From the NCBI RefSeq assembly GCF_020524625.1, contig NZ_JAIVLL010000003.1, positions 1-64,000 of the forward strand: 64,000 nucleotides of DNA, in the 5' to 3' direction. Position numbers and translations under genes: made by a program. Positions 1-64,000 of this stretch are shown piece by piece (position 1 is the stretch's first letter; every line of letters starts with the position of its first letter). The stretch is from Brevundimonas poindexterae (GTDB lineage Bacteria > Pseudomonadota > Alphaproteobacteria > Caulobacterales > Caulobacteraceae). The notes below the pieces were generated by a model. The model had not been told where the DNA came from, did not search any database, and saw nothing but the letters and a program-made list of their open reading frames with translations.

Positions 1-459
1 CTCCCCGTCTCCGTCGCAGGAGAGGCGCCTCGGGACCCAGGCACTGAAGCGGCGGCGGGGGCCGGTCGAGCGGGACTGCCCGGGGCGAAACCCCGGGGTC
101 CGGGGCGTTTCTGGGCGCTCCGCCCGTCGCGGGCCGAGAGACTGGGACCTGCTGTCGAACCGGGACAGGCGAGGTCGGGACCGCAAGCTTTTCGGCGCCC
201 CGACTCCCGGCTGAAGAGACAGTCCCCCCAGGCGCTCGCGTGAACCGACCGGGGCGGCGCAAAGGTCAGGTGCCGAAAATTCACACAGCGCCCGTAACGC
301 GAAAGCAGGGCGCATACGGTTCCGGGCCCCCGGCCCGTGCGCCGCCCGCCTCTCCATCTCCTCTGCCTGCCGGGCAAGAGGCGCTTTCGGCTGCCTTGCC
401 GGTTGCGTCAGCGGGGCAAGACGATAGGGTCCACTCCCGGTTTCACGAGAGGGTCGTTC
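1..459. other. Gene-poor left edge, nothing recognised
   Basis: No recognisable gene lies before the first peptidase. A forward frame is open from the window edge to a TGA at 212-214 with fairly high third-position GC, but its translation is Arg/Gly/Pro-rich low complexity that I do not recognise. A second frame is open to 243 with weaker codon bias. A strong hairpin (7-bp stem, CGAAA loop) lies near 87-106. The stretch could hold the 3' end of an unrecognised gene or RNA cut by the window edge, or just leader. An AGGG ribosome site six bases before 460 belongs to the peptidase. Confidence 0.3.
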
Positions 460-2115
460 ATGCGTCTGCTGTCCAAGCTCAGTGTTCTGGCCGCGGGAGC
501 GGCGCTGGCCGCCTGCGCCTCCATGCCGATGGGGGGCACGCCCGCCCGCATCGATCCGGACCGGCTGTCCGCCCACGTGCAGGCGCTGTCGGACGACAGC
601 TTCGAGGGCCGCGGCATCGCCACCCCGGCCGAGGACAAGGTCATCGCCTATCTGTCCGAGGCCTTTGCCGATGCGGGCTTCGAGCCCGGCGGCGAGAACG
701 GCGGCTGGACCCAGGCCGTGACCCTGCGCCGCTTCGCCGTCAGCGATGTCAGCGCGTCCTTCAGTGACGACGGCGAAAGCCGCGCCCTGACCCAGGGCGA
801 CCAGATCGTCATCTCGACCCGCCGTCCGGCCGATCAGGTGCGTCTCGACGACCTGCCTCTCGTGTTCGTCGGCTATGGCACCACGGCGCCCGAGCGGAAC
901 TGGGACGACTTCAAGGACGTCGATGTGCGCGGCAAGGTGATCGTCGTGCTGGTCAATGACGCCGACTATGAACAGCCCGAGCTGAACACCTTCAACGGCC
1001 GGGCCATGACCTACTACGGCCGCTGGACCTACAAATATGAAGAGGCCGCCCGCCGCGGCGCCGCCGGCGTGCTGGTCGTGCACGAAACCGCCCCGGCCTC
1101 CTACGGCTGGACGACCGTCAAGAATTCCTGGACGGGCCCGCAGTTCGACATCGTGCGCGAGAATGCGGCGGCCGAGCGCGTGCCGCTTGAGGGCTGGATC
1201 CAGCGCGATGTCGCCGTCGACCTGTTCACCCGCGCCGGCCTCGATTTCGAGGCGCTGAAGGTCGCGGCCCGCAGCCGGGACTTCCGCCCCGTCGTGCTGG
1301 AGGGCCAGACCCTCGACGCCAGCTACAGCGTCGCCACCAGCCAGATCGAAACCCACAATGTCGTCGCCCGCCTGCCGGGCACCACCCATCCGGACGAGAC
1401 CATCCTCTACACCGGCCACTGGGATCACATCGGCATGGGCGACCCGGACGCCAACGGCGATCGCATCTTCAACGGCGCGGTCGACAATGCCTCGGGCATC
1501 GCCGGCCTGATCGAGCTGGCCCGCGTGTTCGGCTCGGGGCCGCGCCCGGAACGGTCGATAGTCATCATCGCCTTCACGGCCGAGGAAAGCGGTCTGCTGG
1601 GCTCGGAATTCTACGCCGCCAATCCGCTCTATCCGCTGGAGACCACGGTGGCCGGCTTCAACCTCGACGCCATGAACGTCTATGGGCGCCTGTCGGGCCT
1701 GGGCGTCACCGGCTATGGCCAGTCCATGCTCGACGAACGGCTGGAAGCGGCTGCCGCAACCCAGGGCCGGGTGATCGTGCCCGACACCAACAATGCCGCC
1801 GGCACCTATTTCCGTTCGGATCACTTCCCGCTGGCCAAGCGCGGGGTGCCGATGGCCTATCCCAAGGGCTCGGGCGACTTCCGCGACGAACCGGTCGCCG
1901 AGCGTCAGGCGCTGCGCGACGAATACGGCGCCCGCCGCTATCACCAGGCCGCCGACGAATGGCTGCCCGGCATGGACTTCCGCGGCGCCGCCGAAGATCT
2001 GGAGGTCGTCTATGCCGTCGGAATGGCGCTCGCCAACAGCCGCGACTGGCCCGAGTGGAAGCCGGGCTCCGAGTTCGGTCCGGTGCGTGAGGAAAGCGCC
2101 GCCGCCCGGCGCTGA
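460..2115 (+). CDS. M28 family metallopeptidase, lipoprotein
   Basis: A 551-residue zinc-dependent peptidase of the M28 (aminopeptidase Y/S-like) family. The start at 460 is chosen because AGGG lies six bases upstream and the N-terminus is then a clean lipoprotein signal ending in a LAAC lipobox, so it should be anchored in the envelope. A PA-like insert covers about residues 120-270. The catalytic domain follows, with the zinc-site motif HWDH near residue 320, DNASG, TAEESGLLGSE, an NLDAMN segment and RSDHF toward the C-terminus, all usual M28 ligand positions. It is followed 86 bp downstream by a paralogue of similar length and domain order, so the pair looks like a tandem duplication. Substrate is unknown; peptide scavenging in the periplasm is an inference. 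Confidence 0.9.
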   Translation: MRLLSKLSVLAAGAALAACASMPMGGTPARIDPDRLSAHVQALSDDSFEGRGIATPAEDKVIAYLSEAFADAGFEPGGENGGWTQAVTLRRFAVSDVSASFSDDGESRALTQGDQIVISTRRPADQVRLDDLPLVFVGYGTTAPERNWDDFKDVDVRGKVIVVLVNDADYEQPELNTFNGRAMTYYGRWTYKYEEAARRGAAGVLVVHETAPASYGWTTVKNSWTGPQFDIVRENAAAERVPLEGWIQRDVAVDLFTRAGLDFEALKVAARSRDFRPVVLEGQTLDASYSVATSQIETHNVVARLPGTTHPDETILYTGHWDHIGMGDPDANGDRIFNGAVDNASGIAGLIELARVFGSGPRPERSIVIIAFTAEESGLLGSEFYAANPLYPLETTVAGFNLDAMNVYGRLSGLGVTGYGQSMLDERLEAAAATQGRVIVPDTNNAAGTYFRSDHFPLAKRGVPMAYPKGSGDFRDEPVAERQALRDEYGARRYHQAADEWLPGMDFRGAAEDLEVVYAVGMALANSRDWPEWKPGSEFGPVREESAAARR

Positions 2116-2201
2116 AACTCCGGCGCCACATGACGAAAACTTAATGGGCGCACCCCGGGCTCCGGCTTAAGGTGCGCCCGAAATTGTTCCGGGAGTCCCT
2201 C

Positions 2202-3806
2202 ATGTTCCGTCGCCTTCTGGGTGGTGTCGCCGCCGCCGCCGTTCTCCTGTCCGCGGGCGCCGTCGCCGCGCAGGACATCTCGGCCCAGCGCCTGTCCGAC
2301 CACATCCGCGTGCTGGCCGACGACAGCTTCCAGGGCCGCGTCCCCGGCGAGGTTGGCGAGAAGCTGACCCTCGACTATCTCCAGGCCCAGTACGAGGCCA
2401 TGGGCCTGCAGCCGGGTGGCCCGGACGGTCAGTGGCTCCAGCCCGTGACCCTCTATCGCTTCACGCCCGCCCGTGACGCGGTCGCCAGCTGGACCGGCCC
2501 CGATGGGGTCAGCCATGCCCTGACCGGCGCCGACCTGCAGCTGCGCTCCTCGAACGACAGCGGTCGGGTCGAGATCAGCGACGCCCCGGTCGTCTTCGCC
2601 GGCTATGGCATCACGGCGCCTGAGCGCGGCTGGGACGACTATGGCGACGTCGATGTGACCGGCAAGGTCGTCATCGTGCTGGCCGGGGAGCCCGAGGGCG
2701 AGCTGTTCCGGGGCGAGTACAACTCGGCCTATTCCAGCAGCGGCTACAAGAAGATGGAGGCTCTTCGCCGCGGTGCCGTGGGCGTCATTACGCTCGAGCT
2801 GGACCCCGCCATGTGGCAGCGGATCGCCGCCCGCCCGGCCCGCACCCGCACCACGACCCAGGGCCTCGACCCCATCCCGTTCACGGGCACTGTCGGTCCG
2901 CAGACGGCCATGGCGTGGGGCACGGCCGCCGGCGTCGATCACGGCGCGATGGCAACCGTCGATACCGGTCGCTTCAAGGCGGTCGAGCTGACCGGCGTGC
3001 GCCTCAACGTCGACATCGAGGAAGCCCGTGAAGAGATCCACACCTACAATCTGCTGGCCAAGATCGAGGGCTCCGAGCGCCCGGATGAGGTCGTGATCTT
3101 CTCGGCCCACTGGGACCACGTCGGCGTGGCCGCCCCCGACGCGCACGGCGACACCGTCTTCAACGGCGCCTGGGACAATGCCTCGGGCACCTCCGGCATT
3201 CTCGAGCTGGCGCGCGCCTTCTCGGTTTCGCCCCAGCCCGAGCGTACCGTGGTCTTCGCCCATATGGCGGCCGAGGAAATGGGCCTGCTGGGCGCCTGGG
3301 CCTATTCGGTCAACCCGGTCTATCCGCTGGAGACGACCGTGGCCGACCTGAACATCGACATGCTGCCGCTCAGCGGTCCGACGCGCGACTTCGCCATCTT
3401 CGGCAAGGGCCAGAACACGCTGGAAGACGACCTCGCCGTCCTCGCCGAGGCCGAGGGCCGCTATGTCACCGACGACCGCGAGCCGGAGCAGAACTACTAT
3501 TTCCGCTCCGACCACTTCCCCTTCGCCCGCTCGGGCGTGCCGGCCCTGATGCCCTGGCACGGCGTTGATCTGGACGAGGGCGGGATCGAGGTCGGCCTGC
3601 CGGAATATCAGGCCCTGTTCTCGCGCGACTATCACAAGCGCAGCGACGAATGGCGTGAGGATTACGACCTGCGCTCGGCGGTCGAGAACCTGACCCTGAT
3701 GTACCGCCTCGCCTGGGACCTGGCCAACTCGGACCGCTGGCCGACGTGGAAGGCGGACTCAGAGTTCGTCGCCACCCGCGCCCGCTCCGACGCGGCTCGC
3801 CAATAG
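2202..3806 (+). CDS. M28 family metallopeptidase, secreted paralogue
   Basis: A 534-residue second M28 peptidase. The ATG at 2202 follows GGGAG and opens a Sec signal peptide ending AVAAQD; unlike its neighbour there is no lipobox Cys, so the product should be soluble in the periplasm or exported. It repeats the architecture of the upstream gene: N-terminal RLSDHIRVLADDSFQGR region, PA-like insert with VFAGYGITAPE, then HWDH, DNASG, AAEEMGLLGAW and FRSDHF zinc-site motifs. The two enzymes share domain order but differ clearly in sequence, so the duplication is not recent. Its last 48 bp overlap the 3' end of the convergent homoserine dehydrogenase gene, leaving no room for a separate terminator. 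Confidence 0.9.
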   Translation: MFRRLLGGVAAAAVLLSAGAVAAQDISAQRLSDHIRVLADDSFQGRVPGEVGEKLTLDYLQAQYEAMGLQPGGPDGQWLQPVTLYRFTPARDAVASWTGPDGVSHALTGADLQLRSSNDSGRVEISDAPVVFAGYGITAPERGWDDYGDVDVTGKVVIVLAGEPEGELFRGEYNSAYSSSGYKKMEALRRGAVGVITLELDPAMWQRIAARPARTRTTTQGLDPIPFTGTVGPQTAMAWGTAAGVDHGAMATVDTGRFKAVELTGVRLNVDIEEAREEIHTYNLLAKIEGSERPDEVVIFSAHWDHVGVAAPDAHGDTVFNGAWDNASGTSGILELARAFSVSPQPERTVVFAHMAAEEMGLLGAWAYSVNPVYPLETTVADLNIDMLPLSGPTRDFAIFGKGQNTLEDDLAVLAEAEGRYVTDDREPEQNYYFRSDHFPFARSGVPALMPWHGVDLDEGGIEVGLPEYQALFSRDYHKRSDEWREDYDLRSAVENLTLMYRLAWDLANSDRWPTWKADSEFVATRARSDAARQ

Positions 3807-4976
3807 GTCGCCCAGGTCGGCCCACACGCTCTCGGCGGTGGGCCGGCGCCCGGCGCCCAGCCCGGTCTGCGTCAGGGTCCGGCCGTCGGCCAGCGTCACC
3901 CGGATGGCGTTGCCTGCATCGGCCAGACCGGCAAATAGCGGGTCGGCTCCGACCGGCGACAGGGTGATCCGTCCCCCGGCACAGTCGGCGACCGCCAGCT
4001 GCCGCACGGCTTGTCCCGTCGGCCTGAAGCCTTCGCCCAGCGCCTCGACCCGCTCCGGCCCCGTCGCCCCCGGCCCGAACGCCGCCCGCGCCAGCAGGAA
4101 CAGCTTGGCCGCCGCATCGCGCCCGGTCAGGTCCGCCGTCGGGTCTGCCTCGGCCAGTCCCGCGGCCTGCGCCTCGGCCAGCGCCAGGTCGAACGGCACA
4201 CCCTCCGACAGCCGGTTCAACAGGAAGTTGACCGTGCCGTTCAGCACCGCCTCGATCCGCCGGACCGGCCCCAGCGCCTGCGCCTGCCGCACAGTCTCCA
4301 GCATGGGCACTCCGCCACCGACCGCCGCCGAATAGCGAAGCGTCGCGCCGGTCGCCGCCGCCAGACCGGCCAGCCCGTCGAGATCCGTGGCCACCGCCTG
4401 CTTCGAGGCACTGACGACATGCACCCCCCGCGACAGGGCCGCCCGGATCAGGCTCAGCGAAACCGCGGCGTCCGACAGGGTGTCGACCACCACATCGGGC
4501 TCCCGCGCCAGCAGGGCCGCCGGATCGGTGACCACCAGCTCGGGTGCCGGCTCGGGCGTTCGCCCCTTGACCGGGTCGCGCACCAGCACCCCGACCAGTG
4601 CGATGTCGGGTCGGTCCAGCAGGCGGGGCAGAACCCCTCCGCCCACCACGCCACATCCGGCCAGCGCCACGCGCAGCGGTCCGCCGTGGCCGGGCAGGGG
4701 GCCGAGCGGCGACAGGCTCAGGTCCGCCGGACCGTCCAGCAGGCGTAGGGTCAGCTCCGGCGAAGGGGCCAGGCCGATGTCCCGCAAGGCTTGCTCCAGC
4801 CGGGCGAGGGCATCGGCTCCGCCGGCGACCTGGACGGCAACCGCCCGACCTTCGCGGCGATGGCGATAGACCAGCCCGGCCCCGTCCCGGGCCTGATCCG
4901 GCGTAACGGCCCGAAGGCACAGGATGACCGGCGGAAGCGTCCGTTCCGCGGCAGCCAGAAGCGAAAGGGCGGTCAT
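3759..4976 (-). CDS. Homoserine dehydrogenase
   Basis: A 405-residue NAD(P)-dependent homoserine dehydrogenase, which converts aspartate semialdehyde to homoserine at the Met/Thr branch point. The Rossmann motif GCGVVGGG sits at about residues 107-114, followed by VVDTLSDAAVS, SASKQA, the NGTVNFLL signature and ADLTGRDAAAK with the family's catalytic-region Asp and Lys. About 100 residues precede the Rossmann fold, an extension not found in minimal Hom proteins; no aspartokinase or ACT domain is visible. The start overlaps the stop of the cystathionine synthase gene (TGATG), so the two are probably translationally coupled, and the riboswitch upstream of metX should control all three genes. 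This suggests a Met-dedicated homoserine dehydrogenase. A second hom elsewhere for threonine is likely but not visible here. Confidence 0.88.
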   Translation of the reverse strand: MTALSLLAAAERTLPPVILCLRAVTPDQARDGAGLVYRHRREGRAVAVQVAGGADALARLEQALRDIGLAPSPELTLRLLDGPADLSLSPLGPLPGHGGPLRVALAGCGVVGGGVLPRLLDRPDIALVGVLVRDPVKGRTPEPAPELVVTDPAALLAREPDVVVDTLSDAAVSLSLIRAALSRGVHVVSASKQAVATDLDGLAGLAAATGATLRYSAAVGGGVPMLETVRQAQALGPVRRIEAVLNGTVNFLLNRLSEGVPFDLALAEAQAAGLAEADPTADLTGRDAAAKLFLLARAAFGPGATGPERVEALGEGFRPTGQAVRQLAVADCAGGRITLSPVGADPLFAGLADAGNAIRVTLADGRTLTQTGLGAGRRPTAESVWADLGDLLASRVGAGAGGDEL

Positions 4977-6172
4977 CAGGCGGCCTCCTGCGCGGGACAG
5001 ACGAGGGTCGCCGCGCGGGCGAGTCCGTTGGCCAGCTCGGCGCGGAGGTCCTCGACATGCTCCAGCCCGATCGACAGCCGCAGCAGGCCGTCGCTGATCC
5101 CCGCCGTGGCGCGCGCCTCCGGCGTCATGGCCGCGTGGGTCATGCCGGCCGGGTGGGCGATCAGGCTCTCGACCCCGCCCAGCGATTCCGCGAGCGTGAA
5201 CACCTCCAGCCCGTCGACGAAGGCCCGGGCGGCGTCGCGGCCTCCTTCCAGTTCGACGCTCAGCATGGCGCCGAACCCGGCCTGCTGCCGCCGGGCGATC
5301 TCGTGGCCCGGATGGTTCGCCAGACCCGGATAGTGCACAGCTCGCACACCCGGCTGACGCACCAGCCATTCGGCGAGGTCGCCTGCGGTGGCCTGCTGCC
5401 GCTCGATCCGCACGAACAGGGTGCGCAGGCCCCGGAGCGTCAGCCAGGAGTCGAACGGTGCCCCGGTCGTACCCAGACAGTTCGCCCACCACGCCAGGGT
5501 CTCGTGGTCCTCAAGGGTGGCGCTGATCACAGCGCCCCCGACCACATCGGAATGGCCATTGACGAATTTGGTCGTCGAATGGATCACCCAGTCTGCCCCC
5601 GATGCGATCGGCTGCTGCAGGGCCGGGGACAGGAAGGTGTTGTCGACCGCGACCTTGGCCCCGACGGCGTGAGAGGCCGCGCACACAGCCTCGATGTCGG
5701 TCAGGCGCATCAGGGGATTCGACGGGGTCTCGACCAGCACCAGCCGGGGGCGGCGCTGGAGGGCAGCCGCAAGCGCGGCGGGATCTGTCTGGTCGACAAA
5801 GGCGACCTCGAAATGGCCCTTGCCGGCCCGGGCGTTCAGCAGCCGGTGAGTGCCGCCATAGCCGTCATGGGGCGCAACGATCAGGTCGCCGGGCGAGAGC
5901 GGGGCCAGCACCAGATCGACGGCGGCCATGCCGCTGGAGGTGACGACTGTCCCGGCCCCGCCCTCCAGCGCGGTCAGGGCCTCGCCCAGCAGGTCCCGGG
6001 TCGGGTTGCCCGACCGGCTGTAGTCATAGCGGCGTTTCCCCTCCAGCCCGTCGAAGCTGTAGTTCGAGCTGAGGTGCAGGGGCGGCATGACGGCGCCATG
6101 GGCCGGGTCCCGATCAATGCCGACGCGGGCGAGGCGGGTGGCGAGGTCGCGGGGAGAGGCAAGGCGGGTCAT
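4976..6172 (-). CDS. metB: Cystathionine gamma-synthase / O-acylhomoserine sulfhydrylase (Cys/Met PLP enzyme)
   Basis: A 398-residue PLP enzyme of the Cys/Met metabolism (gamma-family) group. It shows YSRSGNPT (51-58), SSGMAA, DGYGGT, VETPSNP, the VDNTF Asp contact and the PLP lysine in HSTTKFVNGHSD (Lys about 202). The start at 6172 is preferred over one seven codons upstream because it forms an ATGA overlap with the metX stop. It should accept the acylated homoserine made by MetX and give cystathionine (or homocysteine directly if it uses sulfide); sequence alone does not separate MetB from MetZ. The gene lies second in the riboswitch-led operon and overlaps the homoserine dehydrogenase start by one base. 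Confidence 0.85.
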   Translation of the reverse strand: MTRLASPRDLATRLARVGIDRDPAHGAVMPPLHLSSNYSFDGLEGKRRYDYSRSGNPTRDLLGEALTALEGGAGTVVTSSGMAAVDLVLAPLSPGDLIVAPHDGYGGTHRLLNARAGKGHFEVAFVDQTDPAALAAALQRRPRLVLVETPSNPLMRLTDIEAVCAASHAVGAKVAVDNTFLSPALQQPIASGADWVIHSTTKFVNGHSDVVGGAVISATLEDHETLAWWANCLGTTGAPFDSWLTLRGLRTLFVRIERQQATAGDLAEWLVRQPGVRAVHYPGLANHPGHEIARRQQAGFGAMLSVELEGGRDAARAFVDGLEVFTLAESLGGVESLIAHPAGMTHAAMTPEARATAGISDGLLRLSIGLEHVEDLRAELANGLARAATLVCPAQEAA

Positions 6173-7182
6173 GCGGCAAGTCCGGAAAGACAACAGGAAA
6201 CGGTGAGCGGAGCGGGCAGGGCGCGGGCGATGACGTCAGCCACGATCGCGTCTTCCTTCAGGAAGCCGTCATGGCCGTAGAGCGACGGGGCGCGGACGAA
6301 GGCGCGGAGATCCGGCAGGCGCGCGGCCAGCTCCTCCAGTGCCGAGATCGGCACCAGGGTGTCGGAGGTGAAGCCCAGCAGGGTCGTCGGCACGGCGACG
6401 TCCTCGGGCACGATCCGGTGCCGGTCGAGCGAGTCCGACAGGCTGATCCAGCGACCCGCCGACATGTGCGGCACATAGGCCCGGCCGCGCGCCTTCAGAT
6501 AGTCGCAGACCGCATAGGGTCCGCCCGCCTGTTCCGGCACTGTGGGATCGTCGAACCGGGCGGCGAACTCGCCGGGGGTGCGATAGGTGGTCATGGCCAG
6601 CTCGCGGGCCAGCGCCACGGCCTCTCCCGGACGGCCGGTCTCCAACCCAAGCGCCAGAATGCGCCGCTGGATGCCACGCAGGGCCGTGGCCCCGGGCGAG
6701 GCGCGATGCGGGGCCGAGATGGCCAGAAGGTGTATCACGCGCTCGGGGAACAGGCTGGCGAAGGCGAGGCCCACCATCCCGCCATAGGAGGCGCCGACGA
6801 AGGCTTGCAACTGCGCAATGCCGAGATGATCGAGCGCGATGGCGAGCGCCCGGGCCTGATCGGCAGGGGTGAGGGTGCGGATGTCCGTTTCGGCCTTGCC
6901 GGGCAGGAGGTCGACGCCCAGCACCTGCACGTGATCGAGGTCGACCGGCCCGCCGGGACGGACGATGCGCGACCACCAGGCCGCCCGGCCATCGCCGATG
7001 TCGGCCACCCGGCGGTCCGAGGAGATGCCGCCCAGCACGGCAACGACCGGCGCGCCCTGCGGTCCGAACAGCCGGCCCTTCAGACGCGCTTCCTCCAGCG
7101 GCCTGCCGTCGGCGAGGCAGAAGCCGTCGAGCGGAACGATCACGTCCCGCCAGTCGATCGATGAAGTCCGGTTTGAAACCAT
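6169..7182 (-). CDS. metX: Homoserine O-acyltransferase, MetX type
   Basis: A 337-residue alpha/beta-hydrolase-fold acyltransferase that activates homoserine for transsulfuration. The nucleophile elbow GASYGG (Ser about 132) and the C-terminal YGHDGF His (about 304) are the expected catalytic parts. The elbow resembles the MetX group that includes the Xanthomonas enzyme, where succinyl-CoA is often used, so O-succinyltransferase activity is plausible but not proven. I place the start at 7182: GGAG lies eight bases upstream, while the longer in-frame ATG at 7200 has no ribosome site. A five-codon mini-ORF (ATG at 7211) ends across that upstream ATG. First gene of the operon, directly under the S-box leader. 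Confidence 0.85.
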   Translation of the reverse strand: MVSNRTSSIDWRDVIVPLDGFCLADGRPLEEARLKGRLFGPQGAPVVAVLGGISSDRRVADIGDGRAAWWSRIVRPGGPVDLDHVQVLGVDLLPGKAETDIRTLTPADQARALAIALDHLGIAQLQAFVGASYGGMVGLAFASLFPERVIHLLAISAPHRASPGATALRGIQRRILALGLETGRPGEAVALARELAMTTYRTPGEFAARFDDPTVPEQAGGPYAVCDYLKARGRAYVPHMSAGRWISLSDSLDRHRIVPEDVAVPTTLLGFTSDTLVPISALEELAARLPDLRAFVRAPSLYGHDGFLKEDAIVADVIARALPAPLTVSCCLSGLAA

Positions 7183-7255
7183 GCCACGCGCTCCGCTCAT
7201 CGAGCACTCATGCGTGGATCGACCCGTGAAACGTCAGAACCCCGGAGGGGCCGTC

Positions 7256-7395
7256 GCTTCACTCATCTCTCGCGGACCCGGTCGTGAGACCGATGCCCTC
7301 GCAGGAGTTGGCACCATCTCGCGAAGAGGGTCTCTTCGCGAAGGTTGCCCCGGCGTCAAAGGGCCTATCCCTCGACCGGTCTTGATGAGTGACTT
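7256..7395 (-). promoter_or_regulatory. SAM-I (S-box) riboswitch in metX leader
   Basis: Read on the minus strand, this leader matches the S-box consensus: P1 5' strand at 7392-7384 pairs perfectly over 9 bp with 7267-7259, and between them are AUCAAGA, GAGGGA, AGGCCC followed by UGA, GGGGCAACC, an arm capped by a near-perfect UUCGCGAAGAG/CUCUUCGCGA hairpin, and GGUGCCAACUCC. These are the binding-core segments of SAM-I. About 75 nt separate P1 from the metX start. A small CCCC-TCC-GGGG hairpin just downstream has no U-run, so control may act on ribosome access rather than by intrinsic termination. High SAM should lower expression of metX, the cystathionine synthase and homoserine dehydrogenase. 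Confidence 0.9.
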
Positions 7396-7396
7396 A

Positions 7397-7425
7397 AGCG
7401 TGCCGACGGGCCGTGGGTCCGTCAA
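7397..7425 (-). promoter_or_regulatory. Candidate promoter for the metX operon
   Basis: A TTGACG -35 match lies at 7425-7420 on the minus strand, between the DUF6607 stop and the S-box. No good -10 hexamer sits at the ideal distance, so only the -35 element is convincing. Confidence 0.35.
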
Positions 7426-7434
7426 GCGGAAAAA

Positions 7435-8418
7435 TCAATGGCTACCGGAGGTGGCATCCATGATCACGGTGCGGGCTTCGGCGAGGGCCGCCTCGGTCGT
7501 CAGCTCGCCCTCGTGAATCTGCTCGGCCAGACCCATCAGCGTCGGGCCGGTGACGGCGCCGAAGTTCGGCTCTTCCTGAACGTGGATGCCGCCGTCGCGG
7601 GCGATCACCTCGTCCCACAGGCCGCGCACGCCCGCCCAGAACTGCTGGGTGTCCGCCCAGTAACGCTCGCCGGGCGTGGCGTCATAGCCGTCCCAGCGGC
7701 GATAGGTGTTGACCACATCCTCGTGCACGATGACCTGGGCCTCGCCCTCGTCGCCCTGCGCACCGGACACCTTGAGGTTGTCCTGAATGTGCACCCAGCC
7801 GAAAGGGGTCAGGGCATGGCGGTTGTTGGCGAGGTAGCGGTCATAGACGGGATCCCGCACGGCATCGCGCCGGGCCAGTGGCCGAAGCGTGGGCGACGAC
7901 GCCCACTCGGTCAGGCCATTGTCGTAGTGCCAGATGCCGACGCCGCCATATCGGGGCGAATCGTCAGTCTGCCACACCGTCTGCGACCAGGCGCCCTTGC
8001 GCTGGTCGGCGGGCACGGGGGTCAGTCGCCATTCATTGGGGCCCACATAGGTCAGCACCGTTTCCGGCTCATAGACCCAGTCCTGGCGCCAGTGCTTGAT
8101 GACGGTGACCTGATCGTTGTGCTCCATGACCAGAATGTGCTGCAGGCTGATGCGCGTGCCGTCGTCATAGACGACGCGGACGATCTCGTTGCCCCCCGAC
8201 AGTTTCTCGTCCAGCGGCTCGTAGCCGTCGACGAAGGGCACGGTCTCGCGCATGTCGAAACGCACGCGATACTGGCCGGCCTGGGCCAGGATCGACTGGC
8301 GATCCCGCTCGAAGCGCGCCTGCTCTGACATCTGCGCCTGCGCGTGGGCAGCAACGGGCAGGATCGCGACGGGCAGGGCAGTGCCCAGAAGCAGGGCAGC
8401 GGCGAGGGCGGCACGCAT
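7435..8418 (-). CDS. DUF6607 family secreted protein
   Basis: A 327-residue protein with a Sec signal peptide ending AAHAQA. The ATG at 8418 is preferred because GGAG lies nine bases upstream; several other Met codons lie just before it. The mature part is rich in Trp and Tyr, with segments such as HWRQDWVYEPE, RYGGVGIWHYD and WVHIQDN, which I associate with the DUF6607 family of unknown function. It lies 47 bp downstream of a heme-type TonB receptor on the same strand, with a Fur-like palindrome in the gap, so a role in iron or heme acquisition is a reasonable inference. Confidence 0.72.
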   Translation of the reverse strand: MRAALAAALLLGTALPVAILPVAAHAQAQMSEQARFERDRQSILAQAGQYRVRFDMRETVPFVDGYEPLDEKLSGGNEIVRVVYDDGTRISLQHILVMEHNDQVTVIKHWRQDWVYEPETVLTYVGPNEWRLTPVPADQRKGAWSQTVWQTDDSPRYGGVGIWHYDNGLTEWASSPTLRPLARRDAVRDPVYDRYLANNRHALTPFGWVHIQDNLKVSGAQGDEGEAQVIVHEDVVNTYRRWDGYDATPGERYWADTQQFWAGVRGLWDEVIARDGGIHVQEEPNFGAVTGPTLMGLAEQIHEGELTTEAALAEARTVIMDATSGSH

Positions 8419-8431
8419 GGGGCGCATCTCC

Positions 8432-8454
8432 ATAATGAAAGTCATTCGCATTAT
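8432..8454. promoter_or_regulatory. Fur-box-like inverted repeat
   Basis: An imperfect palindrome with ATAATG at one end and CATTAT at the other resembles the Fur consensus hexamer array. It lies between the TonB receptor stop (8466) and the DUF6607 start (8418), so it could give the downstream gene its own iron-dependent control. No promoter hexamers were assigned. Confidence 0.45.
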
Positions 8455-8465
8455 CGCGTCCCGGC

Positions 8466-10697
8466 TCACAGACGCAAGGTCAGGGAGAGGGAAACATTCC
8501 GTCCGGGCTGGGTGTAGGCGTCGAGGACACTCGAACTGGCCGACAGGCCCGAGATGTCGCTCCACCAGGCGTAGGTCTCGTCGAACAGGTTGAAGACCCC
8601 GACCCGCGCGGTGACCGTGTCGGTTACGTTCCAGTAGGCCGTGACATCCACCAGGGTGAAGCTGTCGCCGACATAGCAGTCGGGCGAGCAGGTCAGGCCG
8701 GTGGTGTCGGCGCCGTCCTTGGCCTCGGACCAGGTGACGATGGCCTGACCGCCAAAGCGACCCGAGGGCGCATCCCAGCCCGTTCCGGCGACGATCTCGA
8801 GCGGATCGATGGTGGGCAGGGCCGTGGTCGCACCCGCCGTGGTCTGATCTCCTTCCGCCCAGGCGGCGGACAGGCGGGCACTGACGCCATTGTCCCAGTG
8901 AGCGTCGCCACGGAGCTCCAGCCCCTTCACCTCGACGTCGGTGAAGTTGACGTACTGGAAGACCGCCGGGTCGGTCGGGGTGAAGGAGCCCGACACCACC
9001 TGCTGGCTGATGAAGTCCTCATAGTCGGCCTGGAAGGCGACGGCCTGCATCGCCAGCCGACCGCCCCCGGCCACCGGAACCTCGCGCAGGCGCAGGCCTG
9101 CCTCGAGGCTCCGGCTGGTCTCCGGCTTCAGGTCGGGATTGGGCGCCGACACATAGCCGAAGGCCAGATTGCCGAAGGCGCTGTTCACCTGCGACGGGGT
9201 GGGGGCCTTGAAGCCCTCGGACCAGGACCCGAACAGGCCAAAGGTATCAGTCGCCCACCAGACCACGCCCAGCTTGGGCGACAGATGGCTGTCTTCCTGA
9301 TCGGCCTTCGTCCCGGTGAAGAGGGGATCGTCGGCCGTCGACAGCTCGTAGCGGTCATACCGCAGGGCCGGGATGAGGCGCAGCGAGCCGTCCCCCAGCA
9401 GGATCTCGTCCTGAATGAACAGACCGCTCAGGGTGTAGTCGGTGCGCGGGAAGGGGCTGGAGGGAAAGGTCTCGCCGAACGGTGGGACCGTGCCGTCCCG
9501 CACACCCTGCTGGGTGGTCTCTGACCAGTCGCCACCAAAGGTCAGGCGGTGCTCCAGGCCTCCCGCCCGCAAGGCGCGTTGACCCTGGGCCGACAGACCC
9601 ATGACCTCGTTGTCGAAAGTGTTGTCGCGGGTGCGATCGGCCGCCGGCTCGCGATCCTCGAAGGTGAACTGGCGGGTGTCGGCGTCCTGCCAATAGGCGG
9701 TCACCGACGCCTGATCGAGGCCGGGGAGTGCTTCGGCGGTCCAGTTGAGGCTGACGCGTTGACGCGAGGTCTCGTCCTCGGCGCGCAGGTCCAGCACGCT
9801 GGCGCTGCGGCCCGTCAGGACATTGGCGTCGGTATCGGCGTCATAGGTCTCCCACGTCAGGCCGAGGCGATGGCCGGGCGCGGCCTGCCAGACCAGCTTG
9901 GCCAGCAGGGCATCGGACTGCATGGACTGGGGATTGGGTTCGGTGCGCGCGGCGCCTTCGCCGCCAACCGTGCCCTGGTTCTCGGTCTCGGACGCCTCGC
10001 GCCGGGTCCAGGCCAGCAGGCCGGACACCGGTCCCTGACGGCCCGCGAACGACAGGCCGGTCGCCAGGCTGTCGTCGGCCGAGCCATAGGCGACGCGCGC
10101 CCGGGCGGTCCAGTCGCGGTCGGCGCCCAGCATGTCGACCGGGTCCTTGGTGGTGAAGGCCACCGCACCCGCGACCCCGTCAGATCCGTAGAGAGCCGAA
10201 GCCGGTCCCCGCAGGATCTCGACCGACTTCATCAGATCGAGGTCCGAATAGCCGCCACGCCCGACGCTCTGCGGACCAAAGGCATAGCCGTCGGGGGTGC
10301 GCACCCCGTCGACCACCATCAGTACCCGATCTCCGCCGAGCCCGCGGATGGTGAAGCCGGAGTTGCCGTCGCGGCCGGTGGAGCCCAGCGCCGCGCCAAA
10401 CCGGGAGGGCTGGGTCGGGACGCTGACGCCCGGCTCGAAGCGGACCAGGTCCTTGATGTCTGTGTAGAGGTTCTGCTCGATCTCGCGCGCGGTGATCACG
10501 GTCACCGTGGCCGGGGCATCGTCGACCCGGGTGGCGCTGCGGGTCGCCAGCACGGTGATCGGGTCGAGGACGGTGGGGTCCTCCGGATCGGCCGCCGCCT
10601 GCAGGCTGACAGCCCGAACGGCGGTCTGGGCCATGGCGGGAGCCGCCAGGGCAGTGACGCCGACGAGCGCGGTGGAGACGAGGAGGAAGGTACGCAT
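8466..10697 (-). CDS. TonB-dependent heme/hemoglobin-type receptor
   Basis: A 743-residue outer-membrane receptor. It has a Sec signal (residues 1-23), a plug domain starting near DPITVLATRSATR with GFTIRGLGG, MVVDGVRTP and EILRGPASALYGSDGVAGAV, and a 22-strand barrel ending in the typical aromatic or hydrophobic terminus (SLSLTLRL). FKAP and NPDLKPETS segments resemble the FRAP/NPNL boxes of heme receptors, so I call the hemoglobin/transferrin/lactoferrin receptor subfamily. It takes up its ligand using TonB energy. The start at 10697 is the first Met giving a signal peptide; a longer frame adds 13 poor residues. It is divergent from a small lipoprotein gene and followed by DUF6607. Confidence 0.88.
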   Translation of the reverse strand: MRTFLLVSTALVGVTALAAPAMAQTAVRAVSLQAAADPEDPTVLDPITVLATRSATRVDDAPATVTVITAREIEQNLYTDIKDLVRFEPGVSVPTQPSRFGAALGSTGRDGNSGFTIRGLGGDRVLMVVDGVRTPDGYAFGPQSVGRGGYSDLDLMKSVEILRGPASALYGSDGVAGAVAFTTKDPVDMLGADRDWTARARVAYGSADDSLATGLSFAGRQGPVSGLLAWTRREASETENQGTVGGEGAARTEPNPQSMQSDALLAKLVWQAAPGHRLGLTWETYDADTDANVLTGRSASVLDLRAEDETSRQRVSLNWTAEALPGLDQASVTAYWQDADTRQFTFEDREPAADRTRDNTFDNEVMGLSAQGQRALRAGGLEHRLTFGGDWSETTQQGVRDGTVPPFGETFPSSPFPRTDYTLSGLFIQDEILLGDGSLRLIPALRYDRYELSTADDPLFTGTKADQEDSHLSPKLGVVWWATDTFGLFGSWSEGFKAPTPSQVNSAFGNLAFGYVSAPNPDLKPETSRSLEAGLRLREVPVAGGGRLAMQAVAFQADYEDFISQQVVSGSFTPTDPAVFQYVNFTDVEVKGLELRGDAHWDNGVSARLSAAWAEGDQTTAGATTALPTIDPLEIVAGTGWDAPSGRFGGQAIVTWSEAKDGADTTGLTCSPDCYVGDSFTLVDVTAYWNVTDTVTARVGVFNLFDETYAWWSDISGLSASSSVLDAYTQPGRNVSLSLTLRL

Positions 10698-10730
10698 GGT
10701 GTGCCCCGGGACAGTTACAGTGAAGGTGCC

Positions 10731-10790
10731 GGGCAATTACTGCGAACGATTATCAGAAGCAACCGCAATTGCGACTCGTTCTGAACTTGA
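10731..10790. promoter_or_regulatory. AT-rich divergent control region with weak Fur-like site
   Basis: Between the receptor start and the divergent lipoprotein lies a locally AT-richer stretch with an imperfect palindrome centred on GCGAACGA-TTA-TCAGAAGC and a nearby GCAATTGC. A Fur- or Irr-type operator is possible given the receptor, but the match is weak. Confidence 0.3.
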
Positions 10791-10815
10791 GCTGGAGGTG
10801 GGACGTTGGGGGGCT

Positions 10816-11271
10816 ATGAAACCGCTGATCCGCCTTGCCGCCCTCGCCAGTGTCGCCGCCCTCGCCGCCGCCTGCGGCGAGACGGATTCGATGGAAGGGG
10901 GACCCGTGACGCCGGACCCCGACGCGCCCCTTCCACCGGCTGATCCCGGTCCGCTCGAGCCGACCGGCCACGCGGAATTGCTGGGCGACTGGGCAGCCTA
11001 TCCGTCATGGTGCAGCAACAGTTCAGGCGAGGAACGGCCGATCACCATCACGCTGGCGCGCTTCGAGGGCTATGAGAACAGCTGCGCCATTGAGCAGTCG
11101 CGGCCTCTGGCTGACGGCCACGAGCTCACCTTGCTGTGTGAAGCCGAGGGACAACAGACGCGCGAGACGGTCCGCGCCTCCGCCGACGGCGATCGGATGA
11201 CCCTGGCCTATCCGGACCGCGACGGGGCGACCGTGGCCCTGACGCGCTGTCCGGCGGACCAGACCCCCTAG
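10816..11271 (+). CDS. Small lipoprotein of unknown function
   Basis: A 151-residue lipoprotein: Lys/Arg-bearing N-terminus, hydrophobic core and a LAAAC lipobox, then a Pro/Asp-rich linker and a compact domain with three later Cys residues (WCSNSS, NSCAIE and LLCEAEG) and a fourth near the end (LTRCPAD). A GGGGGG purine run precedes the ATG at 10816. The stop overlaps that of the convergent ychF by four bases. I do not recognise the family; it is likely a periplasmic protein stabilised by disulfides. Confidence 0.75.
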   Translation: MKPLIRLAALASVAALAAACGETDSMEGGPVTPDPDAPLPPADPGPLEPTGHAELLGDWAAYPSWCSNSSGEERPITITLARFEGYENSCAIEQSRPLADGHELTLLCEAEGQQTRETVRASADGDRMTLAYPDRDGATVALTRCPADQTP

Positions 11272-12362
11272 TTGAACAGGAAGTTCATCACGTCGCCGTC
11301 CTTGACGACGTAGGACTTGCCTTCCGCGCGCAGCTTGCCGGCTTCGCGGGCCTTGGCCTCGCCACGCAGGGCGACATAGTCGTCAAAGGCGATGGTCTCG
11401 GCGCGGATGAAGCCCTTTTCGAAATCCGTATGGATCACGCCCGCCGCCTGCGGAGCGGTGTCGCCGACATGGATCGTCCAGGCGCGGGCTTCCTTGGGTC
11501 CGACCGTGAAGTAGGACTGCAGCCCGAGCAGGCTGTAGGCTTCGCGGATCAAACGGTTCAGGCCCGGCTCGGCCAGACCCAGGGTCTCGAGGAACTCCAG
11601 CTGCTCGGCTTCGTCCAGGACGGCCAGTTCCGAATCGATCTTGGCCGAAATGACGACCGAGTTGGCCCCGTCCTTCGCGGCACGGGCGGCGACCAGATCG
11701 GACAGCTCATTGCCCTTGTCCGCCGAGCCCTCGTCGACGTTCGCGACATAGAGGGCAGGCAGGGCGGTCAGCAGCTGCAGCATGTCCCAGGCCTTGCGGT
11801 CCTCCTTGCTGATTTCGGCCGTGCGCGCGGGCTTGCCGGCGTGCAGTTGGGCGAGGGCCAGATCGACCAGCTTGAGGTTCAGCTGGCTTTCCTTGTCGCC
11901 GGCCTTGGCGCGCTTCTCCATCTGGACGCGGCGGCGCTCCAGGCTCTCCATGTCGGCCAGCATCAGCTCGGTCTCGATGATCTCGAGATCGGCGATCGGG
12001 TCGATGCGGTCCTCGACGTGGGTGATGTCGTCGTCGACGAAGCAGCGGGCGACGAAGGCGATGGCATCACAGTCGCGGATGTTGGCCAGAAACTGGTTGC
12101 CTAGGCCTTCACCCTTTGACGCGCCGCGGACCAGTCCGGCGATGTCCACGAAGGTGATGCGCGAGGGGATGATCTCCTTCGAGCCCGCGATCTCGGCCAG
12201 AACCTTCAGGCGCGGCTCGGGCACGGCCACATCGCCGGTGTTCGGCTCGATGGTGCAGAAGGGATAGTTGGCCGCCTGGGCCGCCGCCGTCTTGGTCAGG
12301 GCGTTGAACAGGGTGGACTTGCCGACGTTGGGCAGGCCGACGATCGCGACTTTCAGGGCCAT
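11268..12362 (-). CDS. ychF: Redox-regulated ribosome-binding ATPase YchF
   Basis: A 364-residue Obg-related P-loop protein. It has G1 GLPNVGKST (9-17), the G3 Asp in FVDIAGLVRGAS, a central coiled-coil arm near residues 130-200, and the C-terminal TGS-like domain with TFVGPKEARAW-type sequence (here YFTVGPKEARAW) and the ending KDGDVMNFLFN. Length and motif order are standard for YchF/OLA1, which binds ribosomes and prefers ATP to GTP. It is a single gene, convergent with the upstream small lipoprotein and 79 bp from the next gene on the same strand. Confidence 0.97.
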   Translation of the reverse strand: MALKVAIVGLPNVGKSTLFNALTKTAAAQAANYPFCTIEPNTGDVAVPEPRLKVLAEIAGSKEIIPSRITFVDIAGLVRGASKGEGLGNQFLANIRDCDAIAFVARCFVDDDITHVEDRIDPIADLEIIETELMLADMESLERRRVQMEKRAKAGDKESQLNLKLVDLALAQLHAGKPARTAEISKEDRKAWDMLQLLTALPALYVANVDEGSADKGNELSDLVAARAAKDGANSVVISAKIDSELAVLDEAEQLEFLETLGLAEPGLNRLIREAYSLLGLQSYFTVGPKEARAWTIHVGDTAPQAAGVIHTDFEKGFIRAETIAFDDYVALRGEAKAREAGKLRAEGKSYVVKDGDVMNFLFN

Positions 12363-12441
12363 GGAACTCTCTGGGGAACGGGTCGAGGCGAGGCTTTAGC
12401 TGCTCAGGGCCGGTTTGTCAGGGGCAAAGCCGGTCAACCGG

Positions 12442-12873
12442 TCAGGACAGGGGCGGGGTGCCGACCTGGGCGGTGACGGTCGCGGGGTCCGCCCGCTCGA
12501 AGGTGAGCACCAGATCGACCGTGTCGCCGGGCTTAAGCGGTGTGGTCACGCCCAGCAGCATGATGTGGTCACCTCCGGGCGCCAGTTCGGCGGGTTCATT
12601 CGCGCGAAGCGGCATGCCGTCCGGCATCTCCTCCATCGCCATCACGCCCCCCTCGGTCGATACCGCGTGGATCTGGGCCTCCGCCGCCGCGGACGTCGAG
12701 ACGGCGACCAGGCGATCCTCCGTCGAGGCGGTCAGTGTCAGATAGCAGCCCGTCAGGTCGCGACCGTTGGGCGTGGGCCGGCAAACGGCGTCCGAGACCT
12801 CGACCGAAGGCACCGTCGTATTCTGGCAGGCGGCAAGGCCGAGGCAGGCCAGGGCCAGAAGGATAGGGCGCAT
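12442..12873 (-). CDS. Copper chaperone PCu(A)C family lipoprotein
   Basis: A 143-residue lipoprotein whose signal ends with LGLAAC. The mature domain has a His in IHAVST, then MAMEEM and a later DHIML, which fits the H...M...HxM copper site of the PCu(A)C (DUF461) family that delivers Cu(I) to cytochrome oxidase CuA. Extra Cys pairs (AVCRPTP, TGCYLTL) in the N-terminal half could form a disulfide. The start at 12873 has GGAG about nine bases upstream. Divergent from the first DUF4139 gene with a 168-bp gap. Confidence 0.75.
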   Translation of the reverse strand: MRPILLALACLGLAACQNTTVPSVEVSDAVCRPTPNGRDLTGCYLTLTASTEDRLVAVSTSAAAEAQIHAVSTEGGVMAMEEMPDGMPLRANEPAELAPGGDHIMLLGVTTPLKPGDTVDLVLTFERADPATVTAQVGTPPLS

Positions 12874-13041
12874 GGGGGAACTCCGGTCCGCGACGATGCC
12901 GGGCGGAATGGACCCCGACCGACCGGCTTGCAAGCGCCACAGTGTCGCGACCGTCAGGAACGGACAGGGCGAACCTCTCGACAGCCTCGGCGGCCCGTGC
13001 CAGCGTGCCGCCCACAAGTCGCTGTTATCACGGAGTTCGCC

Positions 13042-14469
13042 ATGTCGTTCCGCCCGGCTCAGATCAAACGGGGGCTTATGGGAGGGGCCTGTGCCTTCCT
13101 GCTGACGGCGACGGCTGTCGCGGCCCAGGAGCAGGTCGACAGTCGCCCCGGAGGTCCGGGCCGCGTCGCCATCACCATCTACAACCAGGACATCGCCCTC
13201 GTGGAGGATGTGCGCGACCTGAACATTCCGGACGGGCGGTCGCGGCAGGAGTTTCCCGGGGTCTCGGCCAGCATCCGGCCCGAGACGGTCGGCCTGAGCG
13301 GACGCGGCCTGTCGGTGGTCGAGCAGAATTTCGACTATGACCTGCTGACGCCGGACAAGCTGATGCAGAGCGCCGTGGGCGACACCATCGGCATCGTCCG
13401 CATCAATCCCGGCACGGGCCGCGAGACGACCGAACGGGCCCAGGTGCTGGCCGCCAATGAAGGCGTGGTGCTGCGCATCGGCGACCGGATCGAGGTGCTG
13501 CGCGATGACGGCGTGCCGACCCGCGTGATCTTTGACGAGGTGCCGGCCAACCTTCGCCCACGCCCGACGCTGAGCGTCACCCTGGATGCCGAAGGGGGCG
13601 GCCGTCGCGAGACGACGCTCAGCTATCTGACCAGCGGCCTGTCTTGGAAGGCGGACTATGTCGCCGAATACGACGAGCAGGGCGGCATGCTGGACCTGAC
13701 CGGCTGGATCACCATTACCAACCGCTCGGGCGCGACCTTCAGCGAGGCGAGCACACGGGTGGTCGCGGGCGAGGTCAATCTGGTCAACGGCGGCGGCTAT
13801 TACGGCGGTGGCCGGAGCGGCAACGGCTATGAGTTCTCGGACGGTGGGGAAGGGGTGGCGGACTATTACATCTATCCCCTGCCGGGCCGGGTGACCGTCG
13901 CCAACAACCAGAACAAGCAGGTCGGGTTGCTGGATGTGGCGGGCGTGCCCGCGACGAAGCGCTATCTGTTCCAGATGGGCGGCTTTGCGACGTACGAGCA
14001 ACCCCGCTCGGCCGAGGTGGCGGTGCTGTTCCAGAACGGCCGCAGCTCGGGCGTCGGTCAGGCCCTGCCCGCCGGCGTGGTCCGGGTCTATGTGCGGGAC
14101 GCCGGGGGCGAGCCCCGCTTTATCGGCGAGGACCAGATCGGCCACACGCCCGCCGGCTCGGACATCGCCATCACGACCGGTGACGCCTTCGACGTCACGG
14201 TCCAGCCGCGCCTGGTCAGCAATGAACGGGTGGCGCCGCGCATCCTGAACACGGAGCGCTCGCGCTACCGGATGGAATACACGGTGCGGAATGCCCGCAG
14301 CGAGCCGGTGGTGGTCGAGGTCCGTCAGAGTGGGCTGGGCCGCGACACCGAGATTCAGGACCAGAGCCTGGAGGGTGAGATGCGCGACGCCGGGACCATC
14401 GTCTGGCGTGTGCCTGTGCCCGCCAATGGTGAGACCGTGCTGACGGCCACGATCGAGACGGGCGGCTGA
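13042..14469 (+). CDS. DUF4139 domain-containing secreted protein (copy 1)
   Basis: A 475-residue protein with a signal peptide ending AVAAQE; GGAG lies seven bases before the ATG at 13042. After a short N-terminal region (VAITIYNQDIALVED, typical of this family) it carries the DUF4139 beta-rich domain: TLSYLTSGLSWKADYVAEYD, WITITNRSGATF, a Gly/Tyr-rich loop around 250-270, then the YYIYPLPGRVTVANNQNKQV segment. No catalytic residues are known for this family. It is followed five bases later by a diverged paralogue, probably in one operon. Function unknown; location should be periplasm or outer envelope. Confidence 0.82.
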   Translation: MSFRPAQIKRGLMGGACAFLLTATAVAAQEQVDSRPGGPGRVAITIYNQDIALVEDVRDLNIPDGRSRQEFPGVSASIRPETVGLSGRGLSVVEQNFDYDLLTPDKLMQSAVGDTIGIVRINPGTGRETTERAQVLAANEGVVLRIGDRIEVLRDDGVPTRVIFDEVPANLRPRPTLSVTLDAEGGGRRETTLSYLTSGLSWKADYVAEYDEQGGMLDLTGWITITNRSGATFSEASTRVVAGEVNLVNGGGYYGGGRSGNGYEFSDGGEGVADYYIYPLPGRVTVANNQNKQVGLLDVAGVPATKRYLFQMGGFATYEQPRSAEVAVLFQNGRSSGVGQALPAGVVRVYVRDAGGEPRFIGEDQIGHTPAGSDIAITTGDAFDVTVQPRLVSNERVAPRILNTERSRYRMEYTVRNARSEPVVVEVRQSGLGRDTEIQDQSLEGEMRDAGTIVWRVPVPANGETVLTATIETGG

Positions 14470-14474
14470 TCGCC

Positions 14475-16130
14475 ATGCGCGCCGGCGTCAGTCTGATCGC
14501 CATACTGGCCCTCTCGGGGCTGGCGGCGCCTGCGGCCCTGGCCCAGGCCGCCGCGCCGGTGGCCGTGGCCGAGCCCGCCATGGCTGTCTCGTCCGGTCCG
14601 GAGGCCGTGTCCGTCGTCATCTATCGCGACCGCCCTGTGAATACGGTCGAGCTGATGCGCCGCTCGCAACAGAGCTGGAGCCGGCTGGATCGCGAGGGCT
14701 TGGCCCTGATCGTCGAGACCCGCACCATCGATCTGCCTGCGGGCGAGGCGGTGATCCGCTTTGAAGGCGTGGCGGGCGGCATTGTCGGCCAGAGCGCCGT
14801 GCTGGAGGGCCTGCCGGCCGGGGTGATCGAGCGGAACACCGACTTTGACCTGCTGACGCCCGGCTCGCTGTTCGAGCGCTCGATCGGCGAGACGGTGCGA
14901 GTTGTACGAATCAACCCGGTCACGGGAAATGCCGAGGAACGTCCGGCCGTCATCCGGGCCGGGGCCAACGGCCCGGTGCTGGAGGTCGACGGCGGCTATG
15001 AGGCGCTCAGCTGTTCGGGCCTGACCCAGCAGGTGGTGTTCGATCGCGTGCCTGAGGGCCTGAGCGATCAACCCAGCCTGTCGGTGCGGACGCGCGCGGG
15101 CGAAGCGGGCCGCTATACGGTGACCCTGGCCTATCTGGCGACCGGGCTGCAGTGGTCCAGCGACTATGTGGCCGAACTGGCCCCGGACGGGCGCTCCATG
15201 ACCCTGACCGGCTGGCTGACCCTGGCCAATTTCGGCAGCACCGGCTTTGTCGACGCCCCGGTGCAGGCCGTGGCCGGCAACCTCCGGACGGAATACGGCA
15301 CGGTGCCGGTCGATGCCGTGCGACTGCCGCGCCGCGCTGGCTGCTGGCCGCAGGATACGACGACCGAGGGCGAAATGCCGGATTTCTATGGCGCCGATGA
15401 TATTGTCGTCACCGGCTCCCGGGCGCTCGCGGATGCGCCCCCTCCGCCGGCTCCTCCGCCGCCTCCTCCGCCCCCGCCCCCTCCTCCACCGATGGCCGAG
15501 CAGGGCGAACTGGGCGACTACAAGATCTACACCCTGCCCGAGCGCACGACGGTCGCGGCCCGCCAGACCAAGCAAGTGCGGTTCCTCGAGCGTCGGGACG
15601 TGCCGGTCGAGCGGATCTACCGGATGCGGGTCTCTGCGCGCACCGACGGGCCGGCTTCACACGGTCCCTTTGAGACTGAAATCATCCTGAAGCTGGATAA
15701 CGACCCGGGATCGGCTCTCGGGGTCGCGTTGCCCGGAGGCACATGGAGCCTGCGCCAGCAGCAAGAGGGCGGGGCGACCTTCTTCAGCGGCGAGGCCCGC
15801 AGCACGGACCGACCGGTAGGCCTGCCGGTTGAACTGCGGATCGGCCAGTCACCCAACGTCCGGGCGACCGTTCGCACAACCGACTATCGATCCAGCGTGG
15901 CCGACGAGATCACGACCACCCTCGTCACGGTCGAGGTGGTGGTGAGCAATGCGGGACGCGACCCCGCCATGGTCGAGATCGTCCCGCAGGACTACTACCG
16001 CCCGGGGTTCCTGATCATGGACGAGAGCCTCGCGAGCGCCATCAGCGAAAACGGCTATCCGGCCTGGACCGTGGCCCTGGCGCCGGGGGCCAGCGAAACC
16101 CTGACCTATACCTACCGGATCCGCTACTGA
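14475..16130 (+). CDS. DUF4139 domain-containing secreted protein (copy 2, poly-Pro)
   Basis: A 551-residue paralogue of the upstream gene, with a Sec signal ending AALAQA. Its DUF4139 core matches copy 1 (VSVVIYRDRPVN, LAYLATGLQWSSDYVAEL, YKIYTLPERTTVAARQTKQV), but between the two halves it carries an insert with DDIVVTGSR followed by about 20 nearly continuous prolines at residues 318-338. The VVTGSR string is the segment usually seen at the start of the plug of TonB-dependent receptors in this group of bacteria; here there is no barrel. The poly-Pro run will stall ribosomes without EF-P. The stop is three bases from that of the convergent pth. Confidence 0.82.
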   Translation: MRAGVSLIAILALSGLAAPAALAQAAAPVAVAEPAMAVSSGPEAVSVVIYRDRPVNTVELMRRSQQSWSRLDREGLALIVETRTIDLPAGEAVIRFEGVAGGIVGQSAVLEGLPAGVIERNTDFDLLTPGSLFERSIGETVRVVRINPVTGNAEERPAVIRAGANGPVLEVDGGYEALSCSGLTQQVVFDRVPEGLSDQPSLSVRTRAGEAGRYTVTLAYLATGLQWSSDYVAELAPDGRSMTLTGWLTLANFGSTGFVDAPVQAVAGNLRTEYGTVPVDAVRLPRRAGCWPQDTTTEGEMPDFYGADDIVVTGSRALADAPPPPAPPPPPPPPPPPPPMAEQGELGDYKIYTLPERTTVAARQTKQVRFLERRDVPVERIYRMRVSARTDGPASHGPFETEIILKLDNDPGSALGVALPGGTWSLRQQQEGGATFFSGEARSTDRPVGLPVELRIGQSPNVRATVRTTDYRSSVADEITTTLVTVEVVVSNAGRDPAMVEIVPQDYYRPGFLIMDESLASAISENGYPAWTVALAPGASETLTYTYRIRY

Positions 16131-16133
16131 CGC

Positions 16134-16742
16134 TCAGTCGCCGCCCTGGGCGGCCTGTCGGGGGCTAAATTTGGGCGCAGGGGCCAGGCGCAGCACCTCG
16201 CCCTGATAACGCTCATCCTGACCGTCCAGAAGAAAGGGAAGGGCGTCCGCGCAGGCGTTCAGCAGGGCGTCCCGCCACGGGTATTCGGCCTTGTGAAAAT
16301 CGCCCAGCACATGGGGCATGACCAGCTGGGGCTGGCCGGGATGGCCGATGCCCATGCGCGCCCGGCGGAAGTCCGCGCCCAGATGCGCGATCAACGAGCG
16401 GATGCCGTTCTGGCCCGCAGCCCCGCCCCCGGTCTTCATGCGAAACCGGCCGGGCGCCAGATCGATCTCGTCGTGAAAGACCACGATGTTTGCCGGCGCG
16501 ACCTTGAAGAAGCGCGCGGCCTCACCGACCGCGCGACCGCTTTCGTTCATATAGGTCTGGGGCTTCATCAGCAGGATCTTGTGGCCCTCGACCTCGCCAT
16601 CGCGCACGATGGACTGGAACTTGGCCCGCTCGGGACCGAAGCGCCAGCGATCCGCGATCGCATCGACCGCCATGAAGCCGATGTTGTGCCGGTTGTTCTG
16701 ATACTTCGGCCCGGGGTTGCCCAGGCCCGCCAGGATGATCAT
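16134..16742 (-). CDS. pth: Peptidyl-tRNA hydrolase
   Basis: A 202-residue Pth, which frees tRNA from peptidyl-tRNA dropped by stalled ribosomes. It shows GLGNPGPKYQNNRHNIGF (catalytic His near 19-20 and Asn contact), KPQTYMNESG and HDEIDL (catalytic Asp), and GGGAAGQNGIRS. The last ten residues are a short charged tail. It lies 83 bp downstream of rplY, separated by an apparent terminator, in the rplY-pth order common in alphaproteobacteria. Confidence 0.97.
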   Translation of the reverse strand: MIILAGLGNPGPKYQNNRHNIGFMAVDAIADRWRFGPERAKFQSIVRDGEVEGHKILLMKPQTYMNESGRAVGEAARFFKVAPANIVVFHDEIDLAPGRFRMKTGGGAAGQNGIRSLIAHLGADFRRARMGIGHPGQPQLVMPHVLGDFHKAEYPWRDALLNACADALPFLLDGQDERYQGEVLRLAPAPKFSPRQAAQGGD

Positions 16743-16753
16743 GGGCAGGGTCC

Positions 16754-16792
16754 AAAACGGTCGCGGCCCACTCCCTGAAGGGAATGGGCCGC
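16754..16792 (-). terminator. Rho-independent terminator after rplY
   Basis: On the minus strand a long hairpin (16792-16763; outer GCGGCCCA/TGGGCCGC stem, inner TCCC/GGGA, loop of about four bases) is followed by a TTTT run at 16757-16754. It lies between the rplY stop and the pth start. Confidence 0.7.
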
Positions 16793-16825
16793 GGGGTCAA
16801 ATCATGCCGTGAAGCAGGAAGAGGA

Positions 16826-17521
16826 TCAGCTCTCCGGGGTCTCTTCGGCGTCGCCTTCGTCGCTCTGGGCGGTGGCGGGCACTTCGTCGGCGGCCACTTC
16901 GGCTTCGGCCTCGGCGGCGGCTTCATCCGCAGCCTCGTCGGCGGCATCGGCCTTGGCAGCGGACGAGATCTTGATGGCCGCAACCATGAAGTCGCGGTCG
17001 CCGATCGCGGGCTCGACGCCCTTGGGCAGCTTGATGTCCGAGATACGGATGGTGTCGCCCATCTTGTGGCCGGCCAGGTCGACGACCAGTTCCTCGGGGA
17101 TGTGGTCGGCGCGCACCGAGATTTCGACGGTGTGGCGAACGATTTCCAGCGAACCACCCTGACGGAAGGCGGCGCATTCGTCGTGGTTGATGAAGTGCAC
17201 GGGCACCTCGATCTTGATCGTCTGCTTCTCGTCCACGCGCATCAGGTCGAAGTGCAGCGGACGGTCGCTGACCGGATCGAACTGGACGTCCTTGGCGATG
17301 ACCGGCTGGGTTTCCTTGCCGTACTTCAGGGTCACCAGGTGGCCCAGCAGCTTGCCGGTGTACAGGTTCTTGCGGAAGTCCTTCTCGTTGACCGAGATGG
17401 CCACCGGGGCCTTGTCGCCACCGTACAGGACGCCGGGCACCGCGCCCGCACGACGGGCGGCGCGGGCGCTGCCGGTTCCGACGCCATCACGGACGTCAAC
17501 GTTCAGAATGATCTCGGCCAT
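16826..17521 (-). CDS. rplY: 50S ribosomal protein L25/general stress protein Ctc
   Basis: A 231-residue long-form L25 that binds 5S rRNA. Residues 1-95 are the L25 domain (VPGVLYGG and EKDFRKNLYTGKLLG segments), 100-190 the TL5/CTC beta domain (VPVHFINHDECAAFRQGG, IPEELVVDL), and the last 40 residues an Ala/Glu-rich acidic tail, usual in alphaproteobacteria. The ATG at 17521 follows a GAGG site; a longer frame upstream is not needed. Upstream 17522-17672 has no gene. Confidence 0.95.
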   Translation of the reverse strand: MAEIILNVDVRDGVGTGSARAARRAGAVPGVLYGGDKAPVAISVNEKDFRKNLYTGKLLGHLVTLKYGKETQPVIAKDVQFDPVSDRPLHFDLMRVDEKQTIKIEVPVHFINHDECAAFRQGGSLEIVRHTVEISVRADHIPEELVVDLAGHKMGDTIRISDIKLPKGVEPAIGDRDFMVAAIKISSAAKADAADEAADEAAAEAEAEVAADEVPATAQSDEGDAEETPES

Positions 17522-17672
17522 CGGGCTCGCCTCAATAACACACGCCGCGCATCCACAGACAGCGCGCAGCGGGGATCGCATCCCTCGAATTCAAGAGCGC
17601 GGGCTATTACACGGATGCGACGCGCCGCGCAACCGGCTATCGCACCCGAAGGAACAGCCTGCGGCGGGGGCC

Positions 17673-18785
17673 TCAGGGGCGCCCGGGTGACGGGGCCTCG
17701 GACTGGGCGGTGTCGGCCGCAGCGGCCGCCGTGGCGGCGGGCACCGTGCTGATCGCGCTTTCGTCCAGGGCAAAGGCAGTGGTCGGCACGGTGGCCGGCA
17801 TCGGACCCACGTTCTGGGCCGTGCAGGTGGCCAGATCGCTGACGATATGCTGCCCGATGCAGAAGATGTCCTCATAGTGCGGGCGGGCGGCCGCCAGACA
17901 CTGGAACAGGTTCAGCTTCGACATATTGAAGCAGAACTCGCTGTTGGTCTCGACGACCAGGGCGTCCGTATAGGTGCGGAAGTCCTCGCCCCCCGCGCCC
18001 AGAGCTGCGAGCGCCGCAATCGCCAGCGAATTGATCACCGGCCGGGTGTAGGGCGGCTGGAGTTTGATCGGCGCCAGGTCCAGGCCCGAGCCCGCGTGGG
18101 CGGCCGTGAACAGCAGGGTGGCGTCCTCGGCCGACGGCAGCATTTCGACCGCCGAACGGGTCTTGGCACCCTCCAGGCGGGCGTCCCGGTCGTCGATCGG
18201 ACGGATGGCCCAGCGACGGCGCGGATCCTCGCGCCCCTGAATGGTATAGGCGTCTTCCTTCACCGCTTCGGCGATGGTCGACAGGGCCGCGATGTCCTCG
18301 CCCAGGGTGCTGACGATCAGGCCGGCCGCCGCATCGGCGCCGGGCAGGGTCGCCGCATAGGCCGGGTCGGCGATGATGCGGTTGATGACCTCTTCGCGCT
18401 GCACCGGATCGGCGGCGTACTGGCGCACGCCGGCCACGAACTCGGGCGATTGCAGGGCCAGGATGGCGCCATAGGCGATCATGCCCCGCGACAGCTGGGC
18501 CGGCTCATAGGCCGAGCCGGTGCGGATGGCAGTCTGGATGGATTCAGCGTCGGGGAAGCCGGCGTGAATGGTGCCGACCTCGCGGATAAAGGCCACATAG
18601 ATCGACGCGGCCTCGGACACGCCCTGGTTCAGGGCAAGTGCGGGCGGCGGCGGGGGAGGTGGCGGCGGAGGGGGCGGGGGCTCCGGTTCCGTGGCGGCAC
18701 AGGCCGCGACCATGGCAAGGGCAGCGAGGGTGCCGCCTTTCAGCCCCAGCGACAGGGCGGTGGTGGACCGAAGGACTCGGGTCAT
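17673..18785 (-). CDS. Poly-proline lipoprotein of unknown function
   Basis: A 370-residue lipoprotein: the signal ends at a VAAC lipobox, then a PEPEPP run of about 15 residues that is nearly all Pro, then a helical domain without motifs I recognise (residues 60-330; two late Cys-containing segments, FCFNMSKLNLFQC and FCIGQH, and TCTAQN). The ATG at 18785 follows GGGGAAG; a TTG seven codons upstream is less likely. The Pro run could span the peptidoglycan to present the helical domain. No operon partner; L25 is downstream and prs upstream on the same strand. Confidence 0.7.
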   Translation of the reverse strand: MTRVLRSTTALSLGLKGGTLAALAMVAACAATEPEPPPPPPPPPPPPPALALNQGVSEAASIYVAFIREVGTIHAGFPDAESIQTAIRTGSAYEPAQLSRGMIAYGAILALQSPEFVAGVRQYAADPVQREEVINRIIADPAYAATLPGADAAAGLIVSTLGEDIAALSTIAEAVKEDAYTIQGREDPRRRWAIRPIDDRDARLEGAKTRSAVEMLPSAEDATLLFTAAHAGSGLDLAPIKLQPPYTRPVINSLAIAALAALGAGGEDFRTYTDALVVETNSEFCFNMSKLNLFQCLAAARPHYEDIFCIGQHIVSDLATCTAQNVGPMPATVPTTAFALDESAISTVPAATAAAAADTAQSEAPSPGRP

Positions 18786-18879
18786 GGAAAGGGCTTCCCC
18801 ACTCAAGATACTCGGGCGGCACCGATGACAGCGCCGCGATCCGGTCTCTTATAACGCGGGACGAAGCGTTTTCCGACCG

Positions 18880-19815
<936 letters not shown>

Positions 19816-20042
19816 GGCCCGTCATCCTTTCGCCGTCATCGGATCGCCAATAGGGAGGAGAGGGGAGCGTCCGTGATGTGGGCGCTTCTTAACAGCGGGG
19901 CGTCACGCATCAAGCCGCATTCACACCTAATCCGGATCAATTCCGAGCGCGGGGTGCATGTGATTGGCGCTTGGGTTTCGCTGGTGTAGAGATCGCTTCG
20001 TCTTCCGAAGGGCCGCTCCGGCGCGCCCTCCGGCCGGTAACC

Positions 20043-20903
20043 ATGGGGTCGCAATCAGTGCCTGTTTCCAAATTCCGCTCCGGTCTGATCCTGTCGACCG
20101 TCCTTGTGGCGTCGCTGACGGTGGCCGCCTGCAGCAACACGCGTGCGCGCCCCAAGCTGGCCTATGAGGAGCGTCCCGTGGAGATGCTCTACAACACCGG
20201 CTACGAGCGACTGGAGCGCCGGCGCTGGCGGGACGCCATCGACTATTTCCAGGAAGTGGAACGCCAGCACCCCTATTCGGAGTGGGCGCGGCATTCGATC
20301 CTGATGCAGATCTACGCCTATTATCAGAACGGCAACTACACCGAGGCGGTCGCGGCGTCGGACCGGTTCATCCAGCTGTTCCCGGGCAATCCCTCGGCGG
20401 CCTATGCCTATTACATGAAGGCAATCTGCTTCTTCGAGCAGATCACCGATGTGGGCCGTGAACAGGGCTATGCCGAAAACGCCCTGGCGGCGCTCAAGGA
20501 TGTGGCCCGCCGCTATCCGGGCACGGCCTATGCCTCGGATGCCCTGGTCAAGATCGAGATGGTCAATGACCAGCTGGCCGGCAAGGAAATGGCCATCGGC
20601 CGCTACTATCAGCGGGCCCACCAGCCGCTGGCGGCCATGAACCGCTATCGCGTCGTGGTCGACAATCCCGACTTCCAGCGCACGTCGCACGCGCCCGAGG
20701 CCCTCTACCGTCTGGTCGAGGTCAACCTCGAGCTGGGTCTGAAGGATGAGGCGATCCGCAATGGCGCGGTGCTGGGCCACAACTTCCCGGGCAGCCCCTG
20801 GTACGCCGAGGCCTATACCCTGCTGACCCGTCAGGGCGACCGCCCCGAGGTCGAGCCCGAGGCGCGCCGCGAGGGCTGGCTGAGCCGCATCATTCCGGGC
20901 TGA
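20043..20903 (+). CDS. bamD: Outer membrane protein assembly factor BamD
   Basis: A 286-residue BamD lipoprotein of the beta-barrel assembly machine. The signal ends with LTVAAC. Five TPR-like helical repeats follow, starting with YNTGYERLERRRWRDAIDYF and including HPYSEWARHSILMQIYAYYQNGNYTEA-type sequence. Start options are ATG 20043 (used) or a GTG five codons later; both keep the signal peptide. recN follows 87 bp downstream, as in Caulobacter, where bamD lies near the division/envelope cluster. Confidence 0.93.
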   Translation: MGSQSVPVSKFRSGLILSTVLVASLTVAACSNTRARPKLAYEERPVEMLYNTGYERLERRRWRDAIDYFQEVERQHPYSEWARHSILMQIYAYYQNGNYTEAVAASDRFIQLFPGNPSAAYAYYMKAICFFEQITDVGREQGYAENALAALKDVARRYPGTAYASDALVKIEMVNDQLAGKEMAIGRYYQRAHQPLAAMNRYRVVVDNPDFQRTSHAPEALYRLVEVNLELGLKDEAIRNGAVLGHNFPGSPWYAEAYTLLTRQGDRPEVEPEARREGWLSRIIPG

Positions 20904-20990
20904 GTGCCCGACCCCGCATCGTCAGTCCGGTCTGCGGCGCTATGATGTCGGCATGTCGAATCATCCTGACCGCGCGAGAGGCGGCTGCCC

Positions 20991-22742
20991 ATGCTGACCG
21001 CCCTGTCGATTCGCGACATCGTGCTGGTCGACCGGCTGGACCTTGAGGTCGGGTCAGGGCTGACGGTGCTGACGGGTGAGACCGGGGCCGGCAAGTCGAT
21101 CATTCTGGATGCCCTCGGGCTGGCGCTGGGCGCGCGGTCCGATGCCGGGCTGGTCCGGGCCGGAGCGGCCCAGGCGGTGGCCACGGCGGTCTTCGACGCC
21201 CCCACTGATCCCGAATGGCTGGCCGAGGCCCGCGAGCGCGGCCTTGAGGTCGAGCCGGGCGGAGAGCTGATCCTGCGCCGGGTGCTGGGTGCGGACGGAC
21301 GCAGCCGGGCCTTCATCAACGATCAGGCGGTGGGCGTGACGGCCCTGCGGTCCCTCGCCCAGGGACTGGTGGAGGTGCATGGCCAGCACGAGACGGTCGG
21401 TCTGCTGGATGCCCGGACCCATCCCGCCGCCCTCGACTCCTACGGCGGTCTGGCGGGGGAGGTGGCGGGGGTGGCTGCTGCTCATGAGGCGCGCCGCGAG
21501 GCCGAGCGCCATCTGGAAGAGCTGAAGGCGGAGGCCAGTTCTGCGGCGGCCCGCACCGAAGAACTGACGCTGGCGCTGGACGAGCTGGACGCCCTCGCCC
21601 CCCGTGCCGGGGAAGAAGCTGAACTGGCCGGCGAACGGGCCCTGCTGGGCGCGGCGGAAAAGGCGCTGGCCGACCTCGCCGAGGCCCGCGATTCGCTGGG
21701 CGGCGACAAGCTGTCCCAACGGCTGTCTGCGGCGCTGCGCGCGGTCGAGCATGCGCGCGGCCGAGCGCTTCAGGCCGTGCGGCTGGAAGCCGAGAATGCG
21801 GGCACCGCCTCGGAGGCTTCGGGCCATGACCATCCGGTCGTCCTGCGTCTGGCGGCCGCCGCCGAGGCGATCGACCGAACCCTGGTCGAGGCCATGGAGG
21901 CGGTGGCCCAGCTGGATCAGGCGGCCGACGCGCTGGACGTCGAGCCGGGCCGGCTCGACAAGGCCGAGGAGCGGCTGTTCGCCCTGCGCGCCGCGGCCCG
22001 CAAGCTGAACACCACCGTCGAGGAGCTTCCGCGCCTGCGCGAGCGGCTGCGCGAGCAGCTGCGGTTGATCGAGGACGGCGCGGAGGCGCTGACCGCGGCC
22101 GAGCGGGCGGTGACCGCTGCGCGCGCCGCCTATGACGCTGCAGCCGCAGCCCTGTCGGCGCGACGGGCCGAGGCCGGAGAGCGTCTGGCCCGGTCGGTGG
22201 CCGAGGAGTTGGGGCCATTGAAACTGGACCGGGCCCGGTTCCGCGTGGCGCTGGAGCCGCTGGCCGAGGACCGTCGTGGGCCCCGAGGGGCCGAGACGGT
22301 GCGATTCGAAATCTCGACCAACCCGGGTCAGCCGTTCGGGCCGCTGGACACAGTGGCCTCGGGCGGGGAACTGGCCCGGTTCGCCCTGGCCATGAAGGCG
22401 GCCCTGGCGGCGCGACCGGATCAGGCCCAGCCGGTGATGATCTTCGACGAGGTGGATCAGGGCGTCGGCGGTGCCGTGGCCGAGGCCGTCGGGCGTCGCC
22501 TGCAGGGGCTGGCGCAGGGCGGCCAGGTGCTGGTGGTGACCCACAGCCCCCAGGTCGCGGCCCGGGGCCACACCCACTGGAAGGTGCGCAAGGGGGATCG
22601 TGAAGGCGCAACCTTCACCACGGTCGAGGTGCTCGACGCGGCCCAGCAGGGCGAGGAGATCGCCCGCATGCTGTCCGGCGCCGTGGTGACCGACGAGGCC
22701 CGCGCCGCCGCCCGTCGCCTGATCGACAATCCCGGCCAGTGA
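20991..22742 (+). CDS. recN: DNA repair protein RecN
   Basis: A 583-residue SMC-like ATPase of double-strand-break repair. The N-terminal ABC half has Walker A TGETGAGKS near residues 25-33. A long Ala/Glu/Arg-rich coiled coil covers about 155-390. The C-terminal half has the signature TVASGGELARFALAMK, Walker B VMIFDEVDQGVGG and the VTHSPQVAARG switch. Length is typical. I see no LexA box immediately upstream, so damage control cannot be confirmed from this sequence. Confidence 0.97.
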   Translation: MLTALSIRDIVLVDRLDLEVGSGLTVLTGETGAGKSIILDALGLALGARSDAGLVRAGAAQAVATAVFDAPTDPEWLAEARERGLEVEPGGELILRRVLGADGRSRAFINDQAVGVTALRSLAQGLVEVHGQHETVGLLDARTHPAALDSYGGLAGEVAGVAAAHEARREAERHLEELKAEASSAAARTEELTLALDELDALAPRAGEEAELAGERALLGAAEKALADLAEARDSLGGDKLSQRLSAALRAVEHARGRALQAVRLEAENAGTASEASGHDHPVVLRLAAAAEAIDRTLVEAMEAVAQLDQAADALDVEPGRLDKAEERLFALRAAARKLNTTVEELPRLRERLREQLRLIEDGAEALTAAERAVTAARAAYDAAAAALSARRAEAGERLARSVAEELGPLKLDRARFRVALEPLAEDRRGPRGAETVRFEISTNPGQPFGPLDTVASGGELARFALAMKAALAARPDQAQPVMIFDEVDQGVGGAVAEAVGRRLQGLAQGGQVLVVTHSPQVAARGHTHWKVRKGDREGATFTTVEVLDAAQQGEEIARMLSGAVVTDEARAAARRLIDNPGQ

Positions 22743-22815
22743 CGCATCGCCACAGGGGGGCTGCGCCGCAAATTTTCCCTGTATTTTCGGGGCTTGAGAC
22801 CGGGGGCAGGGTGCC

Positions 22816-22842
22816 TTGACCTGACGCCCGACCGCCTATAGG
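22816..22842 (+). promoter_or_regulatory. Promoter of the F0 ATP synthase operon
   Basis: TTGACC at 22816-22821 and CCTATAGG at 22835-22842, with 13 bp between them, fit the Caulobacter housekeeping form (TTGAC, N10-14, GCTANAWC). The transcript would start about 65 bp before atpI. Confidence 0.55.
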
Positions 22843-22911
22843 TTCCGCGCCGAATTCAGACCCCCTCCGACGCCCGCCTTCCGGCGCCAGCATCGGGCGC
22901 TGAGTAGGCAA

Positions 22912-23274
22912 ATGTCCCCGACCGAGGAAACCCGCGAAGAGACAATCAGACGTCTCAACGCCCAGGCCGACTCGCTGAAGGCGCGGGCCACTCCCGAACC
23001 GTCCGAATACGGCGGGGCGGCCGCAGGGTACGGCTATCGCATCATGGCCGAGATGATCGGCGGTGTGCTGGTGGGCCTGGGGGTGGGCTGGGGTTTCGAC
23101 CTGTTTGTCGGAACCGCACCCTGGGGGATGATCGTGGGGACCCTTGCGGGCTTTGCGGTCTCCATCTGGCTGGCGGTGCACTCCGCCAAGAAACTCAGCG
23201 CCCGCGCGCTGAAGGAATTTGGTCCCCCCCGGGACCTTCCGGATGACGCGGACGCGGACGACAACGACCGCTGA
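22912..23274 (+). CDS. atpI: F0F1 ATP synthase assembly protein AtpI
   Basis: A 120-residue small membrane protein at the head of the F0 genes. The N-terminal 35 residues are polar; two hydrophobic segments follow (about 45-65 and 72-92) with the Gly-rich MIGGVLVGLGVGWGFD motif of the AtpI/AtpZ family, then an acidic tail. The family helps assemble the c-ring or carries Mg2+. It is followed 50 bp later by atpB. Confidence 0.88.
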   Translation: MSPTEETREETIRRLNAQADSLKARATPEPSEYGGAAAGYGYRIMAEMIGGVLVGLGVGWGFDLFVGTAPWGMIVGTLAGFAVSIWLAVHSAKKLSARALKEFGPPRDLPDDADADDNDR

Positions 23275-23324
23275 CCGGGCCGCCTCACGGCGATTCGGAG
23301 TTTTGACTTGGGAGACACGGCGGC

Positions 23325-24107
23325 ATGGCCGATCCGATGCATCAGTTCGAGGTTAAGCCGGTGGTGGAGATCGCCCCGGTGAATGTGCCCGGCCTCGGGC
23401 TGGTTGACCTGTCGATCACCAACTCCACGGTCGCCATGCTGGTGGCCGCGACGATCGTCGTCCTGTTCTTTGCCATGGTCACCGCCTCGCCCAAGGTCGT
23501 CCCCGGACGCCTGCAGGTCGTTGGCGAGGGCATGTTCAGCTTCATCGACGATCTGGCGGTCGGTATCATCGGATCGCAGGGCCGGGCCTTCTTCCCGTTC
23601 GTCTTCACCCTGTTCATCTTCATCCTGGCGATGAACATGCTGGGCATGTTCACGGTCTTCACGGCCACCGCGCAGCTGGCCGTCGCGCTGACGTTTGCCC
23701 TGATGACCTTCCTGCTGGTCATCATCGTCGGTTTTGCCAAGAACGGCCTCGGCTTCCTCAAGCTGTTCGCCCCGTCCGGCGTGCCCTGGTACATGTTGCT
23801 GTTCGTGGTGCCGATCGAGGTCATCTCCTTCTTCCTGCGGCCCGTGACCCTGTCGCTTCGTCTGTTCGGCAACATGCTGGGCGGTCACGTCGCCATGAAG
23901 GTGTTCGCCGGCTTCATCGTTTCGCTGGGCGCCGTCGCGTCGGCCGGCGGTGTCGCCTATCTGGCCTATGTCGCCGCCGTCCTGGCCTTCGGTGGCGTTC
24001 TCGCCCTGACGGCGCTGGAGTTCCTGGTCGCCTTCCTGCAAGCCTTTGTGTTCGCGGTCCTGACCTGCGTCTATCTCAATGACGCGGTTCACGCCGGGGA
24101 CCACTGA
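23325..24107 (+). CDS. atpB: ATP synthase F0 subunit a
   Basis: A 260-residue subunit a with about six membrane spans. The proton half-channel Arg lies in SLRLFGNMLGGH near residue 180, and the C-terminal LEFLVAFLQAFVFAVLTCVYL helix is intact. With the c-ring it forms the proton path of the ATP synthase. Part of the split alphaproteobacterial arrangement in which F0 genes are apart from F1 (no F1 genes are in this window). Confidence 0.97.
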   Translation: MADPMHQFEVKPVVEIAPVNVPGLGLVDLSITNSTVAMLVAATIVVLFFAMVTASPKVVPGRLQVVGEGMFSFIDDLAVGIIGSQGRAFFPFVFTLFIFILAMNMLGMFTVFTATAQLAVALTFALMTFLLVIIVGFAKNGLGFLKLFAPSGVPWYMLLFVVPIEVISFFLRPVTLSLRLFGNMLGGHVAMKVFAGFIVSLGAVASAGGVAYLAYVAAVLAFGGVLALTALEFLVAFLQAFVFAVLTCVYLNDAVHAGDH

Positions 24108-24152
24108 CCCTTCCACCCAACCTTCAATCGCTTCATTCAAAGGACTAAAATC

Positions 24153-24377
24153 ATGGAAGCTGAAGCCGCAAAATACATCGGTGCTGGTCTCGCCACCCTC
24201 GGCATGATCGGGGCCGGCATCGGCGTGGGCACGATCTTCTCGGGCTTCCTGCAGGGCGCCCTGCGGAACCCCTCGGCCGCCAGCGGCCAGTTCACCAACC
24301 TGGTTCTGGGCTTCGCCCTGACCGAAGCGCTGGGCATTCTGGCCTTCGTGCTCGGCCTGCTGATCCTCTTCAGCTAA
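24153..24377 (+). CDS. atpE: ATP synthase F0 subunit c
   Basis: A 74-residue two-helix proteolipid. The polar loop is RNPSA, and the proton-carrying acidic residue is the Glu in [12 protein letters not shown] of helix 2. The first helix has the Gly-rich c-ring packing pattern [17 protein letters not shown]. It lies 45 bp after atpB. Confidence 0.97.
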
Positions 24378-24454
24378 ACCTGACGAACCAATCGGGCGGT
24401 GGCAGGTCCTCGCGGATCGCCGCCGCCCGTCGCTCTTTCTGAACCGGACTGACC

Positions 24455-25069
24455 ATGGCTGTGCAATCCAGCGACGCTCCCCCGCCCCAGGACATCCTGC
24501 CGCACACGGCTGCTGCCGTGCGTGACGGAGAGGTCGCGCCATCGGAGACCCACGCGGCCACCGAGGCCGGGCACGAAGCCAGCGGTGGCTTGCCCCAGTT
24601 CGAGTTCCAGTGGTGGGCGGGCCAGATTTTCTGGCTGCTGATCATTTTCGCGGTCCTGTATTTCCTGCTGTCCAGGGTCTTCCTGCCGCGCCTGCGTCGG
24701 GTGAAGGACGAACGGGCCGGCACCATTGCCGCCGCTGTCGAGACGGCCCGGCAGGTCCAGGCCGAAGCTGAAGGCCAGGCCGAGACCGCCAAGGTCGAGG
24801 TCGAGCAGGCCCGCGCCAAGTCCCGCGCGACGGCTGCGGCCGCCAAGGCCCGCGTCACCGAAAGCGCCAATGCCCGTGCCGCCGAGGAAGAGGCCGTCGT
24901 CAACGCCCGTATCGCCGAGGCCGAGGCTGCGATCGGCAAGACCCGCGACGCGGCCATGAGCAATGTGTCCTCGATCGCTGCTGACACGACCCGTGCGATC
25001 GTCGAGAAGCTGACCGGCAAGGCCGCGACCGCCGCCGAGACCGATGCCGCCGTCAAGGGAGTTGCCTGA
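24455..25069 (+). CDS. ATP synthase F0 subunit b' (AtpG/AtpF2)
   Basis: A 204-residue b' subunit. The first 45 residues are a polar Ala/Pro-rich extension, then one membrane helix (FWLLIIFAVLYFLLSRVFLP), then a long Ala/Glu coiled coil. With subunit b it forms the peripheral stalk, the heterodimer usual in alphaproteobacteria. The stop overlaps the atpF start by one base (TGATG). Confidence 0.93.
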   Translation: MAVQSSDAPPPQDILPHTAAAVRDGEVAPSETHAATEAGHEASGGLPQFEFQWWAGQIFWLLIIFAVLYFLLSRVFLPRLRRVKDERAGTIAAAVETARQVQAEAEGQAETAKVEVEQARAKSRATAAAAKARVTESANARAAEEEAVVNARIAEAEAAIGKTRDAAMSNVSSIAADTTRAIVEKLTGKAATAAETDAAVKGVA

Positions 25070-25584
25070 TGCCTGCTTTCTTCACCGGCCATTTCTGGGA
25101 CCTCGGCAATGCCGAGTTCTGGGTCGGCGTTGGCCTGCTCGCCTTCTTCGCCATCCTGGTGGTGGTCAAGGTGCCGGGCATGATCGCCACCCAGCTGGAC
25201 GCCACGGCTACCAAGATCCAGTCCGAGCTGGACGAAGCCCAGCGCCTGCGCACCGAGGCGGAAGCCCTGCTGGCCCAGATCCAGCAGGAGAAAGCCGAGG
25301 CCGAGGCCCAAGCCGCCGACATGCTGAAGGCCGCCGAGGCCGATGCGCGCCGGATGGAAGAGGACGCCAAGGCCAAGCTGGAAGAAGCGCTGGCCCGTCG
25401 TCAGACCCTGGCCGAGCGTCGTATCGCCCAGGCCGAAGCCCAGGCCACGGCCGAGGTAAAGGCTGCGGCGGCCGATCTGGCCATCAAGGCGGCCGAAGAC
25501 ATTCTGGCGGCGCGTCTGGCCTCGCAGAAGTCCGATCCGCTGGTCGATGACGCGATCGCCCAGCTGGGCACGCGCCTGAACTAG
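25069..25584 (+). CDS. atpF: ATP synthase F0 subunit b
   Basis: A 171-residue b subunit: a short N-terminus, one membrane helix (FWVGVGLLAFFAILVVVKVPG, about 18-38) and a coiled-coil arm rich in Ala/Glu/Lys that reaches F1. Coupled to b' by the TGATG overlap; last gene of the operon, followed by a strong hairpin. Confidence 0.95.
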   Translation: MPAFFTGHFWDLGNAEFWVGVGLLAFFAILVVVKVPGMIATQLDATATKIQSELDEAQRLRTEAEALLAQIQQEKAEAEAQAADMLKAAEADARRMEEDAKAKLEEALARRQTLAERRIAQAEAQATAEVKAAAADLAIKAAEDILAARLASQKSDPLVDDAIAQLGTRLN

Positions 25585-25607
25585 ACCTCAGCGCACGCCG
25601 ACCGAAG

Positions 25608-25640
25608 ACGGCCCCGGAGCGCATGCTCCGGGGCCGTTCT
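25608..25640 (+). terminator. Terminator hairpin after atpF
   Basis: A perfect 13-bp stem (25608-25620 with 25625-25637) with GCAT loop lies between the convergent atpF and DUF6789-like genes. The U-run is short (TTCT), so it may serve both directions weakly or slow exonucleases. Confidence 0.65.
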
Positions 25641-25649
25641 CATATCCGG

Positions 25650-26129
25650 CTAGTGCGCGAGGTGGACGTGGTCCCTGATGCGCGACTGGCGCCAGGCGGT
25701 GCCCACCATGCGGGCATAGACATTGCCCAGCACGCCACCGAAGACGGCGTGGGTCAGGACCAGCCAGGCCACCGAGATGAAGCCGGCCCGGATGCCGAAC
25801 ACACCGATCCCGGTCAGCGGGGCGATGGTCAGCCCCATGATCAGGAAGGCCCCGACGGCGAAGACAATGCCCTTGGTTTCGGGGGTTTCAGTCGGCATGC
25901 GCGGACACAGGATGCCGAACAGCGGGCCCAGTATCAGGGTGCCGACGGCGAAGTGTCCGACCCAACCGATCCAGGTGACGGAGTCCATCCCGAGCATCAC
26001 GGAGACCAGTCGGGGAAAGCTGACCGCCCAGGGTCCGATCAGATACTGGGCGACCTCGAGGGCGGATACTGCGAGTGCCGCGATGAAACCGGCAAACATG
26101 CCCTTGTAAACGCGTGACATCATGACCAT
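25650..26129 (-). CDS. DUF6789-like integral membrane protein
   Basis: A 159-residue protein with four predicted membrane helices (about 8-28, 45-62, 75-97 and 105-140). Segments such as GWVGHFAVGTLILGPLFG, FLIMGLTIAPLTGIG and LVLTHAVFGGVLG resemble the DUF6789 family of unknown function. The ATG at 26129 is four bases after GGGAGG; an ATG two codons on is also possible. Convergent with the ATP synthase operon. No function is proposed. Confidence 0.65.
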   Translation of the reverse strand: MVMMSRVYKGMFAGFIAALAVSALEVAQYLIGPWAVSFPRLVSVMLGMDSVTWIGWVGHFAVGTLILGPLFGILCPRMPTETPETKGIVFAVGAFLIMGLTIAPLTGIGVFGIRAGFISVAWLVLTHAVFGGVLGNVYARMVGTAWRQSRIRDHVHLAH

Positions 26130-26220
26130 TGCGCCTCCCAACGCTTGTTTTGGTGTCTGATTACGCAGGGGCATCATACGCCCCTGAGGGGAGATCGCGT
26201 TCACAATGCCGTGCGCGGGG

Positions 26221-27162
26221 TCAGTCGCCGGGCCAGGAGACGCCGGTCAGGGCGGTGGACTGGTCCCACAGCCGGGCCGCGACATCCGCGTCGAGGGCCT
26301 GGTCCGAGGGCACTGCGAGACCGGGCGGACCCTTGATCTCGCGTCGGCCGGTCGGGCCCAGATAGGCGCCGCCGGTCACATCGGCCGAGGTGGCGGCCAT
26401 CAGGATCGGCAGGGCGCCGGCGGCCTGGCTGTGGGTCACCAGAGGCTCGATCAACGGCCGGACGATCCAGCGGTGCACGGACCGACCGATGCGCGATCCC
26501 GTCAGCGGCCCGTTGGCGATCAGGCCGGTGCGCGCGATCCCGGGGTGGGCGGCGACGCTGGTCAGACCCCAGTCGTTGGCCCGGCTGCGGCGATCCAGCT
26601 CAAGGGCGAACATCAGCATGGCCAGCTTCGACTGGGCATAGACGGGCCAGGCCTTGTAGCCGTCGGTATAGTTCAGGTCGTCGAGGCGGATCTGGCCCTG
26701 CCGGTGGGCGATGCTGGACAGCTGCACGACCCGGGCGCCGCCGTTCCGGAGCAGGGGCATCAGCCGGGCGGTCAGGGCGAAATGCCCGAGGTAGTTGGTC
26801 GCCAGTTGCCGTTCAAAGCCGTCCTCGGTCTCCTCACGGCGGGGGAGGGCCATGACGCCGGCATTGTTGATCAGGGTGTCGATCTGCCGCCCTTCCGCCA
26901 GCATACGCTCGGCAAAGGCCTGCACCGAGGCCTGGCTGGCGAGGTCCAGCGCCTCGAACCTCAGTTTTGCATCGGGCTGCTGCGCGCGAATGTCGGCAAT
27001 GGCGGCCATGGCCCGGTCATGGCTGCGCGTCGCCATGATGACGTCGGCGCCATGGGCGGCCAGCGCCCTGGCAGTTTCAAAGCCCGTACCGCTGTTGGCA
27101 CCGGTGACGATGGCGCGCTGGCCGGTGAGGTCGGGAATGTCGCGTGTCGTGAAGGCAGTCAT
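26221..27162 (-). CDS. Short-chain dehydrogenase/reductase
   Basis: A 313-residue classical SDR, close in layout to the retinol-dehydrogenase/WW-oxidoreductase type: cofactor motif TGANSGTG near 20-27, DLAS acid contact, NNAGVM, catalytic Ser in LSSIAH, and YxxxK as YAQSK. The long C-terminal part after PG(I) is usual in this subgroup. An ATG three codons upstream (27171) is the alternative start. Substrate cannot be told. It is followed downstream by 16 bp before the DUF6789-like coding side and lies 43 bp after gcvPB on the same strand. Confidence 0.85.
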
Positions 27163-27205
27163 GCTCCCCATGTCGGGTCGACACGGGGAGCCTGCAAGGG
27201 AAGCC

Positions 27206-28789
27206 CTATTCTGCCGCCATGTTGGAGCCGTCCGGCGCGGTCCAGCGCAGGACCGGCTGCCGGGCGGCCCGGGTCTCGTCCAGACGCTTCATCGGGGCAT
27301 GGAAGGGCGCCCCCTTGAACCGGTCCTTGTCGCCGGCCTTCGCGGCCCCGGCCAGGGCGCGCATGGCGTGGATGAAGCGATCCAGCTCAGCCTTGGACTC
27401 GGTCTCGGTCGGCTCGATCAGCATGGCCCCGTGCACGACCAGCGGGAAGTACATGGTCATGGGGTGGAAGCCCTCGTCGATCATCGCCTTGGCGAAGTCG
27501 AGCGTGGTGATCTCCGTGCCCTTCAGCCATTCGTCGTCGAACAGGGCCTCGTGCATGCACGGTCCTTCGGGGAACGCCGGGCTCATCAGGTCCTGCAGGC
27601 GGGCCTTGATGTAGTTGGCGTTCAGCACTGCATCCTCAGCGACCTGGCGCAGGCCGTCGGAGCCGTGGCTCATCATGTAGCTGAGGGCGCGGACATACAT
27701 GCCCATCTGGCCCTGGAAGGCGCACAGGCGGCCAAAGGCCTGCTCGGCCTCATCCTCTTCGCGCTCGACCAGTTTGAAGCCGTCGCCGGTGTTCACGACC
27801 CAGGGGGCCGGAGCGAAGGGGGCCAGCGCCTCCGACAGCACGACCGGACCCGCGCCCGGCCCGCCGCCGCCGTGCGGGGTCGAGAAGGTCTTGTGCAGGT
27901 TGATGTGCATGGCATCGACGCCCAGATCACCCGGGCGAACCCGGCCAACGATGGCGTTGAAGTTGGCCCCGTCGCAGTAGAAGTAGGCGCCGGCCTCGTG
28001 CGTCAGGCGGCTGATCTCGAGGATGTCGCGCTCGAACAGGCCACAGGTGTTGGGATTGGTGACCATGATGGCGGCCACGTCGTCACCCAGCTTGGCCTCG
28101 AGGTCCGCCAGATCGACCCGGCCGTCCTCGGTCTGGGCGATCTCGACGACCGTATAGCCGACGAAGGCGGCGGTCGCCGGATTGGTGCCGTGGGCGCTGG
28201 TGGGCACCAGCACCTTGTTGCGCGGCTTGTCGGAGCGCAGGCCGTGTCCGGCGGCGCGGTGGGCGGCGCGGATGGCCATCAGGCCGCACAGCTCGCCGTG
28301 CGCGCCCGCCTTGGGCGACAGGGCCACCGCCGGCATGCCGGTCAGGGTGGTCAGCCAGTGGCTGAGCGTGTCCATCAGCTCGAGCGCGCCCTGGACGGTC
28401 GATTGGGGCTGCAGCGGGTGGATGTCCGAGAAGCCCGGCAGGCGTGCCATCTTCTCGTTCAGGCGCGGGTTGTGCTTCATCGTGCACGAGCCCAGCGGAT
28501 AGATGGCCAGATCGATGGCGTGGTTCTTCTGGCTGAGGCGCACATAGTGGCGCATGGCCTCGGGCTCCGACAGGCCGGGCAGGCCGATGGGGTCGCGGCG
28601 AACCAGGTCGCCCAGGTCCGAGGCATCACCCTTCGGCGCAGGCAGGTCGACGCCGGTCTTGCCCCAGCCCTCGCCTTCGAAGATCAGGCCTTCGTTCTGC
28701 AACAGGCCGCGTCCGCCCGTCAGGGTCGCGGGCTTGCTCTCGACGGCGTTCGGCGTGGTCGGACGGCCAACAGTGTTCATGGTGCTCAT
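27206..28789 (-). CDS. gcvPB: Glycine dehydrogenase (decarboxylating) subunit 2
   Basis: A 527-residue C-terminal half of the split P-protein of the glycine cleavage system, which decarboxylates glycine and passes the aminomethyl group to lipoyl-GcvH. The PLP lysine is in [18 protein letters not shown] near 270; [22 protein letters not shown] and [10 protein letters not shown] are intact. Split P-proteins (PA plus PB) are common in alphaproteobacteria. It is 11 bp after gcvPA and the last gene of the riboswitch-led operon. Confidence 0.95.
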
Positions 28790-28800
28790 CGGTCCGGTCC

Positions 28801-30147
28801 TCAGTTCGCCAGAACCTTGGCGAGGGTCTTCGCCAGGATCTGGATGTCGGCATCGAGGGTGGTTTCGGTCGCCGCGATCAGCAGGACATCGTCCATGCCG
28901 GCATCGGGGGCGAGGCGGCTGTAGGGCACGCCGGCGAGGATGTGGTGATTGGCCAGCTGTTCGACGACCTCGGCGGCGGGCTTGGGCAGCTTCACCGCGA
29001 ACTCGTTGAAGAAGCGCGGGGTCAGCACCTTCACGCCCGGGATGGCGGCAACGGCATCGCGGGTCGCCACGGCCTTTTCGTGGTTCAGCAGGGCCAGCCG
29101 ACGCAGGCCGGTTTCACCCAGCAGGCTCATATGGATGCTGAACGCCAGCGTGCAGAGGCCCGAGTTGGTGCAGATGTTCGAGGTCGCCTTGTCGCGGCGG
29201 ATGTGCTGTTCGCGCGTCGACAGCGTCAGGACGAAACCGCGCTCGCCGTCGGCGTCGACGGTCTCGCCGGTCAGGCGGCCGGGCATCTGGCGCACCAGCT
29301 TGTCGCGCGTGGCGAACAGACCGACGTAGGGGCCACCGAAGTTCAGGGCATTGCCGATCGACTGACCCTCGGCCGCGACGATGTCGGCGCCCATCTCGCC
29401 GGGTGATTTCAGCAGGCCCATGGAGACGGCCTCGGTGACCACGACGATCAGCAGGGCGCCGGCCGCATGGGCGGCCTCGGCGATCTTGGTGACGTCCGTG
29501 GCAGTGCCGAAGATGTTCGGGGTCTGCACGACGACACAGGCCGTGTCGGGCCCGATCTGGTCGATCACGGCGGCCTCGGCATCGACCGCAGCCGGCAGGG
29601 CCTGGGTCTCGACGCCGACGGCGTGGACGACGGTCTCGGTCGCCTTGACGTAGTGGGGGTGGACGCCGCCCGAGATGACGGCCTTGTTCCGGCGGGTGAC
29701 GCGGGTCGCCATCAGCACGCCCTCGGCCATGGCGGTCGAGCCGTCATAGAGAGAGGCATTGGCCACCGGCATGCCGGTCAGGTTCGCGACCTGGGTCTGG
29801 AACTCGTACAGGTACTGTAGCGTGCCCTGGGCGATTTCCGGCTGATAGGGGGTGTAGCTGGTCAGGAATTCCGACCGCTGGATGATGTGGTCCACGGTCG
29901 CCGGCACATGGTGCTTGTAGGCCCCGGCGCCGCAGAAGAAGGGCACGTTCCCGGCGGTAGCATTCTTCGCCGCCAGGGCACCCAGCGCCCGCTCGACCTC
30001 CAGCTCGCCCGCCACGCGCGGCAGGTCGACAGGGCCGTCCAGACGGGCGGCAGCAGGCACGTCGACGAACAGGTCGTCGATGGATTTCACACCGATCGCG
30101 GCCAGCATGGCCTCGCGGTCGTCGGGCGTCAGGGGGAGGTAGCGCAT
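28801..30147 (-). CDS. gcvPA: Glycine dehydrogenase (decarboxylating) subunit 1
   Basis: A 448-residue N-terminal half of the P-protein. It has [53 protein letters not shown] sequence ([12 protein letters not shown]), [13 protein letters not shown] and QTPNIFG, all family features; it lacks the PLP lysine region that is in PB, as expected. The start at 30147 lies one base after the stop of the embedded small membrane protein gene. Confidence 0.95.
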
Positions 30148-30148
30148 G

Positions 30149-30532
30149 CTAGTTTCCGGGAGGGGAGAAGCGGGCGGCGATGAAGACCACCCAGATGAAG
30201 GCGAGGGCGAACAGGCCGTAGATGGCAGTCAGGGCCCACAGGACAGGTGAGCCGATCTCCATGGCGCCGCGCGCGAGGGAAATGCCGCCGACCGCGAAGA
30301 GCACGACATTGGCCAGGCCCAGCGGGCGCCCGTAGACGCCGCCGAACACGCTGCTGCGCGAGAACCAGTTCATCAGGGCCACGCCGATCAGGGCACCGGC
30401 CAGAAGCTGGAACGGAACGGCGCTGGTGCCTTCCAGACCGGACAGGCGAACGGCCTCGGCCGGGGCGAAGTTCAGCGCCACGCCCAGAACGAACAGGAAG
30501 GCGGCACTGGCGGTCAGAAGGAGTTTGCTCAT
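30149..30532 (-). CDS. Small four-helix membrane protein inside the gcv operon
   Basis: A 127-residue protein with four hydrophobic helices (about 3-22, 40-58, 70-88 and 97-119) and short polar loops ([28 protein letters not shown]). It lies 22 bp after gcvH and one base before gcvPA, so it must be co-transcribed and co-regulated with glycine cleavage. I do not recognise the family and no catalytic residue is evident. A role as a permease is doubtful given its size. Confidence 0.75.
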
Positions 30533-30554
30533 GCGCGTCTTCCTGCCGGATTGC

Positions 30555-30920
30555 TTACAGGGTGGCCAGGAAGGCGTCGTAGGCGGCGCGGTCCATCAGG
30601 CCGTCCAGCTGCGAGGCGTCCGAGACCTTGATCTTCGCAAACCAGCCCTCGCCCTCGGCGTCGGCGTTGACGGTTTCCGGGGCGCCTGACAGGGCGTCGT
30701 TGGCCTCGACCACCTCGCCCGCGACGGGAGCATAGACGTCCGAGGCGGCCTTGACGCTCTCGACCACGGCGAAGCTGTCGCCCTTGCCGACGGTCTTGCC
30801 GACCTCGGGGGTCTCGACGAAGACCACATCGCCCAGCTGGTCGGCGGCGTGCTTGGTGATGCCGACGGTGGCGACGTCACCGTCCAGTTTGACCCACTCG
30901 TGATCCTTGGTGAACTTCAT
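30555..30920 (-). CDS. gcvH: Glycine cleavage system H protein
   Basis: A 121-residue lipoyl carrier that shuttles the aminomethyl intermediate between P, T and L proteins. The lipoyl lysine is in [14 protein letters not shown] near residue 59, followed by GEVVEAND and a normal C-terminus. The ATG at 30920 is preferred to one eight codons upstream because it gives the standard [10 protein letters not shown] start and follows AGGA. It lies 24 bp after gcvT. Confidence 0.97.
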
Positions 30921-30944
30921 GGTCTGATCCTTCCTGAGGCCCAA

Positions 30945-32054
30945 TCAGGCTTTGGGTTTGCGATAATAGCGTTGCGCCACAAACGGCATGGCGACGACGG
31001 TGGCGACGGCCGGTTTGCCGCGGACGATGACCTTCAGCTCCGTGCCCAGTTCGGACAGGTGCGGCGGAACATAGCCCATGGCGATGTTGTGGCCGAGGGT
31101 CGGCGAGGGGCCGCCCGAGGTGACCTTGCCCACGACCGTGCCGTCGGCATCGGCGATCTCGGCGCCTTCGCGGGCGGGGGCGCCTTCCTTGACGTACAGG
31201 CCGATGCGCACCCGGGCCGGGCCGTCGGCCAGCTCCTCCAGGATGCGGTCGGCGCCGGGGAAATCGGCGCGCTCCTTGCGCGACTTCGACAGGGCGAAGG
31301 TCAGGGCCCCCTCGACCGGGCTGGTCGTCGGATCGATGTCGTGTCCGTGCAGGGGCAGGCCGGCCTCGAGGCGCAGGCTGTCGCGGGCGCCCAGACCGAT
31401 CGGCTTGACGCGGGCGTCCTCCAGCAGGGTGTTCCAGATGCGCTCGGCCTGGTCGGCGGGCACCGAGATCTCATAGCCGTCCTCACCCGTATAGCCCGAG
31501 CGGGAGATGAAGCAGTCGGCGCCGAACAGCATCAGGCGGGCGCATTCCATGAAGCCCATCTCGGCCAGCACCGGCTCGTGCGCCCCCATGACCTCGGCGG
31601 CCTCGGGCCCCTGGATGGCCAGCAGGGCGCGGTCTTCCAGACGGGTCAGGGTGACGTCACCCTCCAGCCGGGCCTGGAGATACGCGAAGTCCTCTTCCTT
31701 GTTGCCCGCGTTGACCACGACATAGAGCCCTGCATGGTCGGGCTTGCCGGCCATCAGGTCGTCCATGATGCCGCCGTCGTCGTTCAGCAGCAGGGAGTAT
31801 TTCTGCTTGCCGGCCTTCAGGACCTGATAGTCGCCGGGCACGAACCGCTCGAACCAGCTGACGGCATCGGCGCCCGTGATCTTCGCCTGGCCCATGTGCG
31901 AGACGTCGAACAGGCCGGCGTGCTCGCGCGTCCAGCGATGCTCGGCCAGCACGCCCTCGTACTGGACCGGCATGTCATAGCCGCCGAAGCCGACCATGCG
32001 CGCGCCGAGCGCCCGGTGAGCGGCATTGAGGGGCGTGGTCTTCAGGTCGGTCAT
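30945..32054 (-). CDS. gcvT: Aminomethyltransferase (glycine cleavage T protein)
   Basis: A 369-residue folate-dependent T protein. It opens with LKTTPLNAAHRALGARMVGFGGYDMPVQY-type sequence and shows LFDVSHMGQ, the folate Asp in NDDGGIMDDL, SRSGYTGEDGYEISVP and a C-terminal GEVTSGG-like KVTSGGPSPTLG. It releases ammonia and forms methylene-THF. First gene of the gcv operon, 46 bp after the second aptamer of the glycine riboswitch. Confidence 0.96.
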   Translation of the reverse strand: MTDLKTTPLNAAHRALGARMVGFGGYDMPVQYEGVLAEHRWTREHAGLFDVSHMGQAKITGADAVSWFERFVPGDYQVLKAGKQKYSLLLNDDGGIMDDLMAGKPDHAGLYVVVNAGNKEEDFAYLQARLEGDVTLTRLEDRALLAIQGPEAAEVMGAHEPVLAEMGFMECARLMLFGADCFISRSGYTGEDGYEISVPADQAERIWNTLLEDARVKPIGLGARDSLRLEAGLPLHGHDIDPTTSPVEGALTFALSKSRKERADFPGADRILEELADGPARVRIGLYVKEGAPAREGAEIADADGTVVGKVTSGGPSPTLGHNIAMGYVPPHLSELGTELKVIVRGKPAVATVVAMPFVAQRYYRKPKA

Positions 32055-32099
32055 CGGTGTCAGGCTCTCGATCGCAGACGGTTTCCCGCCCCGTGAAGC

Positions 32100-32280
32100 C
32101 CCCGCTGTCTCGAAGCCTGAGAGATTCCGGCGAACAGGTTCGCCTTGCTCCGTCGGCGAGCCCGGCCGGGCTCTTTCCAGCGTCTGACGCGCCTCGCGGT
32201 CCTTTTGCCTGAGCGTTTCCGGGGCGGTTGCGCCTTCGGCTCCGGGGCCAGAACCGAGACCCCGATCTCTCCCGCGAGAG
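32100..32280 (-). promoter_or_regulatory. Tandem glycine riboswitch upstream of gcvT
   Basis: On the minus strand two glycine aptamers follow one another. Aptamer 1 (32278-32193): P1 CUCGCGG/CCGCGAG, a GAGAG segment, GCCGAAGGCGCAACCG and GGAAACGCUCAGGCAAAAGGACCGC. Aptamer 2 (32184-32103): P1 CGCUG/CAGCG, GGAAAGAGC, GCCGACGGAGCAAGGCGAACC, GGAAUCUCUCAGGCUUCGAGACAG. Both cores are near consensus. Glycine binding is expected to turn the gcv operon on. The 46 nt between aptamer 2 and gcvT must hold the expression platform; no U-run terminator is evident. Confidence 0.95.
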
Positions 32281-32330
32281 CCCGCCTTCCCTGTGCGTAG
32301 CCGCGTCCGGAGTCAAGCGCCCAGCATGGA

Positions 32331-33371
<1,041 letters not shown>

Positions 33372-33376
33372 CTAGG

Positions 33377-35179
33377 CTACATCCGCTCCGGTGTCGCTAT
33401 GCCGAGCAGGTCGAGCGCAAGCTCCAGCTGGGCGAGCGTCGCCTGCGACAGCGCCAGACGCGAGGCGCGCACAGCCGCATCCTCTGCACCGAGGATCGGG
33501 CAGGCCGCGTAGAATTTCGAGAACGATTGGGCCAGCCGCCAGGCGTGCTCGGCCACAAGGTGCGGCATGCGCTTGTCATAGGCGTCGGCAACGGCGCCCG
33601 AGAAGGCATCCAGCGTCAGGACCAGGTCGCGCTCGGCCGGTTCGTCGACGCGGATCGGCGTGTCGGTCGGAGCGGCGTCCCCTGCCTTGCGCAGCAGGGA
33701 TTTGATGCGCACCGACTGGTACAGCAGATAGGGACCGGTCTTGCCCTCGAAGCTGATGAAGCGGTCGAGGTCGAAGACGTAGCTGGTGGTCCGGGCATTC
33801 GACAGGTCGGCAAATTTGAGCGCGGCGACGGCCACCTTGCGGGCCGTGTCGTCGAAGGCCTCGGGCGCGAGGTCGTTGCCCAGCCGGGCTTCCTTCAGCC
33901 GTTCGCGGGCCTTGTCGGTGGCCGTGGTGATCAGGTCGTGCAGCTTGAGCACGCCGCCGGCGCGGGTCTTGAAGGGCTTGCCGTCCGGCCCGTTCATGGT
34001 GCCGAAGCCCAGATGCTCCAGCTCGCCGTCGGCGGCGTAGCCTGCCAGCCGCGCGGCGCGGAACACCTGCTCGAAATGCTCGGCCTGACGCTCGTCGACG
34101 ACATACAGGATCAGCTGCGGATCGATGCGATTGCGGCGGTCGACAATGGTGGCCAGGTCGGTGGTGCCATACATGGCCGAGCCCTCCGAAGAGACCACGA
34201 GCAGGGGCGGCGGGCTGGGCGTCTCGACGACCGAGCCGTCCTCCAGCTTTTTCTTGCGGGTCTCGCCCGGGCCAGCAACGTGGACGACGCGCGCGCCCTG
34301 ATCCTCGACCAGCAGGCCCTTGGCTTCCAGATCGGCGATCATGCCGGCCATCAGGGGATCGGCGTCCGACTCGCCGTTCCACAGGTCGAAGGTGACGCCC
34401 AGCGCCGAAAACTCGCGCTCCAGCGCCGTGCGGCTCACCGCCACGAAGTGGGACCACAGGGCGCGGTAGCCCGGCCGTCCGGCCTGCAGCTCTGCCGTGG
34501 CCTTGCGGGCGCGGTCGCGGAAGCCGGCGTCCTCTTTCGCCTTGGCGGCGGCCTGCGGATACAGGCGCTCCAGATCTTCCAGCGAGACCGGGCTGTCGGC
34601 CGGGAAGGGGCCGTCCCCGTCGGCCATGAAGGCCTCGGCCCCGCCTTCGTCCGCGAGGGCGACGATCAGCAGGCCCATCTGGAAGCCCCAGTCGCCGAAG
34701 TGGGCATCGCCCCACACCTGATCGCCCCGGAAGCGGAACAGGCGCTTCAGGCTTTCGCCGATGATGGACGAGCGCAGGTGGCCGACGTGCATCGGCTTGG
34801 CCACGTTCGGGCCGGCATAGTCGATCATGACACGGCGGCTGTCGGCCACCGGCGCGGCGCCGCGATGGAGGTCGTCAGCAAGGACCTCGGCGGCGCGCGA
34901 GGCCAGGGCCGCGGGCGAGACGACCAGATTGATGAAGCCGGGGCCGGCCACCTCGACCGAGGTCAGGTCCGGATGGCCCTCAAGCCGCGCAGCCACACGT
35001 CCGGCCAGATCGCGCGGATTGGTGCCGTGCGCCTTGGCGACGGCGAGGGCGGCGTTTGACTGGAAGTCTGCGAGGTCGGGGCGATCCGAGGCCGTGACCC
35101 GAACCTTGTCCGAGGCCACGCCTTCGGCGGCGAAGGCGGCCGCGACCGCTTCGCCGAGGCGCGATTTCAGATCGGTCAT
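33377..35179 (-). CDS. argS: Arginyl-tRNA synthetase
   Basis: A 600-residue class I synthetase. The N-terminal Add-1 domain binds the tRNA D-loop (residues 1-95); HVGH of the HIGH motif is in [14 protein letters not shown] near 128; the KMSK equivalent is the FKTRAGG loop (no KMSK, as usual for ArgRS); the all-alpha anticodon domain ends [13 protein letters not shown]. The ATG at 35179 overlaps the stop of the upstream secreted-protein gene (ATGA), implying coupling. Confidence 0.96.
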
Positions 35180-35832
35180 CGGTTGATGCAGGTCCCGGCG
35201 CTGGTGCCCGAGGCGTCGACGCAGAACCGGCTGCCGACGCGGTTGAACTCGGCCATCTCCGGCGTCACGTCGAAGCCGATCAGGATTTCGAAATTGGCGC
35301 CCGAGGTCTGGGCAGAGGCGCGCGGGATGACGATCGTCTGCGACTCGCTGACCCGGGTGCGGTCCTGGCCGTCGAACTGCACGGGCAGGTCGAAATATTC
35401 CTTGGCGAGAATGGCCTGGTCGCGGCTGGTGACCGCCACCCAATAGCGATAGGTGCGGCCGTCACCCTGGGCATTCGGGCCCTTGCCGAGCGCGAACAGC
35501 ATATTGGTGTCGACCACGATCGGGTCATCGTCGCGATAGCGGCAGTCCGAGGTCACGCCCTCGATCTCGCCGGTGTAGCCGACGTTGGCGGCGATGGCGC
35601 GGTTGTCCTGCAGCTCGACGTAGCGGGCCGCGTCATACAGAATCCGCACGATCGGGCAGGGGCCCGCATTGGCACGACGGCCGAGCGGCAGGGTGCGGGC
35701 GCGCTGGCGCGTCTCGATCGACGACCCGTCTGCCGTCTGTCCGCCGCCCGGTCGGCTTTGCGCCTGGGCAGCGTCGGGCAGGGCGGCCAGCGAAACGGCG
35801 GCGACGAAGGCAAGGGCAAGAACGCGACGCAT
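35176..35832 (-). CDS. Secreted protein of unknown function, coupled to argS
   Basis: A 218-residue protein with a Sec signal ending AAQAQS at the ATG 35832. The mature part contains [26 protein letters not shown] and the C-terminal [19 protein letters not shown], so four or five Cys could pair in the periplasm. I recognise the type as a conserved Caulobacterales secreted protein but not a characterised family. Its ATGA overlap with argS is unusual for a secreted protein and suggests one transcript. Confidence 0.75.
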
Positions 35833-35971
35833 CTGTGTCTCTACATTTCCCGGGTTGGGTGGGCCGGTTCGCCCCGAATTCCAAGGCGACACCTTCCCGC
35901 TGATAACGGCTAAAGCGAGGCACCGCAAACAGCCGGTGGCGCCGGGGCCCGAGGACGCCTAGTTTGGAGGC

Positions 35972-36940
35972 ATGGATATGGTGCCGTCTTCCTCCCCCGA
36001 CCCGCGTCCGCTGACTGTGCGGCTGGCCACCCCGCGCGGCTTCTGTGCAGGCGTCGACCGGGCGATCCAGATCGTCGAGCGGGCGCTCGAGAAGTATGGC
36101 GCGCCGGTCTTTGTGCGGCACGAGATCGTGCACAATCGCCACGTGGTCGAGCGGCTGAAGGCCCTGGGCGCCGTCTTCGTCAAGGAATTGGACGAATGCC
36201 CCGACGACCGGCCGGTGGTCTTCTCGGCCCATGGCGTGCCCAGATCGGTGCCGGAAGCGGCCCGGTCCCGCGAGATGTTCTTCCTCGATGCCACCTGCCC
36301 GCTGGTGTCCAAGGTCCATGTGGAATGTGAGCGCCGCCACCACGAGGGCCGCCACATCATCCTGATCGGCCATGCGGGGCACCCGGAGGTGATCGGCACC
36401 ATGGGCCAGTTGCCCGCAGGCGCCATCTCGCTGGTCGAGACCGTTGAGGACGCCCAGGCTTTCCAGAGGCCGGGGGATCAGCCGCTGGCCTATGCGACCC
36501 AGACGACCCTGTCGGTCGACGACACGGCAGAGATCCTGTCGGTGCTGAAGGCCCGGTTCCCGGAGCTGCCGGACCCGCACAAGGAGGACATCTGCTACGC
36601 CACCACCAACCGTCAGGAGGCGGTCAAGCGGCTGGGCGAGGGCAGTGATCTGGTGCTGGTGGTCGGGTCGGCCAATTCGTCGAATTCGGCCCGGCTGGTT
36701 GAGGTCGCCCTGCGCGCCGGGGCCCGCGATGCGCGGCTGGTGGACGATGCCTCGGCCATTGACTGGCGCTGGTTCGACGGGGTTCAGACGGTCGGCGTGA
36801 CCGCCGGCGCCTCGGCTCCGGAGAGCCTGATCGCCGATCTGGTCGCAGCCATTGCCGAGCGCTTCGACGCGTCAGTGGTCGAGGATGACGGCGTCAGAGA
36901 GGCCGTCACCTTCAAGCTGCCGCGCGCGCTGCTGAGCTGA
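35972..36940 (+). CDS. ispH: 4-hydroxy-3-methylbut-2-enyl diphosphate reductase
   Basis: A 322-residue [4Fe-4S] enzyme making IPP/DMAPP in the MEP isoprenoid pathway. The three cluster Cys are in [18 protein letters not shown] and [10 protein letters not shown]; the substrate His are in RHEIVHN and HAGHPEV-like (IGHAGHPE), and the SNSSNSARL segment is intact. The start has no overlap with neighbours; it is divergent from the secreted-protein gene across about 140 bp. Confidence 0.96.
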
Positions 36941-36946
36941 GGAGCC

Positions 36947-37519
36947 CTAGAGGCCCGGCAGCTTGAAGCCACCGCGGCCACGCGGCTCGATGACGATGGC
37001 GTTCTGGCCACCGGTCAGGGCCTGCAGACGCTCATATTCCGAGGCGGCGTCGATCGGCACCACGCCGTCGGCGGTCAGCATGCGGGTTTCGGTCTGGGTC
37101 GCGGGGTCGTCGCGGCGCCAGAACATGACGCGGTTGGCCCAGTTCTCTTCCTTGTGGGCGATGTCGCCGAACTGGTCGTCGATGACGTAGCGGATCGTGC
37201 CGTCGATCTGGCCGGTGCCGGCGCCGACGCGGCTGGCCAGCGCCTGTTCCCCGGCCGAGCGGGTCACGGATTGACGCTCGGAGGCCAGGATCTGGCGGGC
37301 CACCAGTTCGGGGGTCACGTCCTGCGGGCGCGGCTGGCCCGGGACCGGCGGCCGCAGGCCGTATTCCGGCGGGACCGACAGGGGGGCCCGCGACACGGTC
37401 AGGAACTCGTCCGGGGTGACCTTGGTCAGGCCGACGCTCTGGCGAAAGCCGGTGCAGGCCTGCAGCGAGAGGGCCGACACGGCGACGACGGCGAGGGCGA
37501 GAACTTTACGGTTACGCAT
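36947..37519 (-). CDS. DUF3035 family lipoprotein
   Basis: A 190-residue lipoprotein (LQAC lipobox at about 22). The mature part begins with TGFRQSVGLTKVTPDEFLTVSRAPL and PPEYGLRPP, the DUF3035 features, and ends in a Gly/Arg-rich PRGRGGFKLPGL. DUF3035 genes commonly sit after lspA in alphaproteobacteria, as here (59 bp). Function unknown. Confidence 0.85.
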   Translation of the reverse strand: MRNRKVLALAVVAVSALSLQACTGFRQSVGLTKVTPDEFLTVSRAPLSVPPEYGLRPPVPGQPRPQDVTPELVARQILASERQSVTRSAGEQALASRVGAGTGQIDGTIRYVIDDQFGDIAHKEENWANRVMFWRRDDPATQTETRMLTADGVVPIDAASEYERLQALTGGQNAIVIEPRGRGGFKLPGL

Positions 37520-37578
37520 GGATAGGCTCGGCTCCTGTGGCGCGACGGGCACCTGGGATCTTAGTGAAGACCCTGTGA

Positions 37579-38109
37579 TTACGACTTTTCGTTGGCGAGG
37601 CCAACCTCGCGACCCTGACGTTCGGACAGGAAGGCGTCGACGATCAGCAGGATCACGCCGATGGTGATGGCGCTGTCGGCGATGTTGAAGACCCACGGAA
37701 AGACGCCGGTCCCGGAGAAATCGAGGAAGTCGACCACGCCGCCGAAACGCAGGCGGTCGATGACATTGCCCAGCGCCCCGCCCATGACCAGGCCGATGGC
37801 GGTGATCAGCAGGCGGCGGTCGGCGCGTGTCGCCCACCAGGCCAGCAGACCGGCCACCCCGACCGAGAAGATCGACAGCAGCCAGCGTCCCGCGCCGCCG
37901 CCCAGCAGGCCGAAACTGACGCCGTCATTCAGCAGATAGGTCAGCCGGAAGTAGGGCGGCCAGACATCCGCCAGCGGGAAGCCGTTGGGAATCAGCGACA
38001 GGTCGGTCGTGCCCAGCCGGGTCAGGACCCATGCCTTGGTCAGCTGGTCGAGGACGATGATCGTCAGGGCAAAGCCGTAGGCGGCCCAGGTGATGCGCGG
38101 GATTCTCAT
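37579..38109 (-). CDS. lspA: Lipoprotein signal peptidase
   Basis: A 176-residue four-helix inner-membrane aspartyl protease that cleaves prolipoprotein signal peptides. Catalytic Asp residues are in NVIDRLRFGGVVDFLDF and FNIADSAITIG; LDQLTKAWV and NDGVSFGLL are intact. Many lipoproteins in this window (M28-1, PCu(A)C, BamD, DUF3035 and others) would be its substrates. It lies apart from ileS here, unlike the ileS-lspA order of many bacteria. Confidence 0.96.
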   Translation of the reverse strand: MRIPRITWAAYGFALTIIVLDQLTKAWVLTRLGTTDLSLIPNGFPLADVWPPYFRLTYLLNDGVSFGLLGGGAGRWLLSIFSVGVAGLLAWWATRADRRLLITAIGLVMGGALGNVIDRLRFGGVVDFLDFSGTGVFPWVFNIADSAITIGVILLIVDAFLSERQGREVGLANEKS

Positions 38110-38165
38110 GACCGCAGGCGGTTAGCAGGAAGGAGGGGCAAGGCGAAGCAAAATCCGGCCCCGGC

Positions 38166-39455
38166 TCAGCGTGTCATGCGGATCAGTTCGTCGGCCAGCT
38201 CGGCCGTCAGATAGCCGTCGGCCAGACGGCCGTTGTCGATCTGCCACTGGCGAAGGGCCGCGCGGGTGTTGGAGCCGATGATGCCGTCGATCCCCTGGGT
38301 GTCGTAGCCGAGGCTGGTCAGGGCGCGCTGGGTGCCGATCCGCTGGTCGCGGGACAGGGGCGCGTCATCAGGCCAGGCCCGCGTCAGGCCCGGCTTGCCC
38401 TGGATGCCGTCGGCGGTCAGGCCGATCGCGAGGGCATAGGACACGGAGTTGTTGTAGCGGCGGATCACATAGTGGTTCGGCAGGGCCAGGAAGGCCGGAC
38501 CCCGGGCGCCCTGGGGCAGCAGGATGGTGGCGCCCTCGGCCTGTTCAGCCTGGGTCGGCTCGCCGCCGTGGGCGAGTTGCACGCCACGGGCGCGCCAGAA
38601 GGCCCAGTCGTGGCGGGCGCCTTCGGCCAGGCCATAGTCGAAGCCCTCGGGCAGGACGACCTCATAGCCCCAGCTCTGGCCGCGCTTCCAACCGGCCTGG
38701 GCCAGCAGATTGGCGGCCGAGGCCAGGGCGTCGGCGTCCGAGCCCCAGATGTCGACGAAGCCGTCGCCGTCCTGGTCGATGCCGAGACGCAGATAATTGT
38801 CGGGCATGAACTGGGTCTGGCCCATGGCGCCGGCCCAGCTGCCCTTGAGGCCCGAGCGGGCGCGGCGGCCGTCGATGACGATGTCCAGGGCGTCCTTGAG
38901 CTGGCTTTCGGCCCAGTCGCGGCGCCGCCCGTCGTAAGCGAGCGTGGCGAGGGACCGGATCACGTCGAAGTCGCCCTGAACCTGGCCGAAGGCGCTCTCC
39001 TGGGCCCAGATGCCGAGCAGGATCTCGGTGGGCACACCGAATCGCTGGACGACCGCCCACGGCACCCGGTCCGCGCGCTGCTTCGCCTGGGCGATGCGGG
39101 TCGGGGTGACGGCATTCTGGACATAGGCACCGGCCGGTCGCGAGAACTCGGGCTGGTTGCCGTCCAGACGGATGACGGTCGGATCGGGGCTGAGGCCCGC
39201 CAGTTCGCGGGCATAGTCGGCGCGGCGGGCGCCGCCGTGCCGGTCGAGGAAGCCCTGCTTCCAGCCTTCGAAGCCCGCCTGATCGGGCACCGGATCGGTG
39301 GCCGGGGTCGCAGGGTTGGTCGACGGCGTCGAGGGAGCAGAGGGCGTGGGAGTGCCGGGCTGCACGGGCGCCGGGCCGGGCAGGGGCGGTTCGGGCAGCA
39401 TGGGCGCGCAGGCCGCGACCGTTGCAAACAGGATGAGGCGGGTGGAAAGGCGCAT
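38166..39455 (-). CDS. MltB-type lytic murein transglycosylase with PG-binding domain
   Basis: A 429-residue lipoprotein (AAC lipobox near residue 15). A Pro/Thr linker covers about 17-60. The SLT-like MltB domain has the catalytic Glu in WAQESAFGQVQGD, GAMGQTQFMPDNYL and DGFVDIWGSDADALASAANLL. A C-terminal peptidoglycan-binding domain (about 365-425) with LGYDTQGIDGIIGSNTRAALRQWQ and SVSYALAIG before it follows. The ATG at 39455 begins the lipoprotein signal. It cuts glycan strands giving 1,6-anhydro ends. Confidence 0.93.
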   Translation of the reverse strand: MRLSTRLILFATVAACAPMLPEPPLPGPAPVQPGTPTPSAPSTPSTNPATPATDPVPDQAGFEGWKQGFLDRHGGARRADYARELAGLSPDPTVIRLDGNQPEFSRPAGAYVQNAVTPTRIAQAKQRADRVPWAVVQRFGVPTEILLGIWAQESAFGQVQGDFDVIRSLATLAYDGRRRDWAESQLKDALDIVIDGRRARSGLKGSWAGAMGQTQFMPDNYLRLGIDQDGDGFVDIWGSDADALASAANLLAQAGWKRGQSWGYEVVLPEGFDYGLAEGARHDWAFWRARGVQLAHGGEPTQAEQAEGATILLPQGARGPAFLALPNHYVIRRYNNSVSYALAIGLTADGIQGKPGLTRAWPDDAPLSRDQRIGTQRALTSLGYDTQGIDGIIGSNTRAALRQWQIDNGRLADGYLTAELADELIRMTR

Positions 39456-39620
39456 GATCACGTGTCGTCTGGGTCCTGTCGCGGGGCTGGCAGCCGGTGT
39501 CTGGAGGCTAAGCGTTTCGTGCCAAGAAAGCGTTGCCATGATGGCGGCTTCGGGGCGAGAGGTGCGTCCCCCGGGACACAGGCCGGTGAGGCGGCGGCCG
39601 GATTTGGGGTGACACAGGCG

Positions 39621-39649
39621 TTGACGTCCGGGCCACCTCTCTTTATAGG
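39621..39649 (+). promoter_or_regulatory. Promoter of rpmJ
   Basis: TTGACG (39621-39626) and TATAGG (39644-39649) are 17 bp apart, a near-ideal sigma-70-type promoter, about 65 bp before the rpmJ start. Confidence 0.65.
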
Positions 39650-39715
39650 CACCGCTCCGCCGCAAGTCCGCCTTGTGGCTTTTTCTATTCTGACCAGCCC
39701 GCAGGACAAAAGACC

Positions 39716-39841
39716 ATGAAGGTCCGCAGCTCTCTCAAGTCGCTCAAGGGTCGCCACCGCGACTGCAAGATCGTGCGCCGCAAGGGCGTGGTCTATGTGA
39801 TCAACAAGACCGATCCGCGCTTCAAGGCCAAGCAAGGCTAG
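39716..39841 (+). CDS. rpmJ: 50S ribosomal protein L36
   Basis: A 41-residue L36. Sequence starts [20 protein letters not shown] and ends [11 protein letters not shown]. Of the four Cys of the zinc form only one is kept (RDCKIV), so it is the C-minus (zinc-free) type. It has its own promoter and terminator. Confidence 0.95.
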
Positions 39842-39890
39842 GCACGGCGGCTCGCCGGTCCTCCGGGGCCGGCCGATCCATCCACAGGGT

Positions 39891-39915
39891 CGCGGACACT
39901 GTCCGCGGCCTTTTT
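39891..39915 (+). terminator. Rho-independent terminator after rpmJ
   Basis: CGCGGAC-ACT-GTCCGCG hairpin (39891-39907) followed by GCC and TTTTT (39911-39915). Confidence 0.9.
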
Positions 39916-39991
39916 CGTGCCTGACGTTGAGCCGCTCCGGCCCAGCCGTTAAGCCTGTTCGCCTATCCAGTTCCTGCCTGCGGAGACCGCC

Positions 39992-40267
39992 ATGGCCGAC
40001 GACGCCGCCTTTGAATCCAGCCCCGACGTCCTGACCTCGACCGCCCAGGGGCGCCTGCGCACCCTGATCGAGCGGCTGGAGCGGCTGGAAGAGGACAAGC
40101 AGGCCGTCATGGGCGACATGAAGGAGGTCTTCGCCGAAGCCAAGGGCGAGGGCTATGACGTGAAGGTGCTGCGCAAGGTGCTGCGCATCCGCAAGCAGGA
40201 CAAGGCCAAGCGCCAGGAGGAAGAGGCAATCCTCGACCTCTATCTGTCCGCCCTCGGCGAGATCTGA
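39992..40267 (+). CDS. gapR: Chromosome-structuring protein GapR (DUF2312)
   Basis: A 91-residue DUF2312 protein matching GapR, the Caulobacter nucleoid protein that encircles overtwisted DNA ahead of replication and transcription. After a short acidic start come STAQGRLRTLIERLERLEEDK (long helix), EVFAEAKGEGYDVKVLRKVLRIRKQDK and EEEAILDLYLSALGEI, the conserved parts. CGGAG lies six bases before the ATG. Downstream a second coding frame begins across the stop codon. Confidence 0.93.
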   Translation: MADDAAFESSPDVLTSTAQGRLRTLIERLERLEEDKQAVMGDMKEVFAEAKGEGYDVKVLRKVLRIRKQDKAKRQEEEAILDLYLSALGEI

Positions 40268-40608
40268 ACCTGATCCGGCGGTCAAAGCCTGACCGCCTGG
40301 AACGGCCCACGCTGGAGCAGCTGCGCGCGGCCGAGTGCAAGGCCGCCCAGCGCGCCGCCCTTCGCGCCCTCAAAAAGGCCCGCCGCACCGCCGAGGCCGA
40401 AGGCGTCGACCTGTCGGAATGGGAAAGCGAATTCCTCGATTCGGTCTCCGAGAGGATCACCGAACACGGCCGCGCCTTCGCCGACCCGGAAAAGGGCGCC
40501 CCCGGCAAGGCCCTGTCGACCCTGCAGGGCCGCAAGCTGAAAGAGATCACCCGCAAGGCCAGTGGCGAACCCCCGCCGTGGAAACGGCCGAAACCACCGT
40601 CTGAATAG
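40264..40608 (+). CDS. Hypothetical protein coupled to gapR, no canonical start codon
   Basis: A frame of 114 codons runs from the end of gapR to a TAG at 40606-40608 with very strong third-position GC, the sign of a real gene. It holds no ATG, GTG or TTG. The best start is CTG at 40264, which overlaps the gapR stop as CTGA, in the manner of ATGA coupling; a second CTG lies two codons on. The product is basic, helical and Ala/Lys/Arg-rich: EQLRAAECKAAQRAALRALK, then VDLSEWESEFLDSVSERIT, LSTLQGRKLKEI and a Pro-rich tail. No family recognised. Charge and linkage suggest a nucleic-acid-binding partner of GapR, an inference. A sequencing error hiding a start is the alternative. Confidence 0.6.
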   Translation: MNLIRRSKPDRLERPTLEQLRAAECKAAQRAALRALKKARRTAEAEGVDLSEWESEFLDSVSERITEHGRAFADPEKGAPGKALSTLQGRKLKEITRKASGEPPPWKRPKPPSE

Positions 40609-40626
40609 TCTGAATGGTCTGAATTC

Positions 40627-40780
40627 CATTCCTCCCCCATCGGGGGAGGGGAACCATCCGAAGGATGGTGGAGGGGGCGGATGTCATCAGAGGCACGGGC
40701 CCTTCTCGCGAATGGCGGCTCTGCCCCCACCACCCCGGCGCAGAGCGCCGCGGTCCCCCTCCCCCGGTGGGGGAGGAATG
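40627..40780. repeat. Palindromic element, copy A
   Basis: Two arms in inverted orientation: 40627-40679 and 40723-40780. Outer arms pair over CATTCCTCCCCC and GGGGGAGG; each arm also holds its own smaller hairpin (ACCATCC/GGATGGT in the left, GCGC-rich in the right). It closely matches copy B at 47001-47140 and shares design with the element inside ileS. No open frame of its own with coding bias. Confidence 0.85.
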
Positions 40781-41320
40781 GTCGCGGATGCGCGGAAGCG
40801 CCTCTCGCCCGAAGGGCAGAGGTTGGAGGGCAGGCGGAGCGCCGGGCCTTCGCCCGGAGTGACTAGAGTTTACCGTTTCGACGAAGGCTGACGCTCCGCG
40901 CGGTGGTTTTCCGGAAGCTTGCGTCGGGTGGCCGTGTTCGGGCCTTACCGCAGCGCCTCCGACGGGCGGGCGGGGCCTGCGCCCCGTCCCGGAACGGCCG
41001 AGTATCCCCCTCGACCCTTACCCCGATCCCACACCCGGAGGCGGAGATCGAGGGTGCATGAAGGTGGGCCTAACGCTCGGCTCGCGGAGCCTCGCTGCTT
41101 GAGGCCCGAAAGCCGGGTGTTGGCGTCCTCCAACCCCGCTCCATCGCTCCCGCCGCTCACAAGGTCGCAGGCCTTACGAGCCCTCCGTGCGACGGGACGG
41201 GGGAAGGTTTGCACAGACCCGGGCTGAGGCGGGGAAGTCGGGTCGGGAAACCGTCGCAGCGTTGAAAGGGCGGGGGAATTCGGGGGCGGCTGTGATGGCT
41301 GGGGGCATCGGGTCAGCGAT
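40781..41320. other. Gene-free GC-rich stretch with inverted repeats
   Basis: No gene with proper codon bias or a recognisable product is seen on either strand. The stretch holds several hairpins, for example CCTCTCGCCC-GAA-GGGCAGAGG near 40800 and GGGGC-CTGC-GCCCC near 40975, and open frames there look like by-products of high GC. It may be a decayed repeat or an untranslated structured region. Confidence 0.5.
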
Positions 41321-41344
41321 CCTTCTCCCCCGGAGGGGAGAAGG
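41321..41344 (-). terminator. Hairpin just after ileS
   Basis: A perfect 10-bp stem (CCTTCTCCCC/GGGGAGAAGG, 4-base loop) eight bases after the ileS stop. No U-run follows, so it may act as a 3' stabiliser or be a piece of the palindromic repeat family rather than a true intrinsic terminator. Confidence 0.5.
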
Positions 41345-41351
41345 GCCGTTG

Positions 41352-44300
41352 TCAGCCCTTCTGCGCGTCCAGCCAGCGGACGGCGTCGGCGTCGCGGGCG
41401 CTGAGGTCGGGGTAGTCGGGGTCGGAGCCGACGTCCGGCACGCGGCGCCAGGAGCGGGCACATTTGGGGTGGTCGGCGGTGTCGATGCGGGCAGTGACCG
41501 TATCGCCGCTGGCCGACAGTTCGGCGCCCGAGGTGCGGAACACCTCGGCGGCATCCAGGCCGTCGAAGGCGGCCATCAGATCGGCGGGCAGGGTGACCGT
41601 GGGCCAGGCATCGAGGGCGCCGCCGATGACCTTGTCGCGGCGGGCGGCTTCGAGGGCTTCATTGACGGTTTCCAGCACGGTCCAGACCTTGTCCCAGCGC
41701 GCGGCCTCGGCGTCGTTCTGCCATTCGGCCGGGGTGTCGGGGATCACGCGGGCGCAGTTGGTGCCGGCCCCATCATCGCTCTGGGGGGGATAGCGGGTGG
41801 TCCAGGCCTCTTCCATGGTGAAGGGGGTGAGGGGGGCCAGCCAGGCGGTCAGGCGCAGGAAGACCTCGTGCATGACGGTGCGGGCGGCGCGCCGGCGGAT
41901 CGCATCGGGGCGGTCGCAGTAGAGGCTGTCCTTGCGGACGTCGAAATAGAGGGCCGACAGGTCGCCCGAGCAGAATTCCAGCACCGGACGGATCACGTCC
42001 TGGAAGTCATAGGTCTCATAGGCCTGACGGACCTGGCCATCCAGCTGCCACAGGCGGTGCAGGATGAAGCGCTCGAGCGGCGGCATCTGGTCCAGCGGCA
42101 GGCGCTCGGCCTCGTCGAAACCGGCCAGTGCGCCCAGCAGATAGCGCACGGTGTTGCGCAGCTTGCGATAGGCTTCGACCGTGGTCTGCAGGATCTGTTT
42201 GCCGATGCGCTGGTCCTCGGCATAGTCGACCAGGGCCACCCACAGACGCAGGATGTCGGCGCCCGACTCCTTGATGACGGTCGCCGGGTCGACGGTGTTG
42301 CCCAGCGACTTGGACATCTTCTTGCCCTGCTCGTCCTGGGTGAAGCCGTGCGTCAGGACGGCCTTGTAGGGCGCGCGACCGCGGGTGCCGCAGCCTTCCA
42401 GCAGGTTGGACTGGAACCAGCCGCGGTGCTGGTCGGAGCCTTCCAGATAGAGGTCGGCGGGCCAGTGCGAGGGGCGGTCGCCGTCATAGCCGTGCTCGGG
42501 CGTGCGGGGCTCGAGCGTGAAGGCGTGGGTGCAGCCCGAGTCGAACCAGACATCGAGGATGTCGGTGACCTTTTCGTACTGGGCCGGGTCGTGGACGCCG
42601 AGGAAGTCGGCATCCGGCGTCTCGAACCAGGCATCGGCGCCGCCCTCGCGGATGGCGGTGAGGATGCGGGCGTCGACCGCGTCGTCGTGCAGCGGCTGGC
42701 CGGTGTGCTTGTCAACGAACATGGCGAGCGGCGTGCCCCAGGCGCGCTGGCGGCTGATCAGCCAGTCGGGGCGGTCCTCGACCATGGAGCGGATGCGGTT
42801 CTTGCCCGCCGCCGGGTGGAAGGTGGTGGCGTCGATGGCCGCAAGCGCCAGTTCCCTCAACGTCCTCCCTTCCCCCTCGATGGGGGAAGGGCCGGGGTTG
42901 GGGGTGGAGGAAGGCGTCAAGTTTTCCGACCGGGAGGCGCCTTCCGTGCTCCATGACGAGATGGCGGCGTCTTCACCCCCATCCCAACCCTTCCCCCATC
43001 GAGGGGGAAGGGCCTTGTCGAGTCGGATGAACCACTGGGGGGTGTTGCGGAAGATGATGGGCGCCTTCGAGCGCCAGCTGTGCGGATAGGAGTGCTCCAT
43101 CCGGCCGCGCGCCAGCAGATTGCCGGCCTCGATCAGCTTTTCGGTGACGACCTTGTTGGCGGCGCCGAACTTGCCGATCTTGTCCTTCTTGCCCTCGGTC
43201 TCCAGCACCTTGAGCCCGGCGAACAGGGGCACGTGCGGATAGTAGGCGCCGTTGGCGTCGACCGTCTCGGGCACTTCCTTGTGGCCGTGGGCCTTCCACA
43301 CCTCATAGTCGTCGGCCCCGTGGCCGGGGGCGGTGTGGACGAAGCCGGTGCCGGCGTCGTCGGTGACGTGGTCGCCCGCCAGCAGGGGCACGGCAAAGCC
43401 ATAGCCGGGATCCAGCTCGGCCAAGGGATGGGCGCACTCCAGCCCCGAGGGATTGATGTCGCCGAGGCGGGTAAAGGTGGCGATCTTCGCGGCCTTGAAG
43501 ACCTCTTCCGCCAGCTTGTCGGCCAGGATCAGCCGGTCGCCCGGCTTGGCCCAGGGCTCGAACTCCAGCCCCTCTTCCATGGCGGTGACCTCATAGACGC
43601 CATAGGCGATCTCGGGGCCGTAGCTGATGGCGCGGTTGGCCGGGATGGTCCAGGGCGTGGTCGTCCAGATGACGATGGCGGGGGTGGAATGGCGGAAGGC
43701 CAGCAGGTCGTCGTCGTGGTCGTCGGTGGCACCGGTGACCGGGAACTTCACCCAGATCGTGGGCGAGACATGGTCGTGGTATTCGATCTCGGCCTCGGCC
43801 AGGGCGGTGCGCTCGACCGGCGACCACATGACGGGCTTGGAGCCGCGATACAGCTGGCCCGAATTCTTGAACTTGTGGAACTCGGCGACGATGGCGGCCT
43901 CGGTGCCGTAGTCCATGGTGGCGTAGCGGTTGGCCCAGTCGGCGGTGACGCCGAGGCGCTTGAACTGCTCGCGCTGGACGTCGATCCAGCCCTCGGCATA
44001 GGTGCGGCAGGCGGCGCGGAATTCGGCCTTGGAGACCTCGTCCTTGCGGCGGCCTTTCGCGCGGAACTGTTCCTCGATCTTCCACTCGATCGGCAGGCCG
44101 TGGCAGTCCCAGCCGGGGACGTAGTCGACGTCATAGCCCAGCAGGAAGCGCGACCGGACCACGAAGTCCTTGAGCGTCTTGTTCAGCGCGTGGCCGATGT
44201 GGATGTCGCCGTTGGCGTAGGGCGGGCCGTCGTGAAGGACGTAGAGGGGGGCGTTCTGCGACTGACGCTCGGCGCGCAGGCGGGCGTAGAGGTCGCCCCA

Positions 44301-44435
44301 GGCCTCGAGGATCTCGGGCTCCTTCTTCGGCAGGCCGCCGCGCATGGGGAAGGGCGTCTCGGGCAGGAAGACGGTGTCGCGATAGTCGCGGGCGGTCGAA
44401 GCGGTGTCGCCAGAATTATTGCCGGTGTCGGCCAT
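41352..44435 (-). CDS. ileS: Isoleucyl-tRNA synthetase with in-frame repeat insertion
   Basis: A 1027-residue class I synthetase, longer than the roughly 940-980 usual for the group. HIGH is in GDIHIGHALNK near 77; the CP1 editing domain has WTTTPWTIPANRAISYG and the GTGFVHTAPGHGADDY segment; KMSKS is in GKKMSKSLGN near 706; an anticodon-binding domain follows. The zinc-finger C-terminus of some IleRS is not obvious; the end is PDLSARDADAVRWLDAQKG. Between NTPQWFIRLDK and TLRELALAAID lies an extra stretch of about 48 residues (475-522), Gly/Pro/Ser-rich, encoded by a palindromic element (separate entry). In E. coli IleRS the two flanks are nearly joined. Active-site motifs are intact, so the enzyme should work. 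Confidence 0.96.
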   Translation of the reverse strand: MADTGNNSGDTASTARDYRDTVFLPETPFPMRGGLPKKEPEILEAWGDLYARLRAERQSQNAPLYVLHDGPPYANGDIHIGHALNKTLKDFVVRSRFLLGYDVDYVPGWDCHGLPIEWKIEEQFRAKGRRKDEVSKAEFRAACRTYAEGWIDVQREQFKRLGVTADWANRYATMDYGTEAAIVAEFHKFKNSGQLYRGSKPVMWSPVERTALAEAEIEYHDHVSPTIWVKFPVTGATDDHDDDLLAFRHSTPAIVIWTTTPWTIPANRAISYGPEIAYGVYEVTAMEEGLEFEPWAKPGDRLILADKLAEEVFKAAKIATFTRLGDINPSGLECAHPLAELDPGYGFAVPLLAGDHVTDDAGTGFVHTAPGHGADDYEVWKAHGHKEVPETVDANGAYYPHVPLFAGLKVLETEGKKDKIGKFGAANKVVTEKLIEAGNLLARGRMEHSYPHSWRSKAPIIFRNTPQWFIRLDKALPPRWGKGWDGGEDAAISSWSTEGASRSENLTPSSTPNPGPSPIEGEGRTLRELALAAIDATTFHPAAGKNRIRSMVEDRPDWLISRQRAWGTPLAMFVDKHTGQPLHDDAVDARILTAIREGGADAWFETPDADFLGVHDPAQYEKVTDILDVWFDSGCTHAFTLEPRTPEHGYDGDRPSHWPADLYLEGSDQHRGWFQSNLLEGCGTRGRAPYKAVLTHGFTQDEQGKKMSKSLGNTVDPATVIKESGADILRLWVALVDYAEDQRIGKQILQTTVEAYRKLRNTVRYLLGALAGFDEAERLPLDQMPPLERFILHRLWQLDGQVRQAYETYDFQDVIRPVLEFCSGDLSALYFDVRKDSLYCDRPDAIRRRAARTVMHEVFLRLTAWLAPLTPFTMEEAWTTRYPPQSDDGAGTNCARVIPDTPAEWQNDAEAARWDKVWTVLETVNEALEAARRDKVIGGALDAWPTVTLPADLMAAFDGLDAAEVFRTSGAELSASGDTVTARIDTADHPKCARSWRRVPDVGSDPDYPDLSARDADAVRWLDAQKG
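42868..43011. repeat. Palindromic element inserted in frame in ileS
   Basis: Inverted arms at 42868-42907 and 42974-43011 share CCTTCCCCCTCGATGGGGGA and continue with GGTTGGG(GA)TGGGGGTG-type bases; each arm has its own small hairpin (CCCCTCGATGGGG). Total about 144 bp, a multiple of three, translated on the minus strand as part of IleRS without stops (PRWGKGWDGGED at one arm, PNPGPSPIEGEG at the other). Same architecture as copies A and B, with diverged sequence. Confidence 0.85.
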
Positions 44436-44606
44436 GGGTCGGTCTCGTGTCGTTGATCGTTCGCGTGGATTCTTTGGTTCCGCTACCGTTCGCCGCGCGG
44501 CGGCTCACTGCTTGAGCGGGGCATCCCGGCGTGCGCGAGGCGTCAGGCCTGCGGCGCTACGCCGGGCGGCTAATCGAAATCACACGGATCACGCGGACGG
44601 TCATGG

Positions 44607-45581
44607 TCAGGCCGGTCTAGCAGAGGCGGCGGGCGATGCGCCAGCCGAAAGCGCCAGCGCCGCGCGGGCGGCGGCGGCGTCGGCCTCGATCTGGACCTTG
44701 AGGGCGTCGAGGCCGTCGAAGGTCGCCTCGGGCCGGAGGAAGGCGACCAGATCGGTCTCGACGGTCTGGCCGTAGAGGTCGCCGTCGAAGTCGAACAGCC
44801 AGACCTCGAGCAGGGGCTCGTCGGTCGGATACATGGGGCGGACGCCGAGGCTGGCGACGCCATCGACCGAGCGTCCGTCGGCCAGGCGGGTGCGGGTGGC
44901 GTACACGCCGTAGGCCGGGCGCATATAGTCGCCGAGGGCGATGTTGAGGGTCGGCACGCCGATGGTGCGGCCGCGCTTGTCGCCGTGGATGACTTCGCCC
45001 TCGATGGCGAAGGGGCGGCCGAGGATGGCGGTGGCACGGGCCATGTCGCCGGCCTTGAGGGCCTCGCGCACGGCCGAGGAGGACAGCTTCAGGCCATGGG
45101 CATCGTCGACGCGGGCGACCGGGCTGACGGTGAAGCCGGCGGTTTCGCCATAGCGGGCGAGGGCTTCGGGCGAGCCGGAGCGGCCCTTGCCGAAGGTGAA
45201 GTCAAAGCCGACGGCGGCGTGGGCAATGCCCAACCCTCCGCCCAGCACCTCGAGCGCGAAGGCCTGATCGCTCAGGCCGGCCATCTCGCCGTCGAAGGGC
45301 AGGCGGTAGAGGCGGTCGACGCCGAGGCTGTCCAGGGCGCGCTCCATCTGGCCGGGGGACATCAGGCGAAAGGGGGCGGCAGCCGGCTGGAACCAGCGGC
45401 GCGGGTGGGGATCGAAACTGACCACGCCGAGCGGCAGGTCGCGCTGCCGGGCCACCTGGCGCGCAGCGTCGATGACGGCCTGATGGCCCCGGTGGACGCC
45501 GTCGAAGGCGCCGATGGCGACGGCCGCGCCCCGGGCAGAGGGCGGGAGGTCCCGCCAAGTCTCGATGACGGTGAGCGCCAC
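44607..45581 (-). CDS. ribF: Bifunctional riboflavin kinase/FAD synthetase
   Basis: A 324-residue RibF making FMN then FAD. The N-terminal FAD synthetase half has AIGAFDGVHRGHQAVI and FDPHPRRWFQP; LSSSAVREALKAGD closes it. The C-terminal kinase half has EGEVIHGDKRGRTIGVPTLNI and LEVWLFDFDGDLYGQ. I choose the GTG at 45581, which lies one base after the MaoC stop; the longer frame upstream has no support. It lies upstream of ileS as in many bacteria, with a 171-bp gap. Confidence 0.93.
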   Translation of the reverse strand: MALTVIETWRDLPPSARGAAVAIGAFDGVHRGHQAVIDAARQVARQRDLPLGVVSFDPHPRRWFQPAAAPFRLMSPGQMERALDSLGVDRLYRLPFDGEMAGLSDQAFALEVLGGGLGIAHAAVGFDFTFGKGRSGSPEALARYGETAGFTVSPVARVDDAHGLKLSSSAVREALKAGDMARATAILGRPFAIEGEVIHGDKRGRTIGVPTLNIALGDYMRPAYGVYATRTRLADGRSVDGVASLGVRPMYPTDEPLLEVWLFDFDGDLYGQTVETDLVAFLRPEATFDGLDALKVQIEADAAAARAALALSAGASPAASARPA

Positions 45582-45582
45582 G

Positions 45583-46044
45583 TCAGCCCTTTGCGGGGCG
45601 ACGCCGGCGCGGCACACGCACACTGGCCTCGCCGTCCAGAACCAGCTGGTCGCCGACCAGACCCTCGCAGCGCAGCACCACGCGGGCCGATTCCGCATCG
45701 ATGGAGGCGACGGTGACGCGGGCGATGACGGTGTCGCCGATCTTCACCGGCCGGTGGAAGGCAGTGTTCTGGCCGAGGAAGATGGAGCCCGCGCCCGGCA
45801 GGATCATGCCGACCACGGCCGAGCCGAAGGAGGCGCTGAGCAGGCCATGGGCGATGCGACCGCGATAGGCCGTTTTCGAGGCAAAGGCCTCGTCCATGTG
45901 CAGGGGATTGAAGTCGTCCGAGGCCTCGGCGAACTGCTGGATGCGGGCCTCGGTCACTTCGACGGCCTTTTCCGCCGTCATGCCGACAAACAGCTCGTCA
46001 AGGATGTATCCGCCCGAGGGGTGCGCGCTAACCGTCTGTGTCAT
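45583..46044 (-). CDS. MaoC-like hydratase (hot-dog fold)
   Basis: A 153-residue (R)-hydratase-type protein. The hydratase signature is in DFNPLHMDEAFASKTAYRGR with the catalytic Asp/His, and AHGLLSASFGSAVVG follows. It should hydrate enoyl-CoA or enoyl-ACP or act in a related step; substrate is not evident. Coupled to ribF (one-base gap). Confidence 0.9.
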   Translation of the reverse strand: MTQTVSAHPSGGYILDELFVGMTAEKAVEVTEARIQQFAEASDDFNPLHMDEAFASKTAYRGRIAHGLLSASFGSAVVGMILPGAGSIFLGQNTAFHRPVKIGDTVIARVTVASIDAESARVVLRCEGLVGDQLVLDGEASVRVPRRRRPAKG

Positions 46045-46082
46045 CGGGCGGTGTTAGCGCCGGAATCGCGCGAAGGCGAGCC

Positions 46083-46952
46083 TTACCAAACCAGTTCGAG
46101 GGCGGCGTAGCGGGCGGAAGTGCCTTCTTCGGCCAGCAGGGCACCGGCGCGGGCGGGGTCGAGGGCGCCGTCGGTCCCCATGGCCTTTTCCCCGTGGATG
46201 CCGCGCGCGATGAACAGGCAGTCCAGCCCCTGCTGTTCAGCGCCCAGCACATCGGTGATCACGCCGTCACCGATGCACAGCACGCGCGACCGGTCGAGAT
46301 CGCCGAGGCCCAGCCGACCGGCCTCGGCCAGCGACAGGTCGTAGATGGGAGCAAACGGCTTGCCGGCCATGACCACCGGCCCGCCCAGCTGCTCATAAAG
46401 ATCGGCCAGCGACCCGCCGCAATAGATCAGGGTATCGCCCCGCTGGACCACCCGGTCGGGGTTGGCGCAGATCAGCTCCAGCCCGCGCGCGGCGGCGGCC
46501 GACAGCTCGTCACGGTAGTCCTCGGGCGTCTCGGTGGTGTCGTCGCGGGGCCCGGTGACCGACAGGAAGGCGGCGTCTCCGACCGCCTCGGCGCGGGTCA
46601 GGCCGAGGCCCGCATAGAGGGGGGCGTCGCGCTCGGGCCCGATGATCAGGGCCGGGCCGGGCGCGCGCTTCGCCAGCTCCATCCGCGTGGCATCGCCCGA
46701 GGTGACAAAGCCGTCCCAGGCCGCGCGCGGCACGCCGAGGCTGTCCAGCTGGGCGACGACATCCGAGGCCGGCCGCGGCGAGTTGGAGATCAGCACCACA
46801 GTGCCGCCCTGCTCTCGAAAGGCCTGAAGCGCGGCACAGGGGCCGGGCCAGCTTTCGCGGCCGTTGTGGATCACGCCCCAGACGTCACAGAGCAGCAGGT
46901 CATAGTCCTCGGCAACGGCAGACAGGCGGGGCAGGGGGGCGGGGTGCGTCAT
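46083..46952 (-). CDS. HAD-superfamily phosphatase, TIGR01459 type
   Basis: A 289-residue HAD hydrolase of the NagD-like class (TIGR01459). Motif I is DVWGVIHNG (Asp nucleophile in LLLCDVWGV), motif II is VLISNSPRP, and GKPFAPIYD plus CIGDGVITDVLGA give the Lys and acidic motifs. The substrate is unknown. The ribF-MaoC-HAD cluster is head-to-tail with 38-bp spacing. Its upstream 150 bp is palindromic element copy B. Confidence 0.9.
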   Translation of the reverse strand: MTHPAPLPRLSAVAEDYDLLLCDVWGVIHNGRESWPGPCAALQAFREQGGTVVLISNSPRPASDVVAQLDSLGVPRAAWDGFVTSGDATRMELAKRAPGPALIIGPERDAPLYAGLGLTRAEAVGDAAFLSVTGPRDDTTETPEDYRDELSAAAARGLELICANPDRVVQRGDTLIYCGGSLADLYEQLGGPVVMAGKPFAPIYDLSLAEAGRLGLGDLDRSRVLCIGDGVITDVLGAEQQGLDCLFIARGIHGEKAMGTDGALDPARAGALLAEEGTSARYAALELVW

Positions 46953-47000
46953 GGGGCGTGGTTAGCGGACGGACCCGGGCGGGGGAAGTGCATCGGCCGG

Positions 47001-47140
47001 CATTCCTCCCCCATCGGGGGAGGGGGACCATCCGAAGGATGGGGGAGGGGGCCAGCCATGGATCGGGGCATTGAAGTCAGCGCTGCCCCCACCACCCCAG
47101 CGCTACGCGCTGCGGTCCCCCTCCCCCGGTGGGGGAGGAT
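47001..47140. repeat. Palindromic element, copy B
   Basis: Arms 47001-47051 and 47085-47140 are inverted copies with the same inner hairpins as copy A (ACCATCCGAAGGATGG on the left; GCGCTACGCGC on the right). Nearly identical to copy A over both arms. The right arm forms the end and stop of the DUF559 gene. Confidence 0.88.
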
Positions 47141-47480
47141 TTGTGAGGTCGCGGAGGGCGGCGAGGACGCCGTCCAGATTGGTCAGTACATCGCGGGCCG
47201 GAACTCGCCAGACCCGGATCCCCTGCGCCGTCAGCCACTCGGTGCGGCGGGCGTCGTGGCGGATCTGATCTGGATGGTCGTGGGTCTGGCCGTCGACCTC
47301 GACTGCCAGCCGGGCGTCTTCGCACCAGAAGTCGAGGACGAAGGGGCCCATCGGGTGCTGCCGCCGAAATCGCGCCCCCTGCTGTTGTCCACGTATCGCC
47401 TGCCAGAGAATGACCTCCGGCAAGGTCATTCGGCGTCGGAGCGAGCGGGCCCGCGCCACCGTGGTCCTGGGTGGATGCAT
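47103..47480 (-). CDS. DUF559 (Vsr-fold) nuclease-like protein
   Basis: A 125-residue DUF559 protein. It shows ARSLRRRMTLPEVILWQAIRG, GARFRRQHPMGPFVLDFWCED, LAVEVDGQTH (acidic residues of the PD-(D/E)xK core) and WLTAQGIRVWRVPARDVLTNLDGVL. The last dozen codons and the TAG stop lie inside palindromic element copy B, giving a NPPPPGEGDRSA tail, which suggests the element inserted into or evolved with the 3' end. The start is uncertain for lack of a ribosome site; ATG 47480 gives the normal domain length. Activity on DNA is unproven. Confidence 0.78.
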   Translation of the reverse strand: MHPPRTTVARARSLRRRMTLPEVILWQAIRGQQQGARFRRQHPMGPFVLDFWCEDARLAVEVDGQTHDHPDQIRHDARRTEWLTAQGIRVWRVPARDVLTNLDGVLAALRDLTNPPPPGEGDRSA

Positions 47481-47574
47481 GCGCGGAGTATTCGAGTCGG
47501 CCCGGCGCACGTCAATCAAGCGGAACACCGCCGGTACCCCGGCGTTCGACCGGGGGACCACAGGGAGAGATCAC

Positions 47575-47925
47575 ATGCAATCGGTGAAGATGCTGGCGAC
47601 GGTGGCGGGGTGCGGGCTGATGCTGAGCGGTTGTGCGACTGCGGGCTACGGCGACTATGCCTCGGCGTGCGAGCGGGACTATGCGAAGAACCGCGAGCGG
47701 GCCATCAGCGCCGGGGCCCTGCTGGGCGCGGCCGTCGGTGCGGCGGTGGCCGGAGAGGGTAATCGCGAGCAGGGCGCCGCGATCGGCGCCGTGGCCGGGG
47801 CGCTGCTGGGCAGCGAGCTGTCGGAAGAGGATGATCCCTGCGGCTACGGCTTTGGCGGCTACAATGACGACTATCGCTACGGCCGCGAGCGGGTCTACTG
47901 GCGGGACGACACCCGGCGCTGGTAG
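47575..47925 (+). CDS. Glycine-zipper outer-membrane lipoprotein
   Basis: A 116-residue small lipoprotein (LSGC lipobox) with GGGAGAG upstream of the ATG. The middle AISAGALLGAAVGAAVAGEG and AAIGAVAGALLGSE are two glycine-zipper helices (SlyB/Rcs-type 2TM pattern); the C-terminus is Tyr/Asp/Arg rich. Stress-responsive envelope role is usual for such proteins but not shown here. Confidence 0.82.
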   Translation: MQSVKMLATVAGCGLMLSGCATAGYGDYASACERDYAKNRERAISAGALLGAAVGAAVAGEGNREQGAAIGAVAGALLGSELSEEDDPCGYGFGGYNDDYRYGRERVYWRDDTRRW

Positions 47926-47940
47926 GGCCCAGGCGCGATC

Positions 47941-48738
47941 CTAGCCGGCAATATTGGCGTGGGTGAACCCCTCGGAGAGGTTGCCGCGAACCACGATCGT
48001 GTGGCCGAAGAACAGGTCGCCGTCATCGAAGTCGAAAACGAAATCCCCACCATCCTCGATGGCGATATCGACCAGCGACAGCTTTTTGCCAAATCGGTCC
48101 GGCGAGACCGGCCGCTCTCTTTCTCCCAGCCACTCACCGTTCTTCAGGGTGACAAGTCGTTCCGTGGCGACCCGGACCGCGTCGCGGGTCCAGCGACGCT
48201 GCGCGCGCCAGAGGGCATGGGCGACCGCGAGGTCGTCCAACCGGTTGAGGAAGATGCCGCATTTTCTGCCCAGCCATCTGACCTCGCCCTCCCAGCCCGA
48301 AGGCGGATTGGCAGCGAGGGTACCCAGAACGGGATCGCGAAATGTTCGCGGTGATTTCTGGCCTTCCAGCGCCAACTGGAACTCCGTGTCGGGCTCAATG
48401 ACCTCGATGGCCCCCGAGACCAGGCCCTCGACGCCTTTGTGAAAGCGAGCCAGTCGCGCCGTCGTCCTGATGATGGAGCCTGGAGGAATGCCTCGGAGAA
48501 GGGTATGACCGGTTTCGACGTTCTCCAGAACCAGTCGCAGCCCGTGAGGTTCGAAAGACCCTTTGCCCACCCGCCAGACGGTGAGTGTCATGACTTCTTC
48601 CGGAGGGCTTCTCGCCAGCCGAACCCATGAGGCGCCTCGTGATGGAACGATGCCGGACACCTCAACCGGGGCCTGCGCTCTCGCGGTTTCGCGCCGTGCG
48701 AAACTCTCCTGGATCAGTCTTTCGAGCTCATCGGTCAT
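47941..48738 (-). CDS. DUF2262 domain-containing protein
   Basis: A 265-residue cytoplasmic protein. The N-terminal 130 residues (SGIVPSRGASWVRLARSPPEE...) are not recognised; the C-terminal part ending LVDIAIEDGGDFVFDFDDGDLFFGHTIVV and GNLSEGFTHANIAG fits the DUF2262 family. The codon bias is weaker than that of the neighbours, so it may be acquired. ATG 48738 gives the usual start; there is no clear ribosome site. Confidence 0.7.
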   Translation of the reverse strand: MTDELERLIQESFARRETARAQAPVEVSGIVPSRGASWVRLARSPPEEVMTLTVWRVGKGSFEPHGLRLVLENVETGHTLLRGIPPGSIIRTTARLARFHKGVEGLVSGAIEVIEPDTEFQLALEGQKSPRTFRDPVLGTLAANPPSGWEGEVRWLGRKCGIFLNRLDDLAVAHALWRAQRRWTRDAVRVATERLVTLKNGEWLGERERPVSPDRFGKKLSLVDIAIEDGGDFVFDFDDGDLFFGHTIVVRGNLSEGFTHANIAG

Positions 48739-48805
48739 GGTTCTGCAGGAGGTCCCGAAGGTGTGGCGGTCGCAGCTGTAACGACCACTGTTGCCGCGTC
48801 CGGGC

Positions 48806-49279
48806 TCAGGTGAAGTGATAGGCGTCGATCCGGGCTTCCCGAATGCGGCCATTGCGATCGAACTGCAAGGTGATCCAGCCTTCGCCCAGGGTGGCGCCGC
48901 ACCTGTGGCCGAGACCAGGCTCCGGACGGCACTCGATCTCGGCTTCCGGCACCAAGTGTTCGACCCGGGCCAGAACCTCGTCCCTGTCGCGCGCGGTACC
49001 GATACCGAGGACCGTTGAGGGACGGGTGTCGCCCTCCGTGAAGGCGTAGGCCTTCACCACCAGCTCGCCTTCCCAAAAATAGTGCGCGACGCGGTTGGCG
49101 TCGGCATAGCTGCACTCCCCCCATTCCTGGCACTGTCCCTCAATGACCATGGTCAGGCCGGGTGCGCCTTCGCGGGTTCCGAAGGGGATGTCGGAAAAGC
49201 TGCGTTCCGCCACCGTCAGCAGCTCGGGGCCGGAGCGGGGATCTTGTACCAGCAGCGCGAGGAGGATCAGGCCCAGCAT
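48806..49279 (-). CDS. Secreted protein of unknown function next to tipF
   Basis: A 157-residue protein with a short hydrophobic N-terminus (LGLILLALLVQD) that could be a signal or anchor. The mature domain has Cys in GQCQEWGECSY and IECRPEPGLGHRCGA, likely disulfides. The ATG at 49279 has AAGG nearby; a GTG one codon earlier is possible. It follows tipF by six bases on the same strand, so is probably co-transcribed. Not recognised. Confidence 0.65.
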   Translation of the reverse strand: MLGLILLALLVQDPRSGPELLTVAERSFSDIPFGTREGAPGLTMVIEGQCQEWGECSYADANRVAHYFWEGELVVKAYAFTEGDTRPSTVLGIGTARDRDEVLARVEHLVPEAEIECRPEPGLGHRCGATLGEGWITLQFDRNGRIREARIDAYHFT

Positions 49280-49285
49280 CACGCC

Positions 49286-50560
49286 TTACCCCGCGCGGCG
49301 CCGTTGCTCCGCGCTGCGGAGGGTGGAGCGGAGGAAGTCGGCGGGGGGGTCGGTTTCGGCGAGGACCTGTTCCTTGATGGCGCGGGGTTCGCCGAACAGG
49401 TGGCCCTGTCCCATGGAGACATCGAGTTCGAGGATATCGACGATCTGGCGCTCGCTTTCGCACTTCTCGGCGATCACCTCGATACCGTAGCGGCGGGTGA
49501 GGGCGGCGAAGTCGGCGGCCTGGATGTCGCGCAGGCTGGGCAGGGGCGAGCCGCCGTCGAGGTCGAGCAGTTGTTCGATCAACAGGTCGGCGGCGACCTT
49601 GACGAAGCGGACGTCGGAGCGCTGCAGGTCGGCGAAGTCGAGATCCAGCGTCTGGACCTTGTCGATCGAGAAGCGGAAGCCGAGGTCGGCCAGCTTGGCC
49701 ATGTTGCGGGCCTCGACCGCGCCGCGGGCGTCGAAGGTGGCCTGTCCCAGCTCGAAGATTAGCGACTGGTTCAGGTCGCGGTTCTCGCTGAGGAAATGCA
49801 GGAACTGGGGGAAGAAGGTCTCATCGCCCAGCGAGGACAGGGCGACGTTGCAGAAGACGCCGACCTTGCGGTCCTGACGCGCCAGACGGCGGACGATCTG
49901 GGCGCAGCGGAACAGCAGCAGATTGTCGATGGCGGGGACCAGGCCCTCGCCCTCGGCGACCGACAGATATTCGGCCGGCATCATCACCCGGTCGGTCGAG
50001 TCGCGCAGGCGGGTGAAGCTTTCGTAGAAGACGGTGCGCCGCTGGGGCAGGGTCACGACCGGCTGGAGGTACAGGTCGACGCGGCCCTCGGTCAGGGCGT
50101 CGTGGACGGTGCGCAGCAGGGCGTGGGACTGGGCCTGGCGACGGCCCTCGAAGGTGTCGGCCGCGACCGGCGCCGGGGCGGACAGGCGCTCGTCGATGCT
50201 GGCGCTCATCTGCTGGATGAGGCCCTCGAGCATGCGGACCTCGCCCGTCAGTTCCTCGGTGCGATTGAGGGCGCCGGATTCGATGGCCTGGGCCAGTTCG
50301 GTCAGGGCGCCCTGGGTGGTCTCCAGCGCGTCGGCCAGCAGGCGGTGGGCGTCGCGGATCTGGCCGATCTCGGCCTTGAGGGCGCGCTCGCGCAGATGGC
50401 CGGTCAGATAGAGGTGGATGACGCCCAGCACGCCCAGGGCGCCGAAGGTGGCGGCGATGCCCGCGCCCGCACCCAGTCCGCCACGCCAGATCAGCGCGCC
50501 GACCGTCATGGCCAGAAACAGATAGCTGAAGATCAGGGCGGTACGAGTAAGGGTACGCAT
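49286..50560 (-). CDS. tipF: TipF-like flagellar-placement protein, degenerate EAL
   Basis: A 424-residue protein with two N-terminal membrane helices (about 8-25 and 30-52), a coiled coil (55-125) and an EAL domain (150-410). Domain order and segments such as RVDLYLQPVVTLPQRRTVFYESFTRL, FRFSIDKVQ and SMGQGHLFGEPRAIKEQVLAE match Caulobacter TipF, a c-di-GMP receptor that marks the flagellar pole. The catalytic EAL motif is YES(F) and the DDFGTG loop is SIDKVQ, so it should bind but not hydrolyse c-di-GMP. It leads the two-gene unit with the downstream secreted protein. Confidence 0.85.
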   Translation of the reverse strand: MRTLTRTALIFSYLFLAMTVGALIWRGGLGAGAGIAATFGALGVLGVIHLYLTGHLRERALKAEIGQIRDAHRLLADALETTQGALTELAQAIESGALNRTEELTGEVRMLEGLIQQMSASIDERLSAPAPVAADTFEGRRQAQSHALLRTVHDALTEGRVDLYLQPVVTLPQRRTVFYESFTRLRDSTDRVMMPAEYLSVAEGEGLVPAIDNLLLFRCAQIVRRLARQDRKVGVFCNVALSSLGDETFFPQFLHFLSENRDLNQSLIFELGQATFDARGAVEARNMAKLADLGFRFSIDKVQTLDLDFADLQRSDVRFVKVAADLLIEQLLDLDGGSPLPSLRDIQAADFAALTRRYGIEVIAEKCESERQIVDILELDVSMGQGHLFGEPRAIKEQVLAETDPPADFLRSTLRSAEQRRRAG

Positions 50561-50679
50561 GTGGGGCGTCTGTCCGGCCTCCCGATGGAATCGATCCAGT
50601 ATCGGGCTATCGGCCCGGAGCCGCTAGGGCTATTCAGAAAGAATCGGTGGACAGCGATAACCTGAGGAGTGGCGCGCAC

Positions 50680-51450
50680 ATGGAACTGTTTGACCTGACC
50701 GGCAAGGTGGCGGTGATCACCGGATCCTCACGCGGGATCGGCAAGGCCATCGCCGAGCGGATGGCCGAGCATGGCGCCCATGTCGTCATCTCGTCGCGCA
50801 AGGCTGGCCCGTGCGACGAGGTCGCCGCCGAGATCAACGAACGCTTCGGCGAAGGTCGTGCCATCGCCGTGCCCTGCAACATCGCCTCGAAGGAGGATCT
50901 GCAGCGGCTGGTCGACACGACGAAGGAGACCTGGGGCAAGGTCGACATCCTGGTCTGCAATGCCGCTTCCAACCCCTATGCCGGGCCGATGGGCGGCATC
51001 ACCGACGAGCAGTTCGACAAGATCCTGCAGAACAATGTGGTCTCGAACCACTGGCTGATCCAGATGGTCGCCCCCGAGATGGTGGAGCGCAAGGACGGCT
51101 CGATCATCATCGTGTCGTCGATCGGCGGCCTGCGCGGCAATGCCCTGATCGGGGCCTACAACATCTCCAAGGCGGCCGACATGCAGCTGGCCCGCAATCA
51201 GGCCGTCGAGTTCGGACCGTCGAACGTGCGGGTCAACTGCATCGCGCCGGGCCTGATCAAGACCGACTTTGCCCGCTATCTGTGGGAGAACCCCGAGATC
51301 CTGAAGGCGACGACCGAGCCGGCGCCGCTGAAGCGGATCGGCCAGCCGGACGAGATCGCGGGCACCGCCGTCTATCTGGCCGCGCCGGCCTCGGCCTATA
51401 TGACCGGCCAGACCATTGTGGTGGACGGTGGCATCACCATTGCCTGGTGA
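50680..51450 (+). CDS. SDR family oxidoreductase
   Basis: A 256-residue classical SDR: cofactor motif TGSSRGIG near 13-20, NAAS(N) at the NNAG position, catalytic Ser in VSSIGGLRG, YNISK (YxxxK), and a C-terminal GQTIVVDGG. The ATG at 50680 follows GAGGAG ten bases upstream; a longer GTG frame has no support. Substrate unknown. The acyltransferase frame overlaps its 3' end. Confidence 0.9.
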   Translation: MELFDLTGKVAVITGSSRGIGKAIAERMAEHGAHVVISSRKAGPCDEVAAEINERFGEGRAIAVPCNIASKEDLQRLVDTTKETWGKVDILVCNAASNPYAGPMGGITDEQFDKILQNNVVSNHWLIQMVAPEMVERKDGSIIIVSSIGGLRGNALIGAYNISKAADMQLARNQAVEFGPSNVRVNCIAPGLIKTDFARYLWENPEILKATTEPAPLKRIGQPDEIAGTAVYLAAPASAYMTGQTIVVDGGITIAW

Positions 51451-52390
51451 GACGGACAAGCCTGTCAGCCTTCGCCAGGACCTGATCTGGCGGCTGGAGG
51501 CGGCGGGGTTCGCCGTCCTGATCGGCCTGTTGCGGCTGATGGGGGTGGAGCGGGCCTCGGCCTTTGGCGGTGGCTTGCTGCGCTGGCTGGGCCCGAAGAC
51601 GGGCACCCACCGCACGGTGATCCGCAACCTGCGCATCGCCTTCCCCGAGATGACGCCGGAGGCGCGCGAGCAGCTGGCCCGCGATAGCTGGGAGCAGACG
51701 GGGCGGACCTTTGCCGAGACGGCAGTGATGGACCAGCTGACGCCCGACTCGGGCCGGGTCGAGATCGTGGGTCTGGAACGGCTGCACGCCATTCGTGACA
51801 GCGGCCGGCCGGTGGTGTTCGTGTCCGGGCATTTGGCCTGTTTCGAGGTGATGCCGGCGGCCATTCTGGGGGCGGGCGTACCGTGCCAGATCACCTATCG
51901 CGCGGCCAACAATCCCTATGTCGATGCGCAGATTCGCAAGGCGCGGGCGCGCTATGGGGTGAAACTGTTTGCGCCCAAGGGCGGCGACGGGGCGCGCGAG
52001 CTGCTGGCCGGCATGGCGCGCGGCGAGTCGGTCGCCCTGATGAATGACCAGAAGTTTTCAGAGGGGCCCGAGGCGATCTTCTTTGGCCAGCCGGTCAATG
52101 CGGCGCCGGGGCCGACGCGGCTGGCGCTGAAGTTCGGGACCGTGTTGCAGCCCCTGTCGGTCACGCGCCTGCCGGGGGTGCGGTTCCGCCTGACGGTGCA
52201 TGAGCCGATCGAGCCGAACCAGACGGGCAACCGCACCGAGGACATCGCGCGCGGCGTGCAGGCCATCACCACCTTCGTCGAGGAGCGCGTGCGCGAGCAC
52301 CCCGTAGACTGGTTCTGGGTGCACAAGCGCTGGCCCGACCGGGTCTACGCGTCGCTGGACCCGGGCGGGACGTCGGTCGACCGGCGGTAG
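51428..52390 (+). CDS. LpxL/HtrB-like lysophospholipid acyltransferase
   Basis: A roughly 320-residue inner-membrane acyltransferase of the lipid A late-acyltransferase superfamily. The catalytic HxxxxE motif is SGHLACFEVMP (H to E over four residues), with a hydrophobic N-terminal helix and WFWVHKRWPDR near the C-terminus. No ATG begins this frame: the GTG at 51428 (inside the SDR 3' end) is used, TTG 51416 is another choice. It likely acylates lipid A or another lipid; the exact substrate is unknown. Its 3' end overlaps the convergent receiver gene by 46 bp. Confidence 0.82.
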   Translation: MASPLPGETDKPVSLRQDLIWRLEAAGFAVLIGLLRLMGVERASAFGGGLLRWLGPKTGTHRTVIRNLRIAFPEMTPEAREQLARDSWEQTGRTFAETAVMDQLTPDSGRVEIVGLERLHAIRDSGRPVVFVSGHLACFEVMPAAILGAGVPCQITYRAANNPYVDAQIRKARARYGVKLFAPKGGDGARELLAGMARGESVALMNDQKFSEGPEAIFFGQPVNAAPGPTRLALKFGTVLQPLSVTRLPGVRFRLTVHEPIEPNQTGNRTEDIARGVQAITTFVEERVREHPVDWFWVHKRWPDRVYASLDPGGTSVDRR

Positions 52391-52854
52391 GGGCCCTTGA
52401 AGCCCTTGGCCGCGCTGCGGCGGCGGTCCGGTCCGAAATAGCCGTCGGTCTTCACGAAGGGACGCGGCTTGTAGATGACCGCATTCATTCGCTCGAGGAT
52501 GGCCTTGGCCGTGATAGGCTTGACCACGAATTCGGTGACGCCCGCGTCACGCGCCTCGACCACGCGGCTCTTCTCGGAATGGCCGGTCATCATGATGATC
52601 GGCAGATAGGGATTGGTGCTGTCCGGGCTGTTGCGGACCAGACGCGTGAACTCGACCCCGTCCAGCGGGAACATGTTGAAGTCGACGATGGCGAGGTCGA
52701 AGACATCGGTCCGCAGGGCCTCGAGCGCGGCCGAGCCGTCGGGCATTTCGCGAATCTTGCGGACACCGGCGGACTGCAGGATCGCCGAGGTAATCGCGCG
52801 CATGTGCTGGTTGTCGTCCACGAGGAGAATGTGAATCGACTGTAGGGAAGACAT
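52345..52854 (-). CDS. Single-domain response regulator (CheY-like) with basic tail
   Basis: A 169-residue receiver protein: acidic pair VDDN, phospho-acceptor Asp in LAIVDFNM, Thr in MMTGHSE and Lys in VVKPITAK. After the receiver come 40 residues with PYRRS and FGPDRRR, a tail often seen in alphaproteobacterial single-domain regulators and of unknown role. No cognate kinase is adjacent. Confidence 0.9.
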   Translation of the reverse strand: MSSLQSIHILLVDDNQHMRAITSAILQSAGVRKIREMPDGSAALEALRTDVFDLAIVDFNMFPLDGVEFTRLVRNSPDSTNPYLPIIMMTGHSEKSRVVEARDAGVTEFVVKPITAKAILERMNAVIYKPRPFVKTDGYFGPDRRRSAAKGFKGPYRRSTDVPPGSSDA

Positions 52855-52957
52855 GAAGTTTTCAGGCTGAGGCTGGGGCCCGGAGACGGGCGATGATGCG
52901 CGGCATCCTAGTCACGAAAACAGTCCGGGTCGAGGACAAGAAATTCGTACGGGGCGC

Positions 52958-53800
52958 TCAGGCGCGCAGCAGCAGGGACGGGTCGAGATTGCGGTCGCGC
53001 CACTTCATGCGCCAGCACAGATGGGGGCCTGTCGCGCGGCCCCGGGCACCGACCCGGCCGATCAGCTGGCCGCGATAGACGTCCTGACCGGCTGCGACCT
53101 CCAGCCGGGACTGGTGCAGATAGGCGGTGATCAGGCCCTGACCGTGGTCGATGAAGACGAGTCCGCCCTCATAGTGAAAGTCCGGCTCGGCCAGGGTGAC
53201 GCGGCCGGCGGCCGGCGCGGTGATCGGGGCGCCGGTCGGGGCCGCCAGGTCGACGCCATAGTGGGGACGGGCCGGGGTGCCGTTCAGGATCCGCTGGCTG
53301 CCCCAGGCGCTGGTCACCTGCATCGTCTCGAGAGGCGGCGAAAAGCCGTCGCGGAAGAAGTCGGCGTCCAGCCGACTGGCATAACCGTCGGCCTTGACCT
53401 GGGCCTCGGCGCGGATGCGTTCAATGAGGGCCGGGTCGTCGGGCGTGACGGTCGATTGCGGCAGGCCGTTGATGCTGTGGCTGGGGAATTGCCCCTGGGC
53501 CAGGGTGAGCTCGGCGGTGGTCTCCTGCGCGCCCGACCGGGCGGTGATGCGGGTTGTCAGCGGACCGTCGCGGTCGAAGCCGACGATGAACCAGCCGTCG
53601 GTGGAGGCCGTGGTCAGGGCCTCTCCATCGACGAAGATCAGGGCATGCGGCCAGGTGCGTCCGATCATATGGCCGCCCTGAACGGCGCGCCCGCGCAGGT
53701 TCAGGGGATTGGCCTGGGCCTGAGCCCGAGACCCGGCGCCGGAGGCCAGCAGGCCGTTGACGGCCATCCCGCCCAGCACGGCGCGGCGATCGAGGGTCAT
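52958..53800 (-). CDS. M23 family peptidase-like protein with HLC in place of HLH
   Basis: A 280-residue LytM-domain protein with a Tat-like signal (LDRRAVLGG then a hydrophobic stretch). The M23 zinc motif HxxxD is PHYGVDLAAP, and GPHLCWRMKW stands where GPHLHWE is usual, so the zinc-ligand His is Cys; the preceding His (catalytic) remains. It may still bind zinc through Cys or be an inactive amidase activator. The ATG at 53800 overlaps the DUF2093 stop (ATGA). Confidence 0.88.
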   Translation of the reverse strand: MTLDRRAVLGGMAVNGLLASGAGSRAQAQANPLNLRGRAVQGGHMIGRTWPHALIFVDGEALTTASTDGWFIVGFDRDGPLTTRITARSGAQETTAELTLAQGQFPSHSINGLPQSTVTPDDPALIERIRAEAQVKADGYASRLDADFFRDGFSPPLETMQVTSAWGSQRILNGTPARPHYGVDLAAPTGAPITAPAAGRVTLAEPDFHYEGGLVFIDHGQGLITAYLHQSRLEVAAGQDVYRGQLIGRVGARGRATGPHLCWRMKWRDRNLDPSLLLRA

Positions 53801-54024
53801 GACCGTCCGGCCAGGCTCTGGGCCGCCTCGTCGGGACCGAAATAGGCTTCCTGACGCTCGACGCTCCAGTAGCGCAGCGCCTCGAGCGGGATGGGGCGGC
53901 CGGTGACCGCGCAGCGCACGAACGCGCCCCCCGTCATGATCACGAAATCCCCGTGGGCATAACGCAGCCGCGCTTCCTGCCCCGCCACCCGGCTCTGGCC
54001 GGTCCTGTCGCCCCTGACGTCCAT
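53797..54024 (-). CDS. DUF2093 protein
   Basis: A 75-residue DUF2093 protein: ARLRYAHGDFVIMTGGAFVRCAVTGRPIPLEALRYWSVERQEAYFGP covers the family, including its single Cys. Function unknown. Overlaps the M23 gene by ATGA and lies 26 bp after xseA on the same strand; this cluster (xseA-DUF2093-M23) is a common alphaproteobacterial arrangement. Confidence 0.9.
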   Translation of the reverse strand: MDVRGDRTGQSRVAGQEARLRYAHGDFVIMTGGAFVRCAVTGRPIPLEALRYWSVERQEAYFGPDEAAQSLAGRS

Positions 54025-54050
54025 GAGGGCAGTCTAGCGCCTCGGATGGA

Positions 54051-55523
54051 TTAGAAAAGATCGCCCTGTTCGGGCGGGGGCGCGGCCGGTTTGCGCGGGC
54101 GGGGCGCGGGCGGCGGGGCAGGGCGAGGCTCACTGTCGCCGCCGTCGGCCGTGGCACCGACCCGCCCGTCGGCGAAGGCCAGCGACAGGGCCTGACCCGG
54201 CGCGATGTCGGCCGCCGAGGTCAGCCAGGCGCCGGCGTCGTCCTCGACCCGCACGAAGCCGGGCTTGGGCGTGCGAGGGTTCAGGCTGTTCAGCGCGCGG
54301 GACAGGGCGATCAGCGACTGGGTGCCGCGGTCGAGCGCGCGGGGCGGGATCGCCAGCTTTTCGGACAGGGTGGCCAGCCGGGTGGCGCGACGCTCCAGTC
54401 CCCGGTCGAGCAGGCCGCGACCCAGCCGGCCCTGCAGGACGGCGAGGTGCTGTTGGTGGACGGCGACATTCTTGCCCAGCGCCGAGCCGAGACGGCTGGA
54501 GGCATGGTCCAGCCGCTGACGGGCCAGACCCAGCAGGTCCTCGGGCCGTTTCGGCAGGCCCCGGGCGGTGGCGCGCAGCCGGGTGCGGCGATCCTCGATC
54601 AGGCGGGCGGCGCCCTGCAGGCGCCTGCGCTCCAGATCGGCGAGGGTGGCAACCAGTTCGGCCCGGACGGGGGTCAGGATTTCGGCGGCCCCGGTCGGCG
54701 TGGGCGCGCGGCGGTCGGAAACAAAGTCGATCAGGGTGGTGTCGGTCTCGTGCCCCACGGCCGAGACCAGCGGGATGGAACAGGCCGCGACCGTGCGGGC
54801 CAGCTCTTCATCGTTGAAGGGCCAGAGATCCTCGACCGAGCCCCCGCCGCGCGCCACGACCAGCACATCGGGGCGGGGGATGGGGCCTTCCGGCGTCAGG
54901 GCCTCGAACCCCCGGATGGCAGCGGCCACCTGACGCGCTGCGACCTCGCCCTGGACAACGACGGGCCAGACCAGCACATGGCAGGGCCAGCGCTCGCGGA
55001 TGCGGTGCAGGATGTCGCGGATCACCGCGCCGGTCGGACTGGTGATCACGCCGATCACGCGGGGATAGCGGGGCAGGGCGCTCTTGCGGCCCGGTTCGAA
55101 CAGGCCCTCGTCGCGCAGCTTCGCTTTCAGCCGCTCCAGCTGGGCCAGCAGGGCGCCGGCGCCGGCCGCTTCCATGCTGTCGATGACGATCTGGTAGCTG
55201 GAGCGCGCCGGATAGCTGGTGATCTTGCCGGTGACGATGACCTCCAGCCCCGTCTCGGGCTGGATCGACAGGCCGCGCACCTGCCCCTTCCAGACCACGC
55301 CGTCCAGCGAGGCCTTGTCGTCCTTGAGCGTCAGATAGACATGGCCCGAGGCATGGCGATTGACCTTGGAAATCTCGCCGCGCAGCCGGACATGGCCGAA
55401 CCGGTCCTCGAGCGTGCGCTTTAGGGCGAAGGCCAGCTCGGAGATCGAGACGGCGGGATTGTTGTCGCCCGTCGTCGGAGCGGCCGGGGCGGTCCCCTCG
55501 AAGGCATAGGAATCGTCGGTCAT
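54051..55523 (-). CDS. xseA: Exodeoxyribonuclease VII large subunit
   Basis: A 490-residue XseA. An OB-fold N-terminal region ([24 protein letters not shown]) is followed by the catalytic domain ([58 protein letters not shown]), then a coiled coil and a Pro/Ala-rich tail of about 40 residues. It digests single-stranded DNA with XseB, which is not in this window. Confidence 0.96.
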
Positions 55524-55614
55524 GTACCCTCAGGCTTAGACCCCCGGAGGTCCGACAGGCAATGTTGGGGACGGGCGGCTTGACCCCACGGCCCGGTGCC
55601 GTCATGTCGCGGGC

Positions 55615-56892
55615 ATGAATATCCTCCTCGTCGGATCGGGTGGGCGCGAGCATGCGCTGGCCTGGAAAATCGCCCAGTCGCCGCTGTGCCGGAAGCTGGT
55701 CATCGCACCGGGCAACCCGGGCATGGAGCGGCTCGGCGAGCTGCGCAGCGATGTGCGCGCCGACGATGCCGGGGCGCTGGCCGCGCTGGCGCGTGAGATC
55801 AAGGCCGATCTGGTGGTCGTGGGCCCGGAGATGGCGCTGGAAGCCGGGCTGGCCGACCGGCTGGACAAGGTGGGCATCCCCTGTTTCGGGCCGACGGCCA
55901 AGGCCGCGCGGCTGGAGACCTCCAAGGCGTTCGCCAAGGCCTTTCTGGAGCGGCATGACATCCCGACAGCGGGCTATGGGGTCTATGAGACGCTGAAGGA
56001 CGCGCGCGAGGCGCTGTCGGTGTTTCGGCCGCCCTATGTGATCAAGGCCGACGGTCTGGCGGCCGGCAAGGGGGTGGCGATCAGCCCCGACCGCAAGGAT
56101 GCCGAGGCCGAGATCGAGCGGATGCTGGGCGGCCGGTTCGGCAGCGCCGGGGCCCGGGTGGTCATCGAGGAGTTCATGGAGGGCGAGGAGGGCTCTCTGT
56201 TCGCCCTGTGCGACGGCAAGACCGCGCGCCTGTTCGGCGGGGCCCAGGACCACAAGCGGGCCTTTGACGGCGACCTCGGCCCCAACACGGGCGGGATGGG
56301 GGCCTATTCGCCCGCGCCGGTGTTCACGCCCGAAATGGTCGAGGCGGTCGAGAGCCGGATCGTCAAGCCGACCATGGAGGGCATGGCGGCCGAGGGCCAT
56401 CCCTATCGCGGGGTGCTGTACGTCGGCCTGATGGCGACGGAGGACGGGCCGCGCGTGGTCGAGTTCAACGCCCGCTTCGGCGATCCGGAATGCCAGGTGC
56501 TGATGATGCGGCTGAAGAGCGATCTGGTGCCGCTGCTGCTGGCCTGCGCGCGGGGGGATGCCTCGCGGGCGCCGGAGCCCGAGTTCCACGACGGTGTGGT
56601 GATCACCGTCGTGCTGGCAGCCAAGGGCTATCCCGACAGTCCGCTGACGGGGTCGGTCATCCGGGGCGCCGAACAGGACTTCGGCCCCGATGTGAAGGTC
56701 TTCCACGCGGGTACGAAGCGGCGCGAGGACGGCTGCCTGATCGCCTCGGGCGGTCGGGTGCTGAACGTCTGTGCCCGCGGAGCCGATATCGCCGAGGCGC
56801 GCGAGCGGGCCTATGCCGCTGTGCGCAAGATCGACTGGCCCGGCGGGTTCCACCGCTCGGACATCGGCTGGCGGGCGATGGAGCCGCGCTAG
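55615..56892 (+). CDS. purD: Phosphoribosylamine-glycine ligase
   Basis: A 425-residue ATP-grasp enzyme for the second step of purine synthesis. It starts MNILLVGSGGREHALAWKI and shows KADGLAAGKGV, VIEEFMEGEE, QDHKRAFDGDLGPNTGGMGAYSPAP and FNARFGDPECQ. Length normal. Its stop overlaps that of the convergent hybrid kinase by four bases. Confidence 0.97.
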   Translation: MNILLVGSGGREHALAWKIAQSPLCRKLVIAPGNPGMERLGELRSDVRADDAGALAALAREIKADLVVVGPEMALEAGLADRLDKVGIPCFGPTAKAARLETSKAFAKAFLERHDIPTAGYGVYETLKDAREALSVFRPPYVIKADGLAAGKGVAISPDRKDAEAEIERMLGGRFGSAGARVVIEEFMEGEEGSLFALCDGKTARLFGGAQDHKRAFDGDLGPNTGGMGAYSPAPVFTPEMVEAVESRIVKPTMEGMAAEGHPYRGVLYVGLMATEDGPRVVEFNARFGDPECQVLMMRLKSDLVPLLLACARGDASRAPEPEFHDGVVITVVLAAKGYPDSPLTGSVIRGAEQDFGPDVKVFHAGTKRREDGCLIASGGRVLNVCARGADIAEARERAYAAVRKIDWPGGFHRSDIGWRAMEPR

Positions 56893-59165
56893 GCCGCCTG
56901 ACGCGCCTGTTCGGGAAGCTGGGTGACGGTCTCGATCAGCTCGGCCGCGTCGAAGGGCTTGGCCAGATGGCGGTCGGCGCCGGCGGCCTGGGCGGCGGCC
57001 ACGTGTTCGGCCAGGGCGTTGGCGGTCAGCATGACAACCGGGGTGCGCTCGCGGCCGTCGCTGGCCTCGATTGACCGGATTTCCCGCGTGGCAGTCAGGC
57101 CGTCCATCACCGGCATCTGCATATCCATCAGGACGATATCGAACCGGTCCTCGCGATAGGCGTCGACGGCCTGCTGACCGTTTTCGACCAGAACCATGCG
57201 GGCGCCGACCTGGGACAGGATCAGCTCGACCACCTTGCGGTTGGTGGGATGGTCGTCGGCGACCAGAATGTTCAGACCCTCGCGGCTTTCGGCCATCGGG
57301 GCCGCAGGCGCCTCGTCCACCGGCGCGGCGACCCGCTTGAGCGGGACCGACAGCATGAAGCAGGCGCCGCCGCCGGGCTCGCTCTCGCAGTCGAGAGTGC
57401 CGCCCATCATTTCCGCCAGCTGGCGGCAGATGGCGAGGCCGAGGCCCGAGCCCCCGAACTGGCGGGTGATACCGCCGTCGGCCTGTTCGAAGCGGCTGAA
57501 CAGCCTATCGCGGGTGGCCGCGTCGAAGCCGATGCCGGTGTCCGAGACCGCCAGCCTCAGGGTCTCGCGACCGCTGGCTTCCACGCCCGCGCCGATCGTC
57601 AGCTGGACCATGCCATCGGCGGTGAACTTCACGGCATTGGACACAAGGTTGGTCAGGATCTGCTTCAGCCGGACTACATCGCCCTCGATCCAGCGGGGGC
57701 AGTCTTCGGCGATCTCGACCATGTACTGCAGGCCCTTCTCGCGGGCGCTTTCGGCGTAGAGCTGGGCGGCTTCCTCGACCGCCTGATGCAGGTCCATGGG
57801 TTCGGGCGTCAGCTGCAGTCGTCCGGATTCGACCCGGGCGAGGTCGAGGATGTCGCTAAGCAGGATCTGGAGCGTGCGGCCCGAGGCGTCGATCAGCTTG
57901 AGCATATTGCGCTGCTCTTCGCTGAGGTCGGTGTGCGACAGGGCCTGGGCCACGCCGATGACGCCATTCAGGGGCGTGCGGATCTCGTGGCTCATATTGG
58001 CGAGGAACTGGCTCTTGGCGGCATTGGCCGCCTCGGCGGCGTCGCGCGCCTCGGCGAGGGCCTGGGCGTCGCGCTTCAGCTCGGTGATGTCATTGACCGC
58101 CGTGACGATCCCGCCGGCGGCCGTCATCCGGTCCTGGACGCGCAGCCAGCGATTGCCGGCGATGGGCTGTTCCAGGGTGTTGGACAGGCTCTTGCGCGCC
58201 TCAATGCGACTGGCGATCCACTCTTCCTCGCGTCCGATGGCCTCCTGGTAGAGGCCCTCGGAAATGCCGATCTCGAGGATCTGGCGGAAGGTCATGCCCC
58301 GCTCGAGTTTGGAGCAAAGCTCCGGGTTCACCTCGGCGTAGCGGGCATTCCACAGGACCAGCCGGTCCTGGGAGTCGTAGAAGCCGAGGCCGTCGGGCAT
58401 GGCGTCGATGGCTTCACGCAACTGGCGCAGCGCGCTGGTGCGCGACCAGTAGGTCAGTCCGGTTGAGGCCGCCGCCGCCACGACCAGAACACCGATGGCC
58501 GCGGCGATCACGCCCAGCACCTCAATTCCGTAATAGGCGGTGCCCTCGACGGCGAGCGACGGGTCCGGGGTGATGGTGGAGGCGCCCATGGCGATGAAGT
58601 GGAGCGCGCTGACGGCGAGGGTGCCGGTAAAAGCTGCGCCCAGGGTGAATTTCCAGCCGCCCCGGGAATGCAGCCAGCCTGCCAGGGTGGCGAACACCAT
58701 ACTGGTCAGCAGGGCGGTAGCGACCAGGGCCGGGTCCCAGCTCAGGGTACCCGGCATACGCAGGGCCGACATGCCCACGAAATGCATGGCGGCCACGCCG
58801 CAGATGCCGAACAGACCGGCGAGGATGCGCGCGGCAAGGGTGCTCTTGCCGGCCAGGGCGATCAGGGCAGTGCCGGACGCGGCCCCCAGGGCGAGGGCGA
58901 GCGAGGCGAAGGTCAGGCCCATGTCATAGGCCAGAGGAATACCGGGATCGTAGCCGAGCATGCTGGTGAAGTGGGTGGTCCAGACCGCCAGTCCGCCCGT
59001 CACCACGGCGCCGGCACCGAACGCCAGCCGCGTCTGACCGCGTGACCGGCGCGCGCGCTCATACAGCGACATCGCCGTCATGAGGCCCCCCAGACAGACG
59101 GTGGCCGCAAGAGCGACCATCACCCAGTGGTGCTGGGTCGTCAGACAGAGCAGTACGGTATTCAC
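56889..59165 (-). CDS. Hybrid sensor histidine kinase with MHYT domain
   Basis: A 758-residue inner-membrane kinase. Residues 1-240 are an MHYT sensor with seven helices and repeated THFTSM/MHFVGMSALRM/LHFIAMGAS motifs (proposed to bind copper or sense O2/NO); then a PAS (about 250-360), HisKA with ANMSHEIRTPLNG (His near 390), HATPase with DTGIGF and GSGLGLAI, and a C-terminal receiver with LMDMQMPVMDG (Asp). No separate regulator adjoins. A sensory role in motility or cell cycle is only a guess. Confidence 0.93.
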   Translation of the reverse strand: MNTVLLCLTTQHHWVMVALAATVCLGGLMTAMSLYERARRSRGQTRLAFGAGAVVTGGLAVWTTHFTSMLGYDPGIPLAYDMGLTFASLALALGAASGTALIALAGKSTLAARILAGLFGICGVAAMHFVGMSALRMPGTLSWDPALVATALLTSMVFATLAGWLHSRGGWKFTLGAAFTGTLAVSALHFIAMGASTITPDPSLAVEGTAYYGIEVLGVIAAAIGVLVVAAAASTGLTYWSRTSALRQLREAIDAMPDGLGFYDSQDRLVLWNARYAEVNPELCSKLERGMTFRQILEIGISEGLYQEAIGREEEWIASRIEARKSLSNTLEQPIAGNRWLRVQDRMTAAGGIVTAVNDITELKRDAQALAEARDAAEAANAAKSQFLANMSHEIRTPLNGVIGVAQALSHTDLSEEQRNMLKLIDASGRTLQILLSDILDLARVESGRLQLTPEPMDLHQAVEEAAQLYAESAREKGLQYMVEIAEDCPRWIEGDVVRLKQILTNLVSNAVKFTADGMVQLTIGAGVEASGRETLRLAVSDTGIGFDAATRDRLFSRFEQADGGITRQFGGSGLGLAICRQLAEMMGGTLDCESEPGGGACFMLSVPLKRVAAPVDEAPAAPMAESREGLNILVADDHPTNRKVVELILSQVGARMVLVENGQQAVDAYREDRFDIVLMDMQMPVMDGLTATREIRSIEASDGRERTPVVMLTANALAEHVAAAQAAGADRHLAKPFDAAELIETVTQLPEQARQAA

Positions 59166-59291
59166 GTAGACGCCATTCCCCTATTCGCGGGAGAAGCTAG
59201 GCCGGAGTCGTGAATATTCCGTGCGTTCGGGCAATTCCCGCAGCGCCAAAGGCTGTCTTGCGGATTTCACACTTCCCGCGCATCACAGGGC

Positions 59292-60701
59292 ATGCCTGAC
59301 GTCCAGACCTCTTCGCCCGTCGTGCCGTCGCCCGGGTCGCGCCTGTGGACGGCGGGGGCGTCCGGGGGTCTCGCAGTGCTGATCCTGCTGGCGCTGGCAG
59401 TCTACGATCCGGCCCATGCGGCGCCGCTGATCGGTGGTGCGCTGCTGGTGGCGGTTACCACCTGGCTGGTCGCCAATCAGAGGCCCGTCATGCCGGAAGG
59501 GAATGAGGATTCGGACGGGGGCACCCGTGACGAGACCCGGCCGGCCGGTCAGATTGCCCTGCTCGAAGAGGTGTTCGAAACCGTCAGCGACCCGCTGCTG
59601 GTCGTGCGGGGCGGGGAGCCCGACGACATGGCCGGGCGCCGGGTTGTGCTGGCCAACCGGGCAGCGCGAGACCTGCTGCGCATCCCGCGCGAGGGGGCGA
59701 TTCTGGTTTCGGTGCTGCGTGATCCGACCCTGCTGGAAGCCGTGGACGAGGCCCTGTTCGGCGGGGTCAGCCGCGAGACCAATTTCGACTCGGGCGGGGT
59801 GCAGGCCCGGCACTGGCGGGCGATGACCCGGCCGCTGCCGGCCTCGGCGACCGAGACGCTGGCGCTGGTGCGGTTGCGCGACGAGACCGATGTGCGGCGC
59901 ATGGAGCTGATGCGGGTCGATTTCCTCGCCAATGCAAGCCACGAGCTGAGGACGCCGCTGGCCTCGTTGTCGGGCTTCATCGAGACGTTGAAGGGCCATG
60001 CGCGCGAGGACTCGGTCGCCCGCGATCGCTTCCTGGACATCATGGCGGCGCAGGCCGAACGGATGTCGCGGCTGGTCGCGGACCTGCTGTCGCTGAGTCG
60101 GATAGAGCTGAACGAGCACGTGCCGCCGTCGGGGCATCTGGATCTGGGCCGGGCGACGACGGATGTGGTGGACGCGCTGAGCGTGCTGACCCAGCAGCAG
60201 GGGGTCGAGATCGCGGTGGCCGCACCGGACGACGCCGTCCGCATCCGTGGCGAGCGCGACGAGATCGTTCAGGTGATCCAGAACCTGATCGACAATGCGA
60301 TCAAATATTCGCCGCGCGACGGCCGGATCGAGGTGGACATCCGCACGGGCCTGTCGCCCGCAGAGGCGGCCGCGTCGCGCATGACGGGGGCCGCGCGCCT
60401 GCCGCTTCTGACGCCGGACCGGGGCGAGGACCTGACCTATGCCGCCGTGACGGTGCGCGACCACGGGCCGGGCATGTCACGCGAGCACCTGCCGCGCCTG
60501 ACCGAGCGATTCTATAGGGTCGAGGGTCAAAAGAGCGGCGAGCGGCCCGGTACGGGGCTGGGTCTGGCGATCGTCAAACACATTGTGAACCGGCATCGCG
60601 GCGGGCTGGTCGTGGAGAGCATACCGGGTGAGGGCGCGGCCTTTACCGCCTTCTTTCCCCTGTCGAATCGCACGGCTGTGACAGAACCTCTGACGGTGTA
60701 A
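59292..60701 (+). CDS. phoR: Phosphate regulon sensor kinase PhoR
   Basis: A 469-residue kinase with two N-terminal helices (about 17-37 and 45-62), a PAS-like region (90-200), HisKA with FLANASHELRTPLASLSG (His near 222) and HATPase with DNAIKYSP, DHGPGM and TGLGLAIV. It phosphorylates PhoB under low phosphate and is held off by PstSCAB-PhoU. The gene order phoR-pstC-pstA-pstB matches Caulobacter. pstS is not adjacent. Confidence 0.93.
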   Translation: MPDVQTSSPVVPSPGSRLWTAGASGGLAVLILLALAVYDPAHAAPLIGGALLVAVTTWLVANQRPVMPEGNEDSDGGTRDETRPAGQIALLEEVFETVSDPLLVVRGGEPDDMAGRRVVLANRAARDLLRIPREGAILVSVLRDPTLLEAVDEALFGGVSRETNFDSGGVQARHWRAMTRPLPASATETLALVRLRDETDVRRMELMRVDFLANASHELRTPLASLSGFIETLKGHAREDSVARDRFLDIMAAQAERMSRLVADLLSLSRIELNEHVPPSGHLDLGRATTDVVDALSVLTQQQGVEIAVAAPDDAVRIRGERDEIVQVIQNLIDNAIKYSPRDGRIEVDIRTGLSPAEAAASRMTGAARLPLLTPDRGEDLTYAAVTVRDHGPGMSREHLPRLTERFYRVEGQKSGERPGTGLGLAIVKHIVNRHRGGLVVESIPGEGAAFTAFFPLSNRTAVTEPLTV

Positions 60702-60706
60702 CCGAA

Positions 60707-60724
60707 CTGTCATGGACCCGTCGT
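60707..60724 (+). promoter_or_regulatory. Candidate Pho box upstream of pstC
   Basis: CTGTCAT-GGAC-CCGTCGT fits the two-half PhoB box (CTGTCAT repeated with a four-base spacer). Just upstream, within the last codons of phoR, are weaker half-sites CTGTGAC and CTCTGACGG at 11-bp-like spacing, so PhoB may bind as tandem dimers. Confidence 0.6.
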
Positions 60725-60808
60725 AATCCGCTGACCAATCGCGGGCAGGGTCCGCGCACTTTCATGGTGGCCCGCACGGCGACCTGATTCCCCGTATCGC
60801 GGACCTCG

Positions 60809-62251
60809 ATGACCCTGACCGTCCTTCTGATCGTGATCCTGCTGGCGGCGGCGGCCTTTGTGCTGGGCCGGCGCCGGGCGGCGCGTCGGGCCGAGGCCCT
60901 GACCGGGCGGGCCCGGGCCCATTCGCGCCCGGTGCAGCACGGGGCCTATGCGATGATCTGGGTCGCGGCACCGGCCCTGTTCGTGCTGATCGCCCTGTCG
61001 ATCCTGTCCGGCCCGATTTCGCACCAGCTGATCCAGACCGGTCAGCCCGAGGCCGTCGAGCGCCTTGAAGGCTTCCGCAAGAATGCCTTCGTCGCCGACG
61101 CGGCGCGGGTCGCTGACGGAGAGCCGGCCCAGGCCATCTGGGAGCCCGAGGTCGCCCAGCACCTGGCCCCCGAAGGCGCCCGGGCCGCCCGCATACAAAC
61201 GACCCTGATGTGGGCCGGTGTGGTCGGGGCCCTGCTGGCGGGACTGGTCGGCGGTCTGGTCGCCTTCATGCGGATCCGTCCGGACTTCCGTGCGCGCAAC
61301 CGGGTCGAGGGCTGGATCGTGGGGTTGCTGCTGGTCTGTTCGGCCATCGCCATCCTGACGACCATCGGCATCATTGCCTCGCTGCTGATCGATGCGACGC
61401 GCTTCTTCTCGGCCGTGCCGCTGCCGGAGTTCCTGTTCGGCACCCAGTGGAGCCCGCAGACTGCCATCCGCGCCGACCAGGTGGGCTCGACCGGGGCGTT
61501 CGGCGCCCTTCCGCTGTTCGCCGGGACCTTCCTGATCATGCTGATCGCCATGGCCGTGGCCGCGCCGGTCGGCCTGTTTGCGGCCATCTATCTGTCGGAA
61601 TACGCCGGGGCCGCCAGCCGCGCGATCATCAAGCCGGTTCTGGAGATTCTGGCCGGGGTGCCGACCGTGGTCTACGGCTTCTTTGCCGCGCTGACGGTGG
61701 GGCCGGCCTTCCGCGAGGGCTTCAACACCCTGGGGCGCTGGCTGGTCGGTGGACCGCTGGACGGGCTGGGGCAGTATCTGATGCTGGTCCAGAACCAGAT
61801 GGCGCTGGTCGCCGGGGCCGTCATGGGCATCATGCTGATCCCGTTCGTCTCGTCCCTGTCCGACGACATCCTGAATGCCGTGCCGCAGTCGCTGCGCGAC
61901 GGCTCCTATGCCATGGGGGCCACCAAGTCGGAGACCGTCAGCCGGGTGCTGATGCCCGCCGCCCTGCCGGGGGTGGCCGGTGCGCTGCTGCTGGCCATGT
62001 CGCGCGCCATCGGCGAGACGATGATCGTGACCATGGCCGCAGGTCTGGCCGCGCGGCTGACGCTCAATCCCCTGGACACGGTCACCACGGTGACGGTGCA
62101 GATCGTGACCCTGCTGACCGGGGACCAGGAGTTCAACTCGACCAAGACGCTGGCCGCTTTCGGCCTGGGCCTGACCCTGTTCGTGGTCACCCTGGCGCTG
62201 AACGTCATCGCCCAGCGCATCGTCCAGACGTATCGGCAGCAGTATGACTGA
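60809..62251 (+). CDS. pstC: Phosphate ABC transporter permease PstC
   Basis: A 480-residue permease, larger than E. coli PstC (about 320). The extra part is at the N-terminus and in a periplasmic stretch (residues 55-130). The permease core includes LAAIYLSEYAG-like (FAAIYLSEYAGAASRAIIKPVLEIL) and SDDILNAVPQSLRDGSYAMGATKSE (EAA loop). It overlaps pstA by eight bases. Confidence 0.95.
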   Translation: MTLTVLLIVILLAAAAFVLGRRRAARRAEALTGRARAHSRPVQHGAYAMIWVAAPALFVLIALSILSGPISHQLIQTGQPEAVERLEGFRKNAFVADAARVADGEPAQAIWEPEVAQHLAPEGARAARIQTTLMWAGVVGALLAGLVGGLVAFMRIRPDFRARNRVEGWIVGLLLVCSAIAILTTIGIIASLLIDATRFFSAVPLPEFLFGTQWSPQTAIRADQVGSTGAFGALPLFAGTFLIMLIAMAVAAPVGLFAAIYLSEYAGAASRAIIKPVLEILAGVPTVVYGFFAALTVGPAFREGFNTLGRWLVGGPLDGLGQYLMLVQNQMALVAGAVMGIMLIPFVSSLSDDILNAVPQSLRDGSYAMGATKSETVSRVLMPAALPGVAGALLLAMSRAIGETMIVTMAAGLAARLTLNPLDTVTTVTVQIVTLLTGDQEFNSTKTLAAFGLGLTLFVVTLALNVIAQRIVQTYRQQYD

Positions 62252-63533
62252 GACCCGTGACGCCCTGGCGGCGACCCGTCTGGAGCGGCTGAGAGGCGGG
62301 CTGAAGCGCCGCTATGCCCGCGAGATGCGGTTCCGCATGTACGGCATCCTGGCCATCGCCGTGGCCGTGGCCTTCCTCGCGCTGCTGCTGGGCCGGATCG
62401 TGGAGCAGGGACACACTGCCTTCTATGCCCACGAGGTGTCGGTGCCGGTCTATCTGGACCCGGCCAAGATCGATCCGTCCTATCCGCAGGGCACCAATTT
62501 CGAGCAGATGGTCGCCGAGCAGCAACTGGCGACGCAGGGCCTGAGCGGCGATGCCGCCGGGCCGATGGCCGCCGAGATGCGCGGCCTGTTCTCGTCCGAG
62601 CTGAAGTTCCAGGTCGCCGAGCAGGTGGCTGCCGATCCGTCGCTGATCGGGCAGACGGTGACCTTCGACGTGCCTGTGTCGGATGACGCCGACCTGTTCT
62701 TCAAGGGCAAGATTTCGCGCGACACGCCGTCGGAGCAACGCCGCCTGACCGACCGCCAGATCGGCTGGCTGGACCAGATGGAAGACGCCGGCCGGGTGCA
62801 CAGCCACTTCAACGCCCGCCTGTTCACCAGCGGGGACTCGACCGAGGCGGAGCTGGCCGGGGTGCTGGGGGCCGTGGTCGGTTCGGCCCTGATGCTGATG
62901 GTGACGGCCCTGCTGGCCATTCCGGTCGGCGTTGCGGCGGCGGTCTATCTGGAAGAGTTCGCGCCCCGGAACCGGCTGAGCGCCCTGATCGAGGTCAACA
63001 TCAACAACTTGGCCGCCGTGCCGTCGATCGTCTACGGCCTGCTGGGTCTGGCGCTGTTCATCAACTGGATGCACCTGCCGCGGTCGTCGCCGCTGGTGGG
63101 GGGTCTGGTGCTGGCGCTGATGGCCCTGCCGACCATCATCATCGCCACCCGCTCGTCGCTGAAGGCGGTGCCGCCGTCGATCCGCGAGGCGGCCCTGGCC
63201 ATGGGGGCGAGCCGCACCCAGACGGTGTTCCAGCACGTCCTGCCGCTCGCCCTGCCGGGCGTCATGACCGGCGCGATCATCTCGCTGGCGCACGCGCTGG
63301 GCGAGACCGCGCCCCTGCTGCTGATCGGCATGGTCAGCTTCATTCCGGGTGTCGCCAGCTCGATCACCGAGCCGAGCGGCGCCCTGCCGTCCCTCATCTA
63401 CATCTGGGAGAATGCCTCGGAGCGCGCGTTCCACGAACGGACCGCCGCGGCCATCATGGTTCTCCTCGCCTTCATGATCGTGATGAACGCCGCCGCCATC
63501 CTGCTGCGGCGTCATTTCGAGCGCCGGTGGTAA
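62244..63533 (+). CDS. pstA: Phosphate ABC transporter permease PstA
   Basis: A 429-residue permease with the long N-terminal domain (DUF3333-like, residues 40-205) of alphaproteobacterial PstA, then the core with [35 protein letters not shown] and the EAA loop [16 protein letters not shown]. It passes phosphate through the inner membrane with PstC. Confidence 0.95.
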
Positions 63534-63537
63534 ACGC

Positions 63538-64000
63538 ATGAAACAGACGATCTATCGCTCGCAGGACGGACTGGAAGGGGGCGCGCCCGCCGCCGGGGTG
63601 CCGGCCGAACTGGCCGCCGCCGCCCAGGCCGCCACCGACCCCAAGGGCGCCGCGCCCGTCGGCCCGACCAAGATCGCCGCGCGCGACGTGTCGGTCTTCT
63701 ATGGTGACAAGCAGGCGCTGTTCGACGTCAGCCTGGACATTCCGGACAAGACGGTCACCGCGCTGATCGGCCCGTCGGGCTGTGGCAAGTCGACCTTCCT
63801 GCGCACCATGAACCGGATGAACGACACCATCGCCGGCGCCAAGGTGACGGGCCGGATCGAGATGGACGGCGAGGACATCAACGCCCGCTCGCTGGACCCG
63901 GTGCTGCTGCGCGCCCGCGTCGGCATGGTGTTCCAGAAGCCCAACCCCTTCCCGAAGTCGATCTTCGAGAACGTCGCCTATGGCCCGCGCATCCACGGCC
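63538..64000 (+). CDS. pstB: Phosphate ABC transporter ATP-binding protein PstB (partial, runs off window)
   Basis: The first 154 codons of PstB. After an unusual N-terminal 45-residue Ala/Gly/Pro-rich extension come [21 protein letters not shown], Walker [10 protein letters not shown] and the Q-loop [15 protein letters not shown]; the end is cut at 64000. It starts four bases after pstA stops. Confidence 0.93.

Follow-up and report, generated by a model that had tools for sequence, protein, structure and literature searches.

Palindromic elements inserted in frame in proteins of Brevundimonas poindexterae share arm families with genes of a putative DUF559 homing-type nuclease

To our knowledge, no enzyme has been linked to the movement of the palindromic repeats found in many bacterial genomes. 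A number of palindromic systems have been described. The RPE of Rickettsia are palindromes of ~105-146 bp that occur in intergenic DNA and also, in frame, within conserved proteins (PMC2229807, PMC10969869). REPs have already been reported inside genes of free-living bacteria, tRNA synthetases included, and the CGTC REPs, which are frequent in alphaproteobacteria, "apparently lack a dedicated transposase" (PMC3733652). In REPINs, two inverted palindromic units with a spacer form the mobile unit (PMC3116915), and the CIR of Caulobacter and relatives are ~110 bp long and consist of two arms and a linker (PMC2229807).

The window analysed here is a stretch of 64,000 nucleotides of B. poindexterae (contig NZ_JAIVLL010000003.1, positions 1 to 64,000). 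A first-pass annotation, made from the letters of the window, had claimed that a palindrome of ~144 bp lies in frame in ileS. This was confirmed at 42868-43011, and the features concerned are the following.

41352..44435, minus strand: ileS, isoleucyl-tRNA synthetase, 1027 aa, intact ORF containing the insert (ORF; Pfam PF00133 and PF08264; relatives)
42868..43011, minus strand: family B two-arm palindromic element, in frame in ileS, net gain 132 nt (inverted repeat; empty site in 39/39 relatives; fold z -8.1)
42867..42903, no strand assigned: ileS insert arm on the low-coordinate side, the 3' arm in the ileS sense (37 nt, 89% complementary to the other arm)
42976..43012, no strand assigned: ileS insert arm on the high-coordinate side, the 5' arm in the ileS sense (37 nt; exact 23-nt core)

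The ileS ORF matches the tRNA-synt_1 and Anticodon_1 families of Pfam. The two inverted 37-nt arms of the insert are 89% complementary and separated by 72 nt, and each arm is a hairpin by itself. The 23-nt arm core is exact on both sides and was found in 0 of 100 shuffles of the window. Folded as a single strand, the insert is much more stable than shuffled versions of it (z = -8.1). Stops are absent from the ileS reading frame across the whole 144 nt, and the insert is translated as approximately PPRWGKGWDGGEDAAISSWSTEGASRSENLTPSSTPNPGPSPIEGEG, placed between RLDKAL and TLRELAL. The expected gain of ~48 residues held as to its being in frame but not as to its size: when the site is compared with that of the closest relatives, G016 and G004, the net increase amounts to 132 nt (44 codons) and not 144 nt, because the insert took the place of ~12 nt of older coding sequence. 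In the solved bacterial IleRS structure 8c9e, residues 415 and 418 align with the two flanks of the insert, and the loop is therefore nearly closed in that IleRS. A structural model of IleRS with the insert was uninformative (mean pLDDT 39) because the underlying alignment of 21 near relatives was too shallow. A comparison with RNA families returned only two mir-629 matches, one per hairpin strand, at 29.7 and 29.5 bits against a cut-off of 72, and these were taken as chance.

Absence of the insert from relatives had been set as a test beforehand. The ileS site was read in 29 + 20 genomes (39 distinct), and the insert was missing in all 39. IleRS itself was matched in 101/101 genomes, and the two-part matches of the listed relatives break between residues ~476 and 522. 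In the closest genome, G016, the ileS flanks are 96-98% identical on either side, and the insert is absent. The ileS insert is a lineage-specific insertion. An old lineage-specific loop of IleRS that is palindromic by chance is ruled out by the 39 empty relatives, G016 among them, and by the matching arms elsewhere in the genome, and we give that reading practically no weight.

Arms of the ileS type were looked for beyond ileS and were found at three further places. With at most 3 mismatches, there are 8 sites in four places of the genome. Two of these places are ileS and an E2 gene, the third is a unit with a gene at C4:107.9 kb, and the fourth is a copy that appears to lie between genes. The broader core TCCCCC-N0..7-GGGGGA occurs at 38 sites in the 2.7-Mb genome, compared with 3 for the reversed pattern, and visual grouping of these 38 sites gave 24 places. 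Among the arms, two families are prominent. Family B (CCCTTCCCCC..GGGGGAAGGG) is the ileS type, and its arms also surround a DUF559 gene at C4:108000; family A (TCCTCCCCC..GGGGGAGGGGGACC) has a second hairpin. Two further copies previously noted in the window are real and share the layout of the ileS insert, but they carry arms of family A, not of the ileS-type family B.

40626..40781 (approx.), no strand assigned: family A two-arm element between genes (inverted pair I18, 30 nt, 93% complementary)
47001..47144 (approx.), no strand assigned: family A two-arm element adjoining a DUF559 gene (direct-repeat families D5 and D8)

The window also contains a 188-nt direct repeat (1343-1530 and 3034-3221, 71% identity) with similarly spaced neighbouring repeats, which probably represents tandem paralogous genes.

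Each of the 13 elements tested leaves 3-5 of the 6 frames open, so that little is needed for survival in frame. As this openness follows from composition, stop-free frames were rejected as a sign of selection. The ends and motifs of 13 elements bear on whether a RAYT transposase could have moved the ileS insert as a REPIN. Its layout of two inverted palindromic units and a spacer is REPIN-like (cf. PMC3116915), but this origin is very improbable, as the GTAG/CTAC tag was absent near the ends of 13/13 elements and a search for RAYT (PF01797) that was positive in 5 of 14 control genomes gave 0 matches in this genome. CGTC or GACG lies near an end in 5/13 elements, which may be chance. The GANTC of CIR was found in 0/13.

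In-frame entry into other genes was also looked for, and was found in E2, SufS and a phage capsid protein. At least 5 of the 24 places lie in frame within supported proteins (IleRS, E2 with two, SufS and the capsid protein); long ORFs across other elements were accepted only where Pfam or relatives backed them, and were otherwise regarded as shadow ORFs. The lipoyl-bearing E2 (PF00198, PF00364) contains two palindromic insertions, situated in Ala/Pro linkers (L060, G000:C2:398800-403400, ~2001-2600). In an alignment of E2 with 9 relatives, these inserts are also present in G016, and the E2 linkers of G015, G010, G004 and G012 contain, as judged by eye, their own palindrome-type peptides (the G026 row is incomplete). 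The E2 linkers of other species seem to gather palindromic insertions of their own. The SufS insert lies at the N-terminus of a class-V aminotransferase (PF00266), named SufS here, and could escape translation given a later start. At the SufS junction, this genome and G004 carry different inserts at the same point, and no insert is present in G016 and G060. An HK97-like phage capsid gene (PF05065; L067, G000:C2:79000-82400, ~1663-1720) contains half of a family A element in frame; the half element is apparently common to G016 and G004, both of which align through it. The view of the ileS insert as a protein-invading repeat in a free-living alphaproteobacterium was supported in part by these cases. 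As in-frame palindromes in free-living bacteria have already been published for intragenic REPs (PMC3733652), however, in-frame entry here is a further case of a known phenomenon.

Pairs of occupied and empty sites were compared for the anatomy of insertion. Neither a target-site duplication nor a shared target was seen by eye in these pairs, and the target beside the arms was replaced or mutated. At ileS there are 5 and 10 mismatches relative to G016 in the 20 nt on either side of the insert, against ~0.6 per 20 nt further out, and the protein is mostly preserved across the mismatched flanks. Over 10 comparisons of 6 insertions, identity rose from 0.60 at 0-10 nt from the arm to 0.94 at 60-200 nt and was 0.93 beyond, and part of the fall near the arms may be unalignable filler. 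Units bearing a DUF559 gene are also absent at corresponding sites. One unit, between two genes named glyQ and glyS here, is absent in G004 and G060, and another, at C6:75.8 kb, is absent in the same two genomes and reduced to its left arm in G016. At L075, this genome has a DUF559 unit, and G016 and G004 have a different one. Close relatives were seen to hold different elements at the same chromosomal spot, be it two DUF559 units (L075 vs L134 and L152) or a gene-less element and a DUF559 unit (L069 vs L136), which looks as if sites are reused or elements replaced. The close pairs at ileS, sufS and glyQ-glyS are ready material for probing the chemistry of insertion.

Two places with wider-set arms enclose an ORF, which a PF04480 match identifies as DUF559. 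There are 7 DUF559 (PF04480) genes in this genome, one of them inside the window. The annotation had overlooked the window gene, which adjoins one of the copies there, as well as the DUF559 genes that these arm families enclose in other parts of the genome.

47154..47459, minus strand: DUF559 nuclease domain; the ORF runs on into the arm of the neighbouring element (PF04480 E 7.5e-28; translated ORF, L076)

All 7 adjoin palindromic arms. Three (L074, L077, L079) pass an exact 13-nt enclosure test. The remaining four were assessed by eye: L073, L076 and L078 each adjoin a complete element, and L075 is surrounded by other arms. The DUF559 ORFs of L074, L077 and the window (47154-47459) continue into the 3' arm, giving the protein a palindrome-encoded tail rich in Pro, Ser and Gly. 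In families A and B, gene-less copies share their ends with DUF559-bearing copies of the same genome, in the manner of MITEs and their gene-bearing partners, as seen in this genome only. The enclosure of DUF559 genes by the same arm families is the new part of the finding; no paper linking DUF559 to palindromic repeats was found in a literature search whose reach excluded preprints and most subscription journals.

Enclosure was scored by taking the 250 nt on each side of the DUF559 domain and finding the longest exact inverted match shared by the two sides, with a pass at 13 nt or more. Loci of the order and class were the best-scoring matches, one per genome, and the GTDB-wide loci were the best 80 of 559; the enclosed fractions therefore describe well-conserved DUF559 genes. 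In this genome and its order, 22 of 34 loci were enclosed (3 cut loci dropped), compared with 0.66% of 1065 shifted windows. The corresponding figures were 10/25 against 0/780 in the class (5 cut loci dropped) and 47/76 against 14/3125 GTDB-wide (best 80 of 559, 4 dropped, N runs masked). The test was failed by 12/34, 15/25 and 29/76 loci (the last from the best 80 of 559), respectively. A C/G-run core was present in 43 of the 47 enclosed GTDB-wide loci (best 80 of 559) and in 0/14 control matches, and the arms stand at a median of 66 nt before and 40 nt after the domain in the same set. The longest true arm GTDB-wide (best 80 of 559) is a 73-nt exact inverted pair around the DUF559 domain of Legionella anisa (L291, flanks of 1501-1800). 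Loci of ParE, a small and often mobile gene used as a control, gave 0/28 at 12 nt or more and 2/28 at 11 nt (2 cut loci dropped). Arms of one locus matched those of another at 13 nt or more in 12.5% of cases in the order and 4.8% in the class. This cross-locus control is high because arms of different loci resemble each other; specificity of the arms for each nuclease is therefore not proven, and the shifted windows and ParE were relied on as controls.

Counts of DUF559 genes and of arm cores were correlated over 101 genomes (Spearman 0.58; the genomes are not independent, and the core is one of several arm types), with values of 0.51 outside the genus (n=40) and 0.45 within it (n=61). The median number of arm cores was 1.5 in the 18 genomes without DUF559 and 15 in the 83 with it. 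Arm cores without DUF559 occurred in G079 (20), G025 (11) and G013 (9), the last two being incomplete genomes, and DUF559 without this arm core in G063, G066 and G094.

The invariant residues of DUF559 are E, D, ExD, H and D. The DUF559 profile matches 3hrl (E 2.5e-35) and 3r3p (E 5e-5), the latter annotated as 'Mobile intron protein' (I-Bth0305I). An AF2 model (pLDDT 90) gave TM scores of 0.75 to both 3hrl and 3r3p and 0.69 to Vsr (1cw0). DUF559 is thus similar to the homing nuclease I-Bth0305I by sequence as well as by predicted fold, and it is predicted to cut DNA. VsrA, a DUF559 protein of C. crescentus, is reported to be required for the SOS response of cells without the ScmA methylase (PMC12907096), and segments with a transposase and DUF559 were hotspots of mutation and recombination in a Legionella evolution experiment (PMC12308824). 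DUF559 genes are also reported to rise in D. radiodurans without N4-cytosine methylation (PMC6712171) and in C. crescentus without a cytosine methylase (PMC12907096). This rise in both methylation-deficient bacteria points to a possible tie between DNA methylation and DUF559 nucleases.

In our view, the ileS insert is probably non-autonomous: it would be a copy of a mobile palindromic element that, in its fuller form, carries a DUF559 nuclease gene between like inverted arms. The nuclease is predicted to cut DNA and would thereby allow the element to spread to new sites. The support in hand comprises dispersed stop-poor two-arm palindromes, their presence or absence between close relatives, their entry into IleRS, SufS and E2, the occurrence of both arm families around DUF559 genes of this genome, and recurrent arm-DUF559-arm units in other bacteria. 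From these sequence data we infer that DUF559 mobilises the elements. In such a mechanism, the Vsr/EDxHD-like nuclease would recognise the hairpin arms, as a cruciform or a single strand, in the donor or the target, and would nick or break DNA at arms or targets. Repair with error-prone filling would then copy the element into the broken site, and gene-less copies such as the ileS insert would use DUF559 in trans. Next to the arms, 10-40 nt of the target would be replaced or mutated, perhaps through error-prone SOS repair. Insertions in loops and linkers could survive as extra peptide rich in Pro, Gly and Ser, because the GC-rich arms leave 3-5 of 6 frames open.

The main alternative is that the palindromes are mobile via other machinery, such as a transposase acting in trans or template switching in replication, and that DUF559 is cargo or a hitch-hiker. 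We regard this as possible but less likely. In its favour, PF01797 and PF04480 occur together in the control genome of Caulobacter vibrioides; against it, PF01797 was not found in the present genome. Many DUF559 loci have no detectable arms, some genomes have arms without DUF559, and solo arms exist, as in G016 at the L065 site, all of which would suit a passive DUF559; yet a mere passenger accords less well with ParE, which is likewise small and often mobile and has no such arms (0/28 at 12 nt or more), with the GTDB-wide recurrence of the arm-gene-arm spacing (medians 66 and 40 nt, best 80 of 559) and with the homing-nuclease kinship of the enzyme.

Beyond this genome, the elements may belong to a bacteria-wide class of selfish palindromic elements with a Vsr/EDxHD-type homing nuclease (DUF559) between inverted hairpin arms, a proposal for and against which we see the balance as even. 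Many C/G-run palindromes, in proteobacteria and outside them, would be gene-less copies of this class, entering protein genes in frame (IleRS, SufS, E2) and leaving a mutated halo at each insertion; the class would be a counterpart of REPIN-RAYT with an unrelated enzyme. If DUF559 does move such repeats, a widespread family without an assigned function gains a role and a common type of repeat gains an engine. In-frame palindromes would then also be a testable route for new peptide loops into essential enzymes.

Comparison with known systems places the element as follows. Like the RPE of Rickettsia, the ileS-type element is a palindrome of ~100-150 bp in frame in protein genes. The initial assignment to the Rickettsia type stands in this respect, but it holds as an analogy only: the host group is another, and DUF559-bearing copies exist here, whereas the accessible parts of the RPE sources mention no nuclease gene. 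The intragenic REPs of the GTAG and CGTC families are also palindromic repeats within ORFs of free-living bacteria; the elements described here differ in being longer two-arm units. CIR likewise consist of two arms joined by a linker. They are set apart by their description, with GANTC, absent from genes and full of stops, whereas the present elements have 3-5 open frames (13/13) and in-gene copies. Conserved acidic and His residues and the predicted fold of DUF559 are also those of the EDxHD homing endonuclease I-Bth0305I and of Vsr. I-Bth0305I, however, is described as having extra DNA-binding regions (PMC3943268) and lies in an intron, whereas DUF559 is one short domain without such regions and lies between palindromic arms. 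By analogy, the element would work like RPE and like REPIN-RAYT. With the latter it shares an inverted palindromic pair and a candidate enzyme gene beside or between the arms; the enzyme here is a Vsr/EDxHD-like nuclease (DUF559), whereas RAYT is a tyrosine transposase.
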